DNA from: Isoetes taiwanensis | Taxonomy: Eukaryota > Streptophyta > Lycopodiopsida > Isoetales > Isoetaceae | DNA: 64,000 bases | Direction: 5' to 3' | NCBI GenBank assembly: GCA_021234155.1 | Contig: JAJEKV010000025.1 | Location: 7,206,531 to 7,270,530, forward strand | In this document: one piece after another, positions 1-64,000 of the stretch | How positions within the stretch are numbered: the first letter of the stretch is position 1 | Layout of the letters: every line of letters begins with the position of its first letter | Made by a program: the position numbers and the translations under genes | Notes under the pieces: generated by a model | What the model saw: the letters and a program-made list of their open reading frames with translations, nothing else | What the model was told of the DNA's origin: nothing | The model's database searches: none

Positions 1-1251
1 ATCAGTGTACTTCGTTCAGTTACGTATTGCTAAAAGCTTAAAAATATTATTTTTATCATTGACAGCGATGGCTGCTTGACACGTGGTAGAAATAGACAAG
101 AACAAGAACAATATTTGTACCTAGAGGTCTAGGGACCCACAACTATTGGAACCTCAAGTTTTGAGTACCTTCAAGAAAGCAGTCTCCAGGAAAAACTCAT
201 ACCATGCGGTGTGGCACAGTTTACCAAAGAATCGCCGGCCCAAAGTCTAGCCCAAAGTCTAGGAACCCTTTCAAAGGTGTGAAATCGAGGCCAAGTAAGC
301 AGGTCAATATTTCGAGGCGAGAATGCTGTTTTCGAGAATAAGAAATGGAATCTTTCATTTTCCACTTTACACTTTGTGCGGTCTGCATAAACGGTCATTA
401 AGTTGATTCAACAAAACATACAAATAAACATTGCACTACACTTGGTTTGCTGGTTAAATTTTGTGCAACGAACATTACTTCGATTCGATCTGAGCTTTTG
501 CAACAATATCTCAATGGTCGTTTTCTCAAGATATGGGCCCAGCGACTACTTGGCCCCCAAGTGGCCCAATTGTTATCATGCACAGGGCCCCGAGCTTGTT
601 GCTTGCTTCATTGTCCGGGAACAAGCTTGGCTATTACATCAGTCCTTGCAGGGTCCTGGTCTAGTTAGAGACGGTAGATGGGAAGCGGCCTCCCAATTTA
701 CCCACGAGAGCAAGACTATGTATACATTGCAGGAGTTGGTTAATGTGAGATGGAAGCCATACTCGAGTTACCGCTTCTTTTGAGAGATAGTCAAGATCAT
801 TTTGACATAGCATTCCATTACGCTTCCACAACTTCTGGAGGCACCATCATGCATTGCTCCTTACTTGAGGGTTCTAGATAGCGAATGCGCGATTCACGGG
901 ACCTCGGGGTGAGAAGGTCATTATCTCGGCTTGTCTGGTATCGTCATTCGCAGGGTTTTCCTTGAGGCCTTTGGCGGGGGTTTTGAAATCCTAGTGGTAA
1001 TGATTGTACTAGCCCATTTGTAACCGGGTCCATGACCTATTAAGTCTCCCGTGGACGTTAAAACCTATTCTATTCTATTCTATTCTTTAAAATGATTTCT
1101 TATTCTAGAATCGTTATCAATGGGCTGACCTTTCAGGGCTTTATCCCTTACCCCATAGACCATATCAATTCCTCCCCTCCTCGAGATGATTGCCCTCAAG
1201 CATGGAACACACCCAATATTTGCCACGGTGAACCTTAGCCTCTGATACCAA
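1..1251 (-). mobile_element. LTR retrotransposon, internal 5' leader and primer-binding site (minus strand)
   Basis: Positions 1239-1251, read on the minus strand, give TTGGTATCAGAGG. This closely matches the TGGTATCAGAGC primer-binding site complementary to the 3' end of initiator methionine tRNA, used by many plant LTR retrotransposons. It directly follows a sequence ending TAACA, as an LTR should end in CA. The element body therefore runs leftwards to the window edge. No gag or pol domain was recognised in it, and a copy of another repeat sits inside at about 952-1087. The element is probably old and broken. Confidence rests on the junction, since the second LTR is not in the window. Confidence 0.55.
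952..1087 (+). repeat. Short retroposon-like repeat, copy 1, tail (TATTC)n
   Basis: This belongs to a family of at least five related copies. Conserved blocks in order are an AGGGTTTTCC-like block, GGGGTTTT..AATCCT, GGGTCC, and GTCTCCCGTGGACGTTAAAA, directly followed by a pentanucleotide microsatellite (1065-1086). The same blocks in the same order occur at about 2680-2818, 50369-50490, 52031-52100 and 60414-60460, each with a different microsatellite. The layout looks like the 3' end of a SINE or LINE. Confidence 0.55.
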
Positions 1252-1560
1252 TGTTACGCACTAAGCCGGGAAGTTATGGGCTAAATTAAATCAGCTGGGG
1301 CTCATTGCATGCGAGAATGCGCCTCTGAGTTATGTAAGGAATTATTGTTTAGCCGGGAATGCGATCAATAGACCAAGCATTGATGGTATCAGTCCGGCGG
1401 GGGTACCCCTCATACACTCTACATTGTCCAGTTGGGAGGCCGGCTTCTGAGCATGGGGATAGCCATCTTGCAGGTCATCCGCCCGGCTCATCACTCGGGC
1501 TGATGTTGCTTCTTGTACAGAAGATATCACGATCTCACTGGATGCCTAGACACATTTGTC
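1252..1560 (-). repeat. LTR of the minus-strand retrotransposon (far end not resolved)
   Basis: On the plus strand the LTR begins TGTTACGCACTAAGC immediately beside the primer-binding site, so on its own strand it ends in TAACA. The other LTR border could not be fixed because no second copy is present; the end coordinate is nominal and the LTR may reach 2.2 kb. Frames inside show no recognisable protein. Confidence 0.4.
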
Positions 1561-2679
1561 GGGCTGAGACATAAATCAATCAGCCAAGACACGAGTGGTT
1601 CTCATATCCCTCTTCACGTCACCCTTGCCTCCACTCACATATGGGCCTGTGGGCGTCACGCCCACCCTGAAATTACCCTGGGGTGGGTTCCCCTCCTCGC
1701 TCTGGCAGGGCGTCTATCACCGCTTGGTGTGTTGGAAAAGCGCTTTATGCAATGCAGAACAAGTGATCCGCAATGAGCTACATGATTGGGAGCCATCGAT
1801 CACATACATTAGGGAACTGGTCGAACTGTCCTTATGCAGGGAGGTCGAGTTTAGAACCCCGTAATCTCTTTGTGACACAGAATGACTTGGAAGGCGGTCT
1901 GAAGGCATTTTAGCCACAGGCAGGGTGAAACCTTGGGTCCCTGCTCAGTTCTTTGGCTGGATTCTTGCACTTGGGCGGGCCCTTGATGAACACATACGTC
2001 TATTTCGAGAGAGTGGTTACTATCGTTGATGAAAACGGCTCCACTTTTGAAACCTAGCGCTGTATGAGTCCATGACAAAGTCTGTTGGAGGGTAAGAGAT
2101 CGATTAGTTCGCCGGATGGAGCGTCACCGAGAACCCCCGCGGATGCACGTCTGTTGGTACGTGATCGTGTGACCTAAATTACCCTAGATGCTTGTTTCCT
2201 TGGCGCGCTGGCTCGGGACCCCATTACTCTGGGAAGCCAGAGGTCAAAATAGCCCATTCAAAGACATCAACCCGTGTTAACCGGGCCAGCTCCCCTGCGT
2301 TCCAGTGCACCACAGCGGGCTCGGCCTCGTCGCCTTACGGTGCCCACCATCTTGCCACATGAGGGCCAGGCGGGGTGGATTAGAGCCCGCCGGGGAGCCG
2401 AGGCGGCTTCTGTCGGTCTTTATCAAGGTCAGATTGAGATGAGTCTCACTTTCCGGAGTTGCTGACGTTGATTGAATCGCTTTCCCCTTAATCTGGTGGA
2501 GCGTGCCACTGCATTCTTGATGAACACCGTCGATCGTGCCACAGGGTCATACATCAAGTCTTTGGACCTATGAGGTCTTTGCTTTGTTTGTCCGTGACTA
2601 GGCACTAAAATTGGTGCCAGCCATATATTGGGATGTTTACATTTTATATGATTGTACAGTTTATGTTTGATTGCTGCCA

Positions 2680-2818
2680 CAGTTTTCCTCGAAACCCTTG
2701 AGTAGGGGTTTTTAATCCGATTGATGTCAAAGCTTATGCTTCTTTATGATGGGTCCCATATGGAAGCCAGGTGTGGTCTCCGTGGGCGATAAAGCCCTTC
2801 CTTCCTTCCTTCCTTCCC
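2680..2818 (+). repeat. Short retroposon-like repeat, copy 2, tail (CCTT)n
   Basis: It shares TAGGGGTTTTTAATCC, GGGTCCCATA and GGTCTCCGTGGGCGATAAA with copies 1 and 3. It ends in a CCTT microsatellite at 2796-2818 rather than the pentanucleotide of copy 1. No coding capacity is seen. Confidence 0.6.
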
Positions 2819-5239
2819 TGGTACTAACCAGCATGCCCAATCTATGATGAGTGAGCTTGGAATCAATGTGTTTTGTGCTTAGATCACCAGTTTTCTTTGT
2901 ATTAACACTCAAAAGGCTAAAGAACAGTACCTAGATTTTATGTTTTCCCTGGGTGTTCCTTGTTCTCAGGCTTCTGGTGCGTTCTGCCTTGTGTTACTTA
3001 CGTGATGTATGTACGGTGCATCTTTATATATTTTGGGTACGTTTAAAAATCAGTTCAAACGTTTGAAACTGAATTGGAAACACTTGAACGTTTAGGCGGT
3101 TGAAGGTCTAAAGGTGAAGATAAAGAAGAATATTTTGCATTATCTTCTTGATGGGTTTCGTATACATATCACCTCCTTATCACCTCATTTGGTTATGCTG
3201 CAGTCATTTGAATTCTTCGATCATTTTATAGTTTGTGAAGATCGCAGGTCTACCATTTTCTTATAACTTTCGTCAATTTGAATTGTACACTTCATTTTGA
3301 AAGACATATATTGCACATCTTGATTCTGTCGACTATGATATAAATCTAAATCACGATTAGCTGTCATCATTCACACGATCAATTGTCAAGCGATGGATAA
3401 ATGAGCTACATTTTAAGATTAGAAAATCATCTTATTTTTATACTATCATCTATTAGTGAGGATGCTCAAGGACACTTCTATCTTGACGGTATTGTTTTTA
3501 ATCACAGATCAATTGAATTCCGTGCCATTGGGTTGTCGCCGTAGCAACACATCTAAAAACAATTCAAGGCAATGCATTTGCCATCATAAAACAAGACTAA
3601 TCGTTTGTGAAACTTTTGGAATAATGCATGCTTTAATCTACTCGACAGTGGAAGAAACCTGCGGTGTCCACTTCAAGATTCCTCGAGCCAAACTCTAAGA
3701 ACTCTTGAGGATGTAGAGGCGGAAATGATCTTGTTCAAACTTATAATCTCAATTAAGTCTTAAATATTTTATAGTTGTCTGACGCATTTGTTTATTAGCT
3801 TTTGTTGTTTGTCCCCAGTGTTAACAATTTTTTCTTTGCTGAATCGAACATGCTAGAATGCGGTTTTATTAATAAAACAATTCGATCACGGTACCAAATA
3901 ATAAATCAATAGCACATGGTTTCTTAAAATTTTTGACGATACAAATTACATGGAAATCCCAGATTCAAATAATAAAGCATTGGATTTTGTATTTTGGAAA
4001 TGTGGGCGGTGAGCCAAAGCCCGATATGGCTAAAGGACATGTCAAGTTTCAGCGTATCACAGGGTTAGAGTGGAAGTTGAGCGTCATTACCCTCTGGTAG
4101 GCCAGGGCTGCCACAGAACTTTCGTGTGGATTGAACCCGTTCCTTATATCTAGAATGACCAATGAAAACTCTACATTAAGATTGATTTTGAGAAATACTA
4201 ATCTAGAGTCATTTACCTACCATGCTTGAAGTCTTTCAAAGGATGCCCATCGACAAAGGCTATAAATGCCATCATAGAAGACCTACAAGATGTATCATCT
4301 TTTTGTTATGCGAATTTTAGGTATTGACAAGGCATGTGTGAGATTGACCCTTTGCTTTATCACATTTGGATAGTCCAAAGTAGCTCTAGGATCGTATTAT
4401 ATATACTGCCAGAAACAGAGATTTTCTCGAGGAATAACATACCTTGAAAACAAAAAGAGATATTAAGTTGTGGCATCTTAATTACTAAATAAATTCATTA
4501 CCTCTTTAAATCTTCTCATCTGCTTTGATGTCTTCCAATGAATTGTACACTTGAAATACTAATACAATCTTACTCTTTCCATTGAGATTAGGGTAAGGCG
4601 TATGATGGTCGGCATCTAGCCGCTGGGAACCATAATCCATTTTTTGCATTTTGGGCCCATGCTGGCTACCAGCAATGGGTAGCACAACTATCACTACTTT
4701 GGCCCATACCATCAATTTGAATCTCTTCCACACTGACTTTCCTAAATTGTTCAGTTCTCTGGAGGAAAAGCAGGGCCAGAGATCTCTTTTACCTTTTGCA
4801 TATCATACATGTATGGCAGTACATAAGCGATGTTAAAACAAGTTTTAACTAGAGAAATGAATGAATTAGTTATCTATCTTACCCTTTATAAGTAGGCACG
4901 TGGCGATTCTTTGGATTGCCCATGTCCTCAACATCACAAACATCAAAGTAAAACTTGGTAAGGTAGTGAGCCTTCAAAATTGGAACTTTCTTCAGATCCT
5001 CATCCTCTTAGGACGCTTCTTTGATGGTACGGTCATTTCTTACGCAGGAGTTTGTTCTACAACAGCTTTTCTACCAAGCATTATTCAAGTTGTAGCAATA
5101 ATAGCACTTGTAAGCATTATCAAGTATAAATGTATTCACGAGGTCATAGTGAGCCAGATTGAAATCGGTTGCCTAAGTGATACTTCAAGGCTCATTATGG
5201 AGTTGAGGACCATATTCACGGATGAAATCCGTCAACTAC
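2819..5239. other. Gene-free AT-rich stretch
   Basis: No domain, repeat or RNA gene was recognised. Short frames here (for example at 3456-3698 and 4506-4733) look random in composition and match no family I know. Confidence 0.4.
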
Positions 5240-5299
5240 ACTATAGGGGTGTAGGTAAAATCACACTAGCTCCGGATACTTTAAAGCCTACCGATAAAG

Positions 5300-6540
5300 G
5301 CTTTATGGGATGGGCACTCGGTGGTAGGCTTAAGAGCGATTGCCAAGAGGTGCTTGAGCTCGGATTCATAGAGCAAAAGCGTATCTTCTCCTCCTTTTTG
5401 GAACTACACATCATACCCAAATCAAGAAGAAGATGGAAGTCTAAGGATGTGCATCAATTATCAAATCGACTCAACAAGCAAGCGATGAGAATAAGTATGT
5501 CACTGCATATTGGCGGGCGTGACGATGGACGTATTATCGAGAACTAAAGTCTTCTCTCAAGATTGACCCTAAGGTCAGGCTACCATCAAATAAGAATCAA
5601 GGAAGAAGATATCCATAAAACCACCTTGAGCGAGGTATGGGCGCAGGTTCACAGTGTGCCTTTGAAAAGGCTTATCAAGTACCTGCGTCATGCACCTAAT
5701 GGATGAGTATCCTCGGTAAGATTCTTGAGCCAGATTTGTCATCGTGTTCTTGACTGACGTTCTAGTCTATAACAAGTCCATGGAAGAACATTGTGACGCA
5801 GGAAGAGTTTTGGAAGCTAAAGCTGACATCGATTAGCCAGAAGCTTTCACAAAGTGCCGCCCGCGCGCAAGCAGGCCAGTCTGGAATATTTAGGTCATGT
5901 AATTGTCATCGGAAGGGATCTCCGGTCCGTGGTCGAAACCATGGTGGATTGGCTTGGCTCCAGGAATGTGGGCAAAGTAGAAAACTTCCTCGGTTTGGCG
6001 GGGATATTACTTCGGAGTTCTGTAAAGGACTTAAGCTAAGTGGGCATCCCTGCAGCCAGGACCTCCACCAAGATAAAAGGTGGAAGGATTGGATAAGTGG
6101 CCAGTATTCAAGCCTCCTAACTCAGGGCACTAACCTGACAGGTCCTCATCCCTCGGATCAAGCAGGATAAGCTAGTGGCGGAGATGCACTATGGCTAAAC
6201 AGAGGAGGCAGTCCACTTATATACAGAAGGAAGGGGTGATACTTGTCCCGACTCAAGAAGATATAGATGACAGACACGCTTCTGGAGCTCCGACCAAGGC
6301 TCCATTGTCGGGCATTGAGGATTTGGGCATTGTTTTCCTAGGAAGAAACTTTCAGTTGAATGCAGTCACGGAGCCTCCAATACGTTTTCGCACAACCACT
6401 CCTCAATTTGAGACAAAGAGATGGATGGAATTCCTCGAGTATGACTTCGAGATGGTTTATAAGCTGGTGATTGAATGTAGTTGTAGATGCTCTCTCGGAA
6501 CCTTTCGAGCATTGTAATGCCATATCAACTTTTACGGTGA
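5300..6540 (+). pseudogene. Decayed Ty3/gypsy pol: reverse transcriptase to RNase H
   Basis: Translated pieces in several frames follow the usual order of a Ty3/gypsy polyprotein. A stretch at about 5310-5490 resembles the reverse-transcriptase start (LKSDCQEVLELGFIE, then LNKQAMR, like the family's VDYRALNKQT). At about 5735-5800 comes VFLTDVLVYNKSMEEHC, the YxDD-box region with its first aspartate replaced. At 5880-6035 LEYLGHVI and SRNVGKVENFLGLAG match the connection region. At 6355-6510 RWMEFLEYDFEM and NVVVDALSEPF match the RNase H region. Frameshifts, stops and the altered catalytic box mean it cannot encode a working enzyme. No LTRs were found around it. Confidence 0.75.
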
Positions 6541-9500
6541 GTATGGCTACTATGTTTTCTATTTGTCGATTTGTTTTCTCTTTCTCATTGAGTGGGTTAT
6601 TCGTTAGAGTCGTCCATCATCATCCTTGTTTAAAGGATGCATACATGAAATGAAATGAAATAAACATCATAACCTAAATTGCAAGAATAATTTGTGAGAG
6701 TTACATCTTATTATTCTTGGCATTAAATGGGCTTGTTGCTTGATCTCAGTAATCTCATCCTCCATTGGGTCGAATAGACAAGAGGTGGAAGGAAACATTA
6801 TTAGTAGCGCTCCCCATCTCAACTTCATCTTCATCTTCAAGGATCATTCACATTGAAAATCTTGGTAGTAACCGAATCAATAACTGAAAGAAGAAAATAT
6901 ATATGAGGATCTAAAAATCATGCATAAAGGCAAGTTTTACTTACAAGCAAACTTTGAGTAATCCTAGGTTGTTGTTCTTGCTTCTCGATACTAAGTGAGA
7001 ATCTAAACACAAATAGAATATGTCGTAGAATAATATTATATCATGGAAGCATATATGTACATAATTGTACATATCAACACGTTCAATTCTCAATGCAAGA
7101 ACAAAGAAAAAACGACAATTGGTAATCTGCTGCATTTAAATGCACAAATATACATTTGTAAAATTTATATAAATGTATATGTTCCAGATAGACATGGTTG
7201 TGAAGCTTTTACAAAAAAATTCTTGCACTCTAACCCATGAAAGTGACATTATCTAAAACTAGACTCCACCCTCAAGAAAAAATGACAATTGGTAATTCTA
7301 CGAGACAAGTATACACAAATGTGCAAATATGGTTAAGAACCCTTATACAAAAATTTCCCGCATCAACCCATGAAAATTTATCACTATTTATGTACACACC
7401 ACAAGTGCAACAAGGCATTTTAATACATAAACTTTTCAATACAGAAAATGCATGTACTATATCCCGTAAATATCACTGTAAACGTAGTCTACATCTCGAA
7501 TCGAACGTACTAAACTATAGAATTTTTATTGGCTATAATTTCATCTCAAAATACATACCTGAAGTTTGAAATCCTGAAGATAGCCGAGAGCTTAGTATCC
7601 TAAAGAAAACTATCATTGCATTTTGTGCCACTCAAACTCAAGAAGAGTGGCACAAAAGCTCGGATTTGAGGGCTCTGGATTAAAGCTAGAGCTAAGAGAA
7701 ATCGAGCAACGCTTACCACTTTGTTTCTATTTGCAATGATGAATTATAGTGAAGTTGAGTCTATTCCGCTATGAGGTCTTACTTAGTGCTAATCGATCTC
7801 GTTGTTTCAGGATCAAAACTGATAGTTATCTTTTAGAAAGTTAAGATCTCGCTAATTGATTTTCTATTTTCTAATTTATTTTCCATGAGATGGGAGCATG
7901 CCTTCTATATTTGGTTAGACCTAGCATTGTTGCATGAATATGCTACAACTTGGTTTCTTCCGGGTTTTTCTGGGAGATGTTATTGTTGCGGTGAATGCTC
8001 TTCCGCTTTTGCTCGGTTTAGAATCTTCTCGGCTTTTTGCTTTCATAGAAACAAGTTTGGTCAAAGTTTGTTCTAGGTGAAACTTAGGGTTCTTACTTTC
8101 CTCATCAATATTTTCTCCTCCATCATTGGCATGGAGTTCGGCAATCCTTCTATGCATGGAATACTGACCAATGGTGCCTTGCAACTTCAAAGAAGAATGA
8201 CACCGGAGATGAAATTAGCAAGGACTATAGGTATGCTTGAGCATTTGGTCTGCTTTTCCTCGAGACAATGCATGGATCCGCCTTTCAGAGGTTATAAATG
8301 GTTTATTTCTATTCTATCTATCATGGCACACCATGCATTTTCTACCTTTTGACACTAAATAAAGAGTGGTTTAAGATTTGTTTTACGCCTTTTTTCACTA
8401 ATAGAGTAATCAAATGCTTGGGATCCTTTCTCGGCTTTGTCCTAAGACACGCCGATGTGGAATAATTCATGACAAGGAATGTTAATTATGCATATTGCAA
8501 GGTTTTCAAGATCATTCATTTCTATAATCGCTTCTTTGCAATCATGAGGGCAACCCCTCGGTGGCAAAAGACCTTTGTTTTCATCCTTACTTTTGTTTTT
8601 GCCCTTTTATTACCCAATATAAACCAATCTCTTTTTGTTCCCTTTATTATCCATTACAAACCATTACAAACCACCATGAACCCATAACAACTTATAATGA
8701 ACCTATATAAACCAAACTATGTATTGTCCTGATAATCCCTACTAAACAAGATTTGTTCCCGCATCACCGGAAAAAACATGAACATTTTATACTTGACACC
8801 ACCTAGTTGGATATGTTATTTCGATGCGTAAACCCACATATGCATCTATCTCGAAGTCTATGCGCACTAAGTTGATTAGCATCAATGGGCCATCTTAGTG
8901 AAGATATAAATTATATGATGCTTGTCTCGCGAAGAACCAACAAAAGCTGCTCATGCAAAGTAAAGTGTAAATCTTTTAGAGAACATAATTTGTGGGATCT
9001 GGAATGACCACTTTGCTTCAGATTGAGCGCCTCCTAGTTTCAGCAATGTGACACCTTCACCAGGCCACAGCTAAAAATCGCTTTGTCTGCATACAACAAG
9101 AGTTCAACCAAAGGCATCCGCACTAAACCATCTCAAGTGAAACAAGATAGCTTTGAATATAACTCGTATATTGATTTAGGTAGCCATAAAACCGGAAGAG
9201 AGCTACACATTTCAAGATGCGGATGATTGTGTTCTCAACATGCCTGTAAAGTAGCATTACTAAGTCTTATCACCAACCGCATCACACCAAACCAATTGTG
9301 AAAGAAGTCAAGTCATGCTGAGCAAGCTTTGTAAATTGATATGCTGCCCTGTGCCCAAGAAGGTACTATATCTTAGTTGAATAGTTGATTATCTAACATT
9401 CTATCACAAGATAAAGGGTAAGCTCTCTCGCAGACATCTAACATGCAATGCGGGTGGCTAGGGCAATCAAGAAACACTATATTCCATGAAACATTTGATG

Positions 9501-9576
9501 TATGTATTTGTTTTGGCCTTGATCCTAGGGTATTTTTTAGTTTTCATCCAACCAGTTATTGTGATGATGTGTTACG
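6541..9576. other. Gene-free AT-rich stretch with one weak internal repeat
   Basis: A motif around GACAATTGGTAAT recurs at about 7107 and 7276 within loosely similar sequence, suggesting an old duplication of about 169 bp. Nothing else was recognised on either strand. Confidence 0.35.
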
Positions 9577-9890
9577 AACATTCTTGCGTATTGCTGCAAT
9601 TGCTCAATCTTACTACACATTGTTATAACCTTATCATATAGCACGTATTGTAAGTGATGTTTCGTAGTTTTACCTGCTACATTGGTAATGGTCTTGACTT
9701 CTCGCTATGGATATCAAATATATTCAAAGGATTTCTCGCAACATTCTTGCGTAATACAAATTCGCTCAATCTTACCACGCTATAACCTTATCATATAGTA
9801 AATGCATTGTAAGTGATGTTTCGTAGTTTTACCAAGTTACATTGGTAATGGTCGCACTTTGCTATGGATATCAAATATTCAAAGGATTTC
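9577..9890. repeat. Tandem duplication, two units of about 163 bp
   Basis: The second unit begins at 9740. Both start with AACATTCTTGCGTA, pass through CATTGTAAGTGATGTTTCGTAG and end with ATTCAAAGGATTTCT. Small indels separate them. No coding frame is shared. Confidence 0.85.
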
Positions 9891-12114
9891 TTGTAAGGAA
9901 GAGTTTTCCACCAATTATTAAATGAAAGAACTTACAATTTGTATGAAGTCTCTTGTATTGAAGTTTCTTCCTCATACTGTTTTGTAATTAAATGACAAAG
10001 CAAACTCTCTAAGCCAACATGAAAAACCTCCAATTAAAGTTCTTGTTAAATTAGTTGAGTTTTCTGCTTCCTGTCTCTTCTTCAATCAATTGCCTCGGAT
10101 CCAGCGCTTCTTGATGCAAAGATTAGCTTCGTGGGTGGGCTATCTCTTCCTTTTTGTTGGCTTGGGAATTATGTTATGTTTGTATATAAGTTTCTGGCCC
10201 TTTTTTTCTATTTAGAGTATTCGTGTGAAAACTCGTGGTTGCATCTTACGCTTGAGCTCAAGGAGTTATGCTATGTACATCTACCTTGAATTTGTAGGAT
10301 TGAAACCACTTTATTTCGCCTCACATGATTTTTTATAAAAAATTTAACTCTTACTATTTTGCTGATGTCTCTTTGCAATTCTTTGGTGGAATGGATGTTT
10401 GTTTTCATCTCAATTGTCCCATGATGCTGCATTATCAAAAATCATTATGGGAACTTTCTCCGAAGTTCTTATGAGTTGGTATGCTACGAGAACAAGTTCT
10501 ATAAAGAAAACTTAAGGTACTGGATTTTCCGTGATGTCTTGCAAATATTTGCTTAATTAGCACTAATGTACCGTCCTTTGGCAAGAACGAACCTAAGTAG
10601 AAATAGGAACTATTGACCATGCGTAGTACTTGCTAGTACCTGGGGCTTCAAGACCATATCCAATGGCATGGATATGAAGCATCAAAATAATATCTCTCAA
10701 AATAATCACATTCATAGATATGATCACGCCAGAGCTAGAAAATGTATGTTTTACCCTATTTATGTGCAGTATACTTACTACCTTTACTTGAGCTCCACCC
10801 ATCGGCGTGGCGAGGAATGGTCGGATGAGTCCTTCCGGTAGTGTTTCCCTTCTTGAGGGGATTACAATGTGGTGATTCCGCTGTGAATTCTGGCGATGAT
10901 TTTGTCTACGGCGGAATTACATTGTGGTAGTTTGATGTATTGTTGTTGTTACTGTGATATTGTTTATGCTTAGTTGTTACTTAGGGGCCCATAGGTGGAA
11001 AGGCGCCAAGATACCTTCGTGTCCCCTTCACGCACTAGGAGACGTGCAGGTGGGGAATGACGGAGGGCGAATTTTATTCGAAGGACGGATGGGGATTTCG
11101 CTAAGATTAATGCAGTAGGGCGCGTATATTTACGTAGGGAAACATCACACACACCTATAGCCGGTCACAGAGCCAGAGATATGCCATACTAGCGGGTCTT
11201 AAGCTGACCCATTATCTCTGGTTTCTCCCATCCGCATTTGGTGGAGCGAGGTTGAGCGGCAACTCCTCCTCCACCAATGTCCCCAATTCGATTTTGGGGC
11301 AAATTGAAGCTGATGGAGCTAATTGGATGTCTAAGAGTTAGCGATTCGCCTTGCCCGATACGATTTGGGCGGATGGCAATTCTAGATTGGTTGTCATTAA
11401 CTAATTTACTATTTTAGCTGTAATAGTAGGAGTTTAAGCCCTAAATCGAATTAGGGTTTTGGGTTAAGGTTTTCTACCTTAATAATTGATGATTTACATA
11501 GCTAACCTTAGCTTATGAAGATAATTAATGGCCATTAATTATTCATAGTGATATATGTATTTATACCCAAAAGGCATATAAATACGCCGGGCGTCATGTG
11601 TACCATATCTTCAAATGTATAATAACCTTAGTCATCCATTGTTGGAGCATAAAAATGGCAAATATAAAATGGCTCCTCCTTCTTCTCGCTTTGCAATTTG
11701 TTTCAATGCAAAGGAAGTCTCCTTATAAGTATTACTGAGTGTTGAATAATCATTGCGTTTTTATTCAACATAAAACTTTTTGCGATACAAGGCTAAGCTT
11801 GCAATGTCGAATGGATTTTGGTGAACTTGTGACCAACAAGTTATAGAAATATTCGAAGGCAAAGCGAGCTTTGATGAAGGTTGTTTTACCTGGAATATCT
11901 GGCGGCCGATTAAGAGCAAAGGAATGCCAAATGAAAGCGCGATATAGCCTCAAGAAAACAAAAGAATGCCAATGTTCTCAACCACAGGCGCTCCTGAAAC
12001 CAATGGGAGGGACATGGTTATACTTAACTTCACTAATTAGAAAAAGCTACCTTTGTTTACATTTCGAAGCTTTATGAACTATGATCCGGGAGTCCTCGGA
12101 TTTATAATAGCAAA
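9891..12114. other. Gene-free stretch
   Basis: An imperfect inverted repeat at about 10862-10930 pairs ACAATGTGGTGATTCCGC with GCGGAATTACATTGT. No protein family or RNA gene was recognised. The frame at 11871-12077 has no recognised match. Confidence 0.35.
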
Positions 12115-12480
12115 GATCATGCACAAGATTTGAATTCTATAAAGATGTGTGAAATACTATAAAGGCGTGTGAAATATAGGACATGTGGTCATTCAATTCT
12201 AACGCTATAAAGGGTATGTGATAATAGAAGTATAGGACATGTAGTCATTAAAAGTATTCTAAAACCATGGGAAATTCTACTAGAAAATGACATGTGGCAA
12301 TAGAAGTAACTTTAAAACAACAATGGATGTTTCTTATCAATCAAAAATATAAACAATCATCAAAACAATATCTCCACATGCTTCACCATGCGTTTTTTGT
12401 AATAAACCCCGATAATCATATGTGAACTTATCAAAACCATAGTTTTCCAATGGACCAAATATTGGGGTCGATTATTACTG
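12115..12480. mobile_element. Lone terminus of the same TIR family as the 43.5-51.4 kb element
   Basis: This stretch resembles the right end of the large TIR element in copy B. It repeats phrases such as CTATAAAG, GACATGTGG and GACAATAGAAGTA-like words, and ends at 12450-12470 with TGGACCAAATATTGGGGTC against GTGGACCAAAAACCGGGGT at 51358. The matching opposite end was not found nearby, so it is a solo end or a deletion product. Confidence 0.5.
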
Positions 12481-15400
12481 CAAGTCAAAAGTAGCCTGTC
12501 TCGCATCCCCCAAGATTTCCATGAGGAAGATAAAGTGCCGCCGGCAAGCGATTTGAGACTATCTCATTCACCATAGGAAGCCCGACAATTCAAGAGACCA
12601 TGCATAGGCAATCTATTTTGATATTAGAAGATGCGATGCGAGTTCGATTAGTAGCGGCTGGCCAAGGCGGGGTAGAGGTGGAAGCAGCATGCGATGGCGG
12701 CTGACATGTAGAGACAGCAGGCGGGGTGTTAATACTTGTAGGAGGTGAAGATTAGGGTATGGGTTAGATGAGTTGAAGCCACCGGCGGAGAATCTGAGGG
12801 TTAGCAAACTTGCATCAACATTTGGTGGCGAAAAGATTTGCATATTTACATTGGATTAATTAACTACGCAAATGCTCCCAACTTTACCCTAGCACCAGTG
12901 CATAGGTCTTCTTGTTGCTTGGCCAGTGGATCTCGATCAACATACAGCGTGGTCCCGCTTCGGCACTTTGCCTTGACACGAAGGTGGCTGCATCTGCTTT
13001 CGTTCATTGTGAGATTCGCGGTTATCACATGGGTTGTAAGCGTCGCGTTGGGTTAATTAGCGATATAGCGCCTTGGTAGTTACCCGCGATGAATATGCAG
13101 GCTGGCCCGTGTAAATTTTGATGAGCGTCGCGAGGACGCGTCATGGCCAATGTTGGCCTCTTCTTTCTAAAGCAAGGAGCTTAGCTCCCCACCGGAATTC
13201 TTGTTGCCTTGCTACTTCATGCATGCACCGCTACTTGAGTTGCTCATGAGCCTCTGCGTGGATCTCCTGCCTTGTTGAGCAACAGATCCTGACTCTGCAC
13301 CTCCCTAATCACAAAGTAGCGAAGCTATGCTCATTAAGCTACTTCGAGGGATTTCTGCAAGTAGGCTGTCAGTAGCGAGGGTTCTTTCGATGAGGCACTT
13401 CTTGTGTCTTGACCCTACTACGAGGGCTCGGTTGTATTTGGCTCCTCGAAGTTAAGCTTGGATGCTTTGCATGGGAGGCCCGACCCCTCGTCGGCTCTGA
13501 TCGAATCGCGGGGAGATGGTTGCTAGCATCTTTCTAAAACATACCCCGTATCATGTGTATGGCATATAGATGGTGGGCAAGAGGAGTCCACCACGAGCCC
13601 ACAAAGTCCAGCGATATTTCTGCTTGTCCGGATTGAGCGGGAGGTTAGGAAGCGAGGAGTAGAGTGCTTTCACGATAGATTTCGACTCCTTAGAGCTAAA
13701 AATGTGGTTTGTTTACTTTTTGATAACGCTTGAAATGATTTGGTTCTATCCCATTCAAATTAGAGATATTAGCTTTGATGTTGCGATAACGCCAATTTGG
13801 CAACGGTTTTAAGTTCTGAGCAAAAGACTTGTTGATTTAGCTGAGGGATTTCAAATCCCTAGGCAAAAGAACTTGTTGAAAAGTTGTATAACATTTTGAA
13901 CTATCAGTATGTTATCTCTAAACAAGTCTACATTTGGTATTATAGCTACTTCTTATGAGAGATTTATAAGTGCAGCAATTGGTGGTAATTTCTTGCTATT
14001 ATTTTGTTGTTGCACATTTGGCACTACTATGGAATGTAGGCTTCAGATTACTACTTGTCATATTAATGCAATGTACATGTGAGTTAGTGGACAAGAAGTA
14101 CAATTTTTACTTTCTTGCTTTGATCATATTTGGAATAATATTGGTAAAATTTTTATAACTTGTAATTGACTTAGAGATATCTTGACTTTATGGCTATAGT
14201 TGCATAATCATAGTATGACATAGAAAATGGGGTTGGACCACATCATCTTTTTCATTGGATGGTTCTCGATTTTTTGAGAGGGAATATTACGGCAAATTCC
14301 CTTGACACGGGCCTGCATTAAGGCGTTATCTCTAATATATAATTGTAATCTGAGGATAAGGGGAGCTTTAGTGTAGTTTATAGTAAGTTTATTTTTTCTT
14401 AGTTAGGTTTGAGCACTTGCTCAAAGGTAGTGCATGCCTTGGATAAGCCATCTTTCCAAGATGATTGGCATTATGCTAGTCGAACTTTCCAATTGAAAAC
14501 TTCGAACTTCTATTTATATGTCGTCATTAGTGCAGGTGTCACCACAATCCATGGCTATACATGTAGTTTGTGATAATGTACATGCATGTCAATGGCTCTC
14601 GACATTATAAATTTTGCGGATGTGTTCGGCATTGCCTTTTGATTTAGAGCGTGATTTAGAACATGGGTATGCCTTAAGAGGCATCCTTCACTTATAAGCC
14701 GTTAAATTCTTAGAAAGTATGGAACATCACTTTCTATTGAAGAAGGCAATAAATAGTAAACGAAGATGAGAATATGGGAACCCGATGTGCTTTGTTTTTG
14801 TTTTGGTGTGTGTATGGGAGATTTTAACGTTTTGGTTTAAAAAAATAAATAAAAATTAGGAAAACATGGGCAAGTTTCATGAATATGTAGCACAATAGCG
14901 AGGGTTCAGGGGATTTGATATGGATGCATAAGTCACTATCCTTGAGACCATACCATACCCTAAAACATTTGAATAGGTTATTATTTGAAAAAATAAAAGC
15001 ATGTTAGTTTTTCGGTAGCATTGGTTAAAGCGTTCTTATTAGTATATTGAATTATTGTGGTAGAGGCTTGAGTCTCCATATCTCAAAATATGAAACCTTA
15101 AGTGAACGCGCATAGAGAGGGAGTCCCAAGATTTTTATATTTCAAAACCTTAGGCAAACTCACGTATTCCATGTTTCAAAATCCATCATGCACCCTAGTC
15201 ATAAAGTGGTTGCCTATGATTTTCAAACGAGGAGACACCACAGGGCTCAACATACAACTGGACCATATGATGGACAGATGTCGGCCGACCGTAGTTAGGG
15301 GTGCATCGTTTAGAATATGTAGCATAATAACACATATAAAACATTAAATATAGCACAAACCCCATAATATACCAAAACAAAAAATTATTTTTTTTTTTTT

Positions 15401-16489
15401 TTTATTTTGATATAAAATCTGAGGGCAATAAACGACCACATAACATCATCTTCTAAAGTAAGGAATGAAAGAGGCCCAAAAAATAAATTGCCCAACCTAC
15501 CATTCTTAGTTTCAATATCTTCATAAAGCTTATTGCATTACAATGATCTTTCACATATAGTTTGCAATGCTATCTTTTTGGTCTTGGTTTATTTAGCCAT
15601 GGCTAAGTTAAGGGAAGCTAAACCCCTCTCACATTCATCTCTTCTTTCATGTTATTTGCTGAATCAAAAAGCAACTCTAAATTACGCCATACGGATAAAA
15701 TCAATTTATGGCAAATTCAACACAATCTTCGGTGAACCACGCCGGAGGGTTTGGCTATGGCGGCTCCTGCGGAGGTTTAGTCCGAAAAAACATGTTTCGA
15801 TTTTGCATTGTATTGCAATATGGGCTGAATGGGGCTCATACGAGTTGGCGTTTCCACGGCTAAATCTTTTTCAATTTGGGTATTCGCTCTTCCATTTAGT
15901 AGCGGGTTAGCATTGAATCAGTTCTTCTTCTTCTATTATGTGCCGGTATTTCTGTTTTCTTTTACCCGATTATCTGTTGTCATTTTTATACTTCTTCATC
16001 GAGACTGGGCGGAGCATGGATGTCCGAGAGCTCAACCGATTCTGGTCCCGTGATAAAAAACCCAAATGTATGACTTGATCGTTCTTAGAATTTTTGGATC
16101 CGTCGCATGGCGGTCCAGGACATTCAACTAATTTTATATATCTTCGGCATTAATTCTTAGATTTGGCGTCATGCAATAGATACTATTGAGGAATGTATCA
16201 TTTTAGCCAATGGATACTATCCGAATGTTTCCTTTAAACTCTGCTTGATCATCCTCAAAAATGCATCAAAATGCTAAAGTATTTCGTTGTTGTAAAATGC
16301 GGCACCAACAACTTGAAGGTGTTTTTTTATATATGTATGGCATTTAATGGTTATTTTTTGGCATTTGATTACTTATTTTGCATAGTGATGATCAAATATT
16401 TCTCCATGATAAAAACAAAAATTTGAATGTAAGCATTGCAAAATGACAATCTTGGATCGATGGAAGCCCCATTTTAAAATCAAAGACCC
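12481..16489. other. Gene-free stretch
   Basis: No supported gene. A run of T lies at about 15390-15403. The sequence around 12900-13500 is more GC-balanced than its surroundings but holds only short broken frames. Confidence 0.35.
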
Positions 16490-18150
16490 CTAAAGTCTTC
16501 AGGTGTTTTTTCTATCACTTATTGTTTGTCCGGACGTTCAGCCATGTGCGGTGCGCTTCATCAGGTAACTATCGCCAGGGCGAGCTAAGAAATTCGTGGG
16601 AGTACTTTGAAACGGTTCTAATGGATCGAAATTGGGCTGAAAGGTTGGAACTAGGCTAGAGAAGTTTGTGGCAAGAGATGGAATCGTGTGAAGAGCCGGA
16701 ATTGAGGTCGCTTTGGATCAGCGTAAGGCTAAAATGGCTTAACATGCCCGACAAATGTAAAATGCATATGGAAGTTATTGCAGCAGTTGACTTTCTCACT
16801 TTCTTCAAATATGCTTGGCTCGATTCTTGATGGATCATCGAAAAGTTCTTGTATAGTTCACGTTCTTAGATTACGCTCCCAATAAGCGGGACGGTTTCAA
16901 GCAAAAGAGAGTATTTGAGAGAAAAGAAGAGGTCCGAAAGTTCAAGTTTTTTGTCATAATAGCAAATGGCTTAACCCGGCTGCAGCCGTGATGCACAATA
17001 TCAAGTCCACCAAGACAATTCGGCCCATCCGTCAAGAAAAACTTCGGCCCGCATCGACAAAATACAAAATTTTGTTGGCAATCAAACACAAAATTGGTGC
17101 GCAATCAACATGGTAGGAGATAATCTAACTTCTAACTCGTGTAATTCTTATTGGCAAGATGCCATGTCAATATAGATTCACTTATAAGATTCAGATATTC
17201 TCCGCATGGTTACATGGAATAAAAAGCAAAAAAAAACAAGAATAAAATAGATCACGGCGACAAAGCGATTTGCGAAGATTTTTGGGGCATAGGCTCTATC
17301 ATCGGTGGCGGGGGGCTTAATCATTACATTTGCCATGTTTCTTGCGATGAATCAGATCAAATTCACGTTTTGGATAGTTTTTTCTTTTCAGCCCCTCGAA
17401 GGCTTTTCGGCGAGTTTTCATGTTTTGAACACTTTAGATGCTTTTTTATTTTTTTTTCTTTTTTCTTCATCGCAATTTTGATTGTGGTGTTTTCGGTTTG
17501 TCGAAAGTCTTCCGTGTTTTTTCATCACTTATTGTTTGTCGGACGTTCCGGCCATATGCAGTGCCTTCTTTGTGCACCATCGCTCGAAGGCGAGCTAAGA
17601 AATTCGTGAGGAGTACTTTGAAATGGTTCCTAATCGGGGATCGAAATTAGGGTTGGAAGGATTGGAACTAGGCTAAAGCTTTGTGGCAAGAGATGGAGCG
17701 ATGGAAGAAGAGTGAATTGGTCGCTTTGGATCAGCGTAAGGCTAAAATGGCTTGAACATGCCAAGCAAATGCAAATGCATATGGAAGTTTTTGCAGCAAT
17801 GACTTTCTCACTTTCTTCAAATATGCTTGGCTCGATTCTTGATGGATCATCAAAAGTTCTTGTATAGTGTTACGTTCTTAGTTCCGCTCCCAATAAGGGG
17901 GCGGTTTCAAGCAAAAAGAGAGAGTCGAGAGGAAGCGAGAAAAGAGAGGTTTAAAAGTTCAATTTTTTTTTGTCATAATAGCAAATGGCTTAACTCAAGG
18001 TTTGTTGCACCTGAGATCGCAATATCAAGTCCACCAAGACAATTCGGCCCATCCGTCAAGAAAAACTCGGTCCCGCGATCCAAAATACAAAAATTTGTTG
18101 GCAATCAAACACAAAAAATTGGTCTAATCAATCGCAATTCGCACCATCAC
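16490..18150. repeat. Tandem duplication of period about 1.0 kb in copy A
   Basis: Sequence at about 16490-17115 (from CTTATTGTTTGTC through GTCAAGAAAAACT to AAATACAAAA) is repeated at about 17510-18130. Copy B has only one such unit, at about 41250-41850. The extra unit is therefore specific to copy A, or was lost from B. The region contains no protein I recognise. Confidence 0.75.
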
Positions 18151-19697
18151 GAGTAGAAGCGGATGAGGAAGTGAACCATCATGTCCGAATGTCAAAAGAG
18201 AGTTTATATCATCACTAATGGTTTTTTCCTATAACGAAGTGTTTTAAGCGGTAGAAGCTGTGGGAGAACGATAAATTTATCCGTCAAATATCTGAACTTT
18301 AATATTCTTGCTTGCTTGACCAATTGTTTCCTTTCCCTTCCCCGTCCCTTCAATTTTTCCCCACAGCTCTACCTAAGCCTTTCCCAAAGATGTCTTACCA
18401 TTAGTTTTCTTCCCCCCTCCCTCCGCACTTTGTGAACCTCCTCATTAGAGAATCGATTTTGCCATTCAATCTCATATTCTTGACCTTCCTCTTGACTTTG
18501 CACTCCCATGCCCTCCCCTTATGCCCTCGGTTCAAGGCAATATCTACACTATAATAAAGCCTTACTTTTACATTTTTCTACATGTTCCCTAGAAGCATAA
18601 AATAAAAAAGCTACATGAGACACTAATATCGTGGGTAATTTGAATCTGGATTTGCCTCAATCTCATATTCTTGACCTTCCCTCTTGACTTTGCACTCTCA
18701 TGCCCCATGCCCTCGGTCCAAGGCAATATCTACACTATAGTAAGCCTTACTTTTTCTTTTCTACATGTTCCCTAGAAGCATAAAATGAAAAGCTACATGA
18801 GATACTAATATCGTGGGTAATTAACTATTATGAAAAAACCTTTCAACTACACTTTTTGTTTTCTATATGATGACCATAAACATAAAATAGAATGCGTGCA
18901 AAGCTACATCTAGACACTAAAATTATCATTGAGACTCTTGATTATTGTCTCTTCGCATATACAAAGACCAACCAAGATGGACTTGACTACATGATTGCAA
19001 CAGTGTATTGAATAGTCAATGCGTCCTTTCGGCATTGTACCCAGATTATAGGCCCTAGCTAAGCAAATGGCATTCCATTTTCGCTCTGGTTGGCTCTTGT
19101 GGTGATTTTGAAATGTCACAAACTCCATATATTTCACGACAATCATTTGTCAGCTTGTGATTTATTTCTGATGCCCATACGAAGATGCTTATAAGTGCCA
19201 ATTTATGCCATTGGGTATCCAACTTTAAGAAAACAACTGCATCTCGCATTTCTAACTATAAGGGCAGATGTCTCTAAGAAACACTACGTGGAAATGATTG
19301 TGCAGATGTTGCTTGAGTTCTGCTGGCTTCGAGAGCACGCGGCCGTCTGTTAGAAGCAATGAAGACATGGCTGTTGTCATGCGACACCTCTTAATTGCAC
19401 AAAATGAGAAGCATGTACAACAGTCTCCATTGTGAAACCACTGTAGAATGTAATGTGGAAGACAGAGAGGTACGATCCAGCATCCCAAAATGCTGGCAGT
19501 AAAAATTCCTGAAAAGGAACGTGCCACTTGGCAGAGCATGATAGGTTGATCGGACTGAATTAATCCGATGGTAATAAAATAAATAGAGCAAATGAGGAAA
19601 CGAAAAAAAAAGGGAACACGTCAGATTGCCTGCTAACCTTCAGCAGTGGAGGAATGTACCACTGTGACGGTCATCTATGGCCTAACACAATGGTCAT
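17121..19697. repeat. Segmental duplicate, copy A, left part
   Basis: It aligns over its whole length with 40848-43286 (copy B) in the same orientation, beginning CTAACTCGTGTAATTC and ending near GGCCTAACACAATGGTCA. Short frames on the minus strand (about 18910-19590) are conserved between copies but match no family I can name. An extra tandem unit of 191 bp (18467-18657 against 18658-18840) occurs only in copy A. Confidence 0.9.
18467..18830. repeat. 191-bp tandem duplication specific to copy A
   Basis: CAATCTCATATTCTTGACC starts at 18467 and again at 18658, with the same following sequence (AGGCAATATCTACACTATA, then CTACATGTTCCCTAGAAGC). Copy B has one unit near 42206. Confidence 0.85.
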
Positions 19698-20399
19698 AAA
19701 AATAATAATAATGATGGAAAAGATGTACACGTCAGCACTGTGCGCCATTTTTCTTGAATCCTTTGTCTTATTAGATTCAAACTAATTTCTTGATATGTTG
19801 TGCTAATGCGTCTCCTATCCTCAAGCAATTCATTGGATTAAGATTGCCAGCCTTGTAGGGGCTAGCCTTTCTCATGATTCCCCTTAATCTTCCCTACAGA
19901 TGGATACCAGAATTTTTGCAATTATCAAGCATAATGCAAGATTAACTTGTGGCTTTTTGAAAGGATCTCCAGTGGCTCTCTGGAATTCTTTGGTCTCGAA
20001 CGATTATTTTCCGTAAGATCTTTTCGTTGTGAATACTCGTTTGTGCCAAGCTCGATGGAATTTGAGGTAGAAATTGTGGACTCTTGGCCCCGAGAATTGT
20101 GGGGAAAAAAAGAAATCTACGCTCTTTTCGAATCTTTCATGTGCATTGTGGGTGGAGTGATTCGAAAATTGTGGTTAAGGTGTATTCGAGCAATGATTCA
20201 TCCTTTAGTGTAGTTCCCCTTAGTTTTTGGCTTTGAGGGTGGCTTTCCACCTTTGAAATTTTAATTCTTTCGTCTCCTCGTTCTCTTTTTGCCCCTTGTT
20301 GTTCCCTCCCGCTATTTCGCACATGTTCAATCCGCTTTTTGTAGTTTCCACTGGTTCTTTCTAGATGGCTCTTAAAAACAAAAATTACCCTAAATTTCT

Positions 20400-22650
20400 T
20401 TTCTATCCTTCACGCATTTGCCGATCTTGAGCCCTCAGGCCATTCCGATCTCCTCAAGCAACTAAGGTCCTTTCAAGAAAACCCAAAAATGTCATTTTCT
20501 TTGGTGATTTTGCTAACTCCTTAATTGAACAGTCTTCTATGGATCCTTTGTCTTCCAAAGTGCCATCTTTGGGATAATTTATCCAAGGACCCCGACATAG
20601 AGGCCAATTACCATGCATGGATCCGCCCGACAAGTTCCTCTTCCCTATGGTGATAAACGGTAGGAATAAAGCAAAATTCCCAGACAAATTCTTCACAAAT
20701 GCTCTCGGAACAATTCGATCCTTCAATCCTGCTTTCAAAGCCATGAAAACAGTTACTTTTAAAGGTATTTCTTTGGACCTTCCTTCTGTTCATGCAAAGT
20801 TGATTTTTTCATGAATCGGCTGTTATTGTCAAAATCAATAAGCATGGTATTAAACTTGATAAACTCTAGGCCTTTTGCTTGAACCTTCACAAAGAAATTC
20901 TTATCAATGATGTTTATTGGTTACAATCTCCATATGTTATGATTGAATGTGGTAACAAAAGATCTGCCAACCTTTTACTAAATCGAGGTCCTTTGACTCT
21001 GGAGTCCTTTCAACTCACCTTTCTAAAGTGGGATCCCAAATTTGAAGTTGCTAATTTGGATAATCTTTGTGTAGCCTCTACCACGCTTCATGGTTTGAAT
21101 CCTATCTACTGGAATGAGGACTGCCTCAAACTGCTTTTCGGTTCCATTGGATCTTATATATGCACTGAATTTTCGCCATATAGACCTCCCAAATCTTTTG
21201 TCCAAATTGATATATCCAAAGATGTCCCCCTCCAAATTCCTTTCCTTGATGTTTTTGGTCAAAAAGCCTCCCTCTCTCTTAGATGGTAATGGGCCTCCTC
21301 ATTGTCAAAACTGTAGGGGCGGGCATACGGTATGATCCTTGCAAGGATAATTCACCTTCCACGTAAATGAATATGAATTGTGACATCAATCGCATCGAGG
21401 ATATGGAAGTCAATCAAGCCAAGTCAAACAAGTCGATGACAGAAGTCAATCCCAAGGAAAACAAAGAACAGGCAGTCAAGGGACGCCTGACGAATGCAAT
21501 TACCTTGTGCACAGTTTCAAATTTTGACTCTACGAATAGGAATAGGGACATTGGCCCTTCAAGCATCTTATCCAAAAGACAAAGACTTTTCGGTGGACCA
21601 AAGTCAATGGTAGTTATAAAAGGATCCGAGGAGAAAAGAAAAATCAAAGACTCCCGACCTCAAAATGATATGACTAGGGATGCACCTCATTTAGAAATCA
21701 AGCTCAAGATGGAACTTCGAAAGGGGTTCCGTTTAAGTAAAAGGTGCTCTACAATCTTTGGGCCATCCGCTAATGGCATCAACAAGGTCAACAGTCTACA
21801 TGATACTTTGAACAAAAATCATTTTAGGATGCCAAAACCTAAACACCAACAATAAGAGTTCAAAATTTTGAACTCTAACAGAGGTAAGAGTAGTTCATTA
21901 ATCAAGAAAGACAGGCCATGGAAAGGTCTTAGAAAAAGGTCTCTCGACCAATGATCAGCTCCTTTGTGAGGTAATTGACCCTAAGGATACTTTGGTTGAA
22001 ATGGTGCCCGCCCAATTCGCATGCTCCAAGTGATAAAAGGGCAAAAGTATGCTAGTGGGTATCAAAAAACGCTGCCCCATCACTTAGATCGGCCTGGATG
22101 TACTATTCTATCATAGTATTCCACTTGTTATTAATTGAGTTGTTACATATTTCTATTGATTACCTAATTTACCGCGGTGCTAGTACCGCGTAACACCTTA
22201 AACAAGCCGCCATATGGGGTGCTATATGAGTGTCACGTGATGTGTCCCCTTTGCTTTTGCACCCCTAGCATACTTTTGCCCAAAAATCATTCTAAATCAA
22301 AGGAGAGGACCATGGTCTTATGCAATACTAAAGACTCAAGGGACAAAGATCAAAAATCTAAATGGTAACACCAATCATTTTCAGGTATTGGCTAACCTTA
22401 ATTCGAGGTGGATTTGGATGTACTATTGGGCAATTCTTACAATGATCCAAACCATTCCCAATCTCCCTTTATTGATCTCTCACCAAACCCCGATCCCTTT
22501 CTCCCTCCACCATCCCTCATAGATGAATATTGCCGAGCAATTAGCTTCCTTGCAAGAGGGTCTTTGCTCTCAATCACAGCAAGTATGCCATATTTTGGAG
22601 GAAGAGATTGTGCAAGATACTCCGTAAAGGGGTGGTGAATTATGAACATG
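20400..22650 (+). pseudogene. LINE ORF1 (nucleic-acid-binding protein), broken
   Basis: The frames 20617-20814 and 20879-21289 resemble the domain found at the N terminus of plant LINE ORF1 proteins (DUF4283-like): KFLFPMVINGRNKAKFPDK, then a VYWLQSPYVMIECGNK-type stretch. A cysteine/histidine knuckle follows at about 21300-21345 (CQNCRGGH, with the final Cys in another frame). A basic linker at 21367-21855 and a proline-rich tail at 22408-22638 complete it. A MITE interrupts it at 22039-22281. Confidence 0.65.
22039..22281. mobile_element. 243-bp MITE inserted in LINE ORF1
   Basis: The ends are perfect inverted copies of GGGCAAAAGTATGCTAG (22039-22055 and 22265-22281). The match continues weakly inward (TGGGTATCAAAA against GGGGTGCAAAA). 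It is flanked on both sides by A runs (AAAA), which may be the target duplication. It has no coding capacity. The superfamily is not clear from the TIR alone. Confidence 0.85.
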
Positions 22651-23099
22651 ATCGCTAATTATGGAGAAATTCACAAGAAAGAGGACTTCTCTGCAAAATG
22701 GTTACTCATGAGGTGGTCTGGCGAACTACTGTGGCGGTTCTCTCTCCTCCTTCTCATAATCATTTGGAGACTTCTAATATTAATTGTGATCTTCCGCTAG
22801 CATAAATGAAATGTTTGAATTCATTCGGGTGGGGCATGTAAGTGATTTGGAAATTGATAAGGAAAAATTGGGAGGGAGATAAATACCTAAATGAAAGTGT
22901 TCTCATAAGGATGATATTTCCGGACATACCTGCTCGAGAGGAAAAATTGGCTAAAGCCAAAAGTATGATACTCCCCCGCTGCGAACTCATAAATTTGCAT
23001 AATACCCCTGCCGCCAACACTAGAAGTAAAAGTTAGAAAAGGAAAGGGAAAAAGAAAAGATATTAATCTTTATCCTTCCTTCTTTTCTTCATTTCTTTT

Positions 23100-23830
23100 A
23101 AGCCGACCATGAAGATCATCTCCGGAATGTTAGGGGTATTAAAGGCCCAATCAAAGGAGACGTGCCATCTCCCAACTTAGGAATTATAACTCGATATAGT
23201 CACTGCAAGCAGAAGTTAAGCTTCCCAAATTTGAAATCTCCAATCTTGGAGATTGATTTACCCCGGAGCCTCTTCTTCCACCGGATTGAGGCCTCCGGTA
23301 GAAGTGGTGGTATTATCATGATATGGAAAAATCTGAAACATCTCTCTTTCCATAACTCCCTAAGATGTGGCAAGCTGTCATATTTCAGTTACAAGATTCC
23401 ACATTTGAGTTATAAATGTTTTATGCCTCCACCAACCCAAAAGAAAGAGAAGTTCTTTGGTGCGAAATCAAAACTTGATGCATGCTAATCCAATCTTAAT
23501 TTGGATTATAGGGGATTTTAATAACACTCCCTCCCGGAATATGAAACTAGGCAACCATCTCAATATGTCTACTTTAGAGAGATCTAATTGGGACTCTTTT
23601 ATCTCCTCGACACTTCATTGGTTTATGTGCCTTCCTCTCGCTTCTTTTACTTGGTCTAATAAGCAAAAGGTGACAAAAGAGTCTATTGTACCCTGGACAG
23701 ATTTTATGTGTGTAGTCCAACCTCATCCCTTTGGGATAATTGCTATGTCACTAGTGATGAAGGCAATATAATATCAGACCATCAGCCTCAATTTTTATGT
23801 ACTAAGCAATTGACTCAAACACCTAGGGAT
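23100..23830 (+). pseudogene. LINE ORF2 endonuclease domain, broken
   Basis: Recognisable parts of the AP-endonuclease-like domain are a RNVRGIKGP-like start near 23125, GDFNNTPS at 23510-23535 (the GDFN motif), FTWSNK at about 23645, and SDHQP at 23777-23791 (the SDH motif at the domain end). Frames change between these pieces. Confidence 0.75.
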
Positions 23831-25756
23831 GGCAATGTATCTTACAAATTTAACTGTGCTCTTCTAGAGAATGACTCCTTTGTTAGAGACTTCAAAGATT
23901 TCTATCTCAATATTCCTGATGAAGGTAATCAGCAGTCAATGAAAAGATTCTATGGCAAAATCAAGAAGATCAAGAGTTGGATTAAAGGTTGGTCTAAAAG
24001 CAAACATTTGGCCAAAATCAATGAATTGCTTGCCAAGATGAGGGATATTAGATCTCTCCTTCAAGAAGATCCTCACAATCTTAACCTTCATATTGGTGAG
24101 GAACTTCTAGAAAATTACCTAAAAAGTGTTGAGGAAATTGAGGCCAAAAGCTCTTCCATCAAATGTAAGATTAAATTTAATAAGGACATGGACTATGGCA
24201 GCTCCAGTTTTTTCTTTAAAATGGCTAAAAGTCGATCGCTTAGAAATGCTATCACTCAAGTTCGGGACCGACATTTGGAATTTCCCTAAATGACTCCAAG
24301 CTTATTAAGTCTTTCTTCCAAGAGAACTATGCCACTCTTTTTCCAAAACTCCATTTCAAACAAATTGACCTTGTCAAGGAAAGAAAATTTCTTGATTTCT
24401 TTGGATGTGATCATTCCATCTTCTATGGATAATATGGATGATTCTATTGTGACCCCCGAGAAGATGAGATTTTCAAGATTCTCGAGGATCCTTTTGGCGA
24501 GAGGCAAATCCCTCGGTCCCGATGGTCTTCCTAGTGAATTCTATGTTCACTACGGGATATTCTTAAACATGATATCATTTCCATGGTTTCAGGTTTTTGG
24601 GAGGCCAATTTCTTACATCCTTCAATCTCTCTTGGTTTTATTTCCTCATTCCTAAAAGTGGACAACCCATCTACTTTCTCGATTGGAGGCCGATCTCTTT
24701 AACCAATACCTCTTATAAGATCTCGTGCCAAGATAATTGCAAAATAGAATCAAAGTATTTCTCTAGAAGAACATATCTCTCTATCATCAACCTTTCTTCC
24801 TAATAGATTTATCTTGGACAATTATATCAATGCTATGGAAGGTCTTCATTGGAATAGCATCTCCAATCAAAATTGTGTGCTCCTTAAATTGGATTTTAAG
24901 AGAGCCTTTGATCTGATGAGATGGGATTTTTCTTGATCTTGCTCTCTCAAAATTTGGGTTTCATCCTAAATTAAGGCTGCTAATTCATGGTTTGAATACT
25001 TTCTCTCATTCTGGTTGTCATTATTAATGGCTCCCCTCCCAATTCTTTCCCTTATCTAGAGGAGTCGGACAAAGGTTGCCCCTAGCCCCTATTTATTCTT
25101 GATAGTAGTGAAATGCTTACAAAGTCGTTCTTCATTTCAAGGAGCTTGGGATGATTAAAGGTCTTAATCTGCCAAATAGTGATGAGTCCCTAACTCTCTC
25201 TCAATATGCTGATGATACTTTTGCCTTTTTAGATGCTGATATATCTAACATTGATTTCTTTCTCGACATTATCAATCAATTCTCTGCTGCTTCTGGGGTC
25301 CACCTGAACTTGGCTAAATGTGTGATTATTGGTGATAATATCCAGCCAAACTTTGCTAATCTCAAGGTTGTTAATACTCATCATGCCTCCACTCTATTAG
25401 GTATGCCTTTGTCTCTTAATCCTAATCTTAAAGGCCTATGGCAGCCTATAATAGACAGAATAAGGAAAAAGCTAAATAATTTCAGAGGTGGATTGTCCTT
25501 TGCTGGTAGATCTATTATTGCAAACCCTGTCCTGGCCAGCACTCACATCTATTTTTCCTCTGCTTTAGTGGCCCCTAAGTCAATCTATTCCGAGATTGAA
25601 AAGATTATCAGAAAGTTCATTTGGAAAGGCTCTCATCTTGTTGGATGGAATTATGTGTCCAGGCCTAAAAAATATGGTGGTCTTGGCTGCAAGGATCTTT
25701 ATCTACAAGCCCGTACTCTCTGGTGGCAAATACATATGGAAATCCTTCACGAATAA
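23831..25756 (+). pseudogene. LINE ORF2 reverse transcriptase, broken
   Basis: A linker (23831-24289) leads into the reverse transcriptase. GPDGLPSEFY is at about 24517-24545. DWRPISLTNTSYKI is at about 24680-24725. LDFKRAFD is near 24890. A damaged GVxQGxPLxP box follows near 25060. The catalytic box QYADDTFAFLD is at 25200-25235, in the frame 25151-25756. SGVHLNLAKC and LLGMPLSLNP follow in the same frame. The YADD box is intact, but upstream frameshifts break the ORF. Confidence 0.88.
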
Positions 25757-27290
25757 TGCTGGTCCATCCTCTCATTTTATCGACATCTGGCTCTCTTGCT
25801 CTCACTTGGTTAGCCATCCTACAATTGAGCATATTTTACGATTCTGTTTTTAATGTTCTCCAGGCTGGTGCAAATACTTCCCCTCTTATGAGAAACTTCA
25901 TTATGGCTTGGAATAAAGTGCAATCTGCCTATGTTTATGATGATCCTCAAGATCTTAACTTGCAAATGACTATTTTTTGGAATCCAATTCTGAAGAATCA
26001 TCCTAGTAAGACTCTTGCCTTGAGACACCCAAGAATTTATAAGAAATGGTCTGATTATGGCCTCATTTTCCTAGGTGACCTATATTTGAATAATAAGCTC
26101 ATCTCTTGGACCAATCTGAAAAACTCAGTTCATGGCACTTCTAGTGACAAGAAGATCTATCTGCACATTAAGTCGATCCTTCCTCAGACTTGGTTAAATA
26201 ATATTGTCCCCAAGGCAACCAATTGGAGCATTGCAGGTAAGTGTTTATATAAGGTCAGTCAAATCTACTCTGCTATTAGCAATTCTGACAATCCTTCCAA
26301 AGCTGGTCTAAAATGGTCTATCACTATGGAGGAGGCCAAATCTCTATTTCATGATGTTTGGAACTCTTATTGCTTCCCCAAGGTCAACTTCTTTATTTGG
26401 TTGTTAGCTAATAAAAGCATTCCTAATTTACAACTTCTCTCCCTCGGGGAATGACAACATCTTCGCCTTGTGCGGCTTCATCAGAGTTGCGATGCGGAGG
26501 AAGATCTTGAACACATCTTTATCTGCCCTAAGCTTAATTTTTTTTTGGTCTTGGTTTGATGATAAGTTGGGTCATTTTTTTCCTAAGGATCTCCGGAAAT
26601 TTGCCGTCTTATGTCAAAATGGTTGCACTTTTGCTAACACTATCATGTTTATTGCTCTTTGGAATATCCGGAAGGCAAGAAATAGAGTAGTTTATGGCAA
26701 AAAGAATTTCTCTATCTTTTGGATCAAATTGCATTTTCAACTTGATATTCATCCATCGCTACAAAGACACAAAAAGGAAGCAATCGATAAATATGACGAA
26801 AATGGGATTTGGTTGGTCATTTTGGGGGCCTTTTGATTTATTTGTAGCTAACTTCAATGTTATCAATTCTAATTTGATTTTGGTGATGATGTTAGCCTAC
26901 TTGAAGAAATGCAAGAAGAGCATGGGTGAAATGGATGACAATCTACTCAAAAGGGATGTTGATCTTGACCTAAAACCGTTTCTTCAACAAACTCTCTGAA
27001 AATGAAGAAAATTTGGACACGAAGATCGCAAGAATGTTCTGCAGAGAGGTGGTGCAAGTCTATACTATGTTTGATTTCCTCTCCATGTACCACAGATACA
27101 TGACTGAGGAACAATTCTCAAGATTCAGAGAGCAGTACTATACTCACAGACTGTTGGCTGATTTGTTTGGTTCCTTGCTTTGTTTGATCAGATCGACCTC
27201 TCTTGCGTGGATAGCATTTGCCGAAAGTGACATTGGCAAGTTACACCTTTGGATCTGGCGACTCTTTCTATGCCTTCTTCAACTCTAAGC
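25723..27290 (+). pseudogene. LINE ORF2 C-terminal region with zinc-binding RVT-associated domain
   Basis: The frame 25723-26454 ends with KVNFFIWLLANKSIPN, typical of the zf-RVT region after plant LINE reverse transcriptases. Out of frame after it come EEDLEHIFICPKLNF (about 26500-26540) and NIRKARNRVVYGK (about 26665-26705), the usual continuation. The last readable part is at 26990-27290. Confidence 0.7.
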
Positions 27291-27700
27291 TTGACTCCCT
27301 CTCACTTCAGACCCAGTAGCCCCATCTTTGTATCTGGCTTCCTATCCAACCCTGCTAAGACATTAATTGCTCAATGGTATTTCCTAATCTAGCAGAATTT
27401 TGGTTGATGTTACTTTCAGGTTTTAACAATAATTACTAGTTGGGGTCATGATTTCTACACATTTTTGAAGACTATCTCATTTTTGGAAGATTATCTCTAC
27501 TTATCAGCTATCCTTTGACCAATTCAGCTCATCCCAGGATCTGATTTCTGCTGCATATTTTTCAGACTGCACATCACAACATTTTGATGGACGTTTATGT
27601 ATAAAGATCTTTGTTATGCTTTAATCTGCTGATCAAAGTAGAACTATGTACTGTGTTTCTTGATTAATGGAAAAATTCACTCTTACTCTAAAAAAAAAAA

Positions 27701-27726
27701 AAATAATAATAATAATAATAATAATA
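27701..27726. repeat. (TAA)n microsatellite at the LINE 3' end
   Basis: A 13-A run passes into eight or so TAA units. The equivalent site in copy B is (CAA)n, so both alleles carry trinucleotide repeats at the same place. Confidence 0.95.
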
Positions 27727-28581
27727 GAGCAAATGCGAAAACGGAAAAAAAAGGGGAACCCATTACATTGCCTGCTGACCTTCAGCAGTGGAGGAATGTA
27801 CCATTGTGACGGTCATCATGGCCTAACACTTCACAAGGAAGAGCAAAACTGGCGCAACCAGGCTCCGCTTCATCATCCAGGCTGTGAGATTTGTCTATGC
27901 ATTTTCAGCATAGTTCCTAGTACGAACTATAGAACAGATCCTGTTCAACTATAGTCGTGCTTATGTTTGCTCTGACGTTTGTTTATATATGCTGATAGAT
28001 TTAGTCACGGATGCCTATGGGATATACATTTTATGTTGTGCAGACCTTGCCGGATTCCTTCTAAGACACTGATTGAACATCATCGCACATCTTGCTATCA
28101 ACCAAAATAGCAGCAGGACCATTCTGTAGCAGCTCGGCATCAAGTCCGTTATTTTGAAACCCCCTTTCTCTTTTCTTTATTTTCCCATTTATGATTTGGT
28201 ACTTCTCTGCAAATACCCTTTCTCACATGGTCTGCTACTGTCTGTGCAAAATAACCATGCAACAATGATGGGTAGTGAGTGCAAGATATACCTGGATGAA
28301 TAAGAGCCTAACTGCTCATACGTAAAAGGGACATTTTATGAGAGCTTCTTTTGTTTGACTTTAGGTGCATCATGCATTGAACTAAATGCTCAATTGGATC
28401 TAGTAACTATTGATATGGAAATAATTTATAGGCTAGGATTGATGGGAGATGCTTGGTTGCATCTTTGAGTAGCATATGAGATGGAAGTGATGCGGTAAAA
28501 TATGTAATGAAGAGGGCAGACAAGTTCATGTAATGACAACCTTGTGTATGTCACTACAAAACTGTTGCCCCATATCGACGT
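27727..28581. repeat. Segmental duplicate, copy A, right part
   Basis: 27726-27849 matches 43376-43500, and 27860-28581 matches 51394-52180. The two diverge exactly after CATATCGACGT, some 30 bp inside the left end of the CACTA element that starts at 28552. Copy B has a 70-bp insertion (52031-52100) not present here. Confidence 0.92.
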
Positions 28582-28649
28582 CTATAACGACGTCCAGACG
28601 TCATTTAAGCGTTGATAAACGTCGACAAAATGTCGATAAACGACGCCAA

Positions 28650-29250
28650 TAACGACGCCGGACATCGCTTTTACGCCCCGCTTGTCGCCGTTATGCACGC
28701 CGAATCGCGGCGATCGTTGCTAAGCGGCGACAAGTCGCCGTTAAACCTAATAGCCGGACATGTGGTGCCGCCACGCCGCCGTATCCGGGTAGCGACGTCT
28801 CTCCAAAGGCGGCACGATGTGGCGTATGCGCCGGGTAACGTTGCTCATCGCCGCCAACGACATCGCCGCCGCCACCGTGGCACGTTTCTAGCACGCTGCC
28901 GCTGCCGGTATTTGATGCGGTGCACGCCGGCGACGCTGCTCAACGACGATAAGATAACGCGGGCGCCATCCCGGTCGCCACCGCGGGTAACGCCGCTCAT
29001 GGGCGACATGCCGACGTCACATGCCGACCGTGGTCACCGCCGACGCCGCGCCAGCTTTGTCCTTTGCATGTCGGCGTGGCGCGCCGCCATGGTCGCTGCC
29101 ACGGTGTCGTCTCGGCGTGGCCGTGCCCGGCTTGTCCTTTGCATGCCGACGTAAATATTTGCCATGGTCACGCTTTGGCATGTCGGTCACCGACATGGGC
29201 CGTGCCAGCTTGTCCTTTGCCAGCACACATGCTGACGTGGCTGACACGCC
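28650..29250. repeat. CpG-rich subterminal block with about 79-bp tandem units
   Basis: GCTTGTCCTTTGC-type words recur at about 29053, 29132 and 29211. The block is very rich in CG dinucleotides and GC compared with the AT-rich DNA on both sides. It is probably the regulatory end of the CACTA element, comparable with the GC-rich downstream control region of maize En/Spm. Frames here (such as 28612-29154) follow from the base composition and are not called as genes. Confidence 0.65.
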
Positions 29251-29339
29251 ATATGCACCGTTGAACGTCGTCTAAAACACGTGGCAGCCACGTGGCGACG
29301 TCGTTCAACGACGTTAATCGAATTATGAAAAACAAAATT

Positions 29340-29700
29340 AGAAATATAAAAGAAAAATACTGATTAAATATTAGTATTCAGTATAATAGTAAATAAGCAT
29401 TATTATTTAATATTATTTAATATGTAATATTAAATAAATATTAAATATTAAATAAATATTAACAAAATAAATCAAAGAATAAATCGAGCATAAAATTTTA
29501 AAAATTAGAAAAATAAAAGAAAAATATTGATTAAATATTAGTATTCAGTATCATAGTAAATAAGCATTATTATTTAATATTTAATATGTAATAAAATATT
29601 TAATAAATCAAAGAATCAAAAAATAGAATCGAGCATAAAAATTTTAAAATAAATAATCATAGGAAGATTAAGTAATATTAAAAAAATCCCAAATAATAAA
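29340..29700. repeat. AT-rich direct repeat of period about 167 bp inside the CACTA element
   Basis: TGATTAAATATTAGTATTCAG with its following ATAGTAAATAAGCATTATTAT context is found at 29361 and 29528. The surrounding TTAAATATTAAATAA sequence is nearly free of G and C. Confidence 0.8.
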
Positions 29701-29969
29701 AACAAAGCATAAAAAATTTACATTGAATTCAATTAATATATTTCACAATGTAATTTGCACATTACAAAATACATTGAGTCAATTCACCACAAACTAAAAG
29801 ACTTGAAAATATTACAACAAAACACGAAGTCTTTAGTTGTTGCTATGCCCACTTCTCGAGCGATCGGCCTCATCTTCGTCTTCATCTACCTGCATTATAG
29901 TATATCGCAACAATTAGGTCGTTGTAATGCAAAAGAATTATGTAGTGAATGATACATACGCCGCTGGAT

Positions 29970-31660
29970 TCACTCAGCCTTGATGGCGTATTGGATGGCC
30001 GCACGATTGCTTTTTTCGAAGGCCTTTTCGCGTTCATCTTTACCAACATTTCTCTTGAACAATGCCCTCTGTTGAGAATGAGCACCAAAATAATGTTAGT
30101 ATTCAATGTGAGAACCTAACTTATAAACCAAATTTATACTTACAAATAGGTTATTAGTACCCTCATAACCGCCCGGACCGATCTTATTGGCACTATATTT
30201 GCCCTTTCAACCCGTCGTACCCAAAGCCCTCAAATCGGTTTCGTTCTATCTACCCCTTTCTTTGATAATATGTTGGCCTTCAAACACCGCAATGCAACAC
30301 AAGGTCTTAGTCCACGTGGCATCATCTAATTATCGACTCATGGGAGAGATGATGTACTTCAAATGCATCATCAGTCCACCCTAGAGGTTTTTCCACTGCG
30401 TCTATCGAGACTCCCGCAGCTTCTGCCAATTCTATCAACTGTTTCTTCTGATTACCTCTGCAAAATATAAATCAAATATGAGTACAATGAGGTTATCATG
30501 AAGAACGAAGGAGCCTAATACCGGTGGCTTTAACATCATGCGACCCACAATGTTTTACAATCTCCCTCCATGATATATCTCGACTTGAGCTCGGGATATT
30601 CTTCTTCTATCGCCGTTTTGATCAACTCTTTTTCCGCATCAAAGGCTCCTGAGTTCCAATCACCCTTATGGACGTTTTGGCAAATGTTATTTGTGACATT
30701 ATTAACATGAGTCCAAAAAAGCTTGCCATCTTCAGTGGTCTTCTTGGCGGCGTCTTCGGAAAAGGACTACACTCAACATCGACTAACATATGAATACGTG
30801 TTAGTGAACAAAAATGGCATAATTTAAGATGAACTCACTTATACTCAAAGACATGTTGGCGCAAGCGGTGATGCACGATCTTTAATATAGCTTGAAGAGG
30901 AAAGACGGCGTCCGAACGGGGCGTGAGCGGCGGTCGGTGCTCTTTCGTCGTGCGGGTATTATCTCCTTTTCCTCGGGGAGCGGGCCTAAGATATTCGAAA
31001 GGAGTGTATGAGCTATGACGACAGTAGGTTCATAGTCGGACCTCATCCTACGCCGTTGAATAGCGGAAGTTGATGGCTTTTTTTTGTAGGATTTTCTATG
31101 AACGCATTCATAGTATCAACATCATCTACTTCTATATATTGCTTCGAGCTCACTTCATTCTCAATTTCTTCCTAACAAAATACAAGCAAACTAAGTTAAG
31201 ACGTCGATTCAAGTACATGAGAGTAGTTGATTCGAGTTCATGAGATTCGTGTATTATACCTCGTTGGAATACCCCACGTAATGCGCCCGAAACCTTTGGA
31301 TTTGTCGGGCATTCACCATATTTATCAACATGGTCGAGGACAGTCTTTCTCATCCGTTTTATTTGTCCTTTGCACATCGAACAATTGCAATATAACCGCT
31401 CTGTCAAGTACAACTGCAAAAAAAAAAAGTAACATCAATATATAAAGTTAACTAATCATTCGAAACATGTTTATGGTACATACATCGGCGGCATTCATTT
31501 CATGCACACCACCAAAGCCTCTGGGAAGACTCGGTCCACTGGGTCTAATTGGACTATTTGTGGCAATTGTTGGGGTAACATACTTGCGCAAGTCGCCATG
31601 TAACTTTCTCAAAGCTTTCTGTTTCACTTTACGTTCAAATTCCTTCTGACGTTCGTCCAT
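29970..31660 (-). pseudogene. Multi-exon gene inside the CACTA element, transposase-associated type, probably degenerate
   Basis: Minus-strand exons with plausible splice sites can be read. The first begins at ATG 31660 (MDERQKEFERKVK) and ends at about 31485 before GTATGT. One at about 31150-31419 contains LYCNCSMCKGQIKR and VLDHVDKYG, matching the CxCxxC and VxxHxxxxG layout of the transposase-associated domain of plant CACTA elements. One at about 30530-30750 contains FWTHVNNVTNNICQ. A short one at about 30380-30470 reads GNQKKQLIELAEAAG. The last stops at 29970 (YAIKAE, stop). The exon around 30130-30330 reads through stops in the obvious frame. No DDE transposase catalytic core was found, so the element looks non-autonomous. 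The family assignment is tentative. Confidence 0.45.
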
Positions 31661-31820
31661 GTTGTTTTTACTAGTAAACAATAAAAATATTAATAAAAAA
31701 CCATGTAATAATATAATAAATATAAATATCCATGTTTTTTTTTATAGATTTTATCAAATGTTTCTTCTTAAGATTTAGATTGATACAACGTTTATGATAT
31801 TTAGAAAGCATTTGATTGAA

Positions 31821-32168
31821 GGGTGCCTGAACCCAATACATCTAATCCTCTCCATTTGGGATGGAGTCGACCAGTACCTTATTCATGCAACCCTTCAAAT
31901 CATTTGTAATCTATGAAGATTGAAACTTCTGTTCTAGGGTGCCTGAACCCGATACATCTAGTCCTCTCCATTTGGGATGGAGTCGACCAGTACCTTATTC
32001 ACGCAACCCTTCAAATCATTTGTAATCTATGAAGATTGAAACTTCTATTCTAAGGTGCATAAACCCGATACATCTAGTCTTCTCCATTCGGGATGGAGCC
32101 GACTCGTACCTTGATCATGCATCCCTCAATTTTTTAACATACTTTGAAGATTCAATCTTCTAATCTAT
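31821..32168. repeat. Tandem repeat, three units of 116 bp
   Basis: Units begin at 31821, 31937 and 32053. Each carries GGTGC..AACCC.ATACATCTA, then GGATGGAGTCGACC and a following CTTCAAAT-type segment; the third is more diverged. They lie just upstream of the minus-strand gene of the CACTA element, so they may be promoter-proximal. Confidence 0.92.
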
Positions 32169-32504
32169 TAGCATTCGGAGGAAAGATCCTACCTTATGAA
32201 GATAGACAAAATCCACGGGCGCCAAAAACTCCAAAAGGGAATGGGACAAAATAACAATGGAATGGAAAAATAAACAAAGCGCGTTCCCGCCATAATTGGA
32301 CGTCGTTTATCGACGCCTTAACGTCGTTGAACGACGCCCTGCCGACGTGGCTTGACACCCAGGCATGCCACGTCAGCTTGAGGGCGTCAGATGCCACGTC
32401 AGATTCCAAGACATCGTTGAACGACGTGTTGCCAACGTGGCTTGACACCCAGGCGTGCCACGTCAGCTCGTACATCAGCTGGTTTTGAGTCTTGCTCAGT
32501 AGTG

Positions 32505-34587
32505 GTGGTTCAAGGAAACAAATATAATTGAACTCGATCTAAAAAATATGAAATCCAACACCTGATGCCAATATGGCCTATACACTTAAATGGCATCACT
32601 AAAATATACCTGATGAACTTGGAGGACATGATTGGAGAAAACATCCACGAAACAGCAAAACTAGACAAAAACGAGTACTCTCTCTGCACCTTCTTTTAAG
32701 CGAGCACGCCATACTGCTCCAACTGCAGTAACTGTTGCTTTGGCCGCTTGAGACATACTTCTTCCAGCTACACAATCATCTTATTAAGGTGGTCAGAGGA
32801 TCTTATTGCTAGTGAAGTCCTAAAGGTGATACAGAGAATGAGGTTGGGGCCTACTATCAGTGGAAGTTAAATTTCAGCTGTTAAACATGAACTAATTTCC
32901 GTTGCTTCTAAGCAGACTTTGCAGATTGAATTGAGAGATGCATCTAAGCAGGCACTTGCAGATTGACTTGGAAGATGTATTTAGAAAAAGTTCAAACAAT
33001 GAAGACGAATAAAGGAATGCGTTAGTCTTGCAGTTAGTCTTGCAGTTACGTCCTCCAATTCCGGATGTGTAGAGCGCCATCTTGAAATCGTAATTTGCGG
33101 TCGCAGAAGCAATCACTAGCCAATGCAGAAAGATGCAGAACTCCCACATTTTAGTCAATGCAGAAAAAACTCCAAAAACACTTTGTAAGAGGTCCACATC
33201 TGTAAATGTAAATTTATCATGTCGTACATACATGGGCACAAACAACCAGCCCTGTTGCTGCAACAGTGACACCCAGCTCAAATCCTGAATCAGCAAGGCC
33301 TGTCCTGGCACGACGCTAAGTTCAAATACATTTATGGTGCCTTATGCAAATGCCAAAGAAAACAAGGTCCTATTGAACGGTTTGGTTAGCATCTGAATAT
33401 TGTTGCAGCATGTCTAGGAATACAATACAATTCAGAAATATAGGCCGGACTACGTTTAAAGTTTGATCTCCGTGGACGAAAAATTCTAATAATGACCAAC
33501 CATACTTTAAGGATTGAACATTAGAATAAGAATCAGCCGACCAGCATTGCAACCAAGTTTTAGTTGATAATATAAAATCTGTATGCTGGATGTCAGACCT
33601 GGTATCAGCTTGGAATTTAGCAGCTGCTTGTCCTTTCCACAGTTGTTGTACTCAAAAAACTTTTCAAAGACTGGATTTCCAGATATCAAATTCAACCTGG
33701 CAAAAGGCTCCGCCTAGACATACTATCCAGCTGTCTAAAAGCCCATAATGGCCTCAAATTCTGATCTTGGGCTTGGCATTAGCTTTATCTTTGAAACTTC
33801 AGTTCAGAAGTATGTTCATCATTTAGCATTTTTGGTGCAGGTTCTCTGACAACATAAATAACTTCTAATAAATGGGCTGAGAAGACACCATCACATTTCT
33901 CTAAATAACTTCTAATATATGGGCTGCGAGAACACCATCACATTTCTCTAATTCTTCAGATGGTGGAAGCTCAAACAATTTAGCCATGAAAATGACCTTT
34001 TAAATGGGAAGCAGCTGTGAAATGAAGGTTCTCTCTTCCCGGATCAAATGGTCCACGAAGGTTAAGGCTGAAGCATAGATGCTAACCCTTGTTACCAGTA
34101 ACCCGTAATCGGAATGCCACAATGCTAAGGTAGTTTAACTAGATCCTAGCTGTTTGAGAATGTCAAAGTTTGGATCCCCTTGCCCAAAATTGACTCCTTT
34201 GTGCCATTCAATGCTTCAGCTCGATATCAAATGAAAGCTTTAGCAGGAAAGCTTCAGGCTAGTAAAATGCAGGATATCAAATTCAGGCTTCCGGAAAGCT
34301 TTAGCAGAGATGATAGCAGATTACTCATAGCTTCCGGAAAGCTTTATCACGAGACTATAGCAGGTCATTTATAGCTCCATCTTTTACAGAAGATACATGC
34401 CGAGAAAATCCAAGACTGACAAATAAAGCTTGACAAAAAAAAAAAAGGCGTGCCCACCCAGAATCCGAGATTGAACTGAACAAAACAAGCCGATACATAC
34501 CTTTTAAACCAAATATTGGGATTGCATGATCTGCACCATTGTTTCAGCGCCACAGTTTAGAGTTCACTTCGAGTTGTTTTAGATTTA
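32505..34587. other. Stretch between CACTA and PIF-like elements, no recognised gene
   Basis: A minus-strand frame at 32892-33311 has hydrophobic segments and a protein-like look (it contains LLQQQGWLFVPMYVRHDK), but I do not recognise a family and see no conserved start or splice sites. It could be a captured gene fragment. GGAAAGCTTTA words recur three times at 34230-34350. Confidence 0.3.
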
Positions 34588-34734
34588 GGGTCCATTCACA
34601 CTTGCGGTTAGGTTAGGTTAAGTTAGCAATTTTAACAGCTATTAGCTTCACACTACACGTTAAGTTAACATTTGGTTAAGACATTTGGTTAATGCTGTTA
34701 ACTATTTTTTAACGGTAAACCCTAACCCACTCAC

Positions 34735-36272
34735 CACAGCTAAACCCAAATAGAAATTGTTAGCATTCTGAAGGTTGGAAATGTAGTTTTATACTGTTCC
34801 TTTATCTGAAGAAGCCATATGAGACAGATGTGCAATGATCTAAAGCCTGATCATAGTTTAATGCTCATACATATGCCTAAGCAAACAAAGACATCCAGCA
34901 TACATATACCCAGCTATGGAGGCCGAAGCTTACCATGTTTTACCTCTGCTGGGTTTTACCTCTACTGCAAACTGCCATAGAGATGTTTGCGAGCTCCATT
35001 AAGGTGTTTATGAACACAAAAGAACATATTACGGATGGAAATGAAAACACCGAATGACTGCTGATCTCTTCCCCATTTTTTAATAGCTTCACAGTTTTGC
35101 GAATCCATATTATCTGAGCTGTTCTATCGACGTCAAACCACCATACTTCTGCAACAGATTGTATGAGATTGGGAGGAGCATCAAATACTTGTAATGGGCT
35201 AGGGCCATCGCCGCCTTATGCTGCTCCCTTCCCACTCGAAGTTGAACTACAGAAGCCTAGATGCAACCCAGTGTCCCATTTTAATAAAAAAGATGTAAGG
35301 AGACTCGCTTCAGAGAGGAGGTTCTAGTTCTACATTAGTTTGTTTCTATGCCGCATAGCTCTTTCAGAGCTTGCAACCATATTTTCTTCATGGATATGAA
35401 AGCCACAGCTAAACCCAAATAGAAATTGTTAGCATTCTGAAGGTTGGAAATGTAGTTTTAAACTGTTCCTTTATCTGAAGAAGCCATATGAGACAGATAT
35501 GCAATGATCTAAAGCCTGATCATAGTTTAATGTTCATACATGTGCCTAAGCAAACAAAGACATCCAGCATACATATACCCAACTATGGAGGCCGAAGCTT
35601 ACCATGTTTTACCTCTGCTGGGTTTTACCTCTGCTGAAAACTGCCACAGAGATGCTCGCTAGCTCCATTAAGGTGTTTATGAACACAAAAGAACATATTA
35701 CGGATGGAAATGAAAACACCGAATGACTGCTGATCTCTTCCCCATTTTTTAATAGCTTTACAGTTTTGCGAATCCATATTATCTGAGATGTCCTATCGAC
35801 GTCAAACCACCATACTTCTGCAACAGATTGTATGAGATTGGGAGGAGCATCAAATACTTGTAATGGGCTAGGGCCATCGCCACCTTATGCTGCTCCCTTT
35901 CCACTCGAAGTTGAACTACAGAAGTCTAGATGCCAGTGTCCCATTTTAATAAAGAAGATGTAAGGAGACTCACTTCAGAGAGGAGGTTCTAGTTCTATAT
36001 TAGTTAGTTTCTATGCCTCATAGCTCTTTCAGAGCTTGCAACCATATTTTCTTCATGGATATGAAAGCCACAGCTAAACCCAAATAGAAATTGTTAGCAT
36101 TCTGAAGGTTGGAAATGTAGTTTTAAACTGTTCCTTTATCTGAAGAAGCCATATGAGACAGATGTGCAATGATCTAAAGCCTGATCATAGTTTAATGCTC
36201 ATACATGTGCCTAAGCAAACAAAGACATCCAGCATACATATACCCAGCTATGGAGGCCGAAGCTTACCATGT
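34735..36272. repeat. Tandem repeat, 2.3 units of about 667 bp
   Basis: Units start with CACAGCTAAACCCAAATAG at 34735, 35404 and 36069; the third stops at about 36272 after CTTACCATGTT. The units are nearly identical, so the amplification is recent. On the minus strand each of the first two units holds a coding-like stretch (for example VWWFDVDRTAQIIWIRK at about 35080-35150) that I cannot assign. Confidence 0.95.
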
Positions 36273-36669
36273 TACCATCTCTCAACATGACAAAAATAAG
36301 AAGAAAGCATTAGAGGAGATGACCTACAGAACTATTGCCTGATTGGTTTCATGATGACTTTTTTCTTATGGCTTTATTTTCCTTCTACAGAAGTTATGGC
36401 GCAAACTAGACCTCTTGCTTTGTTTTGAAGCAGAGGTACTCAATAAGGCTACTGAAATTGTGCAACATGGTCTTCAGGCTTCAAGGTCCACCAACTTAGC
36501 CATAGGGTCTGAACACAAATCACTTTGTAAGAAACTTCTATTTATTTTTGCGCAGCCTATCTTAGAGTGTATTGTTTAATTTGTATTTGTATTAAAAGTT
36601 ACAGTCTTATTACAAGTTGGAATATCAGGGTTCAAGTCCCTGCTTGGGTATATAAATATCACAATATTT

Positions 36670-37049
36670 CATTAGACTAGCAAATACTGACTATTGGTTT
36701 GACTAATTGACGAACTATCTGATTAATATAATGACGAATTGTCTGACTATTTAAATGACTAATTTTTTGATCAGTATTCTGACTATTGGCTTGACCAACT
36801 GACGAAAATGACGCTTGTCTGACTATCTAGATGACTGTTGTCTGACTATTTAAACGACTATTTTTTTTACTATTAATTTGACTATTCATCTAACTATGTT
36901 TGACTAATTATCTGATGATTAGTCTGACGTTAATTCGTCAGATAAAACTCAACAGTACAATCGTCAAAAATAAGGGCATGGGCAGTTGTCTATTTTATGA
37001 AGGCTCTCTGACGATTATTCTGACGTTTAGCTATCATTCTCTTGTAGTG
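36670..37049 (+). mobile_element. Right end of a second, unrelated CACTA element
   Basis: The segment ends ATTCTCTTGTAGTG, the reverse complement of CACTACAAGAGAAT, a canonical CACTA terminus. Before it lie many copies of TCTGACTAT and TGACGAATT-type words in both orientations, as expected of subterminal repeats. The matching left end was not found, so this is a fragment nested in the PIF-like element. Confidence 0.72.
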
Positions 37050-37968
37050 TTTGATCAGATAAAGGAGGAGGGTAATGAAAAGTTGCTATGCATAGGTTGT
37101 AGGCCATGGTTGGCACTCGGACACATAAATTGAAACTGGTAAGTGTCCGAAAGATCCATTCAAATGCCTTGACTAAATGACATTGATCATTTCTAAGTTA
37201 AATGATCTATAACTAAAATTCAAGTTCAAAATAAATATGCCAACATAATTAATCTTAAAAAGCTAAGATTCACTTAGCATTCTAAAATATACCCATGTAA
37301 ATCTGGCCATAAGGGCTATCATGCTTATTACAATGTTTATCGTTACTTTTAAGTAACAATGGCAAAGCATTCATCTTTCAAATAGACATTGCATTAATTA
37401 CAAGGTTCCTAATATTGCTAGGAGGTTACAAGTTAGATACAAACTCATTATAAGGTTTCTCTCATTGTTAAGCAACAATTTGATTTAAATCTATGTCATT
37501 AGTGACACATCATTTTTTTTTCTTTTGTAAAAGTTACTGATAAGGTTCATTTGATTCTACAAAGCATTATACACGTGTGCTTCCTCTATATTTAGAAGCT
37601 TTGCATCTTTATGGAGGTCTAAAACATTTGCATGTGGAAAAATACACGACCACTAACACGATTAACATAATAATAAATTATTCAAGGATAGTGAATAACC
37701 ACATAAAATAACCGTCATCTTTGCAAAATTCAACATAGTCATACTTGAACCAGTGACCTCGAGGGCAATGGATATTTAAAGTCCTCAATACTAGACCAAT
37801 GTTCGCAACAACTAGCACGTAAAAGCATTCAAAATTATAGTATTAAAAATGTATATAGAAAAACTATACGACACATAATGGTTAACGCCCAGTTAATGCA
37901 AAATTAACTGACGTAAAAAATTTAGACCAAATGTTAACAAAAATTATATTGACCTCATCGAGGTCATT
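37050..37968. other. AT-rich filler inside the PIF-like element
   Basis: No frames or repeats of note were recognised. Confidence 0.35.
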
Positions 37969-37990
37969 TAGGTCCAGTTAACGACGGCGA

Positions 37991-38122
37991 TGGCGATGCG
38001 AGCTCCACCTGCTCGAGGAAGCAATCGAAGTGCACGTGGACGAGATGGCCGTGGTCGAACTGCTCGTGGACAAGGTCGTGGAAGTGCAGATATGCAGGGG
38101 TATGGAGATGGACAAGGAAGAG
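37991..38122 (+). CDS. Possible first exon of a Gly/Arg-rich protein
   Basis: An ATG at 37991 opens a short basic stretch (MAMRAPPARGSNRSARGRDG, then further RG-rich residues) that runs into AGAG-GTAAGC, a good donor site, near 38123. RGG-like sequence is common in RNA-binding tails and in some transposon-encoded proteins. Following exons were not identified. It lies within the PIF-like element. Confidence 0.3.
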
Positions 38123-38958
38123 GTAAGCGGATTGAATTTTGAATTTTTGCTATATTGCACGAATGTTTAAGAAATATTGGATCACATTTCAATTTCTTCT
38201 TCTGTATTCAACGCTTGAAGTTTTTGTAAGGTTGGGTTCTGTTTTGGGTTCTATTTAAGGTTGGGTTCACATCATCTTTAATGCTTCAATTTTTTTTTTA
38301 CATCCTTCTGAGTGCTAAAATTGTGTTCTGCCTTAGGAGTTGGCCTTATAGCCTACTGTAGTATCTTTGGGACTGGTCCCAGCAAAGCATTGCGGCAGCC
38401 AAAAGTGATTTATCCCTTCGTAAGTGTGAAAAACTGAGACTAGGCCAGTTCTGCTCAACAATAGATCCTGCATTGTACAGCTGAATGTTAATAGAGATAA
38501 TAGAATGAAACAAGACCACATTATGCTGTAAAATCAGTAGTTCATAATGCCAATCGAGCAATGATGTCAAGCACATAAACCTGTTGCTTCATTTATGGAA
38601 TCTGAGATGAATTATATTCACTATCTTTTAGTAGATGTAACCCATAAGGAATACATTATGTCTTTAGTCCCATCCTCAATTTCGTAACCATATAATCCAG
38701 TCTTTGTACTTTATTGTGTTGAGTGGCAATGCCCACAATTTGATCTGGAGGTGGTCAGTAGTGTGATGCATAACATTTGTATCTATAGACATGATCATGC
38801 TGAATGTTATACATGCTGAATGTTGCTAATATTATTCTTGCTGCTGCAACCACAGCCAGCGTCTTAGTCTTTAACTTGTATCGTCTCTATAGCATGCAGT
38901 CCTTAAGTTTGATTCTCATAGTAATCTCAGTATTCTGTATTTTGAGAATAAATGCAGC

Positions 38959-39291
38959 TCAATTGTTATCAATGAGGTCGGCTAACAGCCTGGATCTGGA
39001 GAGGAGCTTACCTTTTAAGCATACAAGAAACAGTTTGATGCCCTTGTTTTCCAATACAGTATGTGCTGATGTCTTCAAATAACTGCTGAATTCCTTTGTA
39101 AAATTCACCCATATTTGTTGCTGGTCCAGTACATGGTTGCTATATTTGTCCCCATTGGCCATATAATCCAGCATGGTATCTATCTCACGTTCATCTATCA
39201 AGTTGAGAAGATGTAGATCCAGTTGAGCTCTCCAGCATTTCCAGTTTGCAGCCCAAGTGTTGTTTTGCTTATTGCAAAATAGTTGCATCAA
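38959..39291 (-). CDS. Myb/SANT-like domain protein of the PIF/Harbinger-like element
   Basis: The 110-aa frame has the spacing of the plant Myb/SANT-like domain. A W-rich start (WKCWRAQ) is followed by REIDTMLDYMANGDKYSN, then W-x(6)-F (IWVNFTKEF), then T-x(4)-LENK-x(4)-F and a LK.KLLS end. Such domains are found in the second, DNA-binding protein of plant PIF/Harbinger elements, which fits the TIRs and TTA duplication around it. The similarity is by pattern only and the frame may be partial. Confidence 0.42.
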   Translation of the reverse strand: MMQLFCNKQNNTWAANWKCWRAQLDLHLLNLIDEREIDTMLDYMANGDKYSNHVLDQQQIWVNFTKEFSSYLKTSAHTVLENKGIKLFLVCLKGKLLSRSRLLADLIDNN

Positions 39292-40732
39292 GTAGACAGT
39301 GAATCTCTAACTGCCTTTCTATAAATGCAATTTTAAAAAATTTGTGGAGTTTGATGATCCAAACCATGATGAGTATATGTAAGATTCCATGATACTATAC
39401 CTAAACGCACTTCCCATATAATAAATTTCCTAAGAAGATATTATTGCTTAGCCCATTCTGAAAACGTGAGCATGAACCTACTTGCCTTGTGACAAAGCTC
39501 GTTAAGCGCATAGCTATGCAAAGCCCTGCCATCTCTGCAAAGATCTGCATTAGACACATACATTGGACTCTGTTTTGTGGCCTAACTTGTACAGTAGCAT
39601 AAAGATGCTTAAACTCTGTCATACAGTAACTCTAACTTGTACAGTAGCATAAAGTTCTAGTGATTTATTGAAGATGTTTCTGGTTAGCGATGTCTGAAGC
39701 TTGTCGTTGGGCATTTTTTCTTGAAGCTTGAAGCTTGAAGCTGGGCATTTATCTATTTTTATCTGCAAAGGTGATTGATGAGGTAACCAGGGGTATTGCT
39801 GCTTCAGGAATAATAACTAGAGATGGTAGAATGGCATTTGCAGTATTGGCAAGGCACCATGGAGTTTAAGATATAATATTCTGCATAATTGGTTTTTATC
39901 ACCAATTTAGAAATATAGTTCTAAGATCATGCAGTTTAAGATACAGTATTCTCTGACCTAGTTGGTACAATAGCATTATTGCTGATTGTACTGCACTAAC
40001 TTGATGGGTTGTACCCTATGACTAGGGTTGAGCAGCATTATGACTAGGATATGCCCCTAGCTCTAGGAAATGCAGTAGGTTTTTATTTTAAAAGGCTGCA
40101 TAGTATAAGAAATTAACAACTATCCTTGTATAAGACAGGGGTGAACATACTTCTGTTTTTGGACAGGCATAGGAAGAATACACAGCTAGAATAAGCCTTT
40201 GATCCTTAGGTAGTATGATCTACTTTAGTTTGACTTTAAAAAAGTTTAAACAAATCACCAGTGGTCTTGTAGCATAGTTGTATGTAAAAAGACTATGATT
40301 TTAAATTCTTTATAAAGAAGCACCAATTAAGCATAGAATCAGCACAGCATTCGCCTTTGCTCATGCACATATGCAGAGCTAGGCATAGGGGATGGGACAA
40401 TTAAAATTTTGTATTGTTGCTGATACAATACATGGAGCAAGCCTTTATAGGACACAGACGCATGGCATTCAATGTTTGAGCCTGTATGGCCAATAGAATT
40501 GAAAATAACAAGGATGGAGGGCCATAAATATAGTAGTTCGGTTATATTTGCTTGATAGAGTGCTATACTGGATATGGGGATTGATTCATAACTTTAGGCC
40601 ATGCAGTTGATCGTTGCCTTAAATCTGTGGCCACACCTTTTTAGGTGCGAATATAATTGTCATAGTTAGGTTTAATAAGCTAGTTAATTTTTCTTAACTA
40701 AACCTAACCTAACCGCCGGTGTGAATGGCCCC

Positions 40733-40847
40733 TTAGGTCCACAAAACCAAGAACAGAGGGGTTAAAAACGGGGAATACTGAAAGGAGAGAAGGAAAGGGG
40801 GCGGGGGCCGCCCGGTAGTGGGGGATCTAGTCTAACGAGGGGGTCTA
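40733..40847. other. GC-rich junction between PIF-like element and copy B
   Basis: About 110 bp with G-runs and two copies of GGGGGxTCTAGTCTAAC. It separates the transposon end from the start of the duplicated segment. Confidence 0.4.
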
Positions 40848-43285
40848 GTCTAACTCCTAACTCGTGTAATTCTTATTGGCAAGATGCCATGTCAAATATA
40901 GATTCACTTATAAGATTCAGATATTCTGTGTTACATGGAATAGAGAAGGCAAAAAAACAAGAATAAAATAGATGCAGACAACGCATTTGCGAAGATTTTT
41001 GGGGCATCAGCTCTATCATCAGCTGCCAGGGCTTAACTGACACACTTGCCATGATTCTTGCGATAAATCAGATCAAATTCACGTTTTGGATAGTTTTCGT
41101 TTCTGACCTCCCCCCGAAAAGCTTTTTCCCAGCTTTTTTCATGTTTTGAACACTTTAGATGCTTTTTATCCATTTTTTTTTTCTGTTTTTCTTCATCGCA
41201 ATTTTCGGTGGTGTTTTTTTCTTGGGAGGGGCTGTAAAAGAAAGTCTTCTGTGTTTTTTCGTCGCTTATTGTTTGTCGGACAATCCCGCCATGTGCGGTC
41301 ACCTTCATCAGTGCACCCATTTCGGCGAGCTAAGCTAAGAAATTCGTAGGAGTACTTTGAAAGCGGTTCTAATCAGATCGAAATTAAATTTTGGAAGGAT
41401 TGGAACTAGGCTAGAGAAGCTTGTGGCAAGAGATGGAATCTGTGTGAAGAGCTTAATTGGTCACTTTGGATCAACGAAAGGCTAAAATGGCTTGAACATG
41501 CCAGCGAATGCAAATGCATATGAAGTTTTTGCAGCAGTGACTTTCTCACTTTCTTCAAATATGCTTGGCTCGATTCTTGATGGATCATCGAAAATTACTG
41601 CATAGTCTTACGTTCTCGGGCCTCGCCCCAATAAAGCGGGGACGTTTCAAGCGAGAAAAAGAGAGAGCGAGAGAGCGTAAAAAGAGAGGTCTAAAAGTTC
41701 AATTTTTTTGTCATAATAGCAAATGGCTTAACCCGTTGCAGCACAGATGCACAATATCAAGTCCACCAAGACCATTCGGCCCATCCGTCAAGAAAAACTC
41801 GGCCCCGCATCCAGCAAAATACAAAAATTTGTTGGCAATCAAACACAAAAATTGGTCGGCAATCAATCCGCAATTCGGCACCATCACAGAGAGCAGATGA
41901 GGAAGTGAAGCGGATGTCTGAATGTCAAAAGAGAGTTTATATTATCACTAATGGTTTTTTTCCTATAACGAGTGTTTTTAAATGGTAGAAGCAGGGGAGA
42001 ACGATAAATTTATCCGTCAAGGATCTGAACTTTAATATTCTTGCTTGCTTGACCAATTGTTTCCTTTCCCTTCCCGTCCCTTCAATTTTTTCCCCACAGG
42101 CTCTACCTAACCCTTTCCCAGCATGTCTTACCACTAGTTTTCTTCCCCCTCCGCTCCCTCCTCGCACTTTGTGAACCTCCTCGTTAGGGAATCTGATTTG
42201 CCTTCAATCTCATATTCTTGACCTTCCTCTTGACTTTGCACTCCCATGCCCCTCCCCTTTTTTAGCCCTCAGTCCAAGGCAATATCTACACTATAGTAAG
42301 CCTTACTTTTTGTTTTCTACATGTTCCCTAGAAGCATAAAATGAAAAGTTACATGAGACACTAATATCATGGGTAATTAACTATTATGAAAGAACCTTTC
42401 AACTACACTTTTTGTTTTCTATATGATGACCATAAACATAAAATAGAATGCGTGCGAAGCTACATCTAGACACTAAAATTATCATTGAGACTCTTGATTA
42501 TTGTCTCTTTGCATATACAAAGACCAACCAAGATGGACTTGACTACAGGATTGCAACAGTGTATTGAATAGTCAATGCGTCCTTTCGGCATTGTACCCAG
42601 ATTATAGGCCCTAGCCAAGCAAATGGCATTCCATCTTCGCTCTGGTTGGCTCTTGTGGTGATTTTGAAATGTCACAAACTCCATATATTTCACGACAATC
42701 ATTTGTCAGCTTGTGATTTATTTCTGATGCCCATATAAAGATGCTTATAAGTGCCAATTTATGCCATCGAGTATCCAACTTTAAGAAAAAAACTGCATCT
42801 CGCATTTCTAACTATAAGGGCAGATGTCTCTCAGAAATACTACATAGAAATGATTGTGCAGATGTTGCTTGAGTCTGCTGGCTTCGAGAGCACGGGGCCC
42901 TCTGTTAGAAGCAATGAAGACATGGTTGTTATCATGTGATGCCTCTTAACTGCACAAAATGAGGAGCATATATAACAGTCTCCATTGTGAAACCACTGTA
43001 GATCTGTGTAGATTGCCACTTTGTAATGTGGAAGACAGAGAGGTGCGATCCAGCATCCCAAAATGCTGGCAGTAAAAATGTTGACGATATTCCTGAAAAG
43101 GAACGTGCCACTTGGCAGAGCATGATAGGTTGATAGGGCTGAATTAATCCAATGGTCATAAGATAAATAGAGCAAATGAGAAAACGAAAAAAAAAAAAAG
43201 GGAACCCGTCAGATTGCTTGCTAACCTTCAGCAGTGGAGGAATGTACCACTTGTGGCCGGTCATCTATGGCCTAACACAATGGTC

Positions 43286-43286
<1 letters not shown>
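40848..43286. repeat. Segmental duplicate, copy B, left part
   Basis: It aligns with 17121-19697 in direct orientation, but has single units where copy A has tandem duplications. Minus-strand frames at 42466-43264 are conserved between copies with substitutions, but no family was recognised. Confidence 0.9.

Positions 43287-43375
<89 letters not shown>
43287..43375. repeat. (CAA)n microsatellite, about 30 units
   Basis: An uninterrupted run of about 89 bp lies between two related segments of about 120 bp (GAGCAAATG..AAAACG..CTTCAGCA) that also flank the LINE in copy A. It makes polyglutamine or polythreonine frames that are not genes. Confidence 0.97.
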
Positions 43376-43502
43376 GAGCAAATGCGAAAACGGAAAAAAA
43401 AAAAGGGAACCCATTACATTGCCTGCTGACCTTCAGCAATGGAGAAATGTACCATTGTGACGGTCATCATGGCCTAACACTTCACAAGGAAGAGCAAAAC
43501 CG
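43376..43502. repeat. Segmental duplicate, copy B, middle part
   Basis: It matches 27726-27849 and ends at GAGCAAAACC, where the TIR element of copy B begins. Confidence 0.9.
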
Positions 43503-44019
43503 GTAATTGCGCTAACACACTGACCCCAATTTTTGGTCCACAGTTGTTTTTTACTTGTACGGAAGTGTTGTTTTATGCCAAAAACAACACCAAAATGGCC
43601 CCAAAAGTCCACGTGGCCCGTTTATCCGGATTTGCACAAAGAGACAGTGGTTTTTTGGCAGAAAATTTCCACTGTGGTTTTCTTGGCACCCTTTTTTTTT
43701 GTCAACGTGTCCTTTTTTTCACTATTGTTTTTTGCAAAATTTTATCAACGTGTGGTTTTTTCTTGACTGTGGTTTTTTCCACGAGCCATAACACGCGTTG
43801 GTTTAGATATTACGACACGTGTAAACTTAAATTACAACGTCAAAGTAAGATGGTTTTTTAAAAAAAATTACATGTCATTTAACCAAGTACCACCTATTTA
43901 CTTAAATCTAGCTATTGTTTTTAATGCTACTAACTATTGTTTTTCTAAAATAAGGACATGTAAAAAAGCACTATTAGTACACATAGAAAAAGAAACATGT
44001 TGTTTCCAATGTGTCTTTA

Positions 44020-44235
44020 GGCCAATGAAATATCGACACGTGGCATTCTTTAAAAAAATATAACGAATACAATATTGACATGTGGCATAATTTGTTAAAA
44101 ATAAAAACATTTTTTCGACACATTATTACGTTTTAAATGTGATTTTTAACCAATGAAATATTAACACATGGCATACTTTTTTAAATAACAAAGCACTATT
44201 TTAACTAATGAAATGTCGACACGTAGTGCACAATT
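44020..44235. repeat. Left subterminal repeats of the copy B element
   Basis: Words of the form CAATGAAATATxxACACGTGGCAT recur at about 44022, 44070, 44149 and 44203 with drift. The ACACGTGGC / ACATGT core resembles the words repeated at the right end of the element. Confidence 0.6.
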
Positions 44236-45091
44236 GAAAAAAAAAATTAGTATATACCACAATTTAAAAGTCAATATATCTATGGATCTTTTATTGATTT
44301 TGTTTATTCTAAAATAAAGAAGCCTTTTGGGAATCGAACCCAAACAAACCCACACAGCATAATAATATTAGATTGTAATCCAGATTCTAAGATCCTATCA
44401 CTAATTAATAAGGTAATGGAGGTATCAACCATTAGATACAAATAACTTAGATGCCACTAAAACCATTGAAATTCATGGAATTCATAATTTTGAAAGCAGA
44501 AAATGAATTACAATCCTTTAGATGTAATGATGTTCCACTTTTCCAATTCTAAACTCTTTTAGATGGAATGGTGTTCCAACTTTCCAATTCGAAACAGGTC
44601 TTCTGCATCATTAGATTCATTACTTTCAAGAATACTTCGGGATTTGCATAAGGAAAAAATAATCATGTTCAAAAATGCCTAGATCATACAAAAAATGAAA
44701 CAAGTTCAATGATTTTTTGTTTTTAGAATCTACAGCGATGTTAAGCTTCACTGCATACCATTGTTAGAGAACAACAATTATATACATAACCGCACTTAAA
44801 AAAGGGCAAATGTAAAAAAGAAAGAAAAAAGCATGCATGATACATTTTTCGAAGCCGTTTACGGGCTTGTAAGCAGATCAACATTTGCATCAGAGCTTGT
44901 AAGTAGATCTGCATCCAATTGCTTGGGATTCCATGTGTCTTTCTAACATCCAGAAAATGAGGCAAAGTGGGAATAAATAGGAGAGAATTCGTCAAGAACA
45001 TAGATTTAATTTTACAAACCCTTGGTTTTTTTAAATGAAACACAAAACACAGTCTTGAAGATTCTTGACGAAAAAATACTTACCGCTTTCT

Positions 45092-45264
45092 TGGCTATGG
45101 CGCCTGGGAAAACCAGCTGACCTAGTTCTCGCTTTCGCCAGTTCGAAAAATCTGTTAGAGGCCAAATCGGTGGGGACTTCAGCCTTTGCCTTCGCCGGGG
45201 GCTTTTCTAAAACCCGGGCTCTCCCGAATCCGCCGCCATCGTCCAAAGACATGATCATTATGAA
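45092..45264 (-). CDS. Possible first exon of an unrecognised gene inside the copy B element
   Basis: An ATG at about 45264 opens a coding-like stretch (MIMSLDDGGGFGRARVLEKP, continuing through KAEVPTDLASNRFFELAKAR) that ends at a good donor (GAAAGCG-GTAAGTA) near 45092. This N-terminus is more GC-rich than its surroundings and looks like host gene sequence, perhaps captured by the transposon. No downstream exon was identified and I do not know the family. Confidence 0.35.
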
Positions 45265-46296
45265 TAGGTTTTGATTTCGACATCTAGGCATTCCTCAACC
45301 ACGCCATGCATCCATGCGTCCAAATTCATGCATTCAAAAGTTCTTGCAAAATTTAGTAAGAAGAAAGGGAGAAAAAAAGAATGGGAGCATCTAGATTCTT
45401 ACCATTTATACAAATGATGGCGATGCATCTACAGATTAAACGAAACAGCCTGCAAATCCCAAAAACCATAAACAAAAGACCAAGCATTCTTGGATCAAAC
45501 AGTAGAAAGACTTCATCACTTACAATTGCTGGGACTTCACGTCATCTATAACTCCAAACTCTTTAGACAGGAATGCCCTATTTAAGCAAGCATCTAGTTG
45601 CCTCATTTATGCAAGATTCACCAAATTTCTTAACCCTAATATCATTTTTTCTCCACATCTATAAACCATACAGATCTGCATAAATTAAATAGCATTTCTT
45701 GGAGACTGCACATCATACCGGAAGATTGATCCAAGCTTGAGCCTAGCTTGAATAAGCTTGAGCGTACCGGAAGATTGTTTAAAGCTCTTCATATCTCGCC
45801 TCTTATTCTGGCTTTGACGCTTCTTAAAACTCCTCATTTGCTCCAAGATTTGTTTGAACACCGAGAATAAGGGCATCCGGTTCCGGATCTATAATCCACA
45901 TCCGGATCAAGCCATGGCTTCCACCTATGAAATCTTGAAATGACCACCGGATGTCATAGCCATTTCGGATGCACGCCGACCCTTCGGATGCGGTAAGCTT
46001 ACCTTCGGATCCGGGCCGCATCTAACCGAGGAAACTGGAGAAGGCGGGAAAATTGGCAGCCAATAAGACGAGAATACCCAGATTCTAATCACAACCGTCC
46101 ATCTTGCGTAAAATCCGTGTCGTCCATCCCATTACGTCAACCAATAGGATTACACTACGGGGATGGCAATCCCAGCCATCCATCTCCGCCAAAATCTAGG
46201 CCATTCATCTCTGTACTACATATATTAATTTTTAACTCTATTTTTTGACATGTGATAACATATTCCATTGTTTTCTACGGATCTCCTGCTGTATTC

Positions 46297-46375
46297 GGGC
46301 CATATGGCCATGGCCAAATGGCTTGGAAGAGTTGCACGCACACTAGTTTCCATTTTGGCCATGGCCATATGACCC
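46297..46375. repeat. Hairpin with arms of about 25 bp
   Basis: The left arm reads GGGCCATATGGCCATGGCCAAATGG at 46297-46321 (25 bp, itself containing GGCCATGGCC). The right arm at 46350-46375 is its near-perfect inverted copy, with a loop of 28 nt. It could be a tiny foldback element or the remains of one. Confidence 0.8.
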
Positions 46376-46669
46376 TGACATTTTCCATATTAAACTAAAA
46401 CACTAGGATTGCAGACTAAGCAAGTAGCCCAGCATTTTAGCGTTTTCTTATTATAACGACAATTACACAAAATCTAAACGAGGCCAACTAGAAATTAGTT
46501 GTAACTTGATCTCTATGGCATGTCAAAAAAACTATTGGATCTTGGGGTAATATCAGCGTGTTTTTCTTCTAGCTGCCACATTGGCATTTCTAGCGTTTTC
46601 AACTTTTCTAAGGAAAAAACCGAACCAATATGAGAAATAATGGGTACCAATATGAGTTGTACCAATGAG

Positions 46670-47345
46670 GTGGCAAAATATGGTGAATGACGTGGCAAAA
46701 GTGGCATGATGATGTGGCAAAGGGTATTTTTTGCAATCTCTATGGAATAAATGGGGAAATTTGAACTTTGCAGAAGTTGACATGCACATGATGATGTGGC
46801 ACGCCAGTGGTGATGCCAAGTAAGGAAGACCAAATTTTGTCCAGGGCAAAAATAATGTGCAACTTTGGCTTTCCATGGGGGGATGTGACAAATCTTTTGT
46901 GACATGGCAAGATATGGGTGATGTGGACATTTTGATGACTAGGCATTTTGCAACAAATAGACAAAACAAATATTTTCTGTATAGGAATTTTGGCAAAGGG
47001 AACTTCAAGAACTTAGAGCAGTTCATTCTTAGGTGCTTTAAAGATTCATGCAGGTACATCAATGAGCTATAATCGAAAATTGCCGGTTTGAGATAGATAG
47101 ATAGATAGATAGTAGTTTTAGACATTGAATACATGAACAAATGTTGGTTGAAGAACTACATTTGAATATGGTGAATGACATGGCAAAAGTGGCATCATGA
47201 TGTGAAGGGTATTTCTTGCAATCTCCATGAGTTGAGTGAAGAATAAAATTTGCAAAAGTTGACATGCACACGATGATGTGGCATGTCATTGGTGACATGT
47301 CGTGCCAAGTAAGCAAGGCCAACTTTTGACTAGGCCAAAAAAAAA
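46670..47345. repeat. Direct repeat of about 180 bp, spaced 0.5 kb
   Basis: 46670-46860 and 47167-47345 share ATGGTGAATGACRTGGCAAA, GTTGACATGCACA and GATGATGTGGCA in order. A short (GATA)n tract lies between them at 47091-47115. Confidence 0.85.
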
Positions 47346-47366
47346 AAGTGCAACTTTAGTTTTTCA

Positions 47367-48209
47367 CGGACGGGGAACTCTCCCACTCAAACCGTGGAGC
47401 GGGACTCGCTAATGGACTCAAAACGTCGATATTACACTGGAGAACAAGTTTCGTGGGCAGAAGACCACCCCTTCTCCAAAAAGCGCCAAAGTAGCTCATG
47501 TCCAACACGTTCATAGTCAATTCAAAGTAACTTGCTTCGAGCAGGCTCAAAAAAATTCAAGATCGTAAGGAGAACATATCAAACCATAAAAGTGTCTGCG
47601 ATCGGTAGTGTAGAAACCCAAGTGTTTTGTCGTTCGCAAGGCGGTACAAAGGCTCAGGAATGGAGATTTGACTTCGCCATGTCGTCCAAAAAGCAAGAAA
47701 TTACCACGGGGACGAGGGTTACCGCGGTCATTTTTGCAGCAAAGAAACACGAACCCCTACGTGGGCAAGATTCGCACCCTCCGCTAAGGCCAATTCACTC
47801 TGAACGTGTTGGACATGAGCTACTTTGGCGCTTCCCGGAGCGGGGGTGGGCTTACGCTAAAACTTGGTCTCCAAGGTAATGTCGATGTTTCGAGTCCGTT
47901 GGCAGAGTCAGATCACAGTTCCGGGGAGGGAGAGTTGCCCGTCCGGAGGGTGCGGAATACTGCCATGTAGAGGGTTCGTGTTTTTTTTTTTTTTTTGCTG
48001 CAAAAAATGACCATGTAACTTGGTCCCCAGGGTAATTTCGCTGTTTTGGACGACATGGCGAAGTCAAATCTCCATTCCGGAGCCTTTGTACTGCCCGAAC
48101 GACAAAACACTTGGGTTTCTACACGGTCGACTGCATGACACTTTGCGGTTTGATATGTTCTCCCAGACAGATCTTGAATTTTTTTGAGCCTGCTCGAAGC
48201 AAGTTACTT
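47367..48209. repeat. Complex inverted repeat X-Y-X'-Y'
   Basis: Block X (47367-47530) and block Y (47525-47783) are followed by inverted X (47792-47945) and inverted Y (47945-48209). Markers are AAAGTAGCTCATGTCCAACA in X and AGAAACCCAAGTGTTTTG and TGACTTCGCCATGTCGTCC in Y. The right half is thus the inversion of Y-X, not of X-Y, so a tandem dimer was involved before inversion. The frame 47532-47879 spans the junction and is not called as a gene. Confidence 0.9.
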
Positions 48210-49539
48210 GAATGGAGAATTCAACGGTCGGATAGGGAAACCGGGTTCCGGGAAGGGAGGCATTGGCATTTGCCCTCCGGGAGGAGCACCGTAGGAAAGC
48301 ACGCCTCGGTAAATCCAAACCCCATTTAAAATGGGTTTCAATTGCTTCTTGTTTTCAATCGCGGCTTTCGACCATGTCTCAAGTGCAACTGAATAAAACT
48401 CGACCTCCATAACGTAAATCCTACAATAACCTAGCAACGCACAGGGTTTACGTTTTGGAGGCCAAAACCTGGTTGACTTCTTTGATAACTAGGTGGACCA
48501 TTTCTAAACATGCATGGGGAGCCATGAGAACTGAAATAACAGAGTTTCGATCTAGTTGCCAATCCGAGTGACCCCAAACAATTTTGCTACCGCATAAGGC
48601 GCTCTACACCTTTAATTGCAAAACTAGGAGGAGAATAAATCAAAACCCCATTCTTGCAATTTCTACTGCCTCGTGTTTTCAACAGCAGCTGCTCGACCAT
48701 GTCCCAAGTGCAACGGACCAAAGTCTCTTAGGAGTCTTAACAATTGTTTGCTTGTTGCATAAGTTGTCTAAGATATTATGATTCTTCATACAGTCATGTC
48801 TTTGATACAAAGTTTTCTATGGAGATTATAACCTGTAAAAAAGGAAGAAAGCACTTACAGCAGAACTCCAGCAAGATTGCCATTTAAACAAGAATAAAGG
48901 CCCTTAAGAGATAATCTTTCCACCCAATTCAGCTGCCTGCAAAAACCTACATATGCATAATGCAATATCATCCATAAGCATATTGAGAAATCCTCAAATG
49001 AAGTATCTTAAAAAAGGAAGTTACAATGAGAAAGAATTAGATAGTTAGGCAATCTAAATACGAAGAAAGTTAGTGGATAAGACTGCAGCAGGTTACGGTT
49101 ACGGTAGGCTGAACTTTCCTGATAGGACACGAGCAACTAATTTTCACCATCGTCTAGATAAATCACACTAAGTCTAGACCGAGAAAATAATTTTAGATAA
49201 ACAAATTAAGTAGTGCCAAATGGATAGTTAACTGTTTCAAATAGGAATTGTCAATTCTATTGCATCCATACTCCTTAGGAAGCTTAGTCAATGATTTAAA
49301 GGATTCCTATGCAGAAGTATGACAAAGATATTCTGATGCAATTGTTTGGAATTGGGGAGCTGCCAAACTATAACGTCTAGCCACTAGTTTAGAGGATTAC
49401 CATGCAGAGGAGCTCTGATACCTTCGTGCACATGACTCGGAAGCAAGGTTTTCCCGAGCAAGGTTTTCCCGAGTTTGTGTTTAGGTTTAAGGTGTTAGCT
49501 GTGGTATTTTGCTCGATGGCTCCAACAATTACATCTCTA

Positions 49540-49716
49540 ATTCTTAGTGCAAATCGTCTAAGTGCAATAAGTTATCTTATTTTTCAAAGAACCATTGGAT
49601 TCTTAGTGCAAATCGTCTAAGTGCAATAAGTTATCTTGTTTTTCAAAGAACCATTGGATTCTTAGTGCAAATCGTCTAAGTGCAATAATTTATCTTGTTT
49701 TTCAAAGAACCATTGC
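49540..49716. repeat. Tandem repeat, three units of 59 bp
   Basis: Units start with ATTCTTAGTGCAAATCGTC at 49540, 49599 and 49658 and are almost identical. A partial fourth (ATTCTTAG) follows at 49717. Confidence 0.97.
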
Positions 49717-49821
49717 ATTCTTAGAAAGAACCATTGGATAAGATAAATTGGATACAATTAAAACCATTGGATGACGTGGATAACTATTGGATCGTCTTAG
49801 TACCAACTAGATATAGGCATG

Positions 49822-50325
49822 ATTTAATGGTGTTCCACTAATGATATCCAAAATGGGGGGATAATGTTAGGATATTGCGTAGTCTTGCCATTTTATAATG
49901 CTTGGGGATTTGTTGCAATGGTCCTATTCCCCATAAACAATTACATCTCAAATTCTTAATGGTCTAAATTATACCAAGATGTAGGAACGGTTTAATGGTG
50001 TTCCACTAACGATATCCAAAATGGAGGAATAATGTTAGGATATTGCATGGTCTTGCCATTTTAATGCTTGGGGATTTGTTGCAATGGTCCTTTCCTCCAT
50101 AAAGAAATACATCTCACAATTCTTAATGGTTTGTTATGCAAAAATGTAGGCGTGGTTTAATGGTCTTTCTCTAACAATATCCAAAATGTTAGGATATTGT
50201 TAGGATTTTGCGTGGTCCTATGACATTAATGCTTAGGGATTTGTTGCAGCGGTCCTGCACCCCCTCAAGGAATACAAATCAAATTCTTGATGGTTTTGTT
50301 ATGCAAAAATAGGCGTTAAGTAATT
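49822..50325. repeat. Tandem repeat, three units of about 167 bp
   Basis: Units start near TTTAATGGTxTTxC at 49823, 49991 and 50156, and share TATCCAAAATG, ATGTTAGGATATTG and TTGGGGATTTGTTGCA. Divergence is moderate. Confidence 0.9.
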
Positions 50326-50368
50326 GAAGTAGTTGAAGTAACTTGTCTTACATGGAATACTAGTATAA

Positions 50369-50490
50369 GAATAGAATAGAATAGAATATGATTTTATCGT
50401 CCACGGAGACCAACTGGCCTATGGGACCCAAGTACAAAGAGAGAGCAGCAGGCGTATTACTACCAGGATTAAAAAACCCCTGCCCATACT
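50369..50490 (-). repeat. Short retroposon-like repeat, copy 3, tail (CTATT)n
   Basis: Read on the minus strand it has AGGGGTTTTTTAATCCTGGT, GGGTCCCATAGG, GGTCTCCGTGGACGATAAAA and then a CTATT microsatellite (50369-50389). It is the clearest match to copies 1 and 2. Its 5' limit is uncertain. Confidence 0.65.
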
Positions 50491-50738
50491 GCACAGTTAT
50501 ATACATAATCGCAAGTACAGCTGAGGTTAATGTCGGACAGGGGGGCATAACTGAGTCCGCGTATCCATTACCTCCCGGAGGTACGATCCCAACAAGCCTA
50601 CAGAGGCCGTGCTCAGTAGCTCATGCAAGGCCTGATGGGGCACAACTAACCGAGCATACCGAGCCCGGATATGCTCGTCCGCCGGATATGCTCGTATGCT
50701 CGTGAGGACATGTGATCGTGCACGTGCATCACATGTAG

Positions 50739-51190
50739 CAAATCAAGTACTCTGTCCTACCACTATAAAGACCCGTGATATGGAAGGATAGGACATGTAG
50801 AGAATCAAGTATTCTTTCCTACTTCTATAAAGACATGTGACAATAGAAGTATTACACATGTCGTAATTCATGTATTCTTTCCTACAATGCCTTAGCAAAT
50901 AAAGTACTCTGTCCTACTACTATAAAGACAGGTGACATGGAAGCATACGACATGTAGAGAATCAAGTATTCTTTCCTACTTCTATAAAGACATGTGACAA
51001 TAGAAGTATTACACATGTCGTAATTCATGTATTCTTTCCTACAATGCCTTAGTAAATAAAGTACTCTGTCCTACTACTATAAAGACATGTGAATGGAAGT
51101 ATAGGACATGTAGAGAATCAAATATTACATGTGACAATAGAATTATTAGACATGTAGAAATTCAAGTATTCTTTCCTACAGTGGATTGTA
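50739..51190. repeat. Right subterminal repeat, about 157-bp units
   Basis: ACTCTGTCCTAC recurs at 50749, 50906 and 51063, each followed by CTATAAAGAC and AGGACATGTAGAGAATCAA-like sequence. It lies next to the right TIR of the copy B element and resembles the lone end near 12.1-12.5 kb. Confidence 0.92.
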
Positions 51191-51393
51191 TTATAAAATG
51201 ACATGTCACAATAGAAGAAACTACAAAACAACAGTGGATGTTTTAGTCCACTGAAAAAAGAACACCATTATCGAACAAAACCATACTTCCACAAATCCAC
51301 ATGTAGGATTCTTTGAAAACAGGACATGTAGACCTACCAAAACTGATGTTTTCAATAGTGGACCAAAAACCGGGGTGAGTGTGTAAAGTCAAC

Positions 51394-52180
51394 AGGCTCC
51401 GCTTCATCATCCAGGTTGTGAGATTTGTCTATGCATTTTCAACATAGTTCCTAGTACGAACTATAGAGCAGATCCTGTTCAACTATAGTCGTGCTTATGT
51501 TTGCTCTTGTTCATATATGCTGATAGATTTAGTCACGGATGCCTTTGGGATATACATTTTATGTTGTGCAGACCTTGCCGGATTCCTTCTAAGACACTGA
51601 TTGAACATCATCACACATCTTGCTATCAACCAAGATAGCAGCAGGACTATTCTGTAGCAGCTCGGCATCAAGTCCGTTATTTTGAAACCCCCTTTCTCTT
51701 TTCTTTATTTTCCCATTTATGATTTGGTACTTCTCTGCAAATACCCTTTCTCACATGATCTGCTGCTGTCTGTGCAAAATAACCATGCAACAATGATGGG
51801 CAGTGCAGCGAAAGATATACCTGGATGAATAAGAGCCTAACTGCTAATACATTTTATGAGAGCTTCTTTTGTTTGGCTTTAGGTGCATCATGCATTGAAG
51901 TAAATGCTCAATTGGATCTAGTAACTATTGATATGGAAATAATTTCTAGGCTAGGATTGATGGGAGATGCTTGGTTGCACCTTTGAGTAGCATATGAGAT
52001 GGAAGTGATGCGGCAAAATATGTAGTGAAGATAAGATAAGATAAGATAAATCTTTTAACGCCCACGAGAACCCAATCGGGTTATGGGACCAGAACAGAAA
52101 GAAGAGGGCAGAGGGCAGACAAGTTCATGTAACGACAACCTTGTGTATGTCACTACAAAACTGTTGCCCCATATCGACGT
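51394..52180. repeat. Segmental duplicate, copy B, right part
   Basis: It matches 27860-28581, including the first 30 bases of the CACTA left end (CACTACAAAACTGTTGCCCC at 52151), then breaks off after CGACGT. The CACTA insertion therefore predates the duplication, unless the 30 bases belong to the host segment. Confidence 0.92.
52031..52100 (-). mobile_element. Short retroposon-like repeat, copy 4, 70-bp insertion with tail (TTATC)n
   Basis: Copy A has an uninterrupted ATGAAGAGGGCAGAC here. Copy B has GAAG, then 70 extra bases, then GAAGAGGGCAG. The insert reads, on the minus strand, GGTCCCATAACC, GGGTTCTCGTGGGCGTTAAAA and four TTATC units. The 4-bp GAAG on each side fits a target-site duplication. 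This shows the family moves, and that 5'-truncated copies are inserted. Confidence 0.8.
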
Positions 52181-52285
52181 GTACAAGAATGAACAAAAGA
52201 GGAAAACCTTCAAGCATTTTAAGAAGGAAGGTAACCTATTATACTATAAGAACATCTTGTGCCGGCCTTGAGGAAGTGCAACGTG

Positions 52286-52700
52286 GTGATTCCGTCACGC
52301 GGAAGTGCAACGCGGTGATTCCGTCTCACGAAATTTCAAGGTAGTGATTCCGTCTCGCGGAATACATCACGTTGTGATTCCATCGACGGTATTCCGTCCG
52401 GTGGAATCTGTCGCTGGTGATTCCACGGGGGTGAATGCTAGAATACGTGATTCCATCCGGCGGTATCAAGACAGTGTGATTCCATCGCGTGGAATAAAGG
52501 GGCGGTGATTCCGTTCAACGGTATTCTGCGGTTGTGATTCCACGGGGAGGTATAAAACGGATGGTCAGGATGGACCCTGCAGACGGACGGCTGGGATCCA
52601 TCAGAGGGTACACCTGATGCTATCAGGTACGAAGAACGGGACCTCCGAAATGGATGTCATTCCCGGAGGGTCTGTGATTCCGCGGGAGAGTATTCACCGC
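52286..52700. repeat. Diverged array of GTGATTCC units, mostly 29-30 bp apart
   Basis: GTGATTCC occurs at 52286, 52315, 52344, 52374, 52417, 52447, 52476, 52505, 52534 and 52674. Most spacings are 29-30 bp; one is 43 bp. Each is followed after a few bases by GGAAT or GGTAT in most units, so many units could form small hairpins (ATTCCG with CGGAAT). The rest of each unit varies strongly. No coding role is seen. Confidence 0.85.
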
Positions 52701-52709
52701 GATGGAATC

Positions 52710-52965
52710 ACCATAACTGGGGTAAAGCTATTTTCCCCGATGAGCACCTGAGCTTTAAGCATAAAATTGATTTTGGCAAGATTTGTGGTGATGCCATGAC
52801 GGCTGACCACGTGTCCCAAGAGAACACCAGAGGTGACATAAAAAGTACACTTCTCTGGGTTTAGACGGATGCCTGAATCATCACATTTTTGAAAGACAAG
52901 ATCCTGTTTGAAGAGATGGTCATCCTTGTTATAGATCAACCAAGGATCCATACCTTTTATATCTC
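52710..52965 (-). pseudogene. Ty3/gypsy reverse transcriptase fragment
   Basis: The minus-strand frame contains KDDHLFKQDLVFQKCDDSGI, then LNPEKCTFYVTSG and LLGHVVSRHGI. These match the region after the YxDD box of Ty3/gypsy reverse transcriptase (HL..L..VF..C...GI.LNPKKC.F.V..G..LGHIVS). Only this piece is present. Confidence 0.85.
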
Positions 52966-53213
52966 CAAAAGCCATATTACGAGACTTTGTCAGATAAAAC
53001 AAGGTCATTCAAATTGCAATCCCTCCAAAGCGCTCCACTTGGTCTCTGATTAGACAAAATTGGGCTAAATCTTTCTAAAATCATTCAAATCCCTTTAAAT
53101 CACTCCAAAACTCTTCAGATCGATGCCGATTGGCACAACAAAATGCTTGCTATGGGTGATCTTTGCCAAGGAGCAAGTGTAGTTCACGCTAAACAAATCA
53201 ATTTAGGATTGCC

Positions 53214-53338
53214 AAGAACCCTAATTTTTGCCATTCGATGTTTTTCCTACAACATGGTCTTGAATTGGACTTCACAAGAACCCTAATTTTTGCCATTCGA
53301 TGTTTTCCTGCAACATGGTCTTGAATTGACGACTTCAC
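53214..53338. repeat. Tandem duplication of 62 bp upstream of CTU2
   Basis: AAGAACCCTAATTTTTGCCA begins at 53214 and 53276, and both units continue through CAACATGGTCTTGAATTG. They lie about 0.2-0.3 kb before the CTU2 start and so may fall in its promoter. Confidence 0.93.
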
Positions 53339-53530
53339 AGGGAGATAGCCTCCATGCAAGATTTCGAGGGGTTTAGCAAAGAAATCTTTAAAATTTCCAT
53401 GGCTGATTGGTGTGATTCCAGCCTTAGTTGCCAGGCTATAAGCTTATATGTCAAAAGGGAAAGGAAGGATCACACTTAGTTATACGGAGTTTTTCGTTAT
53501 AAGGTTTAGGGTTTACAGGGACGCTCAGCT

Positions 53531-54954
53531 ATGGCGTGTTCCGGCGGTGGAGCATGCGGAGGAGGAGGTTGCGGGCGAGACGAAGACGAGGATTCTCTAC
53601 CCGCAGTGGCTGCCCTTTCTCTGCATCAATCAGGCAAGTTTCGCCTTTGTATCAAATGCAAGGAAAACACGGCGAGAATTCTCGCCAACCAAACCGAACC
53701 TCTGTGCCCTTCTTGTCTTCGAGCATCACTTCTTGGCCGATTTAAGTTCGTGCTGAATAACCATGCCTTTCTTGGCCATGGAGACAAGATTTTGTTGGCC
53801 TTCTCCGGAGGGGCGGCCTCAAGATTGGCTCTGGAGTTTCTTCACGAAATAAGATCCAAAGCTCAAGAGGACGCTTCTTGGAACTCTAAACTTCCTGTAT
53901 TTCAATTGGGTGTGGTTTTTGTAAGTGAAGGTTCTGCTTTCAATAGTTCTGAACTTGAGATCCAATCAATAATGAAGGAGATAAGTTCGATTGTCTCAGA
54001 TGCAGCTTTAGGTGATACTCCATTTCATGTGACCTTTTTAGAAGACATATTTGATGGTCATGGCAACCTTGAGATGGCAATGAAGTCTTTTAATCTTAAT
54101 AAGGAGCAACTTACTGGAGTAGTAAATGAGAATTCTATGCCTTCCAGCAGGATTCAATTAAGAGATCTTTTGAATTCTATTAAGGATAGAACTGGATTGG
54201 AAGATTTTGTTGAATGCCTTCGAAATGAAGCAATTCAAACAGTTGCTAAAAAATATGGTTACAGTAGGATCGTTTTAGGACTGTCTACGACAAGATTATC
54301 AGGGAAGATTATTGCTGCAACTGCAAAAGGGCAAGGTTATGCTCTACCTGCAGCAATTCAGTATGTAGATGCAAGATGGAAAGTCCCAATCATTTTACCC
54401 TTTCGTGACTGTGTTCATAAAGAACTGTCTCTCGTTTGCCATTATACTAATTTGAAGACAGTTTTTGTGAGAAACATGTCAACATTTGCGGATGCAGACA
54501 GCACCCTCAACAATTTAGCTCATTCTTTTGTGTCATTACTCAGGCAGGAGAATCCGGCCCGAGACCATACAATTGTTAAGACTGCAACAAAACTGATGCC
54601 TTTTAGTTTTAATAATCTGAATGGAAATACTGCTGTTGGGAATAGAAAGAAGCATGGAGCTACTTCTCGGGTTTCTATCGACTGTCTAAATCAAGAACGT
54701 CTATGTCCCATTTGTTCTGCTCCATTGATGCAATTGGAGGAAGGTACAAACATTCAGATTATGAGGGGATTGGGTATGAGTCATCTGACTTTTTACTGTT
54801 TAGAGATCAATGTTGTCCGAGTTGTAGATATCAGATTATTCCAGATGATTGTTCTCATGTCTTTAGGCTTCTTCCTCAGTTCATGTACCAGAAAATGTCC
54901 AGGAAAGAAATGAAATCTGAGATAGAAGATTGCCTTTTAGACGAGTCAGATTGA
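53531..54954 (+). CDS. CTU2: Cytoplasmic tRNA 2-thiolation protein 2
   Basis: CTU2 (yeast Ncs2) pairs with CTU1 in the cytosol to transfer sulfur from the URM1 system to the wobble uridine of tRNAs for Lys, Glu and Gln. The N-terminus has a CxxC pair (CIKCKE, then LCPSC). LLAFSGGAASRLALEFLHE at about residues 87-105 is the PP-loop region with SGGxxS. The C-terminus has CPIC and CCPSC pairs. The frame changes near 54745. Removing a 62-nt intron (54744-54805, GTACAA to TTTAGAG, with a CTGAC branch-like site and pyrimidine tract) joins exons of 1213 and 149 nt into 454 codons including stop. The resulting 453 aa is close to the usual length for plant CTU2. The ATG at 53531 gives a Cys/Gly-rich start. 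Without the intron it would be a frameshifted copy. It converges on the LRR-WD40 gene. Confidence 0.9.
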
Positions 54955-55691
54955 AGGATAGCCTTACTTTGTGCCTCTTATTTGAGTACAACAGCAATAT
55001 GCACGTTTCACCGTTTCACAATTTAAGCTGTTTAATTTTTTTAACCTGCAAGACCAAAAGTTTAAAGCATACATAGGAAATTGGATATCTGACTGGATAC
55101 CAAGATCTAAGCACAAGGGGAAAATAAAAGTGCTTTTGCATTGATAACACATGCATAAACAATGAGTTCTGGACGTTTAGATCGATAAAGGTTTGAGAAA
55201 TATGCCTAAACATGCAGAGACATTTTGTTTGGTAGTCTAGGTACATGCCATTGTTAGAAAATTGGATGTTAAGCAACGTGCAGGCTGAACAGCGAGGAGG
55301 CTCTAACTGCTTTTGCAAAAGAAGGAAAAAAATGCAACAAAAACTAAATGGAAAGTTCCGCTCCTCGATTCAACTAACTTACTATATATATATTTTTACT
55401 ATATATAAAAATTGTGGTATTTACATTCTCATGTCTGATCCGTATACGGCTTATGTAGCAAGGACAAGAGTTTTCAAAAATGTGGGGAGCATGCAGCCGA
55501 GCAAAAAGGAAGCTTCAGTCCTTGCAAAGCATTCTCCAAAAAAAAATAGCGCGGCAACTTGCTCCAGAAATGTGGCTTTATACATGGCTTCTGGTCAAGA
55601 ACAAAGAAGCCGGTAAAATATATTGTAGGTGAGATCACACGATACTTTTGTGCCCATTGTCAACACACCAATCATACAAGGAAACACCCCT
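54955..55691. other. Intergenic region between convergent genes
   Basis: It holds the 3' ends of both transcripts. No repeat or frame of note was recognised; an AT-rich TATATA tract lies at about 55382-55410. Confidence 0.5.
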
Positions 55692-58600
55692 TCATGCTCC
55701 CATGGCAGAAAGCGAGAGGGACTGTGAGTCAACATCTTCCTTATCTTCTCCAGCAGCAGCAAGCAAATTAACCTGCAGAAAGCAGTTTAGAGAACAGCCG
55801 AGGAAAATCATGCAATAGTCTGAAATTTTACCTTCACAATTTCGGACTTCGAATGAGGGTGATTGTAAGCAACAAGCACACTCAGATGAAAATCCTGCAT
55901 CAAGAAAAGATCATGAGACGCAGTCTTCATTGGAGAATTCACTAACGTGAAGAAATGGTGAGCAAAAAGAAATCGTTAGCCGCATACCCTTGAGGGGTCA
56001 CCTCTCAGTGATTGTACATATAAAGAGTTCCTCATACTCCGGCCCTGGTGAAAACGAGCATGTTTATGAAGTTTCCTATGCATGGAATCACCACTTACAA
56101 CTATATGCTTAAACAACCCATTGACGTTTTGTACCTCTAAAGTCAGGTCCTTCAAATGTCTGCCAGTTTGAGAGGAACAAATGTGAACTGTGTTCTCTTC
56201 ACAGCTCCCTGTGATGATATAATCTCGACCATTCATATAGTAGGACCTTGTATAATTCTGGTTACTAGATGTAGTTGCAATATCAAATTTCATGTGTAGA
56301 CTCCCATCTACTGCAAGATACTGTTTGACCTGCATGATTAACCAATCTTTGTCAAATCAAATACTGCCTTTTGATAATTGGGGCTCCAATGAGCATACCT
56401 CATTGTCTACAGCTGATGATAGAAGAAAATGATCATCAGGTGAAAAGCAAACCATGACATTTCCTCGGGTGCTGCTCACAGTATAAATAGGGTGTACTAC
56501 CTTCTGCCTTAAATCCCACATTTTTATATCCTTGTCAAAAGAGGATGTCGCAAATACATGTGGTGACTGATGTGCAAACTTCACAACATTGATATGTTCT
56601 TGATGTAGCTCCCGAAATATCTGCAATTGCTTTCCAGTGCGAAGATCATACAACCCTACATTCTTAGAATAACCGCTGGCCAGAAAATAATCATCAGTTG
56701 AATTGATATGCACAGAAGTGAGGCTTTCAAAATTCTCATATGTGTATATTGTGGGACTACGGCTTGTATGTAGTAGGCTGCTTGCCTCTGCAGTTTTACT
56801 TGCCAAAACCATCCTAGTCCGCATAAGATTAACGTCATAAAGCTGTAAAGACCCATCCTCAGATCCGGAAATGAGCTGTAAAAATATTGATTCAATCAGC
56901 GATGGCAAGAAATTAAAACACAGGAAGAGGACAAATATAGCACCATACCTTATCTGGAGCTTTGTTCAGCCAACATAGCCCAAGTACACTGTGTGGAGTG
57001 CCACGCACATAGCCTACTATCTTCTCATCTTCATGGTTAACCACAACCACCTCTCCTTGAAGTGTCCCAAAGACCATGAGACTACTGTCACTGGGATGGT
57101 ACTCAAACTGACGAGGCTTGAACCTCCGAACAATACCATTACTTGACTTTTGGACCTTGCATATGGAACTCATGGCAGGCCATGCGCATGCAGCTAACTT
57201 AGAGGCACAAAGAGTCCTGCGCATTCCAGCAATACTGTGATCATTGCCACCTAGCCTTTTCATTGTCCGGTAGGGTAGCCCACCTCGCTCATACCGATGT
57301 AAAATATGAAGTACATTCTCGTTCTCCCTGCGACCATTTGCTAGATGCTCAAATTGTGTACTGAAGACTGCCCTTGCATGTTCTCTTTCAGCCTCACAAA
57401 TTTCCAAGTTGTCAAGTACTTTCAAGTTCGGCAAGGTGGCAACAAAAAACTCCCTGTAATGCTTCACAAAACAAATTGGTGAGGGATATTGTGAGCGTCC
57501 ACATAGTTTCGCAACTGGAAGACCCCTTTTAGCCACTTCTTCTACAGAGGGGCTTACGTGTCCTGCATCCATATGCCGTGACTGCAAATCAGCTGTTAAG
57601 CTTGCACTTATCCTCTGTGAGGCTCCCCCAAAGACAAACTCAAATGAATCTGCACTGTCTTCCATATGTATATCCATGTCATTTCCAGAGTCCATGCCAC
57701 TACTACTAGTGCTAAGTCCATCCTCACTCATGCTGTCTTCCAGCAAATCAAGATGAAGAATATTTCGTACAACACGAAAACCATGACTAACTTCGTCATT
57801 GTTCACATCACTTTCCTCTGATGACTCTTCACTGTACGTCTCAGAAGATGTGGTATACAAGTCATCTTCAGCCCTTGAGATGTCAAATCTTGCTTTTCCA
57901 AGTTTGGCATGAAATTCATTTTGAAATTCGCTATCCTTATTTGAAGCCCTTGTGACACAATGTCCAGTTCCTTGACAGCATACACACTTCTGAAAACGGA
58001 GCTCCTGCAGACAAGGCAATTTTGATAAAGCTGCCGTTGCTGTCCATAGATTTCTGATTCCAGTGCCACACATGGAAAATTTTACCAAACTTGGCATTGC
58101 TTTAAAGCACCCATCAGGAAGGCTAGTTATACCAAAATTCATATCGAGTGCCAAAACTTTAAGTGAATAAAAAGGCCCATCCATGTCTAGCTTCTTTATA
58201 TGACAATAGCTCAAATCCAAGCTCGTGCAAGTAAGGCCATTATGAAACATATCTCTGCAAAACAAAGATTGGTCTTTACCACCTTGTTCACAAATTATCC
58301 AAGCCTTATCACATATAATACAACAACATACCCCAAATATTCCTGATTGATCAACATATTCTTGAGGGCAACATTCCTTAACTTTTTTCCACAAGAACGT
58401 AGCAGTCTTAATAAAACAGACCCATTCATGCTTGCAGTAGCGTTTTTACAGTACACAATATCAACAGCATCCAGCTCGGATTTCTGCGCCATCTTCAAAA
58501 AATCTGCAACTACTGCAACATCAACTTCTTTCATTTGATGATCCAGAACTAGCTCTAATACGTGCTTATTACTGCTTGCTTGTCCAATCCTAATCTGTAA

Positions 58601-58890
58601 GGTGGGGAAATGTGTAAGAATCATTGTTAAGAATACAGCAAACATGGAGATAGACGTGCCATGATGAGGTATCGATATTATCAAACCAATCAATTTAATG
58701 TGAATAAGGGGATACCTTTGAGAAAGCAGCCTGCATGCAAGCCTGTTTGCTGAGCTCATGTTTCTCACATTCTTTCTCATACCTACATAGCAATTAAAAC
58801 TTAATAAAATCGTTCTCTTTGCTTTAGAAGTATGGCAAATTTTTCCAATGCTTACCGTGTCTCAAGCTGGTTGATCTTTAACATGTCCAT
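55692..58890 (-). CDS. LRR-WD40 repeat protein, eight coding exons, 877 aa
   Basis: Exons on the minus strand are 58890-58856, 58782-58716, 58594-58332, 58254-56949, 56875-56399, 56329-55988, 55894-55832 and 55772-55692. All introns are GT-AG, 59-121 nt. Coding length is 2634 nt, an exact multiple of three, with every junction in phase. The start is MDMLKINQLETR. Residues of about 75-220 carry leucine-rich repeats (LTCTSLDLSYCHIKKLD, LKVLALDMNFGITSLP). An acidic serine-rich linker follows. The C-terminal half carries WD40 repeats (LISGSEDGSLQLYDV, YFLASGYSKNVGLYDLR, VFATSSFDKDIKMWDLR). I recognise it as a plant transducin/WD40 family protein with an N-terminal LRR. WDLR-type motifs occur in DDB1-CUL4 substrate receptors, so a ubiquitin-ligase or scaffold role is possible but inferred. 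No gene symbol is certain. Confidence 0.9.
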
Positions 58891-59420
58891 GGTGTCCCGG
58901 CCAACTTATATCATGCTACTCCTGACGTTAATATGCTACCTGACACATTATAGAGAAAGCCAAAATGCGCTCTTTATAAAACCCATTACTTGAACCAAAT
59001 GCAAATGCAAATGCAAGTCACTTGTTCCCCTTTAAAATATTTTAAACATCATTACAGTTGTAACTACCATTCCGACTTAATCTGCCTATCATTTCTCATG
59101 AAATTTGTGCCGAATGATTTGGAGAAATCAGCGCATAGCTGTCTCACTAAAAGAAATTACTATCGAGAGGACAGAATCTTCAATATACCACCAACAAGGA
59201 GAAAAGCGCAGCAGGCGTTCACCACATTCGATTCCGGCACTGAAACAATGAAGGATTGCCAATCCCGAAGGACTAATCCAAAAATTTATCTAATCAGCTT
59301 GGAAGCCACAAATTTTTAATCCTGGCCGGAAAGAAAAGATCAGCGAACCCTAAGCGAAAAGAACCAACGACTAACCTGTGGGCAACTGGGGAATCTGGTG
59401 GAGCAATGAGATCCCGGTGT
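58891..59420 (-). promoter_or_regulatory. 5' UTR and promoter region of the LRR-WD40 gene, possible leader intron
   Basis: A minus-strand GCCCACAG-GTTAGT at about 59376 could be the donor of a 5' UTR intron. An acceptor such as ACGTCAG lies shortly before the ATG at 58890. The sequence around 59300-59420 is more GC-balanced than its surroundings. No TATA box was assigned. Confidence 0.3.
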
Positions 59421-61680
59421 CCATAGTTCGAAGGTTTGATGTGCTTGAGAATATAGTAGAACGGAAATGAACAGAGATCCCTTCGAGGAAGGGCAACATG
59501 GAGGACCCAACATGACCTAAGCAGATGCTTAGGAAAACGAATCCAAAGGAAAATAAAATGTTTAAAAGAAAAAATTCTTTGTCATGCTTGACATAGCTCC
59601 AAGTCTCGTACCTTGTTGCAAATATCCAATATCACACTTACACACTTATCCTTTCCTTACACTTATCCCACCATACACTTACCCTAGTCTCGCCTTCTCA
59701 TGTTCTATATATATTTTATTCCAATATCTCCCAGTACATCCACTAACCCAGTTGGTCTTCCCACAACTGTCACTCTTCCATTCGATCACCACGTCCCTCC
59801 GATGTGATAGTGGGAACTCTCTCCTCGGCAATCGGCCCGTCTAACTCTATGAACTATATGATTGTTCCCATTGTGATTATTATATTTTGATTCTGGGACT
59901 TTAAGCTAATAGCTCTAGTCATATTAACCTATTTATTGATGTCACCTTTTGACTAATCACACTCAGAAGTGTATGGCCCTTACTTGGTCTCTGCTCTTGC
60001 TCTCTTTTTACTTATACTAATTACCCGGCGCTCATTAATGTATTGGACCCTGCTCCAATGTGTTCCACTTGATGCATTATGATGCTGGAGGAAATGAATG
60101 TAATATCTATAATAATATATGTGCAACTATTTGGAAATCCTGCTCCCTTTACTTGGCCGCAATTTTGGTTTCACTGTTCATGCTCCACCACTTGTCCCCC
60201 ATTAGGACGTGCAAATAGAGTGGCCGCCACTTTGTTGCTTATCTCATTCCTAGACATACTCCCCATATGTATGTTGTTCTTAGTTTACTATTTTGCATAT
60301 TAGTCCAAACCCGACTAAATAATGCTTTCTTCAAATGGAAAAACAAACAACATGATTGAAATATGTTATTCATACTTTTATTTTACTAAGGCCAAATTAA
60401 AAGTAACTCCTCCATTGAATTGAATTGGCTTTTATCGTCCACAAAGAGTGAGTCCACTAGATTTTTTGGATATCCAAAGACACTTGTCGATTTATCTCTG
60501 CGATGAAGTTGAGTTAGTGGGCAATAGACAAGCTAGGGGATGGTGTTGGCATAATTTTGGATGTATAATGAATTCTTGTTTTACATTACTAAATTCTTGT
60601 CCAAGATGCATGACATTATAGAATGATAAGGACATTGCATTTTGTAATGGCCGATATGCCGAAATGGAAGATTCTTTCTATGTTAATCACGACTTCCTCC
60701 CACTAGTTTTATGTTTGTAGGTAGATAGATAAATAGGTAGATGGACAGTATTTTTTTCATCACAGCACAATCACAATATCCTGCAAGATATATGACGCCC
60801 CCTTAAATGTCCTATTGAGAGACACGGTTCTTGATTCCTCATACCAATGAAGTTGAGATATTTGGGGAGTGCTTATTGAATATAGTAAGAAAAAAATGGG
60901 CAAATTACAGTATGACAGCCAACAAACATTATATTTTGTATAAACAAGGTGCGAAAGCACTATCGATTGCCCCAATGCCACTAGCAATGGTGTATTTTTA
61001 AGATAAGCTTTTGGAAAACATGAACAAAATTATGTTGTATGTATCTATGGATATAAAACAACTCAACATCCCTTCAAGACTTATCCGCATATAGCACACC
61101 CAAGTTAACTTGTTAACTTATTATTTTATATAAAAGAGACATTCTCGTGATGAGGACTCGCGATATACGCACACCAAAACACCGGCCGATAGATAGTCGT
61201 TCCATTCATCACAGCAACAGTATATATTGGGTTTATAATTTTTGAAGTGAGTGGGGTAGCCGACCATAGGCACAATATCAGACTACCCCATATAAAGAAA
61301 AAATGCCAATAATATCATGATAGGGCGAGGCAAAGGTGAGAGGAGTGGCGACAGCTTCTTATCGGGATAAAAAAAACCCCGCCCTTTCAGGCTTTCGGGG
61401 AAAACCCTAATAAGAAACGGCCGCCAATGTTCTCGAGGTATTGCTGGAGCGCCCATGCGAGGAAGCAAAGGACTGGTACCGGGTGAAGAGGAAATATGTA
61501 TGTCCCTTGAGTTTTCTAATCCTGAAAATATAAATGCAAACACCCATAAGTTTCGTTAATAAGCACAATGTATGGATGGCTTTAACTCCTGTCGTGAAGT
61601 GATTCGCATGCGTCCTGTAATGAAGGTCGATGCCAACGAAAACTACAAAACGTAAAATAACAAATATCAACATAACTGAA
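59421..61680. other. Gene-free stretch with repeat fragments
   Basis: It holds two pieces of the microsatellite-tailed repeat (60414-60460 and about 61365-61425, both minus orientation). Nothing else was recognised. Confidence 0.35.
60414..60460 (-). repeat. Short retroposon-like repeat, copy 5 (fragment), tail (AATTC)n
   Basis: On the minus strand GTGGACGATAAAAGCC is followed by AATTCAATTCAAT. Only the 3' end is present. Confidence 0.5.
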
Positions 61681-61689
61681 AGAACTTTT

Positions 61690-61895
61690 AAAAACCTTCA
61701 GAGGGGCTGGTCATGCGTGCCATGCAACAATAAACCTCTATAACAAGGAGGGGTTGGTCATGCGTATGACGCGAAAATATTTAAGTTTGAAAAGAACTCG
61801 AAAAGAAAACCTCCAGAGGGGCTGATCATGCGTGCCACGCGACAAAAAACCTCTATAACAAGGAGGGGCTTGTTAAGCATGCCAGGCGCATATAA
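61690..61895. repeat. Tandem repeat with GGGCTGGTCATGCGTGCCA-like units
   Basis: AACCT..AGAGGGGCTGRTCATGCGTGCCA occurs at about 61694 and 61810, and AACCTCTATAACAAGGAGGGG at about 61733 and 61850. The arrangement is a two-part unit of about 117 bp repeated twice. Confidence 0.8.
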
Positions 61896-64000
61896 ATAAC
61901 AATAACTTTCTAAAAAACGAGAGACATTATGAAATATCTTAACATAGATAACACTCGAGTCGATGGTCCTCGCAAAAGAGGAAAAAAGACGGGCTGAGAG
62001 GGTTTGCCCAATGCTATTATACTACTGTGAGAAGAACGCTGAATGAGAAGAAACACGAAAAGACTGAATATATATCGCTCGCCCTCTCACGAGAATCACG
62101 ATCTACGGTGTAGATCGATTTGCATTCTTGTGATGAGGATGTTAGTCCTGTGCCACAAGGCACTGGACTATTTTTCAGCATTACACAGGCCAGCATACAA
62201 GAGCTCAAAAACATGGGCAGGGTCACGCAAGAGCTTCAGGTAGCAAAACCATGCCCACGCAGAAGCCCACGCCCCCGTCAAAGAAGAGGACAAAGGGTGA
62301 CAAGTGACCACACTCGGGGAGTGCGGCCTTAACTTAGCAGGATTCGCAGTACTCATGACGGTACTGACAAGATTCCCTCCAATCAAGTGATCCAGGAGTT
62401 GGTAACCGAGATCAGAAAGGGTCTACTATATGGCTATTTTGGGCCTGAGGCCGTTATCTTCTTTTTTATTTTGGGATGAGGTTGGGAACCGTGCGAGGGA
62501 ACGCCGCATGCGGCGTTCCCTTTCCTCTTGCAGTTCTTTTGCAGGACGCCGGCTGTCAACATTGATGGCCAGTTTTTCAACTGGTCGAGGTTTGAATGCT
62601 GCGATATTCGGGAATGGTAATACGAATGATCCCCTGCTCTGCTCACAATTTATGACGCTCAAGATCTCTCACCATTTTTTGGCGTCCAAGCTTGAGCTGG
62701 GACGATTTTTTGGTGCTCAAGCTTGAGCTGGGTCGGTTACCTTGGTTTGTATCAGACATGGCAAAACAGTGATGGCATCAACTGCAAACTAACAAGCCTC
62801 AGTTCTTTTACCAGGCTAGCTTCTGCCAGAACCAAGACTTCTGGATCTCTTCTCGACAACTGGGCAGGATTTTGCTGGGCAACTGGCCACGACTTCCAGC
62901 CGTGTTTGGTAAACCTCAAGCGTATGCTACTATTTTCTTCATATGCTGCTAAGATCTTTTTATTTAAAAGACTCCAATACTGAAAATGCAGATGGAAGTC
63001 GTGCTTACATGCAGCTGGATTTAGACAAACACATTGGTAAGGATCTAAAGGAACTTTGCATATACCTAAATTTCTTTCTTCTTCATATATAACTCTTTTA
63101 TGGCTAGATTGGATGAGAAGGGGGGGAAATTGTGCAATGCATAGTGAGCTTCTTTCGGTTGCCAATCTTATACAATCCATTGTTTTTTTATGTGACCCAT
63201 GGTGGAATAGGATGCGAGCACAAGTCTTTGCATCTAAGGTAATCTCTCTACCATAACTAAGTATTATTCATCCGATAAGTAGATCACTGAAAATCATTAG
63301 AGAAGCATAAGTATGAAGTATTCACATGCATTAGAAGAATAAAAGGTTATGAATAGTTTGCTATATAGCTTTCTGCATCTTTTGAACTCCTTTAGAGGAT
63401 GGGTGAATGCTTAGTAAGTATGTTATTAGGTGCAATTTAACTATATTTAGCTATCTAAGTGGGATTGATTTCATTTATTTGCTAAGAGAACATATTTGAA
63501 GGTGTGTTTATCTTCAAAGATATTTTCCCTTTCAATTTCTAAGGACTGTTGTTCATCATAGAAGGTAAACTCTAATTGTTGTGTTGGATTCATTAATTTA
63601 ATCCAAATCTGTGATATAGGCTCTAATGAAGTACACACTTAAAAAAGATGTTGTGCAATACTTTCTGTCATGGTCAGGACCCTCCCTGACGAAATCAATG
63701 TCATTGGGTTCTTGGTCTCAAAGAAATTTTATCTCTATCCTCTCAGATACCCCCGGATCTAGTACCAAATGATCAGGCGTACTCCAACTCTTATTCAATG
63801 CATGAAAAAGTGGTTGGGTGCCCTTGGGATATAAACCCATCCAGCAGTCTGAGATAACATCTGAGGAGATTGAACAACATGCTGATTCAATGTATTATTC
63901 TTATTGCCTAAACTGTGTAATCCGTCGGCTATGTGAGATATGGCAGAGCCCCTGCTTTTCTCCTTTATACTTAGCTTTTCTATTTCATTTTTATTTCTTT
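61896..64000. other. Unassigned terminal stretch
   Basis: Several frames (for example minus 62752-63180 and plus 62430-62726) have no family I recognise and no clear splice sites. A 26-bp perfect palindrome lies at 62496-62521, and AAGCTTGAGCTGGG is repeated 31 bp apart at 62688 and 62719. Confidence 0.35.
62496..62521. repeat. 26-bp perfect palindrome
   Basis: The half-site is AGGGAACGCCGCA, followed without spacer by its exact inverted copy. It is GC-rich in an otherwise balanced context. Confidence 0.97.

Follow-up and report, generated by a model that had tools for sequence, protein, structure and literature searches.

A dispersed repeat with a common 3' end and adjoining microsatellites, and the probable insertion of one copy into a duplicated unit

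A short fragment (c52052) distinguishes the two copies of a duplicated unit in the 64-kb stretch of DNA analysed here (the window), being present in copy B and absent from copy A. This fragment is probably (at about 70%) the severely 5'-truncated 3' end of a non-LTR retrotransposon which was inserted in B after the duplication of the units, and as part of the same reading, and with the same confidence, the source would be either a LINE or a short element that borrows a LINE's 3' end. What was observed is a pair of occupied and empty sites, a 3' end common to the copies of a dispersed family, microsatellites adjoining this end and 5' lengths which differ between copies.

Table 1. Positions in the window of the duplicated units, the insert and the copies of the family
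Feature	Position	Strand	Basis
Duplicated unit, copy B (occupied)	51393..52186	+	Neighbourhood aligned to the window by BLAST
Duplicated unit, copy A (empty)	27859..28587	+	Neighbourhood aligned to the window by BLAST
Inserted element fragment, 69 bp (52031-52100 in the preliminary description)	52032..52100	-	Absent from copy A; minus-strand family match
Microsatellite tail of the insert, (AAGAT)4.4 on the + strand, (ATCTT)n on the element strand	52028..52049	-	Perfect-array scan
Conserved 3' core of the insert, with predicted stem-loop	52051..52091	-	Core profile, folding, covariance model
Left GAAGA of the putative target duplication	52027..52031	.	A/B comparison
Right GAAGA of the putative target duplication	52101..52105	.	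A/B comparison
Unoccupied-site GAAGA in copy A	28509..28513	.	A/B comparison
AGAGGGC x2, 7-bp tandem duplication adjoining the insert, single in copy A	52103..52116	.	A/B alignment
Copy c1026	955..1086	+	Upstream shared 955-1024, core 1025-1065, tail (TATTC)4.4 at 1065-1086
Copy c2775	2682..2817	+	Upstream shared 2682-2750, core 2751-2796, tail (CCTT)5.5 at 2796-2817
Copy c50392	50368..50480	-	Upstream shared 50480-50430, core 50429-50390, tail (TATTC)4.2 at 50388-50368
Weak copy c60427, TTTGTGGACGATAAAAGC + (AATTC)2.8	60413..60455	-	Core score at noise edge
Weak core-like match c33465, without microsatellite	33440..33485	+	Core profile, 20-mer

The dispersed family and its 3' end

The 3' end of the family follows the pattern GGTCCCAT, a hairpin and CGTGGRCGWTAAAR, and then a perfect microsatellite. 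Four strong copies (c1026, c2775, c50392 and c52052) and two weak ones (c33465 and c60427) are present in the 64 kb. The core profile was seeded with c2775, c50392 and c52052, including a few tail bases and leaving out c1026, and run over the window unfiltered it gave eight matches at E values up to 10. The three seeds reached 38-40 bits (maximum 39.8), c1026 14.3, c33465 11.9 and c60427 9.1; the best core score in 40 order-2 surrogate windows was 9.0 bits, placing c1026 and c33465 above this level and c60427 at its edge. The two weakest of the eight matches (63812 and 53789) were not accepted as copies. A degenerate 16-mer derived from the copies and allowed up to three mismatches found only the same six places, with 0.98 expected and a maximum of four in 100 shuffles. 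When a covariance model was built from the four strong copies, it recovered these four, as it must, together with c60427 at an E value of 1.3.

A second profile, 126 bp long and seeded with c1026, c2775 and c50392, gave 11 matches down to noise and found the non-seed c52052 at an E value of 1.2e-4. The match at 61412-61359 (E 0.0098) was dropped because neither hairpin nor tail was seen there by eye, and four weaker ones (13868, 10955, 4698 and 13831) were not accepted as copies. The preliminary description had related the insert to four or five other copies; three of these (c2775, c50392 and c1026) are strong, but the remaining two (c33465 and c60427) are weak. Its 20-mer, searched with up to three mismatches, does find c2775, c33465 and c50392 (0 expected) but misses the insert itself. 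The three longer copies are 55-59% identical over the 126-bp stretch, which indicates that the family is old or diverse.

Exact searches with the core and the core plus tail in GTDB and IMG/VR returned two matches, one in a contig of 67% G+C (L001) and one in a contig of a bacterial MAG (L002), and both were judged to be chance since they are coding DNA by eye and carry no microsatellite. Rfam gave no match in the window at gathering scores, and none at an E value of 1 for positions 50360-50720. In the open-licence literature no matching plant family was found and the 15-mer was absent; four 10-11-mers occur in 75 papers, and the 30 listed among them were all apparently unrelated.

The microsatellites give the strongest evidence for a fixed 3' end and for a tail that belongs to the element. 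Ten perfect arrays of 4-6-bp units with at least three units occur in the window, against 0-3 per surrogate in 10 surrogates. Five arrays have at least four units (the four long tails of Table 1 and one at 47091-47112), and four of these five begin 1-3 nt 3' of the TAAAR of a core, in the same orientation to that core, so that a fixed 3' end is well supported. Four out of four core-adjoining arrays would arise by chance with a probability of about 2e-14 under uniform and independent placement, the array threshold being post hoc. All the strong copies end in CGTGGRCGWTAAAR followed by a simple repeat, which bears out within this window the shared 3' end that had been predicted for the family, and a simple tail is also present in one of the two weak copies. 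On the element strand the unit is TATTC in c1026 and c50392, CCTT in c2775 and ATCTT in c52052, and among the weak copies it is AATTC in c60427, c33465 having none. In addition, the long arrays are one-sided, lying only 3' of the core in the four strong copies.

The fifth array, (AGAT)5.5 at 47091-47112, has no core adjoining it by eye and no profile match. The five arrays with at least four units are all 21-22 bp long regardless of the unit, which may only reflect the threshold.

A stem-loop is predicted in the 3' core and is likely. In the folds of all four strong copies the GUCC(C)AU segment pairs with the GUGGRC segment as an outer stem, and an inner hairpin appears in the minimum-energy fold of three of them (not c1026). 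In a hand alignment 19 of the 20 cells of the outer stem are paired and 17 of the 20 of the inner one, and the observed pairing of the inner 3' arm is matched by 2 of 24 permutations, the observed order included. The automatic alignment has 86% of cells paired, against 26-47% in slid versions; its covariation is not above shuffles, 160 of 500 reaching its pairing and covariation. The folding z-scores range from -0.7 to -1.45 in the strong copies and are +0.1 and +1.0 in the weak ones.

Upstream of the core the length of the shared sequence varies: three copies have about 90-115 bp of it, while the insert has about 48 bp, and roughly 90 bp is common to three copies and 110 bp to two. Two landmarks recur there, GGGGTTTT..AATCC at about 90 bp from the end in three copies and GTTTTCC at about 110 bp in two. 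Three copies have this upstream similarity, and the insert lacks it. Pairwise upstream alignments of c1026 with c50392, c2775 with c50392 and c50392 with c52052 beat all of 200 shuffles; that of c1026 with c2775 scored 64, above the 99% level and under the best of 200 shuffles (69). Long, gappy upstream alignments were judged unreliable past about 115 bp. None of the 10 upstream ORF pieces tested, out of 23 listed, matched Pfam at an E value of 0.1, and the copies look truncated.

Other repeats were also seen in the window. Another dispersed repeat, about 110-165 bp long, occurs at 19572-19688, 27690-27852, 43158-43278 and 43339-43503, and adjoins simple repeats which differ, (AAT)8 at 27702-27726 and (ACA)30 at 43286-43375. 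Tandem units of 29 bp lie at 52272-52362, diverged GTGATTCC repeats carrying on by eye (52272-52530), and a tandem duplication with a period of about 670 bp and 96.7% identity lies at 34734-36273. The window also holds a DHU1_N domain (E 1e-30), known from a plant protein, and matches to CTU2 and RVT_1 which are both under the curated cut-offs; its content is eukaryotic and resembles that of plants.

The duplicated units and the insert

BLAST within the 64-kb window aligned A and B in blocks of 94.2% and 96.1% identity with a break at 52031/52110. The two units differ by 23 substitutions over 712 aligned columns (K80 0.033) and by four gaps, of 1 and 81 bases in A and of 6 and 11 bases in B. 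This divergence would make the copy in B young, provided that it was inserted there. Both units also hold CACTACAA (28552-29150 and 52151-52186), which we take to resemble the end of a CACTA-type DNA transposon; in A it is followed by CGACGTC-type repeats which look G+C-rich, and the similarity of A and B stops 36 bp into the CACTACAA stretch.

The 81 extra bases of B comprise the insert (69-70 bases), a second GAAGA or GAAG and a second AGAGGGC; the site has a single GAAGA in A and two in B. An insert of 70 bases flanked by GAAG had been described beforehand, and 52031-52100 is indeed a stretch of 70 bases between two such motifs (actually GAAGA), but the total extra sequence is 81 bases and not 74. 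Neither is the target in A clean, as had been claimed, since the doubling of AGAGGGC beside the insert in B had been missed.

Read on the element strand, the insert consists of TTTCTGTTCT, then GGTCCCAT, the hairpin and CGTGGGCGTTAAAA, and then the microsatellite tail, the end of which coincides with the A/B breakpoint. The other end is less well defined. It lies 10 bases past the clear family similarity, and these 10 bases, five of which are identical by eye to c50392, are not clearly family sequence; in addition, the match to the 126-bp profile overruns the insert by 11 bases into the flank (to 52111). The 5' boundary is therefore not sharp, and because the first 10 bases of the insert are not clearly of the family an insertion is held slightly less firmly, and a deletion in A slightly more so.

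The putative target duplication is weak evidence, since the left GAAG, or GAAGA, overlaps the (AAGAT)4.4 array. It is visible, and weakly so, in one copy only, by the comparison of A and B. A blind search for flanking repeats in five copies put none of them above the 95% null level, and one was equal to that level.

Origin of the insert

Target-primed reverse transcription agrees with the fixed 3' end and its simple tail, the variable 5' length, the one-sided microsatellites, the lack of inverted repeats at the insert and the empty site. The A/B difference would then have the polarity of an insertion, by way of an RNA intermediate and presumably with a helper enzyme. A LINE protein would recognise the 3' stem-loop of its own RNA, the target DNA would be nicked at ...GAAGA and reverse transcription would be primed on the short repeat tail. 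To judge by the letters at the site, base pairing would be possible between the AAGA primer end left by the nick and UCUU of an (AUCUU)n RNA tail, and slippage at priming may make the microsatellite. Reverse transcription would stop after about 50 nt, leaving a target duplication of 4-5 bp. Against this stand the shortness of the duplication and its overlap with the tail, the unexplained 7-bp duplication at the junction, the unsharp 5' end of the insert, the negative blind search for flanking repeats and the lack of an enzyme-coding parent among the 10 upstream pieces tested. Of the marks given when target-primed reverse transcription was proposed in the preliminary description, the fixed 3' end, the tail and the 5' truncation are supported, but the target duplication shows weakly and in one copy.

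Instead of a bare LINE 3' end, the insert could be the last part of a SINE that has a tRNA-type head of its own, an origin which is unlikely but ranks first among the alternatives. Internal pol III promoters carry A and B boxes, and their consensus was used for a promoter scan. A-box-like matches were found at -186 and -55 of c1026, together with a B-box-like match with two mismatches at -38, inside the core. These are not repeated in c2775 and c50392, where nothing like an A or B box lies within 300 bp, and no convincing tRNA-type promoter was thus recognised from the sequence of the family, the matches in c1026 being weak and unshared. A tRNA search of the window with bacterial settings found none and Rfam gave no match, which is not decisive as truncation may have removed the heads. 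Short 3' ends common to SINEs and LINEs are nevertheless known in plants (PMC3747384).

Slightly less likely again is that the element was once in both units and that an 81-bp stretch of A was deleted between AGA microhomologies of 3 bp. One 81-bp gap covers the entire difference, the 7-bp AGAGGGC included, with 2 mismatches in 40 bases, the same number as an insertion with a separate 7-bp slip, and the 5' end of the insert is not a sharp boundary of the family. The difference between A and B had been taken as proof of mobility, which was overstated, because a single deletion in A fits equally parsimoniously. As junction microhomology, the 5-bp duplication of the two-event placement has a chance of about 0.6% and the 3 bp shared at the junction in the one-event placement about 5.7%. 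However, the breakpoint of a deletion must fall near the end of the tail by chance (about 0.9%, for 3 nt on either side and uniform over the unit), and the family and its tails stay unexplained.

The dipteran mini-me elements generate microsatellites from their own simple sequence (PMC1634856), and a similar DNA element working without an RNA intermediate would agree with the variation of the repeat unit between copies. It is very improbable here, as in each of the four strong copies the long array is confined to the 3' side, the copies differ in how far they reach 5', and B carries the element while A lacks it. A DNA transposon or MITE was rejected for the insert, as 1 of 12 of its terminal bases matches as an inverted repeat.

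The insertion of a truncated non-LTR 3' end, which we prefer, could be extended to an undescribed plant LINE lineage which has a stringent 3' stem-loop and a reverse transcriptase that adds a copy-specific microsatellite of about 20 bp at each landing site, and which thereby seeds most of the longer 4-5-bp microsatellites of the genome (four of five in the window). This extension is unlikely. The element looks like one of an ordinary mobile kind with a somewhat unusual tail. If it is confirmed genome-wide, a plant element with a hairpin and a microsatellite at its 3' end would join the few reported, a modest addition, and some 4-5-bp microsatellites would have a direct origin. Moreover, the A/B pair is a ready example of an empty site.

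Comparison with known systems

A plant L1-clade LINE of the usual form was rejected because the family has no poly(A) tail; among the tabulated flowering-plant L1 families 224 of 233 end in (A)n and nine in none (PMC3747384). The window contains one degenerate L1-like LINE (23708-27728), whose reverse-transcriptase (RVT_1) match is weak, below the cut-off, and which has an A-rich/(AAT)n end.

Plant RTE-clade LINEs are alike in having a microsatellite-like 3' end in place of poly(A). In the table of PMC3747384 the tail of all seven RTE families of flowering plants is (TTG)n or (TTGATG)n, and this clade was rejected as the tails here are of TATTC, CCTT, TATTC and ATCTT. For RTE elements the microsatellite-like RNA ends have been proposed to influence nicking and priming (PMC13295347), and the upstream T-stretch signature given in the same source was not seen at the site of the insert, the one site checked. 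The Sauria SINE and Bov-B share a short pyrimidine-rich 3' repeat, (ACCTTT)n, but differ in sequence and host, and the SINE unit is constant in the species rows of that source (PMC13295347).

The family behaves, by analogy, most like the 3' end of a stringent-type LINE, such as UnaL2, ZfL2-1/2 or maize LINE1-1_ZM with ZmSINE2/3. The sequence and the repeat unit are different, the unit here varying among copies, and no ORF was seen. The ZmSINE2-type rows of PMC3747384 end in (T)n, unlike the tails of this family, and the grass hairpin described there has a conserved UCU loop and a CGAG flank, listed as a further difference; three SINE/LINE pairs with a common 3' end were counted in flowering plants as of that source. 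The ZfL2 proteins require their 3' stem-loop (PMC4176376), and UnaL2 ends in TGTAA repeats which are ascribed to template slippage (PMC3747384). With these elements the family shares a short conserved 3' end, a predicted stem-loop and a short repeat.
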